From assembly GCA_030625815.1 (NCBI GenBank), contig DAOUQF010000033.1, forward strand, positions 1-40,823: a DNA stretch of 40,823 nucleotides, written 5' to 3'. Origin of the DNA: Eubacteriales bacterium (GTDB lineage: Bacteria > Bacillota > Clostridia > Tissierellales > GPF-1). Below the pieces are notes generated by a model. It saw only the letters and a list, made by a program, of their open reading frames with translations. It was not told the origin of the DNA and ran no database searches. Of the stretch, positions 1 through 40,823 are shown piece after piece. Numbering within the stretch: position 1 is the stretch's first letter; every line of letters begins with the position of its first letter. A program made the translations under genes and the position numbers.

Positions 1-27
1 ATTGCATCCCTGTGTTGGTTCTTCTCT

Positions 28-1203
28 CTATGCTCTTTCTTTCAAGATCTCCTTGAAGGTATTTAAAAATCTGTCGATCTCTTCATCACCGATATTCAAT
101 GCCGGAATTAATCGAAGCACGGTGCCGCTGGTGGTATTCACCAAACAATGGCGTTTCATAAACGCCTGTTGCAATTCCGGCGCCGCCTCTCCGACATCTA
201 CACCGATCATCATGCCAAACCCGCGAATCTCCCGGATCACCCCCGGGAATTCCGCATTCAGTTCCTCAAGCCCTGACACAATGCGGCGAGACTTTCTATT
301 CACATCGTCCAAGAATCCGTCTTCCAACAGCTTGGTGACAAGAGCGATCCCCGCGGCCGAGGCCACCGGATTGCCCCCGAAGGTGGTTCCATGGTTGCCC
401 GGCACCCATACACCCGTAAGCGCCTCCGAAACCAATAGTCCACCCAATGGAAGTCCGCCACCCAATGCCTTGGCGGTACAAACCAGATCCGGTACAATCC
501 CATACTGCTCATAGGCGAAAAGAGTTCCCGTTCGTCCCAAGCCTGTCTGAATCTCGTCAATGACTAAGAGAAATCCAAATTCTTCTCTCAATCTGATGAT
601 CTCGTCCATAAATACTTGGTCAATCGGCCGAACCCCCCCCTCTCCCTGGATCATCTCCAAAAAGACGGCTGCCGTATCCGCATTCACCCTTTCACGAATC
701 GAATCAATATCGTTCATTTCAAAGTGTGCAATCCCAAATAAAAGCGGCATGAAAGGTTCCTGGTAATTAGGCTTTGCCGTCAGCCCCAACGCTCCCATGG
801 TTCTTCCATGAAAAGCGCCGTTGGCGGAAAGCATCGTCATCTTTCCATTGGCCTTTCCCCACTTGCGCACCATCTTGATTGCCGCTTCAACAGATTCCGC
901 ACCGGAATTCGTAAAGAAAACCTTGCTGGCAAAACTGTTATCCACCAATAATTCCGCCAATTCCACCGCCGGTTCCGACGCGAAGTAATTGGACAGGTGC
1001 AGATACCGGTCCACCTGTTCATGAATAGCCTTCACCACTTCTGGATCATGACCCAGATTGTTCACGGCAATCCCCGAGAAAAAGTCCAGGTATCGTACCC
1101 CGTTCTCATCAATCAACTCATGACCTTCTGCACGATCGATCACGATCGGCAGGCGCTTATAGGTATTCAGGATTGCTCTTTTATCTCGTTCAATTCGATT
1201 CAT
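28..1203 (-). CDS. Class III PLP aminotransferase, probable N-acetyl-L,L-diaminopimelate aminotransferase (ArgD-like)
   Basis: 391 aa class III (ornithine/acetylornithine-type) aminotransferase. Seen: GAE motif near residues 101-103, VIDEIQTGLGRTG with PLP-binding Asp216, and the Schiff-base lysine K245 in TAKALGGG. The ATG at 1203 was chosen because an AAAGAGG site lies just upstream; longer in-frame starts would run into dapH. It is the last visible gene of a lysine operon, directly after dapH, with no arginine genes nearby. Inference: it transfers the amino group from glutamate to N-acetyl-2-amino-6-oxopimelate, the step done in Bacillus by the unrelated class I enzyme PatA. It could also serve as acetylornithine aminotransferase, since ArgD enzymes are often bifunctional. 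Family call firm, substrate assignment moderate. Confidence 0.85.
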   Translation of the reverse strand: MNRIERDKRAILNTYKRLPIVIDRAEGHELIDENGVRYLDFFSGIAVNNLGHDPEVVKAIHEQVDRYLHLSNYFASEPAVELAELLVDNSFASKVFFTNSGAESVEAAIKMVRKWGKANGKMTMLSANGAFHGRTMGALGLTAKPNYQEPFMPLLFGIAHFEMNDIDSIRERVNADTAAVFLEMIQGEGGVRPIDQVFMDEIIRLREEFGFLLVIDEIQTGLGRTGTLFAYEQYGIVPDLVCTAKALGGGLPLGGLLVSEALTGVWVPGNHGTTFGGNPVASAAGIALVTKLLEDGFLDDVNRKSRRIVSGLEELNAEFPGVIREIRGFGMMIGVDVGEAAPELQQAFMKRHCLVNTTSGTVLRLIPALNIGDEEIDRFLNTFKEILKERA

Positions 1204-1216
1204 GTCTGCCTCTTTT

Positions 1217-1927
1217 CTAGCCGCGAAGATCGTCAAGCAATTGAGTCTTTTCTTCGGTCTTCGCATCCTTGTCTTTGATAATTCTCGCCGGTGTTCCCGC
1301 AACGACCACCCCTGGTGGCACGTCCTGCGTAACAACCGCTCCTGCAGCTACAACACTTCCCTTGCCGACGCGCACGCCTTCAAGAACTACGGCATTGGCG
1401 CCGATCAAAACACCGTCCTCAATAATAACCGGTGTCTTTGAAGGGGGCTCCAATACGCCCGCAAGAACTGCTCCTGCACCGATATGTGCATCCGCACCAA
1501 CGGTCGCTCTCGCGCCCAGCACCGCACCCATGTCGATCATGGTTCTCGCCCCAATAGAAGCCCCGATATTAATGACAGCACCCATCATGATCACGACGGA
1601 TTCCCCGATGCTCACATGGCTTCGAATAAAGGCACCCGGTTCGATTCGCGCGTTAATGTTGGTTGTATCTAATAGAGGGATTGCCGAATTTCTTCGATCC
1701 GCTTCCCACTCGTAGGATTCGATTTTATCTGCGTATTTTTCAAGAATTCCCGTCAATTCATTGGCTTCGCCAAATACAGTGGCAATCTCATTGCTCCCAT
1801 AGACTCGACAAGAACCGAAATTAATCAGGTCAAGTTCGCCCTTGATTGTTAATTTTACAGGGGTCGATTTCTCGGCCTCTTTGATATACCGTGCAATTTC
1901 ATAAGGATCCGTCAGGTTTTGACTCAT
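1217..1927 (-). CDS. dapH: 2,3,4,5-tetrahydropyridine-2,6-dicarboxylate N-acetyltransferase
   Basis: 236 aa, the usual DapH length. It acetylates tetrahydrodipicolinate with acetyl-CoA, the committed step of the acetyl branch of lysine/DAP synthesis in the cytoplasm. An N-terminal helical domain of about 90 residues precedes a run of hexapeptide repeats (I-G-A-x-x-x type, about residues 95-210) that form a left-handed beta helix. The start overlaps the dapB stop by 4 bp (ATGA), so the two are translationally coupled. It indicates that this organism uses N-acetylated rather than N-succinylated intermediates, matching the M20 deacetylase encoded divergently at 7462. Confidence 0.95.
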
Positions 1928-2673
1928 GCCTTTTCCTCCTTCATAAATACATCTTTCATTTCATAAAACCCAGCAGGCTGACCGACTAGCCATCTGCCTG
2001 TTTTCAATGCGCCCGACGAAAAGACTTCCTTCGACAACGCTTGATGGGAAAAGGTAAGCACCTCGCCAGCCCCCGCAAAAATCACATCATGCTCGCCCAC
2101 GATGGTTCCGCCGCGAATGGCATGTATGCCGATTTCGCCTAGGCTTCTCGCTCCGTCTTCCGGGGTACGGCCATACTTGTACGCGCCACGCCCTTTCGAT
2201 ACGGCTCCCGCCAGGGTCTTTGCCGTTCCGCTTGGGGCATCCTTCTTCTTGTTATGATGCTTTTCAACGATTTCAACATCATAATCCAAGAGTTTCTCTG
2301 CCACTTCCTCGAGCAAGAACCGCAACAGATTCACGCCGTATGAGGTATTGGTCGACCACAGGACAGGTCCTGTCTCTCCCGCTTGCTTGATCTGCTCAAT
2401 CTCATCATTCGTAAATCCTGTCGTACAAATCAATAAAGGTGTACCCGTACGTTTGCCGTATGCCAGTACGTCCGCAATATTCGACGGATGAGAAAAATCG
2501 ATCACCAGATCTGCCTCGCCTTCAAAGCTTTTCAGGCTTCTGATCTCTCCCGGTGCAAGCAACTCTTTCCTTGGGGTAACGCCCGCCACAACTTCATCTT
2601 TTGGACTTTCCGTTACGGTTTTTACCACCCATTGACCCATGGTTCCATCAGCGCCATATACAATTACACGCAT
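1924..2673 (-). CDS. dapB: 4-hydroxy-tetrahydrodipicolinate reductase
   Basis: 249 aa, slightly shorter than the commonest DapB length. It reduces hydroxy-tetrahydrodipicolinate to tetrahydrodipicolinate with NAD(P)H. An N-terminal Rossmann start is seen (VYGADGTMG) and the diagnostic substrate loop [14 protein letters not shown] at about residues 137-150, holding the catalytic His pair and Lys. The operon order dapA-dapB-dapH follows the reaction order. Only 2 bp separate it from the dapA stop, and its own stop overlaps the dapH start. No irregularity seen. Confidence 0.96.
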
Positions 2674-2675
2674 GC

Positions 2676-3560
2676 CTACACCCCCAACAGGCCGTAATTT
2701 TTCATTTCCCGAACCAGAGTTTCCTCGTTGTTCGGTTGGATCTCAATCAAAGGCAATCTAAGCGTTCCCGCGTTCATACCCATTAAATTCATCGCTTTTT
2801 TTACTGGAATCGGATTCGTCTCCGTGAATAGCTGATGTACAAGACCGTTCATTCCCAGTTGAATATCCAAGGCGCGCTTGGTGTCTCCCGCTAAAAACGC
2901 ATGGCACAAGTCCGAGGTTTCCTTCGGCAAGATATTCGCTACAACGGAGATGACGCCCGATCCGCCCAGACTCATCAAAGGAACGATCATATCGTCATTG
3001 CCGGACCACATCTGAAAATCAGACGGGCAAAGTCGTGCAATATCCGCGCATTGCGTGATATTTCCGGATGCTTCTTTCACGCCGCAGACCATCGGATGTT
3101 CAGCAAGAGCGGCTACAGTCGACGCTTCCATATTTACACCGGTTCGTCCCGGTACATTGTAAAGAATAATCGGGATATTTACCACATCGGCAATCGCCGT
3201 AAAGTGAGCGATCAATCCCTTTTGTGAACTTTTGTTATAATACGGGGTTACGACTAAAAGTCCATCGGCACCAATCGTTTCCGCATACTGGCTGAGTTGA
3301 ATGGCATAGGCCGTATCATTAGAACCCGTTCCCGCAATGACCGGAAGACGGCCCGCAATGTGATCCACAGCAAACTTCATCACGGCTTTATGCTCATCAT
3401 CACTCATTGTTGCCGCTTCGCCTGTGGTTCCACAGGTAATAATGGCATCAGTACCTTGCTCAACATGCCAATCCAGCCATTTCCCGTAGGTTTCAAAATC
3501 AATCTGTCCCTGCTCATCGAAAGGGGTTACAACTGCAACACCTGATCCTTGAAATAACAT
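2676..3560 (-). CDS. dapA: 4-hydroxy-tetrahydrodipicolinate synthase
   Basis: 294 aa, standard length. It condenses pyruvate with aspartate semialdehyde, the branch point toward DAP and lysine. Seen: the pyruvate-binding GTTGE motif at about 44-48, the catalytic tyrosine in YNVPGRT (Y134) and the Schiff-base lysine K162 in GVKEASG. An AGGAGG site lies 5 nt before the ATG. It sits between asd, which makes its substrate, and dapB, which uses its product. Confidence 0.97.
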   Translation of the reverse strand: MLFQGSGVAVVTPFDEQGQIDFETYGKWLDWHVEQGTDAIITCGTTGEAATMSDDEHKAVMKFAVDHIAGRLPVIAGTGSNDTAYAIQLSQYAETIGADGLLVVTPYYNKSSQKGLIAHFTAIADVVNIPIILYNVPGRTGVNMEASTVAALAEHPMVCGVKEASGNITQCADIARLCPSDFQMWSGNDDMIVPLMSLGGSGVISVVANILPKETSDLCHAFLAGDTKRALDIQLGMNGLVHQLFTETNPIPVKKAMNLMGMNAGTLRLPLIEIQPNNEETLVREMKNYGLLGV

Positions 3561-3570
3561 AGCTTCCTCC

Positions 3571-4569
3571 TTATAGGATGTCTAATAATAATTCAGCAAT
3601 CTGTACGGTGTTCGTTGCGGCACCTTTCCGGATATTGTCCGCTACACACCACATGTTCACACCATTGTCCTGCGAGAAGTCTCGACGAATGCGACCCATA
3701 TACACCTCATTGGTTCCTTCTGCATCGATCGGCATTGGGTACAGTTCTTTTGAAGGATCGTCTACAAGGATGATGCCTTCGGTTTGCGCCATCAATTCTT
3801 GAATGGCTTCCACTGTAAACGGCTTCTCGAATTCCAGGTTGATGGAAACACAATGTCCGTAACGAACCGGAACGCGAACCGTAGTTGCCGTTACCTTCAG
3901 CTCCGGTCTTCCCAAGATCTTTTGTGTTTCTTCAATCATCTTCATCTCTTCTTTGGTGTATCCATTTTCCATAAACACATCAATTTGAGGCAAGATATTA
4001 TAAGCGATTGGATAATTGTATTTTTGAGGCGCCTTGCCTTCCATGCCGTCTTCCAAGTCTCGAATGCCGCCTACGCCGGATCCCGATACCGCTTGATACG
4101 TATTGTAAATGATGCGCTTGATGCCGAAAGTATCATCCAAGACACGAAGAGGAACCACTGATTGAATCGTTGAGCAGTTCGGGTTCGCGATAATGCCCTT
4201 GTGCTTTTTCACATCTTCCGGGTTCACCTCAGGCACGACCAACGGCACATCCGGATCCATTCTCCATTGGCTGGAGTTGTCCACGACTACAACACCCTTT
4301 GCTGCCGCGATCGGCGCGAATTTTTCAGAGATATCACCGCCTGCCGAGAAAAGCGCGATGTCCATGGGACGATCAAAAGACTCTTCGGTCAGTTCTTCGA
4401 CGATATAGGTGTTTCCTCTGTACTCCACTTCTGATCCCGCTGATCTTGCGGAAGAGAAGAGATACAATTGGTCGATCGGAAAATCCTTCTCCGCCAACAC
4501 CTTTAAAAATGTTCTGCCTACCATTCCCGTTGCGCCTACAATCCCCACATTAACCTTTTTTTTCATCAT
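3571..4569 (-). CDS. asd: Aspartate-semialdehyde dehydrogenase
   Basis: 332 aa from the ATG at 4569. It reduces aspartyl phosphate to aspartate semialdehyde with NADPH. Seen: the nucleotide-binding GIVGATGMVG near residues 9-18 and the active-site cysteine in ANPNCST (C132). Start choice: ATGs at 4575, 4569 and 4566 lie close together; an AGAAAGG site is 6 nt from the 4569 ATG and 9 nt from the 4566 ATG, so either may be used. A longer frame to 4596 would overlap lysC and lacks a ribosome site. It follows lysC by 16 bp. Confidence 0.95.
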   Translation of the reverse strand: MMKKKVNVGIVGATGMVGRTFLKVLAEKDFPIDQLYLFSSARSAGSEVEYRGNTYIVEELTEESFDRPMDIALFSAGGDISEKFAPIAAAKGVVVVDNSSQWRMDPDVPLVVPEVNPEDVKKHKGIIANPNCSTIQSVVPLRVLDDTFGIKRIIYNTYQAVSGSGVGGIRDLEDGMEGKAPQKYNYPIAYNILPQIDVFMENGYTKEEMKMIEETQKILGRPELKVTATTVRVPVRYGHCVSINLEFEKPFTVEAIQELMAQTEGIILVDDPSKELYPMPIDAEGTNEVYMGRIRRDFSQDNGVNMWCVADNIRKGAATNTVQIAELLLDIL

Positions 4570-4585
4570 CCTCATCCTTTCTCGA

Positions 4586-5785
4586 CTATAAATCAAATTC
4601 TTTTGCGATTGCTTGAATCGCTGCTTGTTTTCGATCCGATGGGATCGTATAGGATATGCTAATCTCCGATGTTGTTACCTGAAAGAAGGAAATTCCCTCC
4701 CGTGCAAATAACTGAAACATGCGAGATGCTACGCCGCTGGTATCTCTCATTCCGATGCCAACAACGGATATCTTTGTAATATCGCCCTGGAGGCGAGCCT
4801 GCACATTGATCCCGTCATGCTTGACCTTATGAATCGCTCGTCTGACTCCTTCCCGGTCGCCTACCTCACAGGTGAAACTGATGGCAACCGTACCTTCGAT
4901 GGGTGCTGTCTGTGAAATCATGTCCACATTAATTTCTTGTTCCTGCAACGCTTGAAAGATGCTCGCAACCGCGCCAGGATCATTGGGAATCTTCTCCACC
5001 GTGACCATCAGGATCTCATCACTTACACTTAAACCCGTTATTAATTTCTTTTCCATTGCTTCTCCCTCGTCAATCCATGTACCGGTTTTTTCCGACAGGC
5101 TTTTTGCCACATAAATCGGAACCCCGTATTTCTTTCCAATTTCAACGGCTCTCGGCTCCATCACTCCGGCTCCCAAGGCGGCCATCTCCATCATCTCTTC
5201 ATAGGAGATTTGATCCAGCTTCTTTGCCGATGGCACAATTCTCGGATCCACACTGTACACGCCTTCCACATCCGTGTAGATCGCACAGTCAAATCCTAAC
5301 TTCGCTGCTAAGGCAACGGCCGTTGTATCGGATCCGCCCCGGCCAAGAGTCGTAATGTCGCCCGCTTCATTCATTCCCTGAAAACCGGCTACCACCACGA
5401 CCTTTCCCAACGCGTGCTGGGCTTCAATCGCCGACGGATCAATATTCGCGATTCGGTTTCTGGTATACTTCCCTTTCGTCCGAATCCCCGCCTGGGCCCC
5501 CGTCATGGAAATGGCTGCAACACCTTCGGCATCCAGCCCCATGGCCATCAAGGCGACACTTTGCTGTTCTCCGGTGGAAAGGAGCATGTCTAATTCCCGT
5601 GGATCAGGCGTCTCCGTTAGATTCATCGCCATCTCGACCAATTGATCCGTCGTCTTTCCCATGGCGGAAACCACCACGACTATATTTTCTCCCGTTTCGC
5701 GGCGCTGCCGCACAAACTGGGCAATTGCCTGCATCTTTTCTACCGAGGCAACCGAGGTGCCTCCAAATTTCATGACCGTTCCCAT
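4586..5785 (-). CDS. lysC: Aspartate kinase (lysine-branch)
   Basis: 399 aa monofunctional aspartokinase that phosphorylates aspartate as the first step to lysine, threonine and methionine. Seen: the kinase motif KFGGTS at residues 6-11, the GRGGSDTTA segment and, after about residue 260, a regulatory half with two ACT-type repeats. No fused homoserine dehydrogenase is present. The ATG directly abuts the lysA stop (TAA then ATG), with GGAGG 5 nt upstream. Family knowledge: such enzymes are usually feedback-inhibited by lysine, alone or with threonine. Transcription is likely set by the lysine riboswitch ahead of lysA. Confidence 0.96.
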   Translation of the reverse strand: MGTVMKFGGTSVASVEKMQAIAQFVRQRRETGENIVVVVSAMGKTTDQLVEMAMNLTETPDPRELDMLLSTGEQQSVALMAMGLDAEGVAAISMTGAQAGIRTKGKYTRNRIANIDPSAIEAQHALGKVVVVAGFQGMNEAGDITTLGRGGSDTTAVALAAKLGFDCAIYTDVEGVYSVDPRIVPSAKKLDQISYEEMMEMAALGAGVMEPRAVEIGKKYGVPIYVAKSLSEKTGTWIDEGEAMEKKLITGLSVSDEILMVTVEKIPNDPGAVASIFQALQEQEINVDMISQTAPIEGTVAISFTCEVGDREGVRRAIHKVKHDGINVQARLQGDITKISVVGIGMRDTSGVASRMFQLFAREGISFFQVTTSEISISYTIPSDRKQAAIQAIAKEFDL

Positions 5786-7093
5786 TTACGCCTCCAGATC
5801 CAGATCGTTTCGAATCAAATCCTCAAAGGACTCTCGCTTTGTTACCAATCGATCCTGCCCGTCTTTGACCATGACCACCGCCGCTCGGCGAACCGAGTTA
5901 TAATTGGAAGACATGGAATAGGTATACGCCCCGGTTGACGCAATGGCCAATACATCGCCGACTTGTGCAGCCTGCAGCATCGTGGATTGAATCAAGACAT
6001 CCCCCGACTCACAGCACTTCCCTGCCACACAAACCTCTTCAGTTGGTGCGTCATTCATACGATTGGCAATAACGCCTTCATACACGGCCTGATAGAGGGC
6101 TGGTCTCGGGTTGTCCGTCATACCACCGTCTACCAAAACATACCGCTTGCCGCTGTAGGTCGTCTTTCTCGCTTCCACCGTGTACAGGGTCGTGCCGGCA
6201 TTGCAGACAATGCTTCGGCCCGGTTCTATCATCACCCGGTTGATGCCAAGCTTTCTATCCGCAATCTCTTCCTCTAAGGTAGCGATCATGGCATCGAGCA
6301 TGTTTCCAAGGGCAATGGGATCATCCCCCTCTGTATAATAGACGCCGAAGCCACCGCCAAGATTCAGGGTAGTCAGTCGAACCCCCGTTTCCGACTCCAC
6401 TTTCGCCACAAATTCCGTCATCACACGAACCGCTTGCAGGAAGGAAGAAGATTCAAAGATCTGTGATCCGATATGGCAGTGAATGCCCTCCACCTGAAGA
6501 TAAGGTGCTGCATCCATTTCAGTGAACCAGTTGAAAATGTTCGGATCAAAGATGCTCTCTCCAAACTTCGAAGAATAGGTGGAGGTTTGAATATACTCAT
6601 GGGTATGGGCTTCGATCCCCGGATTCACACGGACAAGGATTCTCGTCATCTGCTTACGCGCACGAGTGAGTCTGTCGAGTTTTTCAAATTCATCATGATT
6701 GTCCACCACGATTACACCAACACCAAGATCCAAGGCCATGGTTAATTCAGAAATGCTTTTTGAATTGCCATGCATAACAATTCGCTCCATGGGAAATCCT
6801 GCACGCTTCGCGATATACAAATCCCCATCCGACAAGGTGTCCATGGACAGTCCCTTCTCGACAATCAATCGACAAAATGCCAGATTCAAAAATGCTTTTG
6901 ATGCGTACACAATATTGGTTACGAATTTTTCCGATTGAAAACGATGTAAAAAGGTTTCGATGTTTTCTTCGATCAATCCCTGATCCATAACATAAAGCGG
7001 TGTGCCATGCTTCTTCGCAAGCGCGATGGTATCTACCCCGCCGATGCTCAAGTGATTTTCCTCATTTGCTGCCATTGTTCCAAATAGTCTCAT
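5786..7093 (-). CDS. lysA: Diaminopimelate decarboxylase
   Basis: 435 aa fold III PLP enzyme that decarboxylates meso-DAP to lysine. Seen: the PLP lysine K66 in YASKAFLN, HIGSQI, the glycine-rich NLGGGFG phosphate site, EPGRSIV and the C-terminal CCESGD motif whose Cys contributes to the partner active site. Start choice: the ATG at 7093 has AAAGG 9 nt upstream, whereas the ATG at 7102 has that site immediately against it, so 7093 is preferred. It is the first gene of the operon, behind the riboswitch; having the last pathway enzyme first is notable. Confidence 0.95.
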   Translation of the reverse strand: MRLFGTMAANEENHLSIGGVDTIALAKKHGTPLYVMDQGLIEENIETFLHRFQSEKFVTNIVYASKAFLNLAFCRLIVEKGLSMDTLSDGDLYIAKRAGFPMERIVMHGNSKSISELTMALDLGVGVIVVDNHDEFEKLDRLTRARKQMTRILVRVNPGIEAHTHEYIQTSTYSSKFGESIFDPNIFNWFTEMDAAPYLQVEGIHCHIGSQIFESSSFLQAVRVMTEFVAKVESETGVRLTTLNLGGGFGVYYTEGDDPIALGNMLDAMIATLEEEIADRKLGINRVMIEPGRSIVCNAGTTLYTVEARKTTYSGKRYVLVDGGMTDNPRPALYQAVYEGVIANRMNDAPTEEVCVAGKCCESGDVLIQSTMLQAAQVGDVLAIASTGAYTYSMSSNYNSVRRAAVVMVKDGQDRLVTKRESFEDLIRNDLDLEA

Positions 7094-7115
7094 AGTCTTC
7101 ATCCTTTCCGGGTAT

Positions 7116-7149
7116 AAAAAAAACGATCATGAGCAAAAGACTCATGACC
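7116..7149 (-). terminator. Riboswitch-associated intrinsic terminator
   Basis: On the minus strand a 9-bp stem (one G-U pair) with a 7-nt loop is followed by a run of eight U residues. It lies between the lysine aptamer and lysA. This is the expected expression platform for transcription attenuation when lysine is bound. Confidence 0.9.
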
Positions 7150-7182
7150 GCATAAAATGCTGATTCATTCTTTCACCCCATG

Positions 7183-7330
7183 TATAAACGCGCTTCTTGT
7201 ACGAATCTGGGCAGACTCGTACAGACAGTCTTATGCCTCTTAAAACATAAGCCCAAGGAATTTCTTCCCTTCGGCAACTCACCCTTTCCGGACCCCTCCG
7301 TACTCTTGATCATTGCATCCTCAATTTATA
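7183..7330 (-). promoter_or_regulatory. Lysine riboswitch (L box) upstream of lysA operon
   Basis: Read on the minus strand, the segment carries conserved L-box blocks in order: GAGGATGC, then CAAGAGTA, then GGAAAGGGTGAG followed by TTGCCGAAGGG, then CTTGGGCTTATG and GCATAAGACTGTC. A P5-like hairpin follows (UGUACGAGUC with GAUUCGUACA). Short complementary ends (UAUAAA with UUUAUA) can close P1. A terminator follows it and lysA comes next. The boundaries are set from the P1 arms and may be off by some nucleotides. High lysine is expected to terminate transcription before the whole operon. Confidence 0.92.
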
Positions 7331-7362
7331 CACCCAACAATATTCATTTGTTAATTGTCCCT

Positions 7363-7391
7363 ATTATAAACATCGCACGAAGCCTTGTCAA
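7363..7391 (-). promoter_or_regulatory. Sigma-A-type promoter for the lysine operon
   Basis: On the minus strand TTGACA (7386-7391) and TATAAT (7363-7368), both perfect, are separated by 17 bp. Transcription would start near 7356 and enter the riboswitch about 25 nt later. Confidence 0.9.
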
Positions 7392-7408
7392 AGGTTTTTT
7401 ACGTTTTT

Positions 7409-7437
7409 TTGACAATTTGTTCATACAAACGTATAAT
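7409..7437 (+). promoter_or_regulatory. Sigma-A-type promoter for the divergent deacetylase gene
   Basis: TTGACA (7409-7414) and TATAAT (7432-7437) with a 17-bp spacer. The leader to the ATG at 7462 is under 25 nt, so no riboswitch can fit. The -35 box is only 17 bp from the -35 box of the opposite lysine-operon promoter. Confidence 0.9.
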
Positions 7438-7461
7438 AAAGAAAATTTCGGAGGTAAATTT

Positions 7462-8604
7462 ATGACAAATTCTGAAACCCTCCAAGCGATTATCGCGGAT
7501 CGACGCGCCTTGCATCAAATCCCCGAAGCGAGCTTGGAAGAAAGTAAAACCGCCACATACCTCGAACAACAATTATCAGCGATGGGCTATGCGCCCGAGC
7601 GCATTTTAGAGACAGGGGTCTATGTATATATGCCCGGAACAATCGGAAATAAAACCTATGCTTTTCGTGCGGATATGGATGCGCTTCCCCTTCAGGAAGA
7701 AAGCGATGCCGCATATGCCAGCAAACACCAAGGCTACATGCACGCCTGCGGCCATGACGGCCATATGGCCATCCTTCTGGGGCTCGCTCGAGCCTTGAAG
7801 AATAAAACCTTGAAAGAGAATATTCTTTTGATCTTTCAGCCCGCCGAAGAAAATATCGGGGGCGCAAAATTGATCTGCGATGCGGGATTGTTGCGGGAAC
7901 ATCAAGTAGACGCCATCTTTGGCCTGCATCTCTTCCCCACGGTACCAGAAGGCGTCATCGCCTACAAGGCGGGCGCCATGATGGCAACCAATGCCGAAGT
8001 GAACGTGGATGTGATCGGTCAAAGCGGCCATGGTGCCATGCCACACACGGCCAAAGACAGCCTGGTGGTTGCAGCCGAACTTCTGCTGGCCTATCAAACC
8101 ATCGTATCCAGAAGCGTCAATCCCATGGAAGCCGCTGTCGTCAGCTTTGGAAAATTAACTGGCGGCACCATTCGAAATATCGTTGCCGGGTCCGCGCGAT
8201 TGGAAGGAACCCTGCGCGCCTTCTCCATGGAAACCTTGGATCTTTTGATGGCGCGGATTCAATCCATCAATACGGGATTCTCCCAAGCCCATCAGGTGAA
8301 GATCCAAACAGAATTCAATTTCTGCTATCCGCCGGTACTAAACGATGAAGCACTGACAGAAAATATCCATCATGCCTTTGCAGGTTTTAAAACCCAGCCG
8401 GCAGAACCGTCGGCAGGCGCAGAAGACTTCTCATTCTATCAACAGGAAGTCCCGGGTTTCTTTTTCTTTTTGGGAACGAGGAATGAAAAAGAAGGACTCG
8501 TCGCTCCCCTTCACAACAGCCACTTCGATTTCAATGAAAATGTGCTGGGTGTCGGTGTCGACGCATTCCTGGCAATCGCCAAAAGGTTTAACGCATTTGA
8601 ATAA
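7462..8604 (+). CDS. M20-family amidohydrolase, probable N-acetyldiaminopimelate deacetylase
   Basis: 380 aa metal-dependent amidohydrolase of the M20D/Amh type. Seen: the metal motif HACGHDGH at 94-101, RADMDALP at 69-76, catalytic glutamates in QPAEE (129-130), and the C-terminal AGAEDFSFY segment. The ATG at 7462 has GGAGG 7 nt upstream; the open frame extends further 5' but crosses the promoter. Inference: because it is divergent from a lysine operon that contains dapH, it most likely removes acetate from N-acetyl-L,L-DAP, like Bacillus YkuR. Close relatives cleave hippurate, IAA-amino acids or N-acetylcysteine, so substrate is not proven. A strong unattenuated promoter suggests constitutive expression. 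Confidence 0.85.
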   Translation: MTNSETLQAIIADRRALHQIPEASLEESKTATYLEQQLSAMGYAPERILETGVYVYMPGTIGNKTYAFRADMDALPLQEESDAAYASKHQGYMHACGHDGHMAILLGLARALKNKTLKENILLIFQPAEENIGGAKLICDAGLLREHQVDAIFGLHLFPTVPEGVIAYKAGAMMATNAEVNVDVIGQSGHGAMPHTAKDSLVVAAELLLAYQTIVSRSVNPMEAAVVSFGKLTGGTIRNIVAGSARLEGTLRAFSMETLDLLMARIQSINTGFSQAHQVKIQTEFNFCYPPVLNDEALTENIHHAFAGFKTQPAEPSAGAEDFSFYQQEVPGFFFFLGTRNEKEGLVAPLHNSHFDFNENVLGVGVDAFLAIAKRFNAFE

Positions 8605-8610
8605 AAATTA

Positions 8611-8634
8611 GGGGCTATCGCAATCGATAGCCCC
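8611..8634 (+). terminator. Intrinsic terminator after the deacetylase
   Basis: A perfect 10-bp GC-rich stem (GGGGCTATCG with CGATAGCCCC) with a 4-nt loop, followed by TTTACTTT. On the minus strand a weaker U tract follows, so it may also stop the convergent gene ending at 8647. Confidence 0.85.
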
Positions 8635-8646
8635 TTTACTTTGCAC

Positions 8647-8847
8647 TTATTGCATAGCCGGTTCGACCATGCTGAAACTGACCAGTAAGCTGACGATCAT
8701 AACAGCGACCAAAATCACCATGATGATACCGACAGCCTTGCTGTTTTTCTCCGGCCAACGATCGCCTCTAAGAAAATAGACACCACCTAGCGCAAACAAC
8801 AGCAACACTGAAATTTTTAAAATCCATCTGCTGATGATCAGGCCCAT
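8647..8847 (-). CDS. Small two-helix membrane protein, unknown function
   Basis: 66 aa from the ATG at 8847, chosen because AGAGG lies 6 nt upstream; an upstream in-frame extension has no good ribosome site. Two hydrophobic segments (about residues 4-24 and 38-58) flank a short polar RGDRWPEKNS loop, and the protein ends soon after the second helix. I recognise no family. It ends against the terminator of the preceding gene and lies just downstream of the GGDEF gene, separated from it by about 60 bp. A TATAAT-like box immediately upstream lacks a well-spaced -35 partner. Confidence 0.6.
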   Translation of the reverse strand: MGLIISRWILKISVLLLFALGGVYFLRGDRWPEKNSKAVGIIMVILVAVMIVSLLVSFSMVEPAMQ

Positions 8848-8911
8848 ATTGATCCTCTTTCTCATTATACGATTGATACGGTCCAAGGAACATCAAATCC
8901 AAGTTCCATAT

Positions 8912-10486
8912 TTATTCAATCACTCTTATCTCCACACAATTTCTTCCCTTGCGCTTGGCGGTATACAGCGCTTCATCCAGTTTCTGAAAGGCTTGATCAA
9001 AACTGTCAAAAGTATTGCGCTTGTTGATCAACATGCCTACACTGCAGCTGATCCACTCCGATACATAAGAAACCCCATGTAAGATTTGCAAACCTTCAAT
9101 CCGCTTGAGAAGCTCATCCGCCAACCACGTGCAGGTCTTCATGGGAAGGGATTCAAACATCATCAAAAATTCATCGCCCCCATAGCGATACGCGTTCCCA
9201 TCAAGTTCTTCCGCCAAATCCGTTAATACCTCCGCGATCTCGCGGAGACATTGATCCCCTTCCAGATGTCCATAGCGATCATTGTATTCCTTAAAATAGT
9301 CCACATCCAAAAGAACACCTACCATTTCCTCGCCTTCTGTCGAAAACTCGCCCCGCAAGAATCGATCAAAATGATTCTGCATGGCGCGACGGTTATAGAG
9401 CCCCGTCAAACGATCCATATGGGAAATGGAATGAAGCTCCGTCTTCTCTTTTTTCAACTGATCCAATTCAATCCGAAGCTCAATATTGCGAAGTTTTCTC
9501 GCTTGTCGAATACCCTCAAATTTCGTTTGGCTGCTAAAGAATTTTCTCAGGGTATCATAGGCTTTGGTGACTTCATGACTTTCTTCAAAGTGCTTGGCCA
9601 AAAGCCCTAGATATTGAATATGCAACGGCCACAACTCGTTCTCTTTTGTATAACTCAGCGCTTCCAGAAGTAATTCTTCTCCCTTCGCCCATCTTTCCCG
9701 CGCCAAATAGATCTGATATAGCTCTTCATAGACCGCATTCTGTTCCATCAAAAAAGCAAAACAGGGTTGTTTTCGATAAATCGTCAGCGCTTCATTCAGC
9801 AGGGCTTGCGCCTTTTCCAAATCACCCTCCAGATGCGCCAAATGCCCATAAGTTTGTTGAATCATCATGGCATGATGAGATCCTCCCGGAATATCCCCAC
9901 TGGTTTGCGCTTCTTCCAGGAACCGCCGCGCCTGATCCGCGTCGCCCAATTTGATATGAGTATTGGCGATATTGGTTTTCAATACCCACAAAAACTCATG
10001 ATCTTCAGGATTGCAGACCTCCTGAGCTTCCAAATAATACTGCAATGCAGAATCATACTTCCCCAAATGCCGAAAGATTTCGCCCACATTGTTCAATACC
10101 GCATAGAATTTGGTTTCCACATCATATTCATAGTACAAGCGCATATAGTCTAAAAACTGCTCCAATGCCTCTTCATAGTTCTGCTGAAACATCAGGCACA
10201 AGCCGATACCCGAGATCGAACGCACCTCGGTTTCCCGTGCCTCTGAAAGCACAGCATGCTTTCTGGCTTCTTCCAGCTTATCGAGCGCCTGCTTGATTTC
10301 CATTTGATTCAAGAATGCCATGCCTTGGGCATAGAGGGCATAAGCAACCCCTTCCTCATCCCCGGCCTTTCGACTGTTTCGAAACAATTCCCGCGAAAGG
10401 GTCTGTAATTTTTTCGGATCTGAACCGCGCGATGAATGAATCAATTCCTGAATTTCCTTAATTCGCTTCTCTTTCATCCGATCCAT
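8912..10486 (-). CDS. TPR-repeat diguanylate cyclase (GGDEF) protein
   Basis: 524 aa soluble protein. Residues about 45-320 are helical TPR-like repeats (for example around 130-190 and 210-240), followed by a predicted coiled coil (325-353) and a GGDEF domain (about 355-524). The GGDEF signature is intact (436-440, preceded by YRY), as are DVDYFKEYNDRYGH and the SHMDRLTGLYNRR entry motif, so it should make cyclic di-GMP from GTP. The usual inhibitory RxxD motif before GGDEF is not visible. No membrane segment, so the TPRs probably sense a protein partner or metabolite. ATG at 10486 chosen for the GGGGG site upstream; longer frames overlap the next gene. Confidence 0.88.
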   Translation of the reverse strand: MDRMKEKRIKEIQELIHSSRGSDPKKLQTLSRELFRNSRKAGDEEGVAYALYAQGMAFLNQMEIKQALDKLEEARKHAVLSEARETEVRSISGIGLCLMFQQNYEEALEQFLDYMRLYYEYDVETKFYAVLNNVGEIFRHLGKYDSALQYYLEAQEVCNPEDHEFLWVLKTNIANTHIKLGDADQARRFLEEAQTSGDIPGGSHHAMMIQQTYGHLAHLEGDLEKAQALLNEALTIYRKQPCFAFLMEQNAVYEELYQIYLARERWAKGEELLLEALSYTKENELWPLHIQYLGLLAKHFEESHEVTKAYDTLRKFFSSQTKFEGIRQARKLRNIELRIELDQLKKEKTELHSISHMDRLTGLYNRRAMQNHFDRFLRGEFSTEGEEMVGVLLDVDYFKEYNDRYGHLEGDQCLREIAEVLTDLAEELDGNAYRYGGDEFLMMFESLPMKTCTWLADELLKRIEGLQILHGVSYVSEWISCSVGMLINKRNTFDSFDQAFQKLDEALYTAKRKGRNCVEIRVIE

Positions 10487-10500
10487 ACACCCCCTTCCCT

Positions 10501-11133
10501 TTAGATGGCAACAAATCCAAGCACGATCAAAATTTGCGCCAACATATAAGTCGCAATCACCCAAAATTTATTTTTTGGAAAGGCGACTCCATATTTCCGA
10601 TACATGACCATGGTGTCGGAAGCAATGAAAATCATTGCGCCAACGAAGGGCAAGACGGTTCCCTGAGTAAACACCATGGAAAATGCGAAAAGACTCATGC
10701 ATCCAATTATACCCGCATAGAGAATCGCCAGTTCAAACACGTGTCCCGTCTGTTTCAGATTTTTCCCCATCAAGCGATATCCCACCAGGATCCAAAGGGG
10801 ATAAAAGAGCAACACCCCAAATCCGCTTAGGGGTATTTCCGCAATTCCCCCGTATTGGATAAAGGCCGCCGTATAGAAAAGGTGTCCGATTCCAAAAGAA
10901 ACCGGTCCCACCATCTTCCAGCGATGCCCGCTAGGAAACATCATAAAGAGATCCCCAATCCAGCCGAAGAACAGCGCGCCGATCAGAATCGGAGCGAGCA
11001 CACGCGCCCGCAAGACATAAAAAAGCAACAACGTCGGTAGAAACAAGGTCTTTGTAATCCGACGCTTCCAATCCCCCGACCAGTCAAACCGAAGCTGCAA
11101 TCCGACTACAATTCCCAAGAAAATTCCTTCCAT
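10501..11133 (-). CDS. YhhN/TMEM86-family integral membrane protein
   Basis: 210 aa, with about seven to eight hydrophobic segments. The pattern G-W-I-G-D-L-x-M near residue 58, G-I-G-H-L-F-Y near 81, the ASDTMVMYR motif near 171 and the closing Y-M-L-A-Q-I-L-I-V-L-G match the YhhN family. Animal members (TMEM86B) hydrolyse lysoplasmalogen; bacterial members are mostly untested. An AGAGG site lies 8 nt before the ATG. It precedes the GGDEF gene by 14 bp, so the two are probably co-transcribed. A lipid role would fit plasmalogen-containing anaerobes but is inference. Confidence 0.8.
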   Translation of the reverse strand: MEGIFLGIVVGLQLRFDWSGDWKRRITKTLFLPTLLLFYVLRARVLAPILIGALFFGWIGDLFMMFPSGHRWKMVGPVSFGIGHLFYTAAFIQYGGIAEIPLSGFGVLLFYPLWILVGYRLMGKNLKQTGHVFELAILYAGIIGCMSLFAFSMVFTQGTVLPFVGAMIFIASDTMVMYRKYGVAFPKNKFWVIATYMLAQILIVLGFVAI

Positions 11134-11168
11134 ACGTTCTGCCTCTCATTCTTTAGTCTATATAATAA

Positions 11169-11191
11169 AGATTCCCAATTAATGGGAATCT
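11169..11191 (-). terminator. Weak terminator-like hairpin after dapF
   Basis: Stem of 9 bp (AGATTCCCA with TGGGAATCT) and a 5-nt loop, followed on the minus strand by TTATTATA rather than a clean U run. It may only partly separate dapF from the YhhN-GGDEF pair. Confidence 0.5.
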
Positions 11192-11202
11192 CAATCAAAA
11201 AT

Positions 11203-12027
11203 CTACTCCGCGTAGCAATAGGTTCCTTCCGCGATCTTTTCTCCAGTTCCGATCATAAAGACGCGATTGTTTTCAACAAATACCTCAAGCTCGCCGCCAT
11301 CCATAATCACGCGAACCCGGCCCTTGGTAATCCCCAGGCGGTCCGATACCGCAACCGTTGCACAGGCTCCGGTTCCGCAGGCAAGAGTTCTTCCCGCGCC
11401 CCGTTCCCAAGTCATCAACCGCAGGGTGTGATCATCCAGCTTTTTCACAAAGTTTGCATTGGTCTTAATGGGAAATCGATCCGTCATATTTTCGATTGCC
11501 GAACCGACTGTGCTGATCAACTCATCGCTTTGCTCTTCAACAAAGGTCACTGCATGGGTGGTCAGCATAAATACACCCGTCCATTCAAAGGTTTCTCCAC
11601 CCGCTTCAATCGGTTCTTGAATCATCTCCGACTTTTCATATTTCACCGGAACCTGATCAACCGAATAGTCCGGCTCGCCCAAGTCCACCTGCACCCTTCC
11701 GTCTTCCAAAATGGAAAGTCCTACAGGCCCACCCAAAGTTTCCAGAGTAAAGGCATTGCCTTCCACCAAGTTCTGCTCAACCGCATATTTGGCAATACAT
11801 CGGCTGGCGTTTCCGCACATAGGCGCAACGGTCCCGTCGTTGTTGTAAAAATCCATCTTCAAATCCTGGCCTTCCGACAAGACCACCATACCGTCGGCGC
11901 CGATTCCAAAGTGCCGATCACATACCGCGATAGCCAACTCCGGCCGCTTGATTTCTACGATTTTCATCGCCTGGAAAATAATAAAATCATTTCCAAGCCC
12001 CTGATATTTCATAAAGGGAATATTCAT
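11203..12027 (-). CDS. dapF: Diaminopimelate epimerase
   Basis: 274 aa, standard length. It interconverts L,L-DAP and meso-DAP with two catalytic cysteines, supplying LysA and peptidoglycan synthesis. Both halves are intact: C71 in NNDGTVAPMCGNASR and C217 in ACGTGAC. The Ala in CGNAS replaces the commoner Gly but is allowed in the family. An AAAGGAG site lies 8 nt before the ATG. It is not in the riboswitch operon: it follows the DUF4129-like gene by 23 bp, at the end of the MoxR cluster, so it may escape lysine control and keep wall precursors flowing. Confidence 0.96.
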   Translation of the reverse strand: MNIPFMKYQGLGNDFIIFQAMKIVEIKRPELAIAVCDRHFGIGADGMVVLSEGQDLKMDFYNNDGTVAPMCGNASRCIAKYAVEQNLVEGNAFTLETLGGPVGLSILEDGRVQVDLGEPDYSVDQVPVKYEKSEMIQEPIEAGGETFEWTGVFMLTTHAVTFVEEQSDELISTVGSAIENMTDRFPIKTNANFVKKLDDHTLRLMTWERGAGRTLACGTGACATVAVSDRLGITKGRVRVIMDGGELEVFVENNRVFMIGTGEKIAEGTYCYAE

Positions 12028-12050
12028 CCGATCATCTCCTTTCTATTATT

Positions 12051-13322
12051 CTATTGAATTTTCTGATTTTCTTCAAGTCGTCTGACTGCATTTTCCATTT
12101 TTTCTTCTTCCAAAGGGGTAGCTTGATCGCCTCGATAGCGGACTCGGTTGTAGATATCCACAAGCGAGCTCGATTCTTCCCAACTTATCCCCAAATCCCC
12201 CACAAACTCCACAATTTGATTCGGCGTCATCGCAGGTTGAAAAAAAGGTTTTTGCCGGTTTAAAAGCCTCAGCCATTTCGCAAACAATTGTCGATACCGA
12301 GACAGGGCTTCGCCCTGTTTCATTTTTTCTTCATCCACCGGTTTCTTTCGTCGACTAAAGATCTCATCAAAACTCATAAAACTCTTTTCTTCCACTTGCG
12401 GCTTCTCTTCCTGCACAGCCAATCCCTGTTTTCTTCGTCGCATGGTCACCACCATGACAACAACTAAGAACGCAATCAGAATGAACCAACCCGCCCATTG
12501 CATAAAGGGTGTTATCATTTCCGATCCCAAACTCACATCTCCATCTGGCAAGCCGCCCTCTGTTGGTGCCTGGTTGACTTGGTCAGGCTTGAACAAGAGA
12601 ATCAACTTCTTCAGAAGCTGGGTGCCCTTCGCCAGCACAACGGCCAGCGGATATAAAATCCAGGTAATCAACTGACCCAAAACCGTAGTGATCCCCGAGG
12701 TCCAGCTGGGCGGCATCCATGCAGAAAAGAAGAAAAATCCGCCGATAACAAAAAAGACCATGGAAACCCCATTAAACAACAAAAGATTTTTCTCTTGGTT
12801 GATCTGATGGCCGTCCCTTTGCCGATACACCATCAAAAGATTGACTCGCACCATCATCAAGGCGGCAGAAAGCAGATAAACCGGAATGCTCCACTGAATA
12901 AATGCGTACGTCTCCTCCCAACCCACCATGGGCGTTGCTGTCAGAATCACAAAGATCATCCCCAAAGAAACAAGTAATGATCTTCCAAAGGCGCCAGGGA
13001 TTAAATAGGTTTCCAGTTGCGGCTGATTCAAAATCCAAAGCCCGTATAGAATCACCATCACCCACTGACGAGTCAGCACCAAATCAAATTGCCAAAAAGA
13101 AAAGATAATCGCCGCCATCAGCCAAAAAGTCGTTTCGGCCGGCTGCAAGGTCTTCTGTCTTCGATAAGCAAAGACAACCAGCACCAAACTAAATCCAAAA
13201 AGCGCACCGCTATAGGGAATCCCAAAGAAGTGAAGAATCACTCCGCCAGGAATCAAGGATCGCATCAAGGCATAGAAAATCCAGTTAACCGTTCCAATCA
13301 TTCGATTCCATTTAGCTGCCAT
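12051..13322 (-). CDS. Membrane protein with C-terminal DUF4129-like domain
   Basis: 423 aa from the ATG at 13322, which has GGAGAG about 8 nt upstream and overlaps the DUF58 gene by 11 bp. About six hydrophobic segments in the first 240 residues and one more near 275-300 are followed by a cytoplasmic tail of roughly 120 residues. The tail (SRYRQLFAKW, later MTPNQIVEFV and DIYNRVRYRGD) resembles the DUF4129 domain found at the end of TgpA-type transglutaminases, but no transglutaminase Cys-His-Asp core is visible. With MoxR and DUF58 it forms the widespread MoxR-DUF58-DUF4129 gene set, probably a chaperone-like machine acting on envelope or wall-linked proteins. Confidence 0.72.
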   Translation of the reverse strand: MAAKWNRMIGTVNWIFYALMRSLIPGGVILHFFGIPYSGALFGFSLVLVVFAYRRQKTLQPAETTFWLMAAIIFSFWQFDLVLTRQWVMVILYGLWILNQPQLETYLIPGAFGRSLLVSLGMIFVILTATPMVGWEETYAFIQWSIPVYLLSAALMMVRVNLLMVYRQRDGHQINQEKNLLLFNGVSMVFFVIGGFFFFSAWMPPSWTSGITTVLGQLITWILYPLAVVLAKGTQLLKKLILLFKPDQVNQAPTEGGLPDGDVSLGSEMITPFMQWAGWFILIAFLVVVMVVTMRRRKQGLAVQEEKPQVEEKSFMSFDEIFSRRKKPVDEEKMKQGEALSRYRQLFAKWLRLLNRQKPFFQPAMTPNQIVEFVGDLGISWEESSSLVDIYNRVRYRGDQATPLEEEKMENAVRRLEENQKIQ

Positions 13323-14406
13323 TTGTCGATCTCTCCCCCCATGGAATTTGGATATTCTGATCATTAACTCCCTGCGATTCCAGAAGTGCCAGCTGCACGG
13401 ACTTTCCTTCAAAGCGCGCTTGATTGATCATTTCCCTTGCATCCTCCGTAAGAGATGCTGCCACAACAACCAGGGTTGTATCCACTGGCAACTGCACCAG
13501 CCGCTCCCATAAAACGCCTTGAAAATCAGCGCTTACCTGATCGGCAATTCGCGCGGACTTTTCTAAGATTTGACAGCCTCGCTCGGCATGCCAAACGGGT
13601 ACGCGTTCCATGCACGGATCGTCAGCCCGCAAGAAGGCATTGGTTTCATAGGCCACTGGAATCTTTTCCTCAATGGCATGAACCCCCAGGCTTGCCGCAA
13701 AAGTTATCAAACGCTCCCGTTCATCAGGACTCACCAAATGGCGAAAACTCTCTCCCATATTCAGTAAGATAAAAAGGCGCGGTTCTGCCGTATATCCAAA
13801 TTCCCGTACCATCAGCATCCCATGCCGCGCTGTCGATTTCCAATCCATCATACGCATGGGGTCCCCCGGATGATACTCCCTCGCCCCAACGGGCTGATAC
13901 AAATCCGGCAGAATCCACCGCCTTACCGAGACATCCCCCTGTGGGAATGCCGCCAAGGGCAGAATCGAAGTCAATGCCTCTACATTGGGATAAACGGAAA
14001 GAGTGTCAAACTTCTCATCGGAATACTCCGCTTTCACCACCCCAAACAAATCGCCAATCACAATCTTTGTTTCTCGAAAGACATAATATCCCCGCTTTGT
14101 CGCCTCCACAGATACCCGGCGCTTCAACCTCTGATAGGGAAGCAATGAACTGGTTACCAACAACCGTTCTCTCTCCGGCATGCCCGTTTCATGAATGCCG
14201 TCCGGCAAAGCCATCTCCCATTGAATCCACGGCAAAGGCAATGCTTTTCGATTCTCAATCATAAAGGAGAGGACCGTTTCATCGCCCAAAAAGATGGACC
14301 GATCCCGACATGTCCTTTTTGTTTTCAATCCAATAACGGACCAATCTTTCCATTTCACCACAAGAAGCAGAATCAATCCTAGGATTAATCCCCCTCTAAT
14401 CAACAT
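13312..14406 (-). CDS. DUF58-domain protein
   Basis: 364 aa. One N-terminal hydrophobic helix (about 3-18) anchors it. The DUF58 signature is clear: GAREYHPGD at 174-182 and DWKSTARHG at 188-196, followed by MLMVREF. The C-terminal half is related to von Willebrand A-type folds in family descriptions. An AGGAGG site lies about 9 nt before the ATG. It overlaps MoxR by 11 bp upstream and the DUF4129-like gene by 11 bp downstream, so the three are one translationally coupled unit. Precise role unknown. Confidence 0.88.
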   Translation of the reverse strand: MLIRGGLILGLILLLVVKWKDWSVIGLKTKRTCRDRSIFLGDETVLSFMIENRKALPLPWIQWEMALPDGIHETGMPERERLLVTSSLLPYQRLKRRVSVEATKRGYYVFRETKIVIGDLFGVVKAEYSDEKFDTLSVYPNVEALTSILPLAAFPQGDVSVRRWILPDLYQPVGAREYHPGDPMRMMDWKSTARHGMLMVREFGYTAEPRLFILLNMGESFRHLVSPDERERLITFAASLGVHAIEEKIPVAYETNAFLRADDPCMERVPVWHAERGCQILEKSARIADQVSADFQGVLWERLVQLPVDTTLVVVAASLTEDAREMINQARFEGKSVQLALLESQGVNDQNIQIPWGERSTNGS

Positions 14407-15352
14407 GGTGATTCGCCTCCTCCATTGGCACCGCTTCTTCCATTAAAATCTCTTTTGCAACCGCTTCTATTGTTTTCCCCCGCATCCGAGCCTCGCCTGA
14501 CAAAATCATCCGATGTGCGACAACGGGCACAAAAAGAGCTTGTACATCATCCGGCAGCACATAATCCCGTCCCGACAATGCCGCGTAGGCGCGCGCACCT
14601 TTAAAGAGCGCCAAAGAACCCCGTGGTGAAACTCCCATACGCAAATCAAGATGATTTCGTGTCTTCTGCACCAATCGCAAAATATACGCGCGAATGGCTT
14701 CATTCACAATCACCCTTTCCGTTTCCTTGACGGCTTCCAAAATTTCTTCGGATCCGACGACGGCTTCTAGGTCCACGAGGGGATCTTTCCCTTCAAAACG
14801 GGAAAGGATCATCGCCTCTTCTTCCATACTTGGATATCCCAAGGAGATTTTCATAAAGAAACGATCCAATTGCGCCTCTGGCAAGGGAAAGGTTCCCCCG
14901 GTTTCAATGGGATTTTGTGTTGCAATTACGAAAAATGGCCGTCCCAAAACATGGGTCTCTCCATCGATGGTAACCTGCTGCTCTTCCATGGCTTCCAACA
15001 AACTCGACTGCGTCCGCGGCGTGGCGCGATTAATCTCGTCCGCCAGCACAAAGGAAGTCATCAAGGGACCCTTGCGCAATTCAAACCGACCCTTATTCGG
15101 CATAAATACATTCACGCCCGTAATGTCCGATGGCAGCAAATCCGGTGTAAATTGAATCCGTGCAAAGGGAAGGTTCAAAGAACGGGATAAAGAACGCGCC
15201 AATTTGGTCTTTCCAAGGCCCGGCACATCTTCCAACAAAACATGTCCTCCGCATAAAAAAGCGGTTAAGACTTGCGTGATCTGCGCCTCTTTTCCAACCA
15301 TGACCCTTTGCATATTCTCCTGCATCCGCTGATGGAACACCGCTATTGTCAT
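14396..15352 (-). CDS. MoxR-family AAA+ ATPase
   Basis: 318 aa. Walker A is EDVPGLGKT (41-49), Walker B FVLADEIN (101-108), with ATQNPIETGGTFPLPEAQ as sensor segment and an AAA lid at the C-terminus. This is the MoxR/AAA_3 clade, thought to act as a chaperone for assembly of complexes with VWA-type partners such as DUF58 proteins. Start: the ATG at 15352 has AGGAGG 8 nt upstream; a TTG two codons earlier is too close to it. First gene of a likely MoxR-DUF58-DUF4129-dapF operon. No clear promoter could be picked in the pyrimidine-rich 110 bp upstream. Confidence 0.93.
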   Translation of the reverse strand: MTIAVFHQRMQENMQRVMVGKEAQITQVLTAFLCGGHVLLEDVPGLGKTKLARSLSRSLNLPFARIQFTPDLLPSDITGVNVFMPNKGRFELRKGPLMTSFVLADEINRATPRTQSSLLEAMEEQQVTIDGETHVLGRPFFVIATQNPIETGGTFPLPEAQLDRFFMKISLGYPSMEEEAMILSRFEGKDPLVDLEAVVGSEEILEAVKETERVIVNEAIRAYILRLVQKTRNHLDLRMGVSPRGSLALFKGARAYAALSGRDYVLPDDVQALFVPVVAHRMILSGEARMRGKTIEAVAKEILMEEAVPMEEANHHVD

Positions 15353-15462
15353 ATCCAATTCCTCCTAATTTTCAAACATTTAATCCATTCTTTCTTTCGT
15401 TTCCTTCCTCTTTCTTTCGATTTCTTTTATACTAAAGATGATATCTATTAAAGGAGGAAGCT

Positions 15463-15837
15463 ATGAAAATCAAACCGGCACATGTGGCGATTCGTACCAA
15501 TGATCTGGAAGCGTCACGCCAGTTCTATGTAGATCTATTGGGATTTACCGCTACCCACGAATTTACAGGGGGAGAAAATCAATTGCTGTTTCTTACCCAT
15601 GGCACACTTACCCTTGAGTTTGTTTACAAGGCCAATAATGATCAAATCGGATCTACAGGTGTAATCAATCATTTCGCCTTCTATTCTGAATCCAACCAAG
15701 AGGTGAAAGCGGCTTTAATCAATGCTGGATACCCGATCACCAAAGAAATCAACACGCCAATCGACGGCAGCCTGCTTCTCTTTACTGAAGGCCCCAACGG
15801 TGAGCGAATTGAATTTATGGAACCAGTAGAAGCATAA
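15463..15837 (+). CDS. VOC-family (glyoxalase-like) protein
   Basis: 124 aa, a single glyoxalase/bleomycin-resistance fold module. Seen: an N-terminal HVAIRTNDLEASRQFY, the central strand TLEFVY, NHFAFYSES and the C-terminal GPNGERIEFME. Candidate metal ligands are H8, E53, H68 and E120 (by pattern). An AGGAGG site precedes the ATG. Isolated between two minus-strand genes and followed by its own terminator. Substrate unknown; methylglyoxal detoxification, dioxygenase or small-molecule binding are all possible. Confidence 0.85.
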   Translation: MKIKPAHVAIRTNDLEASRQFYVDLLGFTATHEFTGGENQLLFLTHGTLTLEFVYKANNDQIGSTGVINHFAFYSESNQEVKAALINAGYPITKEINTPIDGSLLLFTEGPNGERIEFMEPVEA

Positions 15838-15845
15838 AACAAAGA

Positions 15846-15869
15846 GAAGCCTAGCGGCTTCCTTTTTTT
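15846..15869 (+). terminator. Bidirectional terminator overlapping the mutY stop
   Basis: Stem GAAGCC/GGCTTC with a 4-nt loop followed by C and seven T on the plus strand, ending the VOC gene. On the minus strand the same stem is followed by TCTTTGTTTT. The mutY-fusion stop codon lies in the loop. Confidence 0.8.
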
Positions 15870-17284
15870 ATGATCTTTTGAAAAGCAGTCGGAATCGCCA
15901 GCTGATCAAATTCTTCCGGTTTCAAAATTCGATTCACCGGATACTCCACCGCCGGGCTTTCTGACACCTCGAAGTGATACCCCGTCATTGCCCAAACACG
16001 ATGGGTAAAGATATGTTCCGCTGAATGTCCTTTCCGACCCGGTCCAACCTGCAGATCAAACATTTCATCCATATAATCAAGCAAGGCTCGAAGCGCTTCT
16101 TCCTGGGTTTCTCCCTCTCCGACGGGAAAACCCCATAACCCGGCCAATAAGCCCTCGGCCGGCCGCTTTACCAGCATGACTCGATCCTCAACATGAATCC
16201 AACCCACAGCGACTTCCACGTGTTTCGGCTTTTTCTTTTTGCTTTTAATGGGCAACTCATCCTGCTCCCGATGCCACCGGGCATAGCAGTCCCCTTCCAG
16301 GGGACACCGACCGCATGCAGGATTCTTCGGGATACAAATGGTTGCACCGAGTTCCATCATCCCCTGATTAAAGCTTGCCGTATCCTCGGGAAGAATCTCA
16401 TGGATCCGCTCTGTAATCAATGTTCTGGTCTTAGGCTTCATAATATCTTCCCAGATGCCAAACCAGCGAGCCGCAACCCGCAACACATTCCCGTCCACGG
16501 CAGGTACTCGCTCCCCGAAGGCAAAACTGGCCACCGCACCGGCCGTATAGTCTCCGATTCCCGGAAGGGTTAACAACTCCTTTCGGGTTTGTGGGAATTC
16601 GCCACCGTTCTCCGCAACGTGCTTGGCGCATGCATGCAGATTTCTTGCCCGAGAGTAATAGCCCAGCCCTTCCCATGCCTTCATCACGGCTTCTTCAGAA
16701 GCCTTCGCCAGATCCTCCACGGTTGGAAATCGGATCAAAAACCGCTCGTAGTAGTCTTTCACCGTCTCGACCCGCGTCTGTTGCAGCATGATCTCAGAAA
16801 GCCAGATCCGATAGGGATCCGTCGTTTCCCGCCAAGGCAATTCTCGCGCGTGAATTTGATACCAATCCAGAAAATGAAGCACGTCCGGTCGATCCGAACT
16901 CACTTCCCATGCAATCAAATCCGTAAGAAAAAGGAGATCTCCTTCCAAGAGATCCATTTCCAGCAATTCTTTTGGTTGCTTACAAGCCACTTGTTGATAA
17001 ACATTGGGGGTTATTTCCCCAAGAGATTGGCAAAACAATAAAAATAGCGCGACCTTCCGCTCGCCATAGACAACATCCACTCGCTTCCACGGCTGAACTC
17101 CGCGCAAGTTTGCCGATAATTCTTCTTGCCATTCCCGAATCAAGGCTTCTTTTGGCGTTTCTCCCGGTTCGATCTTCCCTCCGGGAAATTCCCACTTCCC
17201 GCCATGAATCGCTTCCGGTTTCCGTTGTCCCACAAGAACCGCGCCATCTTCCCTCATGGCGATTCCCACCGCTACCTCTATCAT
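15851..17284 (-). CDS. mutY: MutT-MutY fusion: N-terminal Nudix hydrolase joined to adenine DNA glycosylase
   Basis: 477 aa, against about 350-370 for ordinary MutY. Residues 1-125 form a complete Nudix domain of MutT type: box G36-x5-E42-x7-R50-E51-x2-E54-E55 and a C-terminal ELLEMD/LEGD stretch. Residues 132-345 are the MutY glycosylase: catalytic Glu164 in SEIMLQQT, helix-hairpin-helix LPGIGDYTAGA (239-250), Asp264 in VDGNV and a 4Fe-4S ligand set C317, C324, C327, C333. Residues about 355-470 are the usual C-terminal Nudix-like 8-oxoG recognition domain. Predicted roles: clearing 8-oxo-dGTP and removing A opposite 8-oxoG. The ATG at 17284 follows a GAGGTGA site; the frame is continuous. 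Confidence 0.93.
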   Translation of the reverse strand: MIEVAVGIAMREDGAVLVGQRKPEAIHGGKWEFPGGKIEPGETPKEALIREWQEELSANLRGVQPWKRVDVVYGERKVALFLLFCQSLGEITPNVYQQVACKQPKELLEMDLLEGDLLFLTDLIAWEVSSDRPDVLHFLDWYQIHARELPWRETTDPYRIWLSEIMLQQTRVETVKDYYERFLIRFPTVEDLAKASEEAVMKAWEGLGYYSRARNLHACAKHVAENGGEFPQTRKELLTLPGIGDYTAGAVASFAFGERVPAVDGNVLRVAARWFGIWEDIMKPKTRTLITERIHEILPEDTASFNQGMMELGATICIPKNPACGRCPLEGDCYARWHREQDELPIKSKKKKPKHVEVAVGWIHVEDRVMLVKRPAEGLLAGLWGFPVGEGETQEEALRALLDYMDEMFDLQVGPGRKGHSAEHIFTHRVWAMTGYHFEVSESPAVEYPVNRILKPEEFDQLAIPTAFQKIIKKGSR

Positions 17285-17370
17285 TCTCTCACCTCGCTGC
17301 ATCCATTGTAACATAAAAATAACCACACAAGCCTTCGACCTGCCGGTTGTTCTTTTCATTGATTTCGCAT

Positions 17371-17397
17371 AAAAAAACACCCACATTTCTGTGGGTG
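17371..17397 (-). terminator. Terminator of the rpsF-ssb-rpsR operon
   Basis: Minus-strand stem CACCCACA/TGTGGGTG with a GAAA loop followed by seven T residues, 7 bp after the rpsR stop. Confidence 0.92.
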
Positions 17398-17403
17398 AAC
17401 TTC

Positions 17404-17634
17404 TTATTCTGCTGTGTACGGAAGCAATGCCAGTTGGCGTGCCCGCTTGATTTCAATTGTCACTTTTCGCTGTGCTACGGCTGTTGTGCCTAAGACACGT
17501 CGCGGTAAAATCTTGCCACGGTCCGTTACACATTTGCGAAGAACCTCAACATTTTTATAGTTGATTTTTTTCATGTTATCGCCAGCAAAAGGATTTACTT
17601 TTCTGCGTTTGCGAAAACGAGGTTTTCCTGCCAT
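17404..17634 (-). CDS. rpsR: 30S ribosomal protein S18
   Basis: 76 aa basic protein of the small subunit, which pairs with S6 on the 16S rRNA platform. Recognised by the N-terminal [11 protein letters not shown] and the core DYKNVE-like [19 protein letters not shown], then RRVLGT and [10 protein letters not shown] at the end. Normal length. An AAAGGAGG site is 8 nt from the ATG. Last gene of the conserved rpsF-ssb-rpsR operon, directly before its terminator. Confidence 0.98.
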
Positions 17635-17648
17635 GTTCGTTTCCTCCT

Positions 17649-18137
17649 TTAAAATGGTATCTCGTCGTCATTAATCTGACTGAAACTGTCGAAATCATCG
17701 TTGGAATTCGTTTGAGTTTTGTTTTGCGTCTGTGGTGCTGGACGATTATCGAATGATGGGCGTTGTTGACTTGGCTGACCCGCACTTTGCGATGCATTGG
17801 CTCGCTCAATAAATTCAACTCGATTTGCCAACACTTCTGTTGTATAAATCTTTCGTCCCTCTTGATTCGTATAAGAACCCGTTTGAATGCTTCCCTCTAC
17901 TGCAACCATGCGCCCTTTTGATAAGTAATTTGTACAATTTTCCGCTTGGCGTCCGAAGACAACCACACGGGGGAAATCTGCTGTTGGCTTCCCTTGTTTT
18001 GCCATATCATCTCGCTTATCACGAGAGTATCCCTTATCTACCGCAACAGTAAAGCGGGCGACAGCCATATTGCTGCCTTGTGAGAATCGCAATTCTGGAT
18101 CTTGTGTCAATCGACCAATTAAGATTACTTTATTCAT
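17649..18137 (-). CDS. ssb: Single-stranded DNA-binding protein
   Basis: 162 aa. The OB fold occupies about residues 1-108, starting [17 protein letters not shown] and including the aromatic-rich NRVEFIERA stretch. A Gln/Ser/Asn-rich linker leads to the acidic tip DDEIPF, the docking peptide for replication and repair partners. It coats single-stranded DNA in replication. Placement between rpsF and rpsR is the standard Firmicute arrangement. Confidence 0.98.
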
Positions 18138-18157
18138 TCAAATTCCACCCTTTCGGA

Positions 18158-18445
18158 CTAGTCTTCCACACGAATAATTAAGTGTCGAAGTAACTCCTCT
18201 GAAATACGCGCGATACGGTTCAATTCGTTTACTGCGTCTTCGTTACCTTCAAACGTTGTAAATGAGTAGAAACCTTCACGATACTTCTCGATCTCGTAAG
18301 CAAGCTTTCTTTTTCCCCAGTCGTCAAACTTCACGATGGATCCTTTTTGAGCTTCGATAATACCTTGGAACTTAGCGACCACAGCAACACGTGCTTCATC
18401 AGTCAAGTCTGGTTTAACAACCAAGCCTAATTCATATTTTCTCAT
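18158..18445 (-). CDS. rpsF: 30S ribosomal protein S6
   Basis: 95 aa from the ATG at 18445, the usual length; GGAGGTG lies about 7 nt upstream, whereas an upstream frame extension runs through the leader. Begins MRKYELGLVV and shows the GKRKLAYEI motif typical of S6. Forms a heterodimer with S18 in the 30S platform. First gene of the operon. In many bacteria the S6:S18 complex represses this operon by binding a leader RNA hairpin; a short GC-rich hairpin is present at 18471-18482. Confidence 0.98.
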   Translation of the reverse strand: MRKYELGLVVKPDLTDEARVAVVAKFQGIIEAQKGSIVKFDDWGKRKLAYEIEKYREGFYSFTTFEGNEDAVNELNRIARISEELLRHLIIRVED

Positions 18446-18505
18446 TTCTTTCACCTCCTCATGGACTCTGGCCCTCGCGGGCAAGGAATACTGTTGCACC
18501 GAAGT

Positions 18506-18534
18506 AGTATATCATACCTTCATCCAATCCGCAA
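18506..18534 (-). promoter_or_regulatory. Promoter of rpsF-ssb-rpsR
   Basis: Minus-strand TTGCGG (18529-18534), 17 bp, TATACT (18506-18511). The -10 is good and the -35 matches at the first three positions. The leader of about 55 nt contains the GCCC-GCGA-GGGC hairpin at 18471-18482. Confidence 0.7.
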
Positions 18535-18541
18535 GCAAGAA

Positions 18542-18565
18542 GAAAAAGAGCCGCTTTCCAGCGGC
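18542..18565 (-). terminator. Terminator of the PLP aminotransferase gene
   Basis: Minus-strand stem GCCGCT/AGCGGC with a GGAA loop, followed by TCTTTTTC, 17 bp after the stop codon. Confidence 0.9.
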
Positions 18566-18582
18566 CCAAGGGAGTTTATCTC

Positions 18583-19761
18583 TTATAGTTCCTTATGAAT
18601 CAATTCGCCGAGCCGCTTAATGCCTTCTTCAATCTTTTCTTCATTCATCATGGAATAATTGATTCGCATGCAATGCTGATTCCCCGAATTCGGAAAGAAA
18701 GAAGCCCCTGGTACAAAAGCAACCAGATGCTCAATGGCTTTCACGCCCAGCTCTGTTGTATTAACGCGCTCTGGCAATTCAACCCAGGTAAACAAGCCGC
18801 CTGTCGGTCTTGTATACGTCACCCCTTCAGGGAAATAAGCATCCATCGCTTTAAGCATCGCGTCGCGTCGTTTCCGATAAACCCGCTTCAAGTTTTCAAT
18901 ATGTTCATAGATATCAAATTCATCCATCAAATTGGCTGCCGTAATCTGATTGACCGTGCTTGCCTGCAAATCCGCGCCCTGCTTGCACAAAATAAATTTC
19001 TGCAAGACTTCCTGATCCGCCTCAACCCAGCCCAATCGGAAGCCTGGAATCAAGATCTTCGAGAAGGTTCCCAAGAAGATGACACGTCCATCATCATCCA
19101 TGCTGCGAATCGATGGCATATGCTCTCCTTCAAATCGCAACAAGCCATAAGGATTGTCCTCGAGAATCGGCAAATCGTATTGCTTCGCAAGCGCCAGCAA
19201 TTGTTGTCTTCGTTCCAAAGACCAAGTTCGTCCTGATGGATTTTGGAAATCAGGAATCACATAGATCATCTTCACCTTGTCGCCATGCTCGCGAATGGTT
19301 GCTTCCAACTGATCCATCAGCATCCCGTCAGCATCGGTATCCACTTCGAGGAAATTACATTCATACGCTTTAAAGGCATTGATCGCGCCCAGATAGCTTG
19401 GGCTTTCCACGATCACATAGTCGTCTTCATTCAAGAACACGCGGCCGGCAAAATCAAGCCCTTGTTGAGAGCCATTGGTCACCAAGATATTGTTGTAGTC
19501 GGTTTCAATTCCCATGGCGCCCATCAAACCCGCAATATGTTTCCTGAGCGGATCATAACCTTCCGTTGGTCCATATTGAAGCGCACGAGCTCCTTGCTTT
19601 TGCATCGTTTCAACCATGGCTTTTTCAACAGCCTCCAGCGGAAACAATTCCGGCGCCGGCAATCCACCAGCAAATGAAATGATTTCAGGTCGCTGAGTTA
19701 ATTTCAATAGTTCTCTGATCTCTGATGCCTTAATTCGGTCCATTCGATTTGCATACTTCAT
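18583..19761 (-). CDS. PLP-dependent aminotransferase, LysN/2-aminoadipate-transaminase-like (class I/II)
   Basis: 392 aa from the ATG at 19761 (GGAGGGG upstream); the longer frame has no better site. It belongs to the aminotransferase half of the MocR group, without the GntR DNA-binding domain. Seen: FAGGLPAPELFP near the N-terminus, QYGPTEGYDPLR, TNGSQQGLD, PDFQNPSG, the Schiff-base lysine in TFSKILIPGFRLGW and the final MRINYS. Members act on 2-aminoadipate, aromatic, branched-chain or alanine-type substrates, so the substrate is open. Monocistronic, with its own strong promoter about 150 bp upstream and a terminator downstream. Although lysine genes are in the window, there is no sign of co-regulation. 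Confidence 0.85.
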   Translation of the reverse strand: MKYANRMDRIKASEIRELLKLTQRPEIISFAGGLPAPELFPLEAVEKAMVETMQKQGARALQYGPTEGYDPLRKHIAGLMGAMGIETDYNNILVTNGSQQGLDFAGRVFLNEDDYVIVESPSYLGAINAFKAYECNFLEVDTDADGMLMDQLEATIREHGDKVKMIYVIPDFQNPSGRTWSLERRQQLLALAKQYDLPILEDNPYGLLRFEGEHMPSIRSMDDDGRVIFLGTFSKILIPGFRLGWVEADQEVLQKFILCKQGADLQASTVNQITAANLMDEFDIYEHIENLKRVYRKRRDAMLKAMDAYFPEGVTYTRPTGGLFTWVELPERVNTTELGVKAIEHLVAFVPGASFFPNSGNQHCMRINYSMMNEEKIEEGIKRLGELIHKEL

Positions 19762-19910
19762 TTTTACCCCTCCATCAAAACGTTTTCCTGCTTTTATTGT
19801 ACCTGAGTTCCTGCTCCAATTCCGCAAAGATCTGTTACGATTCCAACATGAATCTGTAATATTCTCTTAATATTCAATCAACCCATGTTTTCTTCAAATA
19901 AATTAGTCCC

Positions 19911-19939
19911 ATTATAACTCTTTTCGAATTTTGTTTCAA
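19911..19939 (-). promoter_or_regulatory. Promoter of the PLP aminotransferase gene
   Basis: Minus-strand TTGAAA (19934-19939), 17 bp, TATAAT (19911-19916). It implies an untranslated leader of roughly 140 nt (19762-19904), AT-rich with a repeated AATATT, in which I recognise no known riboswitch. Confidence 0.75.
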
Positions 19940-19990
19940 GTTCGTCATATTTCGTTTCCGTTCGCACTCGCTGGTCTTTTTCTCTAAACG

Positions 19991-20016
19991 AAAAAGACCA
20001 GCGCATCTGCGCTGGT
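19991..20016 (-). terminator. Terminator of the DUF5711-CvpA-YedF-DUF951 operon
   Basis: Minus-strand hairpin ACCAGCGC/GCGCTGGT with a 4-nt loop followed by CTTTTTC. It begins within the DUF951 stop codon. A further inverted copy of the same arm lies at 19969-19982. Confidence 0.88.
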
Positions 20017-20231
20017 TACTCATCCTCTTCTTTGGGCGCCATGGAAAGCACCACCTTTTTGACTCTTTTATGAAGCTCGCGACGTTCAATCCAAACTTCC
20101 CGCTCACAGCCCATGCATTTCAATTTCATATCCGCACCCGTTCGAATCACTTTCCATTCATGGGATCCGCAAGGATGCTGTTTCTTCAACCATAAAATGT
20201 CGCCCACATAATATTTCCGAATAACCGCCAT
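20016..20231 (-). CDS. DUF951 family protein
   Basis: 71 aa. The pattern VGDILWLKKQHPCG, then W-x-V-x-R-x-G-A-D near residues 26-34, then KCMGCERE matches DUF951, a short Firmicute family of unknown function. The four-residue blocks HPCG and CMGC give two cysteine sites that could bind metal. GGGAGG lies upstream of the ATG. Last gene of a six-gene operon, 11 bp after DUF3343, with the terminator starting at its stop codon. The highly charged C-terminus (KEEDE) is cytosolic. Family call firm, function unknown. Confidence 0.88.
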   Translation of the reverse strand: MAVIRKYYVGDILWLKKQHPCGSHEWKVIRTGADMKLKCMGCEREVWIERRELHKRVKKVVLSMAPKEEDE

Positions 20232-20242
20232 CTAAGCCTCCC

Positions 20243-20509
20243 TTATTCTTCACTTACGGGAAAGACCTGCTTTTTCAGTCCTTCCTTCTCTACGCGATAG
20301 ATCCCCATGATTTCAAGACCTTGTTCCCGCACCTTGTCTTGGATGATCCCCTGATCCTTTTTTTCAAAACGCAAGGACAATCCACAGCTTGCCGTAATTT
20401 CCCTTGGCGTCGGAATAATCCGAACCGTAAATCCCTCTTCTTTCAATTCCTTCTCGCATCGCATCGCTTGCTGCGTAGAATCAAAGGTGAAAATATAAAA
20501 AATATCCAT
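20243..20509 (-). CDS. DUF3343 family protein (putative Se/S carrier-like)
   Basis: 88 aa. Begins IFTFDSTQQAMRCEKELKE, then VRIIPTPREITASCGLSLRF, the DUF3343 hallmark in which P-R-x-x-x-x-x-C-G surrounds the single conserved cysteine. The family is described as putative Se/S carrier-like and commonly lies beside yedF, as here (8 bp gap). The cysteine is a candidate persulfide or selenosulfide site. An AGGAGA site precedes the ATG. No selD, selA or selenoprotein gene is visible in this window. Confidence 0.9.
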   Translation of the reverse strand: MDIFYIFTFDSTQQAMRCEKELKEEGFTVRIIPTPREITASCGLSLRFEKKDQGIIQDKVREQGLEIMGIYRVEKEGLKKQVFPVSEE

Positions 20510-20517
20510 GCCGTCTC

Positions 20518-21102
20518 CTATGATAAAATCAACGTATTTTCGGTTTCTTGCAAAGCCTCTACAATTGAGTACATATTGCTCACCGACCCAACGGCCATTT
20601 TATCACCGAGGGAAAAATAATTCAAGCAGGTTCCGCATACCAAGATTTCAACCCCGGCAGCCTCCAGCTTTTCAAGATCCTCGATGCTTTCCGCACCCTC
20701 GCAGGCAAGCTTGACTCCACCATTGTAAAAGAGAATCGTCTGGGGATACGGATGCACTTCCGTCAGGGTATAAATAAATCCCTTCATCAAAATTCTCCCG
20801 AGTTCCTCATCGCCGCGGCCCATGGTCTCCGCCGCAATGGCAATGGTGCGCGGCGCCAATTTCGATTCCACGACTTCTTTTTTCACCATTCCCTCGCCTT
20901 TTGTGATCATCACCACAATATGATCGCCCTCTTCTTTCACTTCATAGGGAAATCCCAGCTTCGTCGCCATTTTTTTCACATTTTCCCGCGCCACTACATT
21001 GTCGACAATGACCTCTACTACGCCAGCCTCGATTGATTCCAGCGCTTTTTTTGTTTCTATTACCGGTTGCGGACATGGAAGTCCGATTGCATTTACCTTC
21101 AT
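20518..21102 (-). CDS. yedF: YedF-type sulfurtransferase-like selenium metabolism protein
   Basis: 194 aa, two-domain. Residues 1-75 are a TusA/SirA-like fold with the signature GLPCPQPV (C10). Residues about 95-194 are a DsrE-like domain, with C-x-x-C in VCGTC and the ending ALQETENTLILS. The combination is the full-length YedF of Clostridia, linked in the literature to selenium or sulfur trafficking. AGGAGG upstream. In a compact operon with DUF3343 and DUF951 downstream and two CvpA-like genes upstream. Direct substrate unknown. Confidence 0.9.
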   Translation of the reverse strand: MKVNAIGLPCPQPVIETKKALESIEAGVVEVIVDNVVARENVKKMATKLGFPYEVKEEGDHIVVMITKGEGMVKKEVVESKLAPRTIAIAAETMGRGDEELGRILMKGFIYTLTEVHPYPQTILFYNGGVKLACEGAESIEDLEKLEAAGVEILVCGTCLNYFSLGDKMAVGSVSNMYSIVEALQETENTLILS

Positions 21103-21115
21103 CTTTTTTCTCCTC

Positions 21116-21763
21116 CTACATATACATCAACGGATTATGCGCAAAAAATTCCTTGATGAGCCAGCTATCCGCCACCCATTGTGCAATCGGGCTTGCCGGA
21201 ACCAGCCAAACACTCGGCGCCACCATCAAAAGCGCTTGATACACAAGAAACAAGCCAACGATGGAAAATACCACCGCTCCGCCAATTCGATCATGTTTTC
21301 CAACTTCTAGTTTGCGGGTAATCCGCCCCACAAGTATCATTGCAATTGCCAATAAAACGAGCAAGCTCGCAAAGGCAGTCCCCTGAATCAAATTCAAATC
21401 AGATAATCGATCGATGCCTCCCGGGGTGTAGATCATTTCAGGCGTCATCTCACTGATCCAGCTCGACACTCGATCATTTTGCATCATGGGATGCTGCAGC
21501 AAAAGCCTGCTTCCCTCAGAAAAATGCGCGAGATCCCCCGCTTCCACGGTACGGATCACGGATTCCGTCCATTGCAATTTAAAATCCAAAATCCCCTTAA
21601 ACCCGTTCAAAAAGAGATCAGAAATCAAAAATGCAAGTCGATAACTCAGCATCCTTATGGGAAAAAGCAAAAGCAAAATGCCTGCAGAAAAAATAAGTCC
21701 CTTTCGATGTCCAATTTCAATGCCGATCAACAATAAAACAATATAGAGCCAGTCAAGATTCAT
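21116..21763 (-). CDS. CvpA-like membrane protein (second paralogue)
   Basis: 215 aa from the ATG at 21763, with AAGGAG 5 nt upstream. Four hydrophobic segments (about residues 5-20, 25-50, 130-150 and 160-185) and a C-terminal pattern of A-Q-W-V then several residues then N-P-L-M, shared with the adjacent CvpA protein (S-Q-W-V ... N-P-I-A). By this architecture it is a divergent CvpA-family paralogue. CvpA proteins are linked to colicin export, purine operons and biofilm or envelope traits. 13 bp separate it from each neighbour. Confidence 0.72.
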   Translation of the reverse strand: MNLDWLYIVLLLIGIEIGHRKGLIFSAGILLLLFPIRMLSYRLAFLISDLFLNGFKGILDFKLQWTESVIRTVEAGDLAHFSEGSRLLLQHPMMQNDRVSSWISEMTPEMIYTPGGIDRLSDLNLIQGTAFASLLVLLAIAMILVGRITRKLEVGKHDRIGGAVVFSIVGLFLVYQALLMVAPSVWLVPASPIAQWVADSWLIKEFFAHNPLMYM

Positions 21764-21776
21764 ATGCACTCCTTAT

Positions 21777-22532
21777 CTATCGAAAGACAAACCATGCAAT
21801 GGGATTATACATAAATAACCAGTGGCCAAGTTTCGCCGTCTGCACCCATTGAGAAATCACCGCATCGGGATTGACCAAGGTATACGGTTGCACCATCGCC
21901 ATCAAAACCCAGATCAGCACCACCGCTTTGAGCAAACCAAACAGAAATCCCAGAAATGCATTCATCGTTCTCAACACAGGCAGATCGGCAATGCGATCAA
22001 GCAGCATGACCAATAGCGACGTAATGGCATAAAAAAACAAAAACAAAACGATCATAACCAGCCCCGAGAAAATCATCTGGCTCAAATGGCCCGTAATCCC
22101 CGAAATACTGCCTTGATCCATGGCTAAAACAGCCAAATGTTTTGATGCCAGCACCTTCTCCGCCACCTCGGGCGGTATCCCTTGAGCGCTTAATCCCGCC
22201 TTCACATCCGGTGTCAATAAGCCCTGCACCTGCTCCAGCTTCAGTTGATCGATCAGCTCCGCATTGATTCCGATTTTATCCAAGATCCCCGTCAAAAACA
22301 ATTGAATCTGCAAGACGCTTTCTTCCGCCCATTGAAAATGAGTCGCCAAATAATTGGAAACCACCGCGCTATATACCTTCGCCAAATAAGCCGACAAAAT
22401 CAAGCCCACCAATTTAAAGAAGGTATAGACAAAACCCTTCACTGCACCTGAAATTGAAAACCACAAAACCAAACATAAGACGATGATATCCAATAAGTTT
22501 GTTCCCGATATAAGTGTCATTATTCCATCCAT
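21777..22532 (-). CDS. CvpA family protein
   Basis: 251 aa. The N-terminus LLDIIVLCLVLWFSISGAVKG is close to the CvpA entry motif and is followed by three more membrane segments; the loop between the second and third is amphipathic and about 100 residues long. The closing NPIAWFVFR resembles other Firmicute CvpA proteins. GGAGG lies 8 nt before the ATG. It directly follows the propeller-like gene (3 bp) and precedes the second CvpA-like gene (13 bp). Function unknown in Gram-positives. Confidence 0.82.
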   Translation of the reverse strand: MDGIMTLISGTNLLDIIVLCLVLWFSISGAVKGFVYTFFKLVGLILSAYLAKVYSAVVSNYLATHFQWAEESVLQIQLFLTGILDKIGINAELIDQLKLEQVQGLLTPDVKAGLSAQGIPPEVAEKVLASKHLAVLAMDQGSISGITGHLSQMIFSGLVMIVLFLFFYAITSLLVMLLDRIADLPVLRTMNAFLGFLFGLLKAVVLIWVLMAMVQPYTLVNPDAVISQWVQTAKLGHWLFMYNPIAWFVFR

Positions 22533-22535
22533 GGA

Positions 22536-23627
22536 CTACGCCTCCTTCTGCCAATAAAGCAGATCTATCCCATACTCATGCACCAGCCACAATTCTCCGT
22601 CTACCGGTGCAAGAGCCCATATCTTTTCTTCCGACTCGGTTCCCGGAATATAGGTCATGGATTCCATCTCGACCATGCCCCATTCTTCTTCATTCCAAAG
22701 ATAATAATACCCCTGATATCGAACCAAATGCGCAAATGTCGGCAAATTGGCCAATCGCTTCACCACATTCAACTCTTTATCCAGCCGAATGATCTCGCCA
22801 GACGACTCGCTGGCCAACAAGCAATCAATTTCCGCCGCTTGAATTTCAACGGCCTGTGGCGTGGCATCCAACTCGATCCGCTTCGCAATGGCTTCTTTCT
22901 GATAAAGCGCCAAGGCTCTTTGCGAGACCATTAACATGGTTTCCCCATCCACCATCCGCGTTGCCAAAACCACCGGTTCATTTACCTTTAAATCATCCAA
23001 GCAGTTCCCCGCTTTATCAAAGTGCAAAATATAATTCCGCCAATACCCGTCTTTCATTTGAATTCCCGATACAAAGTATCCCGCATCGCCGCGATTGGCA
23101 AGCAGCAGGGTCGTATTGGGCGATGACAAGTTTGCGATGACCTGACCGGCTTCCGGATCAAGAATCATCAATTGCTCACTGGTTTGACCGCTCTTTGCTC
23201 CAACTGCCAGCAGCCCTTCATAAGAAAATACCGATTCTATCGGCCGCATAAAACTAATGGCCCATAGGGGTTCATAGGTCGGCGACAAGCATTCAATCTT
23301 CCCCGTCGCTCGATTATAAATATATAGGCGCCGTTCCGACGTGCTCCAATCATCCTGCATGGAGATTTGCCGCTCGAACAAAAGGGTTCCTTCCAAATCA
23401 TAGGATCGCAGCCACGACCCCTCTTGAAACAACCACCCAGTCCCAAAAACTACGCCATCCGATAGATTCTTTTTCAGCTTCCATTCCCGCATCCAGTCTC
23501 CCGAACCCTCCGAAGACTTCGGGATGATTTGTTTCGTCGGTTGATTCATCCAACGAGCGCCTGCAATCAACAGGATCACAAAGGTCAAGATGATCAATCC
23601 AACACTCAATTCTTTCCACCGCTTCAT
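22536..23627 (-). CDS. Membrane-anchored beta-propeller-like protein (possibly DUF5711)
   Basis: 363 aa from the ATG at 23627, which has AAGGGGGG upstream; the longer open frame crosses the promoter region. One uncleaved N-terminal anchor (about residues 8-24) precedes an extracytoplasmic domain of about 330 residues. The domain contains short repeated beta-strand units with aromatic or hydrophobic cores, such as ILDPEAGQVI, YILHFDKAGN and IIRLDKELNVV, as in PQQ-like propellers. This resembles the clostridial DUF5711 family, which I cannot confirm without a profile search. First gene of the operon. It may present an extracellular sensor or scaffold next to the CvpA proteins. Confidence 0.65.
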   Translation of the reverse strand: MKRWKELSVGLIILTFVILLIAGARWMNQPTKQIIPKSSEGSGDWMREWKLKKNLSDGVVFGTGWLFQEGSWLRSYDLEGTLLFERQISMQDDWSTSERRLYIYNRATGKIECLSPTYEPLWAISFMRPIESVFSYEGLLAVGAKSGQTSEQLMILDPEAGQVIANLSSPNTTLLLANRGDAGYFVSGIQMKDGYWRNYILHFDKAGNCLDDLKVNEPVVLATRMVDGETMLMVSQRALALYQKEAIAKRIELDATPQAVEIQAAEIDCLLASESSGEIIRLDKELNVVKRLANLPTFAHLVRYQGYYYLWNEEEWGMVEMESMTYIPGTESEEKIWALAPVDGELWLVHEYGIDLLYWQKEA

Positions 23628-23653
23628 CTCTTCCCCCCTTGCATCTCCCTTCC

Positions 23654-23662
23654 ATTGTAGCA
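23654..23662 (-). promoter_or_regulatory. Extended -10 promoter of the six-gene operon
   Basis: Minus-strand TGC followed by TACAAT, about 25 bp before the first ATG. No good -35 at 17 bp, so an extended -10 type is proposed. Confidence 0.45.
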
Positions 23663-23706
23663 CTTCTCCTCTGATTTCTTCCACCGAATTCCAAAAAAAG
23701 GGTAAG

Positions 23707-23726
23707 AAAAAAGAGCCAAAGGCTCT
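23707..23726 (-). terminator. Terminator of nagA
   Basis: Minus-strand stem AGAGCC/GGCTCT with a 3-nt loop followed by a T-rich run, 4 bp after the nagA stop. Confidence 0.88.
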
Positions 23727-23730
23727 CATT

Positions 23731-24861
23731 CTATGCTTGATATCGACTTTCTCCGGCAATGATGGTTGTCTGAACCCGAAATTCCTCGTCAAAAAGTACA
23801 AAGTCGGCATCCTTGCCAATCTCCAAACTTCCTTTCATCGTATCCGCGCCAATGGAAGCGGCCGGTGTCAAGGTTGCCATTCTCACTACTTCTGGAAAGC
23901 TAAAGTCTGTATGCTCTTTTACATTCTGCACGGCTTTAATCATGCTATGGGTGCTTCCCGCAAGGGTTCCATCCTTAAGCCGCGCGGCGCCTCCCGCCAC
24001 GGTTACAGCCTGTCCGCCCAAGGCGTACTCTCCATCTTCCAAACCGCCGGCCATAATGCAATCCGTAATCAAGACCACTCGATCCAATCCCTTGGATTTC
24101 ACAATATATTCGAACAATCCCGGATGAATATGAATGGTATCCGTAATCAGTTCCACATAAATATCAGAAGAAAATCCCGCGCCGACACAACCCGGATCTC
24201 GATGATTCAATCCCGTCATCCCATTGAAGAAATGCGTCATATGGGAGCATCCCGCATCGATCCCCGCCAAGGCTTCTTCAAAAGAAGCATTGGAATGCCC
24301 AATCGAGAGCCGAATGTCGGTTTCCTTCTTTACCTTTTTGATAAAGCTTTGATTCTCGTCCTCTTCCGGGGCGATGGTCATCAAGCGAATGATATCTTCA
24401 TATCCTTCGATATAGGACCAATCCGGCTTCGCAACATAATCCGGATTCTGAGCGCCCTTCTTGGCCATGGAAATAAAGGGTCCTTCCATGTTGATTCCAA
24501 TAGGACGAGCGCCGGGCAGGTCGGTGTCGATCGCCAATTTTGCTTCCGCAAAGGCTTGTCGAATCGCTGCTTTGTCCATGGTCATCGTCGTTGGCAAGAA
24601 ACTCGTTACGCCATCCGCGACAATCTTTTTGCTGATCGCCTCCAGGGCTTCTCTCGTTCCCTCCATGGTATCATGACCACCTGCGCCATGGATATGCACA
24701 TCCACGAAACCTGGCGCTACATATGCGCCCTTTGCGTCAATCACTTCAGCGCCTTCCGGAATCGCATCTGCGATCTCTTGAATCTGCTGATCAAAAACCA
24801 ATACCTTGTTCTCTACCACTTCATTTGGAAGAATCATCTTCCCGTTAATAATTGCTTTCAT
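23731..24861 (-). CDS. nagA: N-acetylglucosamine-6-phosphate deacetylase
   Basis: 376 aa amidohydrolase that deacetylates GlcNAc-6-phosphate for amino-sugar catabolism and wall recycling. Seen: GFVDVHIHG (metal His56 and His58), MEGPFI with the metal Glu near 126, the GHSNASFEEA His, the SHMTHFFNGM motif and the catalytic Asp in ITDCIMAGG. Normal length. Follows the HAD phosphatase gene by 6 bp in one transcript. No nagB or PTS gene is present here. Confidence 0.96.
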   Translation of the reverse strand: MKAIINGKMILPNEVVENKVLVFDQQIQEIADAIPEGAEVIDAKGAYVAPGFVDVHIHGAGGHDTMEGTREALEAISKKIVADGVTSFLPTTMTMDKAAIRQAFAEAKLAIDTDLPGARPIGINMEGPFISMAKKGAQNPDYVAKPDWSYIEGYEDIIRLMTIAPEEDENQSFIKKVKKETDIRLSIGHSNASFEEALAGIDAGCSHMTHFFNGMTGLNHRDPGCVGAGFSSDIYVELITDTIHIHPGLFEYIVKSKGLDRVVLITDCIMAGGLEDGEYALGGQAVTVAGGAARLKDGTLAGSTHSMIKAVQNVKEHTDFSFPEVVRMATLTPAASIGADTMKGSLEIGKDADFVLFDEEFRVQTTIIAGESRYQA

Positions 24862-24867
24862 CTTTCT

Positions 24868-25530
24868 TCACCTCAACAGTTTTTGAATTTGATCCCATTC
24901 ACTTATAAAATCATCTACAACCAGGTCGACTTCGTTCAATTTTTGATTGTGGGAATTTGGATTGGCAAATCCAACCACCTTCATCCCCGCACGCCTTGCC
25001 GCTTCCACCCCGGCATCTGAATCCTCGATAACCAGGCATGTCTCGGGTCGGGCGCCCAACTTTTCCGCCGCAGCCAGAAAAATATCCGGCGCCGGCTTGC
25101 CGTGGCTTACATTATTACCGGATACAAATCCAGAAAAAACAGATTCCAATCGGAAAAAGCTAAGCATCTTTTCGATGGCGATCACCGATGAAGAAGATGC
25201 CACGATCATGGGAATACCCATCGCACGGAACTTCATCATCAATTCCTGTACGCCGGCAACCAAAACCGCCTGTTTTTCTCCGTAGTATAGCGAAAAGAAG
25301 ATTTCTTCTTCCTCTTCCGCCAATTTGACCGGATCCAAATCAAAGACTTCTTCTTGCGCATCCATCATCATCTGCCAGCAATCCACACTGCGCCGGCCTG
25401 TAAAAGTCTCGAACAAAGGCTCGCTCACTGAGAAACCCAATCGATCAATCAACACATACGCGGCTTCCTTATGCGCTTGTTCACTGTCGATAATGACTCC
25501 ATCCATATCAAAAATTACAGCTTTCTCCAT
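24868..25530 (-). CDS. HAD-superfamily hydrolase, beta-phosphoglucomutase-like subfamily
   Basis: 220 aa. Motif I IFDMDGVIIDSE (nucleophile D8, acid D10), cap domain about 18-85, motif II ASSSS, motif III Lys in HGKPAPDIF and motif IV VIEDSDAG. Its cap and order match the phosphatase / beta-phosphoglucomutase type IA group. GGAGGAG precedes the ATG. Co-transcribed with nagA, so a sugar-phosphate substrate is likely: a 2-deoxyglucose-6-phosphatase-like or amino-sugar phosphate phosphatase. Substrate unproven. Confidence 0.85.
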   Translation of the reverse strand: MEKAVIFDMDGVIIDSEQAHKEAAYVLIDRLGFSVSEPLFETFTGRRSVDCWQMMMDAQEEVFDLDPVKLAEEEEEIFFSLYYGEKQAVLVAGVQELMMKFRAMGIPMIVASSSSVIAIEKMLSFFRLESVFSGFVSGNNVSHGKPAPDIFLAAAEKLGARPETCLVIEDSDAGVEAARRAGMKVVGFANPNSHNQKLNEVDLVVDDFISEWDQIQKLLR

Positions 25531-25548
25531 GTGCTCCTCCAGTTATAT

Positions 25549-25591
25549 ATTTGTATATACCAATTTTATCGTTTCCCAATCATCCTGTCAA
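25549..25591 (-). promoter_or_regulatory. Promoter and palindromic operator of HAD-nagA
   Basis: Minus-strand TTGACA (25586-25591), 17 bp, TAAAAT (25563-25568). A 16-bp near-perfect palindrome, ATTTGTATATACCAAT on the plus strand (25549-25564), overlaps the -10 and start site. Its centre resembles GntR/HutC-type operators used by NagR and TreR regulators. No regulator gene is present in this window. Confidence 0.75.
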
Positions 25592-25615
25592 CTCTCCACA
25601 TGAAAATTTCGCAAG

Positions 25616-25646
25616 AAAAAAAGGGCTTCTTTTCACAAGAAGTCCC
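25616..25646 (-). terminator. Terminator of the epimerase operon
   Basis: Minus-strand stem GGG-A-CTTCTT / AAGAAG-CCC (one bulge), followed by seven T residues, about 36 bp after the stop codon. Confidence 0.8.
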
Positions 25647-25682
25647 CACTCTTACTCCATTTCTATTAACAACAAATTCCCC

Positions 25683-26558
25683 TTATCCAATGGCGATCGT
25701 TAGCCGAACTTGATTCGCTTCCCCGGCACCCACCGTACGGATTCCTTCTTTTTGATCGATCTTTTTCGTCGCATCCTGCCGATCGCATAATCCTTGCCAG
25801 GGTTCAATGCAAAGAAACGGCGCATGGTTTGGCTTTGTCCAAATCCCCAGATGAGTAAATCCCGTCAAGGACACCTGAATAAAACGATCGCTCTTCTGGC
25901 TTTCGAACCGAATCCATTCCGACTCCACGCCTTCAAAGATCAAGGCGTCCTCTTGGAACAGGGCATGATCCAGGTTCAAGATTTGCGACTCTTCCACCAC
26001 ATTTACTCTTTCAAGATTGCGAAGACCTGTATCTATATTGATCATGAGGCGATCCAAATTCTCCTGCTTTGCAAAGCGCAGATGATAATCCGAAAAATCT
26101 TCCTCCGGTTCCAACGGCCAGTTAAATGCTGGATGCGCCCCCAGAGAATAAAACATTTCTTCTCCGCCTTTGTTCTTCACGAAATAATCCGTATGAACGG
26201 TTTCTTCTTCCAATGTATAACGAATGCGCAAAGAAAAATCGAAGGGATAACTCGCCATTGTCTCCTCGTTAGCCTCGAGTTCATACTCCAAATAGTCTAC
26301 TCCCATCTCCACCAGAAGGAAGTCCAGATCCCGCGCAAAGCCATGCTTGGAAAGGTTGAAAACCTTGCCTTCATAGATAAACTGCTCATCTCGAAGCGCA
26401 CCGATCACAGGGAATAGCACCGGTGCATGCTTGCCCCAATAAGTGGGATCCGCCTGCCACAAGTACTCCTTCTGCAATCCTTTATGGTAGATGCTTGTCA
26501 GTTCCGCACCACGCTCTCTGACCGCAATGCGGATCTTTTCATTTTCCAATCGATTCAT
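25683..26558 (-). CDS. Aldose 1-epimerase family protein (LacX-like)
   Basis: 291 aa galactose-mutarotase fold. Seen: RERGAELTSIYHKG, PVLFPVIGALRD, the catalytic His in KHGFARD, GAHPAFNWP with the second conserved His, and the C-terminal CIEPWQGLCDR holding the likely general-base Glu. These match LacX and other epimerases that interconvert anomers of hexoses or hexose phosphates. Normal length. 9 bp after the repeat-containing membrane protein gene, so co-transcribed. Substrate unknown. Confidence 0.88.
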   Translation of the reverse strand: MNRLENEKIRIAVRERGAELTSIYHKGLQKEYLWQADPTYWGKHAPVLFPVIGALRDEQFIYEGKVFNLSKHGFARDLDFLLVEMGVDYLEYELEANEETMASYPFDFSLRIRYTLEEETVHTDYFVKNKGGEEMFYSLGAHPAFNWPLEPEEDFSDYHLRFAKQENLDRLMINIDTGLRNLERVNVVEESQILNLDHALFQEDALIFEGVESEWIRFESQKSDRFIQVSLTGFTHLGIWTKPNHAPFLCIEPWQGLCDRQDATKKIDQKEGIRTVGAGEANQVRLTIAIG

Positions 26559-26567
26559 ACTGTCCTC

Positions 26568-27554
26568 CTATTCTGTCACAGGTATTAATTTGTAGTCATA
26601 ATCCCGGAATGAAACCTCGTATTCAACGCCTTCATCATTCCAAACCCGTACAAGCTCGGCGAACTTGTCGTATTGCAAAAGATTCAGCGATTCAAAATCT
26701 CCCTCAAAGGATTCTTCGTTCACCGCTTTATTCATCATCATCATGGTCCAGTCGTATTCCTGCAAGAAGAAGTCCCAATATGTCACCAAAGACTCCGGCG
26801 GCGTGATCTCATAGACCGGCATTTCATTCTGCAACTCAACCAACCAATTTTCCCCACTGAGCTTTTCACTCTCTGGGGCGTACTCAAAGGCCAGAAAACT
26901 CTGGGCTTGATCCAATATTTCCATCCAGTCCTCGGTCTTTATCATGAAATCCACCGAATCCGTTCGCATGAAAACCTGCTCTTCCCTGACTGCTTCTTCG
27001 GTGACAAACTCGAGTCCCGGCTCCGGCTCCGGCGAATTGAATTCATCTCTCATATCGGTTACAAATTCGCCCAGATTTCCAACGATCCTTGGCACCACTC
27101 CCGCGAACACGCCAAATACGATATAAAGGATGACAACCGTGCGAATCACACGGCCCAGGGTCTTGGAATTATCCGTTGAAGTTTTCGAACGAGAATCGCC
27201 CCAATTCTGAAAGGTCGATTTGACCTCCTCGGCTCTCGATTCGAATTGTCTGGCAGACGGTTGTCTGGTAGACGATTGTCTCGGTTCCTGTTGTTGAGGC
27301 GCCTGTCTTGGAGACGATTGTCTCGGAGACGATTGTTCCCCCAACCAATTTTCTTCCCTGGTTTTCTTGACTCTCGGCTTATGTTTTTCTCTCCGAATGG
27401 GAACTACCTTATGTCTTTTTTCATATCCAGGCTCTTTTCCCGCGATTCGCTGCTCGATCGTCCGCTCTTTCCTTTCGATCATTTCCTGCAGCTCACGCTC
27501 GCGCTCCGCCATTTTCTGATGATATTTGCGATCTGTTTGATTTGCATCTCTCAT
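26568..27554 (-). CDS. Single-pass membrane protein with coiled coil and Gln/Ser/Pro/Arg repeats, unknown function
   Basis: 328 aa, no family recognised. Residues 10-45 form a highly charged predicted coiled coil (RERELQEMIERKERTIEQR), residues 46-66 are very basic, and residues 75-104 are a low-complexity SSPRQ/SSTRQ repeat. One membrane helix (about 135-158) separates this cytoplasmic part from an acidic external domain of about 165 residues, rich in E, D, W, F and Y. RBS and ATG at 27554 are adequate. First gene of a two-gene operon with the epimerase, behind a TTGAAA-17-TATAGA promoter. The N-in topology suggests membrane tethering or sensing. Confidence 0.7.
   Translation of the reverse strand: MRDANQTDRKYHQKMAERERELQEMIERKERTIEQRIAGKEPGYEKRHKVVPIRREKHKPRVKKTREENWLGEQSSPRQSSPRQAPQQQEPRQSSTRQPSARQFESRAEEVKSTFQNWGDSRSKTSTDNSKTLGRVIRTVVILYIVFGVFAGVVPRIVGNLGEFVTDMRDEFNSPEPEPGLEFVTEEAVREEQVFMRTDSVDFMIKTEDWMEILDQAQSFLAFEYAPESEKLSGENWLVELQNEMPVYEITPPESLVTYWDFFLQEYDWTMMMMNKAVNEESFEGDFESLNLLQYDKFAELVRVWNDEGVEYEVSFRDYDYKLIPVTE
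27243..27332 (-). repeat. Degenerate 15-bp minisatellite inside the membrane-protein gene
   Basis: Six tandem units on the minus strand, consensus CAATCGTCTCCGAGA, one shortened to 12 bp. Encodes Q-S-S-P-R, Q-S-S-P-R, Q-A-P-Q-Q, Q-E-P-R, Q-S-S-T-R, Q-P-S-A-R in frame. All length differences are multiples of three. Confidence 0.85.
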
Positions 27555-27583
27555 CTCGTCCTGCCTCCCCTCTGCTTTTCTTA

Positions 27584-27612
27584 TCTATACTCTACCCTTC
27601 TTGCGCTTTCAA
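27584..27612 (-). promoter_or_regulatory. Promoter of the membrane protein-epimerase operon
   Basis: Minus-strand TTGAAA (27607-27612), 17 bp, TATAGA (27584-27589), 29 bp before the ATG. Confidence 0.7.
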
Positions 27613-27646
27613 TTCCTATCTATTCTATCATACTGGCTTTCCACAT

Positions 27647-27676
27647 AAAACAAAGGAGAGCAAATCTGCTCTCCTT
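27647..27676 (-). terminator. Terminator of the MacB-like ABC operon
   Basis: Minus-strand stem AAGGAGAGCA/TGCTCTCCTT (10 bp) with a 4-nt loop followed by TGTTTTATG. Confidence 0.88.
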
Positions 27677-27680
27677 CTCC

Positions 27681-28967
27681 CTACTCTGTGCGTATTGCAT
27701 CCAGAGCCGACAAGTTCATCGCTCTCTTTGCCGGATAATATCCCGAAATCAAACCGATCAGCATGGAAAATCCAATGCCCGCGGCAGCCAGCCAAACTGG
27801 AATATAGGAGATCCCCGATGTATCCCCCATTCCCAAGGCGCCAGCACCCACCTGGTTGATGAGTTTCGAGACCCCAAAACTCAATCCGAGGCCAATCAAA
27901 CCCCCGATCCCGCCGATCAAGGCCGCCTCAAACAGGAAGAGTCGCTTGATATCAATCAAACGAGATCCCAACACTTTCATAACGCCAATCTCACGGGTTC
28001 GCTCATAGATGGACATAACCATGGTATTGGTGATGCCGATGGCTGCAACAAACAAGGAAACAGCGCCAATCCCCGCTAAAACCAATTGAATGGTTCGTGC
28101 CGTGTTCCGCATCTCATCCAGCATATCCGTCATGCTCCAGGTTTGATAGCCCTGTACTTTCAAGGTTTCTGAAACCGCCGCTACATTGTCGACATCGTTC
28201 ACCTTGATCGTCACATCGTCATAAACAAGATTTTTATCGAATTTTTGTCCCGTTACCTTGGCATCCGCCTCAAGGATCTTTTGCATATCGTTGATGTCCA
28301 TATAAATGCCCCAGCCCCGTATATCCTGCGACTCCTCTAGGATACCAACAACCTTGGTATCATGGGGCTTCGGCCGTTTCATGTCCCCGCTCATATCTTG
28401 TACGGGCTCTCCATACATATGATCCGTGGTAATCACCATCCGCTTCTGCTCCAAAAGATCAATTTCGACCTCTTGTTCCCATCGATTCTGCTTCTTTCTC
28501 GGATTGTAAAATTCATTCATGGCTTGAGCACCAAACAGCAATCCGTTTTTATCGGTACTCTCCAATAATCGGCCTTCTGTCGTTTGAAATCCAAAGGTTT
28601 CCAGTGCATCCAAATCAACGCCATTAATTCCCAAATCCGCAATATACTTTCCGGTACTGATCTTCATATAACTGTTCTTTTGCGCCAAGACAGCCTCTAC
28701 ATTCTCAATATTTTTGAAACTCTCAATCGCCTTTTGATTCAACTCTGTATCCGATCCGCCTTCCCAATTCTTATAGACTGTGACATTGGTCAGACTTCCC
28801 ATTGACGCCATTTGTTCCATAAACGCGCGTTCCATCCCAAGGCCCAAGGAAACCATGACAATGATGGCTGTTGTCCCAATAATCACGCCCAAGACCGTTA
28901 GGAAGGTTCTCGCTTTTCTCCGCCAGAGATTCCGAATCCCCATCAGGAAAAGATCGATACTATTCAT
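27681..28967 (-). CDS. MacB/FtsX-type ABC transporter permease
   Basis: 428 aa. One N-terminal membrane helix (about 20-42, RTFLTVLGVIIGTTAIIVMVS), an extracytoplasmic domain of about 250 residues, then three membrane helices near residues 300-420 and the FtsX family ending GYYPAKRAMNLSALDAIR. This is the type VII (mechanotransmission) ABC layout. It overlaps the upstream surface-protein gene by 8 bp. The cognate ATPase is the gene at 31007. Likely couples ATP hydrolysis to movement of an external domain or extrusion of lipoprotein or peptide from the membrane. Confidence 0.92.
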   Translation of the reverse strand: MNSIDLFLMGIRNLWRRKARTFLTVLGVIIGTTAIIVMVSLGLGMERAFMEQMASMGSLTNVTVYKNWEGGSDTELNQKAIESFKNIENVEAVLAQKNSYMKISTGKYIADLGINGVDLDALETFGFQTTEGRLLESTDKNGLLFGAQAMNEFYNPRKKQNRWEQEVEIDLLEQKRMVITTDHMYGEPVQDMSGDMKRPKPHDTKVVGILEESQDIRGWGIYMDINDMQKILEADAKVTGQKFDKNLVYDDVTIKVNDVDNVAAVSETLKVQGYQTWSMTDMLDEMRNTARTIQLVLAGIGAVSLFVAAIGITNTMVMSIYERTREIGVMKVLGSRLIDIKRLFLFEAALIGGIGGLIGLGLSFGVSKLINQVGAGALGMGDTSGISYIPVWLAAAGIGFSMLIGLISGYYPAKRAMNLSALDAIRTE

Positions 28968-31020
28968 CGAGATCCAACTCCTCTTCCGCCTTTTTCGCTT
29001 TTCGCTTCTTCACAATGGTACCAACAACGCCCAGGGCAACCACGCCGATAATTCCGTAGCCCCAAAGTGGCATTCCACTCTTTTCATCGATTGGAGGTTC
29101 CATACCCCCTTCGAAATCCGGTGGAAATTCATCTCCGCCTGGGAATTTGCCTTCCGACATGCCCTCGCTCGCAATCAGACTGAACTTCATCTCTTTGGTA
29201 TGTGCACCGCCCACAGCGTCTTCATAATCGAAATAGATAACCCCTTCCAGAGCTTCTTCAGAAGGCACCAAGGTCAAGCTGTAGTAATTGCTGGATCCTG
29301 AATTCAAGTTGCCGATATAGGATTCTCCTCCCTCCGGCATTTCAAAGTTTCCTTCCGCTCGGATGGCAAGATTGTAAAGGGTTGTTCTTCCTGTATTGTA
29401 GAAATCAACATCATAATCCATGCGCATTCCAATCTCTGCATGTGGCAGATAAGAAGGCTCTTGAATCTTCAAGCGCATCTCTTGGATCACAGGGATGCTA
29501 ATTTCCGGCGACTCGATGCCATGGCTCGGTGTGATATTAAAGGTTACCTTATAACTTTGATATTTCGCATCCCGGCTTGGGCTCAAAGTAAAGGTATGTT
29601 CATAGACCTCTTTTGGACCCAGTTTTTCAATATAGAAGGAGTTTGAACTCTGCACCGGTACAAAGATTCCTTCTTCCGAACTAATGGTCACCACGGTATT
29701 TTCAATGGAATTTTCCGGATTCGAGTTGCGGAAGCGGACCGTTAAATCAAAAGATTCGCCCGCTGTTACTGCGTCTCCACCGAAATCATAGGTTTCCAAC
29801 ATCAAATACGCGTTGCCATCACTGGAAGCCTCAGTTTCCCCTTCCACTGGCACAAAGATTGTCGCCGCATTCTCCCCGGCTTTTCCATAGGCGTCTTCAT
29901 AGGTGAATGACAAGTTCAAAGACTGATTTCCTGTCATAATTTTCTCATAAGCCGCTACAGGGAAACTCAATACCGCCACTTGTCCGCCATTGATCTGCGT
30001 GATAAATTGCGTATCCACCGCATTGTTCAATTGAATGCCATTGGCTGTAAACCCGCTGATCTTTGCAGAAAGGTTCTTCACCTGCAAGGATCCGGTATTT
30101 TTCAACGTTATTCGCAAGATATCGTTTGTTCCCGCATTCAAAGTCCCCTTGTCCAATTTCATGGACTGAACGGCAATCACCGGCATTGCATTGGAATTTT
30201 GCACTTTCACATAGTAGTTGATCGTTGATGAGAATTCGTCGCCAAAGGTGTTTTCATAGGTCACCTTGATTGGAATAATCACCTGACCGGAAGAAGCATT
30301 CCCCTTCACGTCGACTGAAAAACTAACAGCCTCATATTTATCCGCCTTCAACTCAGCAATCGTTTTTACAATCGATACCTGCTTCACCTCAAAGGGACTA
30401 TTCGCAATCCCCAAAATTTGCGGCTCGATCTTGATGTTCTTCGCATCATAGGAAGCATCATTCACAAATCCAATTTGAATCGTATTGGCGCGTCCCGCCG
30501 TCAATGTTGGAATGGTCTGGGTTGGATCTACGATTACAGTCGGCGCGTAATCGTTAGATGAATCCGCATCGTCGTCAGTTTCCCATACGGGAATTGCCGG
30601 CATAGCCGTCCGTAATGTCGCAGTATATGTTTCAGTCCCTATTTCATAGTCCACGGCGATCGTTAAATCCTTCTTGCCGCCGTAATATTTCAAATTTAAC
30701 GTATATTCGCCATTTTCATACCTCGGATTGTCCACCGGCACAACATTATGGTCCTTAATCATTCCGCCCACTCCGGGAGATATGTAGGTGATTTGGAAAG
30801 ATGAATCCTGCGTTCGCACACTTCTTATTTGAATCTCATCACCCGTATCATTTGATACTGAAATTCCCATACTGAACGTATCTCCCTCCTCGATTTTACT
30901 CGAAGAAATCGACGTCATGGAAATTGTTACGTCTTGAACGCCATCCGCAAATCCTGTTGGAATCAAAGTGACCAAAATCATCAAGATACTGATGAATGCC
31001 ACCGCCTTACGCTTGCTCAT
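28960..31020 (-). CDS. Large secreted, membrane-anchored COG1361-like surface protein
   Basis: 686 aa. Signal peptide at residues 1-25 (MSKRKAVAFISILMILVTL...GFA), several consecutive immunoglobulin/CARDB-like beta modules (recurring patterns of DTGDEIQI, LKNTGSLQVKNLSAKI, FRNSNPENSIEN and FYNTGRTTLYNLAI), a low-complexity region, then a C-terminal membrane helix (about 655-673) and a short basic-acidic tail. The external domain is roughly 600 residues. It lies between the ATPase and permease of the same ABC system, with 14- and 8-bp overlaps, so it probably works with that permease as an accessory. Such COG1361 plus ABC arrangements occur in archaea and Clostridia. Confidence 0.85.
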   Translation of the reverse strand: MSKRKAVAFISILMILVTLIPTGFADGVQDVTISMTSISSSKIEEGDTFSMGISVSNDTGDEIQIRSVRTQDSSFQITYISPGVGGMIKDHNVVPVDNPRYENGEYTLNLKYYGGKKDLTIAVDYEIGTETYTATLRTAMPAIPVWETDDDADSSNDYAPTVIVDPTQTIPTLTAGRANTIQIGFVNDASYDAKNIKIEPQILGIANSPFEVKQVSIVKTIAELKADKYEAVSFSVDVKGNASSGQVIIPIKVTYENTFGDEFSSTINYYVKVQNSNAMPVIAVQSMKLDKGTLNAGTNDILRITLKNTGSLQVKNLSAKISGFTANGIQLNNAVDTQFITQINGGQVAVLSFPVAAYEKIMTGNQSLNLSFTYEDAYGKAGENAATIFVPVEGETEASSDGNAYLMLETYDFGGDAVTAGESFDLTVRFRNSNPENSIENTVVTISSEEGIFVPVQSSNSFYIEKLGPKEVYEHTFTLSPSRDAKYQSYKVTFNITPSHGIESPEISIPVIQEMRLKIQEPSYLPHAEIGMRMDYDVDFYNTGRTTLYNLAIRAEGNFEMPEGGESYIGNLNSGSSNYYSLTLVPSEEALEGVIYFDYEDAVGGAHTKEMKFSLIASEGMSEGKFPGGDEFPPDFEGGMEPPIDEKSGMPLWGYGIIGVVALGVVGTIVKKRKAKKAEEELDLDE

Positions 31021-31714
31021 GTTTTTTTTCCCCTTTCACTACGATATTCTGCACCTCGCCGTCCAAAATTGAGACGATCTTATCGGCATATTGTCCAACA
31101 CTTCCGTCATGGGTGACAATCACTAGCGCTTGATTGTTGTGCTTGCAAATATCCACCATTAACTTCATAACCTCTGCACTGGTTTTCGAATCGAGGTTTC
31201 CCGTCGGCTCATCGGCAAATACTACCTCGGCTTTTCCAACCAAAGCGCGGGCAATGCCCACACGCTGCTGCTGCCCCCCGGACATCTGATTGGGCTTGTG
31301 TTTCACACGATCTCCCAATCCAACATTCTCCAGCATTTTCTTTGCTGCGGCATTTCGCCTTTTACTTCCAATTCCACGAAAGGTTAACGGCATTGCGACA
31401 TTTTCAAGGGCCGTTAAAGCACCCATCAGATTATACGATTGAAAAATAAATCCAACGTTCTTTTGTCGAAATATCGCCAATCTTTTCTCGCTCATCCTGG
31501 TGACGGCTTCTCCCTTAATCTTGACACTTCCTTTAGTTGGCTTTTCCAAGCCCGCCATCATATTCAATAGCGTCGATTTACCTGATCCGGATTTTCCCAA
31601 GATCACGCAAACTTCGCCTGCTTCAATATTAAAAGAAACGCCACGAAGCGCATGTACTTTCTCATTTCCCAAGCGATATACTTTTTTGATATCTTTCACT
31701 TCTATCAGACTCAT
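31007..31714 (-). CDS. MacB/LolD-type ABC transporter ATP-binding protein
   Basis: 235 aa from the ATG at 31714 (GGGGG 5 nt upstream); a longer frame starts 6 residues earlier without a better site. Walker A GKSGSGKST (40-48), Q-loop FQSYN, signature MSGGQQQR, Walker B VVFADEPTGNLDS and H-loop THD are all intact. The DEPTGNLDS ending is typical of the LolD/MacB/FtsE group. Overlaps the surface-protein gene by 14 bp. First gene of a three-gene operon with its own promoter at 31781. Confidence 0.95.
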   Translation of the reverse strand: MSLIEVKDIKKVYRLGNEKVHALRGVSFNIEAGEVCVILGKSGSGKSTLLNMMAGLEKPTKGSVKIKGEAVTRMSEKRLAIFRQKNVGFIFQSYNLMGALTALENVAMPLTFRGIGSKRRNAAAKKMLENVGLGDRVKHKPNQMSGGQQQRVGIARALVGKAEVVFADEPTGNLDSKTSAEVMKLMVDICKHNNQALVIVTHDGSVGQYADKIVSILDGEVQNIVVKGEKKHEQA

Positions 31715-31780
31715 GGCAACCCCCTTTCCCATATTAGACGTCTACGTTTTTCAAATAGTTTCATTGTCTTCCAATTACTT

Positions 31781-31809
31781 ATTTTACTGATTTTATCATC
31801 AAAAAACAA
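31781..31809 (-). promoter_or_regulatory. Promoter of the MacB-like ABC operon
   Basis: Minus-strand TTGTTT (31804-31809), 17 bp, TAAAAT (31781-31786). Moderate match. Confidence 0.6.
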
Positions 31810-31860
31810 ACTTTATCGCTGAATTAAGGTGGATTTAAGACTCTCTTCACAGAAAATTTA

Positions 31861-31884
31861 AAAAGACCGGTTTCCCGGTCTTTT
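31861..31884 (-). terminator. Terminator of the GntR-ABC-DUF4097 operon
   Basis: Minus-strand stem AAAAGACCGG/CCGGTCTTTT with a GAAA loop, just after the stop codon. The stem itself ends in T's followed by TAAATTTT. Confidence 0.85.
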
Positions 31885-31885
31885 C

Positions 31886-32749
31886 TTATTGCTTGTGAAT
31901 CTTCACTTCTCCAATATCCGTATACATCTGGATGGCTGCGTCTCGATCTTTCCCTTCTTTGAAGGGTACCTTCGCATCCACATCGCCAATCCCTGCTTCC
32001 GCTGCAATCCCTGCATCAATCACAGTTTGAGAGAGGGTCGCATGAATCGCGCCAACGTCCGCGGTTGCAATCAAAGAATCCGCTTTCTCGCAGATGAATT
32101 CAATCCCGCCAACATCCGCCTTCAAAATGATATCTCCCCCATTTACAGTAACGTCAATCGCGCCAACATCAGATTCAATCTCAATCTCCTTGGCTTCAAC
32201 GATTCCCTGAACATCACCAACATCGGAATCGATAATCAAGCTGTCGCCTTTAAACTCACCAAAAGCCAAATCACCCACATTGGTTCGAATATCCAAATCA
32301 CCAGCAAAGTCTTTTGGCAATGTAATCACCGTATCCAGATTCGTTGTGTTCATCATCAATTTTTCCGGTCGATCTTGCCAAATAAGAATCCGAATGGAAT
32401 CATTCTTTTTTTCCACTTTCAGATGCACTTTAATGGTGTCTGAAACCTTGCCTGTCGTTTTCACTTCGATTTGATCCGAATCACCTTTGACGATTTCAAT
32501 GTTGCTCACTTCACTATCAATGATGATTTTCTGTTCCTGATTCCACGCAATGGAATCTTCCAATTCAACCTTCTCCAGATTGCTTACTCCGTTCTCTCCG
32601 TCTCCGATATGAAAATTTCTTTCTCTCAGATCATCAAACCAGCCGAAAATATCACTGGATTGATCGCCTGGACGAAGCGACACACCAATTGCTACTAGTC
32701 CACCCACTACAACCAAAGCTGCAAGGAAGGCGAGTAAAAAACGTTTCAT
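31886..32749 (-). CDS. DUF4097-type secreted/anchored protein with D-V-G repeats
   Basis: 287 aa. An N-terminal hydrophobic segment (about 4-24) anchors or secretes it; residues about 75-285 are short parallel beta strands with recurring D-V-G (as in SDVGDVQG, SDVGAID, ADVGGIE, ADVGAIH, TDIGEV), the usual look of a DUF4097 right-handed beta helix. AAAGGAG precedes the ATG. It is the last gene of the GntR-ABC operon, 11 bp after the permease. DUF4097 domains are common in regulators and envelope proteins of Firmicutes. Function unknown; a surface partner of the transporter is likely. Confidence 0.82.
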   Translation of the reverse strand: MKRFLLAFLAALVVVGGLVAIGVSLRPGDQSSDIFGWFDDLRERNFHIGDGENGVSNLEKVELEDSIAWNQEQKIIIDSEVSNIEIVKGDSDQIEVKTTGKVSDTIKVHLKVEKKNDSIRILIWQDRPEKLMMNTTNLDTVITLPKDFAGDLDIRTNVGDLAFGEFKGDSLIIDSDVGDVQGIVEAKEIEIESDVGAIDVTVNGGDIILKADVGGIEFICEKADSLIATADVGAIHATLSQTVIDAGIAAEAGIGDVDAKVPFKEGKDRDAAIQMYTDIGEVKIHKQ

Positions 32750-32760
32750 TTTTTTCTCCT

Positions 32761-33558
32761 TTATATATTCAACTTGCGGTCAAGCAAGTATCCGGCTGCC
32801 ATAAAATATCCGACTCCAATAACAAGATAGAACAACGCAGGCACAATATTAAAGGATAAGCCTTGCGCGGTAAAAGTTATCGCGTTCATGTTGCCGGACA
32901 CGGAAAATCCGTTCATCTGATTGATTATGGGCATGTTCCACTGAAAAGTTACTGGCCATGTGGCCAACTCGCCGAGCTTGACAGCAACCCAGTCAACCAC
33001 ATAGGTCAAGCCAAAGTATGCCAAGATGACAAACAAAACAGGGTTTCTCCAGCTCGCCAGAAACGTCGCTGTGATACTGATCAAGAAATAGATGGTCATC
33101 GTGAAGAACAAAGATGCCAGGGCTGATATCAAGATCAAGAAGACAATTTGTGGAACATTGTGCAGCAAAATACCCTGTAGTTCCACCACCTTCAACCAAC
33201 TCATCATATGAAAAAAGATCGCCGCAACCATAACGCCCCAAATAAAGAACCGCAGAAAGACAACGGTAAGCTTTGCGCCTAACATTTTCCATGCCGAGTT
33301 GGGTGTGCTAAAGAGTAGGTACCCCTTTTCCTTTACATCCACCGACAAGAAGCTGATGGAGTGAAAAAGAAGAGCGACGGATCCAACGGTTATCAACATA
33401 ACTAAGAGCGCCATCGCGATTCCAGCACCCAGTTCTCCCCGGTATAGATTGTCTGTTCCCTGCAACGCCAAGTAGGTATATACAAGCAATATGCTGGTGA
33501 TTCCCAACATAAATACTTTCCATGATTTTTTCCATTCAAAATTCATCAGATTAAGCAT
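32761..33558 (-). CDS. ABC-2 type transporter permease
   Basis: 265 aa from the ATG at 33558 (GGAGG 9 nt upstream); a further in-frame extension overlaps the ATPase gene. Six hydrophobic segments, starting near residues 15-35 and 50-70 and ending near 240-262, with polar loops, no large extracellular domain. Overlaps the ATPase gene by 8 bp. Companion to the ATPase in the YtrA-type operon. Substrate unknown; related clusters in Bacillus respond to peptide antibiotics and wall stress. Confidence 0.88.
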   Translation of the reverse strand: MLNLMNFEWKKSWKVFMLGITSILLVYTYLALQGTDNLYRGELGAGIAMALLVMLITVGSVALLFHSISFLSVDVKEKGYLLFSTPNSAWKMLGAKLTVVFLRFFIWGVMVAAIFFHMMSWLKVVELQGILLHNVPQIVFLILISALASLFFTMTIYFLISITATFLASWRNPVLFVILAYFGLTYVVDWVAVKLGELATWPVTFQWNMPIINQMNGFSVSGNMNAITFTAQGLSFNIVPALFYLVIGVGYFMAAGYLLDRKLNI

Positions 33559-34252
33559 GTCTAAACACCTCCAAATAAAAGTCATCAATCGAAATGCCCT
33601 TCTCGCTCCGAATGACTTCCGCCTCTTCCTTGGCAATGATCTTTCCATTCGAAAGCAAGATGACCTCATCCAACAACGATTCAATCGCATGCACCATATG
33701 ACTTGAAATGACCATAATCGCATCCTCTCGGATCCGATCTAAAATCGTCTCCACAATTTTTTCCCGCGATACCGGGTCAATTCCGCTTAGGGGTTCATCC
33801 AGCAAATAAATCTTGGCTTTTCTCGAAAGCACCAAAACCAGTTTCAATCTTGCTTTCATTCCCTTGGACAGCTTTTCCACTTTCTCTTGTGGAACCAGCT
33901 CCATAAATCGAATCAGTTCCTCGCTGTCTGCACGATCAAAGTCCTCAAAAAAAGTATCATAGAAATTAATCGTATCCTGTACGGTCATCCACTTATAAAA
34001 TAGATCTTTGTCTGCCAACATGGAAATCATCCCTTTATGGCGTGTTTCTCTCATTTCCCCATTGATTAAGATTTGTCCCTTTTCTGGCGTTAAAAGACCA
34101 GCAATACATTTAATCAAGGTTGTCTTCCCTTGCCCGTTGGGTCCCAATAAGCCATAGACCTTGCCGCTTTCCAGTATCAGGTCCATATCTTGAATGACGA
34201 CCTTTCGGCCATAACGTTTCTGAAGGTTCGCGATTTCTATTCTTGTATTCAT
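33551..34252 (-). CDS. ABC transporter ATP-binding protein (YtrB-like)
   Basis: 233 aa. Walker A GPNGQGKTT (38-46), a signature region LSKGMKARLKL (degenerate relative to LSGGQ, as in many YtrB/BcrA types), Walker B IYLLDEPLSGID and H-loop SSHM. Fits BcrA-type exporters. The start codon overlaps the GntR stop by 4 bp (ATGA). One of four genes in the GntR-ATPase-permease-DUF4097 operon. The degenerate signature is worth noting but common in this group. Confidence 0.92.
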   Translation of the reverse strand: MNTRIEIANLQKRYGRKVVIQDMDLILESGKVYGLLGPNGQGKTTLIKCIAGLLTPEKGQILINGEMRETRHKGMISMLADKDLFYKWMTVQDTINFYDTFFEDFDRADSEELIRFMELVPQEKVEKLSKGMKARLKLVLVLSRKAKIYLLDEPLSGIDPVSREKIVETILDRIREDAIMVISSHMVHAIESLLDEVILLSNGKIIAKEEAEVIRSEKGISIDDFYLEVFRHA

Positions 34253-34611
34253 GCTACACCTCCCAGTCGTTTCTGTACAATTTCAACAATTTCTTCATTG
34301 GATAAATTCAATGCTTTCATGGATTCAATATAGGCGTTCACATATCCTTCCACAACACTGATTTTAATTTCTTCAATCATTTCTGCATCCTCCGTAATAA
34401 AAGTACCCATTCCTCTCTTTGTAAATGTCATACCCATTCCCTCCAGCTCGCGAAATGTTCGCTGAATGGTGTTTGGATTCACTTTGTAGTCGATGGCCAA
34501 TTGACGAACCGATGGCAATTTCTGTCCCGTAACTAATCTTCCCGAGGCAAGATCTTTGTGTATTTCCGATATGATTTGTAAATAGATGGGGCGATTGTTA
34601 TCAAACTTCAT
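34249..34611 (-). CDS. GntR/YtrA-family transcriptional regulator
   Basis: 120 aa from the ATG at 34611 (AAAGGAG 6 nt upstream); the longer frame crosses the promoter. A winged helix-turn-helix at about residues 8-72 (RPIYLQIISEI, GQKLPSVRQLA, NPNTIQRTFRELE, KRGMGTFI) and a short dimerising C-terminal helix of about 45 residues, the YtrA subfamily. Overlaps its ABC gene (ATGA). Family knowledge: YtrA proteins repress their own ABC operon and are relieved by cell-wall antibiotics. A palindrome overlapping its promoter supports autoregulation. Confidence 0.93.
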   Translation of the reverse strand: MKFDNNRPIYLQIISEIHKDLASGRLVTGQKLPSVRQLAIDYKVNPNTIQRTFRELEGMGMTFTKRGMGTFITEDAEMIEEIKISVVEGYVNAYIESMKALNLSNEEIVEIVQKRLGGVA

Positions 34612-34653
34612 ATGCTTCTCCTTTCTTAAATCGTGTATCACCGTTCTACCTAG

Positions 34654-34682
34654 ATAGTACACTAGCATTGTAGGGCTGTCAA
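34654..34682 (-). promoter_or_regulatory. Promoter and candidate operator of the GntR-ABC operon
   Basis: Minus-strand TTGACA (34677-34682), 17 bp, TACTAT (34654-34659). The palindrome TAGT-AC-ACTA (34655-34664) covers the -10. A direct repeat ctagcatt is at 34662-34669 and 34707-34714. Confidence 0.8.
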
Positions 34683-34765
34683 GGTTTTTTTTAAAAAAAA
34701 TTTCACCTAGCATTAAACGATAATTTTCTCAATCATTGCCGGTTTTCTTTCACTTCGTCTTTTGA

Positions 34766-34821
34766 CGATATAAATATCGCAAAAAATAGACCCAAGCCCT
34801 CAACCCTTCGGTTGTTGCTTG
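34766..34821 (-). other. Palindrome and hairpin in the 370-bp gap; possible terminator of the ATP-grasp operon
   Basis: A perfect palindrome CGATAT-AA-ATATCG at 34766-34779, then on the minus strand a two-part hairpin (CAAGC..CAACC-GAAG-GGTTG..GCTTG, plus coordinates 34793-34821) followed by GGTCTATTTTTT. The gap 34612-34985 holds no supportable gene. The hairpin lies about 170 bp after the ATP-grasp stop. Confidence 0.4.
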
Positions 34822-34985
34822 CGCCTATATGATAAAAATCATCTCGTCTTATGTAGGGAATCTATTGTTGAAGATCTTCGTTGTAGCATGCTCGTCATTG
34901 CTTTTCATTCTTCCCTGCAATTACATTCACGTTTTTTATCTGCCTCAAAAAAATTTCTTCTTTCCAAGCTTCGAAATGTTCCTTT

Positions 34986-35807
34986 TTATACATTCTGACT
35001 GCGCTGTATGTAACTCAACACCATGTATGCAATATTCAGATCCGTCAATTGTGAAAGGGAGCGGCTTCCTACTGCATCCTCCACCTCATTCACGTAAAAA
35101 TGGTCTTCCGAGTCAAAGAGCAAATCGATCCCACCCCACTCCATTGGGAAGACTTGGCAGATTTTTTTAACAATTTGCTTCTGCGCTTCCGTCAGTTCCG
35201 CCAGTCGAATTTGGCCGCCCAAGGAATAATTAGCTCGAAAATCACTCTCCGATTCCCTAAGTACCGCCGCAATCACCTCTCCTCCCAATACGAAGATCCG
35301 CAAATCACGTCCGGCCATCCCACAAAGCCTTTGAATCACAATTTTTCTTCCAAATAGCGCTTCCATAACCGGATTCCACGCCTCTGGATTGTCCACTAAA
35401 AACACCTCAGAACCACCATGTCCATCAACAGATTTCGCAACCAAAGGATATCCACAGCTTGTTTGGTTCGGCAGGTTATTGTCCACAAACGTTGCACAAG
35501 TCCACAGCATGGGGATCCCGTGTTGTGGAAAAAAGCGATACGTCTCAGCCTTGTCGTTGGCAATTTTCGTAACAAGGGAGGAATTGATACATCGAACCCC
35601 CAGCGCTTCCAACTTTTCGGCAATTTCCGCATTTCTAGATCGATTCAAAACAAAATCTGGGAGTGCTTGCTGCTTTAAGCCATCCAAGTCTTCTAAAATC
35701 TTGAGCTCAATCATCATCCCCAGCAGCTTCCCTTCCGCTTGAAACCACTGAATATAAGCACGATTATTTTCTGCATCTTCTCGACAATATAGCATCCATC
35801 CCGTCAT
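34986..35807 (-). CDS. ATP-grasp ligase, RimK-like (first of tandem pair)
   Basis: 273 aa. ATP-grasp core with PLVAKSVDGHGG (lysine K125), GRDLRIFVLGG (167-176), FRANYSLGG (190-198) and GIDLLF (226-231). The metal motif that is normally E-V-N reads N-E-V-E-D at 240-244, so the conserved Asn is replaced by Glu. Overlaps the upstream RimK-like gene by 4 bp (ATGA). Known family chemistry joins a carboxylate to an amine or thiol using ATP; the substrate here is unknown. The altered motif could mean changed metal use or reduced activity. No visible carrier protein (LysW-like) or precursor peptide nearby. Confidence 0.82.
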   Translation of the reverse strand: MTGWMLYCREDAENNRAYIQWFQAEGKLLGMMIELKILEDLDGLKQQALPDFVLNRSRNAEIAEKLEALGVRCINSSLVTKIANDKAETYRFFPQHGIPMLWTCATFVDNNLPNQTSCGYPLVAKSVDGHGGSEVFLVDNPEAWNPVMEALFGRKIVIQRLCGMAGRDLRIFVLGGEVIAAVLRESESDFRANYSLGGQIRLAELTEAQKQIVKKICQVFPMEWGGIDLLFDSEDHFYVNEVEDAVGSRSLSQLTDLNIAYMVLSYIQRSQNV

Positions 35808-36691
35808 GATATCCGTTCTCCACTTTTTATCCAGCGCATAAGATGCGCCGCTGTATCAATGCCTGTACACGCCTCGAGTGTGATGAAATGGACATTCGAA
35901 TTCACCTCACAAATCACTGGTCCCGCTTGGGTTTGAAGTAAATCTACCCCCGCAAAATCAAGCCCCAATGTTGCCGACGCTCGTATTGCCAACTCCGCTT
36001 CCTCTTCAGAAGGCAAGTAGGATTCCATACTGCCGCCCAAGGTGATATTTGCCCGAAAATCCGCCTTTGATCTGCGCTTCATGGCAGCTACCACTTTGCC
36101 GCCAACCACATTAATCCGTAGATCCTCTCCATGGCTTTCCCGAATATATTTCTGATACAAATGCGGGCGCCCACCAACCCTCAAAATCCAGGTTTCCAGA
36201 TCCTCACGATTTTCCATCAGCGCAACCTGCTGACCAAAGGACCCATACGCCTCCTTCACCACCAGCGGAAATCCCAATTTTGCAATGACTCGATCCAAAT
36301 ACTCGAAGTTTTTCCGGACCATATTATTGTAAATAAAGGGGGCGAAAATAGTGGTCGGCATGGGAATCCCCGCCTCAGCCAGTGCCTGATGCGTTTTCAT
36401 CTTATTGTCGCAGGCTTCAATCGCTTCAGAGGAATTGTAAACCCGTACCCCCATGTTTTCCAATTGTTTCGCCAGCAACAGATCCTTATCCCAGAACAAC
36501 ACAAAATCCACCTCTACGAAAGCTGAAGGTTCCACTCTTCCCAAGCCCTCTTCGATCACCACCAAAAGCTCATCATTCTTCACCCGCGTCAAACTGATTT
36601 CTTCCTTAGAAGCGGCTCGAAGAATCCATTCCATCAATTCATCCACCTTTGAAGATTCCCAATTTCCATTTTCAACCAAAATTCCCTTCAT
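35804..36691 (-). CDS. RimK-family alpha-L-glutamate ligase-like protein
   Basis: 295 aa. N-terminal pre-ATP-grasp domain (1-95) then ATP-grasp: CDNKMKTHQ with K98, PLVVKEAYGSFG (K146), YQKYIRES, GEDLRINVVGG, FRANITLGG and the intact metal motif CEVNSNV (E262, N264). Closer to RimK than its downstream partner. ATG at 36691 with only a weak AAAGG site 10 nt upstream. Forms a two-gene operon with the downstream ligase. Family members add glutamate to proteins, F420, lysine-carrier or peptides; which applies here cannot be read from the context. Confidence 0.85.
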   Translation of the reverse strand: MKGILVENGNWESSKVDELMEWILRAASKEEISLTRVKNDELLVVIEEGLGRVEPSAFVEVDFVLFWDKDLLLAKQLENMGVRVYNSSEAIEACDNKMKTHQALAEAGIPMPTTIFAPFIYNNMVRKNFEYLDRVIAKLGFPLVVKEAYGSFGQQVALMENREDLETWILRVGGRPHLYQKYIRESHGEDLRINVVGGKVVAAMKRRSKADFRANITLGGSMESYLPSEEEAELAIRASATLGLDFAGVDLLQTQAGPVICEVNSNVHFITLEACTGIDTAAHLMRWIKSGERIS

Positions 36692-36723
36692 ATCCGTCCA
36701 GCCTTTCTATTCCATCTGGTCTT

Positions 36724-36752
36724 ATAATAAACCACTCCAGAGAAAATGTATA
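36724..36752 (-). promoter_or_regulatory. Possible promoter of the ATP-grasp operon
   Basis: Minus-strand TATACA (36747-36752), 17 bp, TATTAT (36724-36729). The -35 matches consensus at four of six. The rest of the gap to 36936 shows no gene. Confidence 0.35.
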
Positions 36753-36936
36753 GGGCAGACGGCACAAACCACGAAGCGCAATTCCGCTCTGCTTTTTGTG
36801 ACATCCCCTTGTATTTTCCACAATTTCAGTTCATCCTATAAATGTTCTTGCTCTCATTACGAATCATTTTTTATGAAAGGAGCCGTCTTTCTACGCTGTT
36901 CTTTTCATATCTATGAAAATCTTCCTACTATCTAAA

Positions 36937-36965
36937 TTGACATCGATTCGCAGAACCGATAGAGT
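36937..36965 (+). promoter_or_regulatory. Promoter of the nucleoside hydrolase gene with palindromic spacer
   Basis: TTGACA (36937-36942), 17-bp spacer, TAGAGT (36960-36965). The spacer itself is an imperfect inverted repeat, TCGATTC-GCA-GAACCGA, one mismatch per arm. Confidence 0.65.
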
Positions 36966-36994
36966 GGAACCAGAGAAAATAAGGGGGAAAAAAG

Positions 36995-37987
36995 ATGAAC
37001 AAGGGAAAAATAATTTTAGATGTAGACACGGGGTCCGATGACGCCATTGCGATTATTTGCGCAGCGCTTCATCCTCAATTGGATTTGTTGGCATTAACAA
37101 CGGTTTGCGGGAACAAGCCGGTGCCGAATACAACGGAAAATACCCTTCGTGTGGTCGATCTACTGGGAATGAATATTCCCGTTTACCGAGGTTGTGCGGA
37201 GCCGATGGTGGCAGAATTGATTCCAGAACGACATGCTGAAACGAGACAAACTGCCTCAAGCGCTGTTCAAGATGGCGAAGTGATTGAATATCACGGTGAC
37301 TATTTGGAACTCCCACCTGCAACCAGCAAAATACAAAGAAAAAGCGCCGTATCCTATTTGATTGATACCTTATTAGAATCAGACGGTGATATCACCTTAA
37401 TCGCGGTAGGACCACTCACCAACCTCGGTGTTGCCTTTCGGGCAGACCCGCGCATTATTGAAAAAATCAAGCGCATTGTCATTATGGGTGGCGGCCATGA
37501 AGTTGGCAACCGAACCCCATCGGCAGAATTTAATATCTGGAAAGATCCCGAAGCGGCACAAATCGTCTTTACTTCCGGATGTGAGATTTTACTGGTTCCC
37601 CTTGATGCAACACATGTTGGCGTTGTCACATACGCAGAGAGTGAAGCCATTCGAGAAATCAACACCCCTGTAGCCATCGCTGTTTCCGATTTTATGGATC
37701 AACGCATCAAGGCATACGATGCCCTGCAACCAATGGCAATCGCCGGTTCCACCCCGCCTCACGATGCCTTGGCTGTATTGGCAGCGGTGGATGAGTCCAT
37801 CTTGGATAATATACAATTAAAACGAGTAGATGTAGATTTTGGCAGTGGCCTAGCCGACGGCAGAACCATTGTCGACAATCGTGTGCCAACCGATAATCCA
37901 CCAAATATTCGCTTTGCCTTCAGCTGTCACCGAGAAAAATTCGTAAAGATGCTGATGGATACCATTGCATTATCCAAAGAGCTGTAA
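36995..37987 (+). CDS. Nucleoside hydrolase (IU-nucleoside hydrolase family)
   Basis: 330 aa. Calcium-binding motif DVDTGSDDA (residues 9-17), GPLTNLG and MGGGHEVGN, then EFNIWKDPEAA and a C-terminal PPHDALAV, all standard in the IUNH superfamily. It cleaves N-glycosidic bonds of ribonucleosides to base and ribose; specificity (pyrimidine, purine or unspecific) cannot be told. GGGGG upstream of the ATG. Divergent from the RimK-like gene. Promoter contains a candidate operator. The next gene starts 78 bp later and may be read through. Confidence 0.92.
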   Translation: MNKGKIILDVDTGSDDAIAIICAALHPQLDLLALTTVCGNKPVPNTTENTLRVVDLLGMNIPVYRGCAEPMVAELIPERHAETRQTASSAVQDGEVIEYHGDYLELPPATSKIQRKSAVSYLIDTLLESDGDITLIAVGPLTNLGVAFRADPRIIEKIKRIVIMGGGHEVGNRTPSAEFNIWKDPEAAQIVFTSGCEILLVPLDATHVGVVTYAESEAIREINTPVAIAVSDFMDQRIKAYDALQPMAIAGSTPPHDALAVLAAVDESILDNIQLKRVDVDFGSGLADGRTIVDNRVPTDNPPNIRFAFSCHREKFVKMLMDTIALSKEL

Positions 37988-38065
37988 GCCGTCACCTTGA
38001 AAACCATCGCTTTAAATGGAGATCAAATCCTGTTCCGTATCTAAATGAAACGAGGAGGCAAGAAT

Positions 38066-38791
38066 ATGAGAAAAAGATTGAACCATCATGGGATTTTCAT
38101 CCTACTTCTAATTCTGACATTCCTGACGATCCCGTCTATCGGCTTCGCCAATTCGGCGCAACCACCCTCGATCATCGTTCTTGTATCCAATTCGCCAAAG
38201 GATATGGAGATTCATCTGGACAGAGACGGTCAGATCATTGAAAGCAGAAAGAATGAGAAGATGCTGGAAACAACCTTTAGCTTCTACTCCTATCATTTCG
38301 AAAAAAACGAAATCTATCAGTTCCTTATTGTCACAAACGGCGAAACCATTGTTATTCCCATCGATACGCCTTTGACTGGGTACAATAATCTCTACACCCT
38401 GGATCTCAAAACGCATACCCTCACCCAGGGGCGAGTGCCCTACAAAAATATTCTCTATATTGCGCTTCGAGTGATTTTCACCCTGATTCTTGAAGGTCTG
38501 ATTTTCTTTGCCTTTGGATTCAGAGAGAAGCGGTCTTGGATCATCTTCCTTGTACTTAATCTAATTACCCAGGGCGCGCTGAATATTTGGCTGAATTCCA
38601 TGTTCCCGAGCAACGGATATATTATCTTCGCTTTGATTATCGGCGAGTTCTTTGTCTTCATTGCCGAATTGATCGGATTTATCGCTCTGGTTCAGGAGCA
38701 AAAACGACTGAAAACGGCAGCCTATGTGATTCTTGCCAATCTGATCAGCCTGGTGGCTGGTGGTTATCTGATTACACTGCTTCCACTGTAG
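38066..38791 (+). CDS. Exported/membrane protein with four C-terminal helices, unknown function
   Basis: 241 aa from the ATG at 38066, with GAGGAGG 7 nt upstream; an earlier in-frame ATG at 38045 precedes that site. Signal peptide at about 1-29 (GIFILLLILTFLTIPSIGFA), an external beta-rich domain of about 90 residues (PSIIVLVSNSPKDMEIHLDR), then four membrane helices (about 130-150, 155-175, 185-210, 218-240) with one basic loop. No family recognised. Followed by a bidirectional terminator. Possibly part of the nucleoside hydrolase transcript, with no clear functional link. Confidence 0.72.
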   Translation: MRKRLNHHGIFILLLILTFLTIPSIGFANSAQPPSIIVLVSNSPKDMEIHLDRDGQIIESRKNEKMLETTFSFYSYHFEKNEIYQFLIVTNGETIVIPIDTPLTGYNNLYTLDLKTHTLTQGRVPYKNILYIALRVIFTLILEGLIFFAFGFREKRSWIIFLVLNLITQGALNIWLNSMFPSNGYIIFALIIGEFFVFIAELIGFIALVQEQKRLKTAAYVILANLISLVAGGYLITLLPL

Positions 38792-38830
38792 GGCAGCACC
38801 CGGCACAATAAAATATGAAAATATAAGACA

Positions 38831-38859
38831 AAAGGGAAGATCAATTTGATCTTCCCTTT
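38831..38859. terminator. Bidirectional terminator between convergent genes
   Basis: Long inverted repeat (AAAGGGAAGATCA with TGATCTTCCCTTT) with T-rich tails on both sides. It serves the membrane-protein gene on plus and the asparaginase gene on minus, being about 40 bp and 6 bp past their stops. Confidence 0.85.
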
Positions 38860-38864
38860 CCTTA

Positions 38865-39803
38865 TCAGTCGCCTAAATAGTTGTCTTTCCAGTCCTGTGT
38901 TGCCTTGATCACCCGATGCACCTTGCCCTCATTTTGCGCAACAAAAATGGTCGGTTCCATCTCTTCACTGCTCACCACAAAGGGAAATTCCTTTTGGGTC
39001 GTTGCGCCGCCAAAGTTTCCGTCCTTATCCATGGCGATCACCGACATGCTGCCAGGCTTACTTCCTCGCCCCTTTAAATCTGCCTCATGCTCAAACAAAG
39101 CTTTCTCACAAGCCGCCTGACAATCTCCTCCCGCTTTGATCAGAGAAACAATCCGAAACGACAAGCATCCCTTCATAATATCTTCACCCACGCCTGTTGC
39201 GCTTGCTGCACCTACTCGACTGTCGCAATAAAAACCCGATCCGATCACCGGACTGTCTCCGACACGCCCTGGGCGTTTCATAAACAAACCAGAAGTCGAA
39301 ACGCCATTGCCCATCCTGCCTTGATCATCCAATCCAATAATGCAAACTGTATCATGCCCGCCATAGGCTTCAATCTCTTCCTGTATGTAGCCTGCTTCGA
39401 TTTTCTTTTTCCATCGCTGCTGCGATTCATGTGTCAACATATTGGCAGACTCGTATCCATGCGTCTTCGCAAAGCTTTCTGCTCCCGCTCCCGCCAGTAT
39501 ATTGTTGCGCTGATACCCGCTCAAGTGGCGAGCAACCCGAATGGGATTTTTGATATTCTTCACCGCCATAACAGCGCCAAAACACAAGCGCTCTCCATCC
39601 ATATATGCGGCATCTAATTCCACCTCGCCAACTCGATTCGGTAACCCGCCAAATCCAACGGATCGATAAGCCGGATTATTCTCCACTGATTCGATTGCGC
39701 AAATTACCGCCTCCGAGACTTCTTTTCCATTTCGCAATTTCTCGGACCCTTCAATGACTCCTTCATAAGCCATTTTCCATGTTGCGATCATCCCATATTT
39801 CAT
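38865..39803 (-). CDS. Ntn-hydrolase N4-(beta-N-acetylglucosaminyl)-L-asparaginase / isoaspartyl peptidase-like
   Basis: 312 aa. The autocleavage site GGHDTV places nucleophile Thr152 at the start of the beta subunit. Other family marks: NPAYRSVGFGG and VELDAAYMDG in the alpha part, RPGRVGDSPVIGSGFY and SRVGAASATGVGED after the cut. Family glycosylasparaginases cleave the GlcNAc-Asn link; plant-type relatives cleave isoaspartyl peptides or asparagine. GGGGGG lies before the ATG. No signal peptide, so probably cytoplasmic. Physiological substrate uncertain; the nagA gene elsewhere in the window is only suggestive. Confidence 0.88.
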   Translation of the reverse strand: MKYGMIATWKMAYEGVIEGSEKLRNGKEVSEAVICAIESVENNPAYRSVGFGGLPNRVGEVELDAAYMDGERLCFGAVMAVKNIKNPIRVARHLSGYQRNNILAGAGAESFAKTHGYESANMLTHESQQRWKKKIEAGYIQEEIEAYGGHDTVCIIGLDDQGRMGNGVSTSGLFMKRPGRVGDSPVIGSGFYCDSRVGAASATGVGEDIMKGCLSFRIVSLIKAGGDCQAACEKALFEHEADLKGRGSKPGSMSVIAMDKDGNFGGATTQKEFPFVVSSEEMEPTIFVAQNEGKVHRVIKATQDWKDNYLGD

Positions 39804-39869
39804 TCGTTGCCCCCCAACTCCAATATTTACTGCTTCAAATCAAAGAATGAAAATCAATGTTCTACATTT

Positions 39870-39878
39870 ATTATATCA
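39870..39878 (-). promoter_or_regulatory. Extended -10 promoter of the asparaginase gene
   Basis: Minus-strand TGATATAAT, about 67 bp before the ATG; no good -35 at 17 bp. The rest of 39804-40092 shows no supportable gene. Confidence 0.5.
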
Positions 39879-40092
39879 AAATTTTGTGGTCTTCTTCTCG
39901 TGTATCTGCATGTTAACAGATGCAACCCTCCAGTGACTGATCTGCGCTCATCTTTCCTACTCTTTGACAGTATTCACACGAAGAAGCGCTGCTACCTATT
40001 CCTTCAAGCTACCCCTTTTAGCACGGACAAACACGATCAGAAATTCGCTCCAGTCAATTTCTCCACCTCTGATCAGAATTGAGACATCCAAT

Positions 40093-40137
40093 AAAAAAAT
40101 CCAGTTGTACGAGTATTCCTCTCATACAACTGGATTT
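40093..40137 (-). terminator. Terminator of the tRNA operon
   Basis: Minus-strand 17-bp stem with one G-U pair and a 7-nt loop, followed by TTTTATT. It begins about 60 bp after the tRNA-Phe gene. Confidence 0.9.
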
Positions 40138-40196
40138 ATATCTTTTTCTCGCTTACTCTTTGCAAACAAAAAAACAACCCAATGGATTGTCTTTGT

Positions 40197-40272
40197 TGGT
40201 GCCCAGAGGCGGAATCGAACCACCGACACGGGGATTTTCAGTCCCCTGCTCTACCGACTGAGCTATCTGGGC
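40197..40272 (-). tRNA. tRNA-Phe (GAA)
   Basis: 76 nt with CCA encoded. Acceptor GCCCAGA pairs with TCTGGGC; anticodon stem GGGGA/TCCCC with loop CTGAAAA gives anticodon GAA. Cloverleaf complete. Last gene of the cluster. Confidence 0.97.
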
Positions 40273-40328
40273 AAATATACCGCCTCATCAACCAAACTGA
40301 TCCTTTGGTCTTCGCGATATGATAAAAA

Positions 40329-40405
<77 letters not shown>

Positions 40406-40410
40406 ATTTT

Positions 40411-40487
40411 TGGTCGGGGTGGCAGGATTTGAACCCGCGGCCCTCTGGTCCCAAACCAGATGCGCTACCAAACTGCGCTACACCCCG
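40411..40487 (-). tRNA. tRNA-Pro (TGG), copy 1
   Basis: 77 nt with CCA encoded. Acceptor CGGGGTG pairs with CACCCCG; anticodon stem TCTGG/CCAGA with loop TTTGGGA gives TGG. One base differs from copy 2 at 40717 (GGCCGCGGG here, GGTCGCGGG there). Confidence 0.97.
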
Positions 40488-40527
40488 AAAAAATCATATT
40501 CAAGTTGTTAATCTTAACATTCAAAAC

Positions 40528-40603
40528 TGGCAGGGGTGGCAGGACTTGAACCTGTGACCCCCTGCTTGTAAGGCAGGTGCTCTCCCAGCTGAGCTATGCG
40601 CCC
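40528..40603 (-). tRNA. tRNA-Val (TAC) with unpaired, chimeric-looking 3' end
   Basis: 76 nt, CCA encoded. D arm and anticodon arm are normal (CCTGC/GCAGG stem, loop CTTACAA, anticodon TAC). The acceptor 5' strand GGGCGCA should face TGCGCCC, but the 3' strand reads CACCCCT then G then CCA: only three Watson-Crick pairs and one G-U of seven. The first T-stem pair is A-C. The 3' tail CCTGCCACCCC is identical to that of the flanking tRNA-Pro genes. Likely a recombinant or non-functional gene, or an assembly artefact. Confidence 0.8.
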
Positions 40604-40716
40604 ATTTTGGATGCAGGACGTTGGATGTTAGGGGTTGGATTTTTGTCATTCTTTTAAGTCTTTTTAAGCCTTTTAGACATGACCCTAGTCCAACTTCCAA
40701 CTTCTTGCTTCTAAAT
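40604..40716. repeat. Inter-tRNA spacer with TTGGA-type inverted repeats
   Basis: On the minus strand GTTGGAAGTTGGACTAGGG near the 5' end faces CCCCTAACATCCAAC near the 3' end. Between them lie two near-copies of AAAGRCTTAAAA. Unlike the short spacers between the other tRNAs. Confidence 0.55.
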
Positions 40717-40793
<77 letters not shown>

Positions 40794-40823
40794 CTCTTAT
40801 AGAGTGATGCTCTTTTCTCTCCT

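Follow-up and report, generated by a model that had tools for sequence, protein, structure and literature searches.

A tRNA gene with a valine front and a tryptophan tail at a contig end, probably an assembly or contamination artefact or a dead recombined gene

Near one end of the window, the whole 40,823-nt stretch of DNA analysed here, lies a tRNA gene whose 3′ end does not match its own acceptor stem (Table 1). This raises the question of how such a gene arose and whether it is a real feature of the genome. Read directly from the letters, four of the seven acceptor pairs form (G1-U72, G2-C71, G3-C70 and G5-C68, one of them a G-U pair), leaving C4-C69, C6-A67 and A7-C66 unpaired, and the T stem has four pairs and an A49-C65 mismatch. 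Both defects had been described in the original prediction and were borne out, as were its intact D and anticodon arms. The CCA end is also intact, and the Rfam alignment shows the anticodon arm paired, with TAC as the anticodon. Scoring against Rfam RF00005, suggested in the same prediction, gave 46.7 bits, above the gathering score of the family, whereas the four remaining tRNA genes in the window score 68.9-75.9 bits. Among the 45 matches listed genome-wide, only a tRNA-SeC scored lower, and ARAGORN made no call at 40528-40603. The seven-pair acceptor stem required of a functional bacterial tRNA-Val is thus reduced to four pairs, and the discriminator is G73 instead of the Val-type A73 that the genome's two further Val(TAC) genes carry.

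Table 1. Coordinates of the features of the window discussed in the text
Feature	Position	Strand	Evidence and remarks
Lysine riboswitch	7180..7332	-	Rfam RF00168, 61.5 bits; upstream of minus-strand ORF 5786-7102
tRNA-Ile and tRNA-Phe	40197..40405	-	ARAGORN; collinear with G001 and G002
Inner tRNA-Pro(TGG), C at position 48	40411..40487	-	ARAGORN; same C48 in tRNA-Pro(TGG) seen in G001 and G002
Stub of 336 bases, from inner tRNA-Pro to contig end	40488..40823	-	Non-syntenic with G001 and G002; no full-length match in the genomes searched
Val(TAC)/Trp(CCA) hybrid tRNA gene	40528..40603	-	Two parents account for 76/76 bases; Rfam 46.7 bits
13-base identity of both parents, containing the switch	40540..40552	-	Longest run common to the two parent genes in Maledivibacter halophilus
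Outer tRNA-Pro(TGG), T at position 48	40717..40793	-	ARAGORN; exact 77-base match in Maledivibacter halophilus

To judge how unusual this pairing is, we compared the gene with 233 distinct CCA-ended tRNA sequences from 125 mutually overlapping sources, 22 of 255 distinct sequences having been excluded as short or devoid of a CCA end. In this control, which is biased since ARAGORN itself selects paired stems, seven acceptor pairs were present in 222 sequences and six in the remaining 11; none had fewer than six. All five T-stem pairs were formed in 227/233 sequences and two to four in 6/233; a T-stem mismatch by itself is therefore not rare in kind.

The origin of both parts of the gene could be read from other tRNA genes. 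Bases 1-64 are those of a tRNA-Val(TAC), whereas the 25 bases at the 3′ end are those of a tRNA-Trp(CCA), the two matches overlapping by 13 identical bases. When 76 distinct 76-nt tRNA genes were tried by exact match, the only ordered pairs explaining all 76 bases were Val then Trp, in four pairs with a 13-base common stretch and two with a 7-base one. With the two Maledivibacter halophilus genes for Val and Trp as parents, the gene is explained base by base, the switch falling within GGTTCAAGTCCTG. Both parents occur together in this one genome, which also has the tRNA-Pro variant that adjoins the hybrid in the window. The exact Val 64-mer matched five stretches of the genome_contigs collection, all with normal ends, and had no match in viral_contigs. 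The odd tRNA is a valine tRNA front fused to a tryptophan tRNA tail.

Comparison with two same-genus genomes (G001 and G002) located the point at which the contig departs from its relatives. Both are collinear with the contig between tRNA-Phe and the inner tRNA-Pro, where synteny ends. In both relatives tRNA-Pro is preceded by Ser(TGA) and the spacer between these two genes; in the window this place is taken by the stub, in which lie two spacers, the hybrid and a further tRNA-Pro one base different from the inner one. The original prediction had proposed examining close relatives: neither carries the hybrid, as judged by exact pattern, and both have different sequence before tRNA-Pro. It had also described tRNA-Pro genes of identical type on each side of the hybrid; the two genes are indeed present, but they differ at position 48. 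Synteny thus breaks at a repeated sequence 336 bases from a contig end, as in an assembly misjoin, and the inner tRNA-Pro is the likely place of the join. The outer tRNA-Pro variant was also found exactly in at least three genomes of the same order (G012, G013 and G040) and therefore points to no single donor. The spacers of M. halophilus differ from those of the stub. Spacer 40604-40716 starts, after the outer tRNA-Pro, like the spacer following tRNA-Trp in M. halophilus.

We then looked for the stub and the hybrid elsewhere. Apart from its own copy, no full-length match to the 336-base stub and no donor were found among the genomes searched; in the first search, 59 of 60 genomes (own included) matched, via tRNA genes among the matches listed. 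Spacer 40604-40716 matched 3/100 genomes at E <= 0.001 (its own and two with 22-base matches) and, slightly extended on both sides, 5/391 genomes of the class (its own and four with matches of 28-36 bases). A 39-base piece of this spacer had no match in viral_contigs. A second copy of the stub in the own genome was rejected, matches there being at the level of tRNA genes only. Phage and plasmid origins were likewise rejected: blastn matches occurred in 1355 phage and 414 plasmid records, none with one place covering 80% of the query, and two plasmid matches that were inspected corresponded to ordinary tRNA genes called by ARAGORN, with blastn alignments that did not contain the hybrid. A pattern combining Val(TAC) with a Trp-type tail, verified to detect the window itself, found no matching stretch in genome_contigs or viral_contigs, collections from which records very close to the window are possibly omitted. 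Within the order, the hybrid pattern matched a single genome out of 249, namely the own one.

The tRNA complement of the genome provided further evidence. A search for other tRNA-Val(TAC) genes, also put forward in the original prediction, recovered two normal ones elsewhere in the genome, so the hybrid is unnecessary for decoding. All Val(TAC) genes seen in the genus (two in the own genome, two in G001 and one in G002) are unlike the Val half of the hybrid, and the Trp genes seen (one each in G001 and G002) are unlike its Trp half. Allowing up to three mismatches, the Ser(TGA)-Pro spacer and the genus-type Trp, Ser(TGA) and Arg(TCT) bodies were present in both same-genus genomes and absent from the own genome; part of the tRNA clusters of the genus is therefore missing from the assembly, whose completeness is 98.47. 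The 44 ARAGORN calls made in the stretches taken from the own genome, a list based on 150 scored of 192 candidates, likewise lacked Trp, Ser(TGA) and Arg(TCT); Ala and Ser(GCT) did not appear among these calls either and may also be absent.

Taken together, these results suggest that the odd tRNA is probably not a real feature, and we interpret it as an artefact of assembly or contamination or as a dead recombined gene. The account we favour, and hold to be reasonably probable, is that the stub comes from a foreign clostridium with Maledivibacter-like tRNA genes and was joined through tRNA-Pro, the hybrid being a second join at the 13-base identity. The assembly would have crossed from the own genome into the foreign one via the nearly identical tRNA-Pro gene and, inside the stub, would have passed from Val to Trp at the 13 shared bases, both joins being presumably the work of the assembly rather than of the cell. 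We favour this account because both parents occur exactly in one other genome, that of M. halophilus; because the two halves of the hybrid are unlike the Val(TAC) and Trp genes seen in the genus; because synteny with the two relatives ends at the inner tRNA-Pro; because part of the genus tRNA clusters is missing from the assembly; and because the hybrid pattern was found in no other genome searched. Two contigs of the own genome (C40 and C46) begin identically and diverge after 141 bases, where a tRNA-Asn gene ends. This exact overlap would fit an assembler with k = 141, which we take to mean MEGAHIT; from this one overlap we infer both the assembler and the metagenome origin of the assembly. 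Local assembly in MEGAHIT uses shorter words. Some points count against the favoured account. A 13-base join is below the smallest k-mer in common use; no donor was found and the spacers of M. halophilus are unlike those of the stub; and exact copies of the variant tRNA-Pro exist in genomes of the same order.

A less probable, though still serious, alternative is a real pseudogene, produced by deletion through recombination at the 13 bases within a cluster of the type Val ... Trp-Pro, in a piece of DNA that was acquired or is a contaminant. The 13-base identity is no less suited to recombination than to an assembly join. Trp immediately precedes Pro in M. halophilus and in 10 of 12 loci with a Trp gene, most of which were fetched via Pro and are biased accordingly, and the hybrid, too, stands directly before Pro. 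However, the hybrid was found nowhere else in genome_contigs, viral_contigs or the 249 genomes of the order, its single occurrence being in a stub at a contig end. Furthermore, the gene before it is Pro, whereas the gene before Val, in 11 loci where one was called, was Glu (8), Trp (2) or Met (1).

It is very unlikely that the gene encodes a functional tRNA of an unusual kind, which is charged and used even though its acceptor stem is open. The intact D arm, anticodon arm and CCA end and the Rfam score above gathering would agree with function, but the genome holds two normal Val(TAC) genes, no relative with the hybrid was found in genome_contigs or the 249 order genomes, and the minimum-energy fold of the RNA alone is not a cloverleaf (z -0.95, the folding covering the hybrid only). 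We give equally little credence to a real, transcribed hybrid which, combining a valine anticodon with a tryptophan acceptor end, could act as a decoy or be mischarged by the wrong synthetase. Of the candidate explanations in the original prediction, an assembly join is thus the one we prefer by inference, and gene conversion from the neighbouring tRNA-Pro genes, whose tails it had matched to that of the hybrid, is the least credible of all: the hybrid and Pro have CCTGCCACCCC in common, but the hybrid ends in TGCCA and Pro in GACCA, and the longest exact suffix match reaches 25 bases with Trp but at best 3 with Pro, an exact Trp tail that contradicts such an origin.

These results serve mainly as a warning that sequence of another organism may be present in a tRNA cluster at the end of a contig, and a two-parent test is advisable for tRNA genes close to such an end whose acceptor stem is broken, before they are given a biological reading. 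If the hybrid were real, it would represent a well-marked recombination at 13 bases common to two tRNA genes.

No work on a bacterial Val/Trp hybrid tRNA emerged from a literature search, as far as titles and the first lines of abstracts tell, and the closest comparisons are with ordinary tRNA genes. The tRNA-Val(TAC) genes of M. halophilus and four other genome records are the same as the hybrid over bases 1-64 and, unlike it, end in TTGCGCCCACCA (four genes) or TTGTGCCCACCA (one gene). Conversely, the tRNA-Trp(CCA) genes of M. halophilus and of G004 have the same last 25 bases, whereas the 5′ part of the hybrid is Val. In animal mitochondria, tRNA remolding has been described, in which the anticodon is altered by mutation in a tRNA that keeps its function (PMC4783518). 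As described there, remolded tRNAs resemble the hybrid in that both relate one tRNA gene to two acceptor families; they differ in that remolding is an anticodon mutation yielding a functional tRNA, whereas the hybrid is two genes fused end to end.
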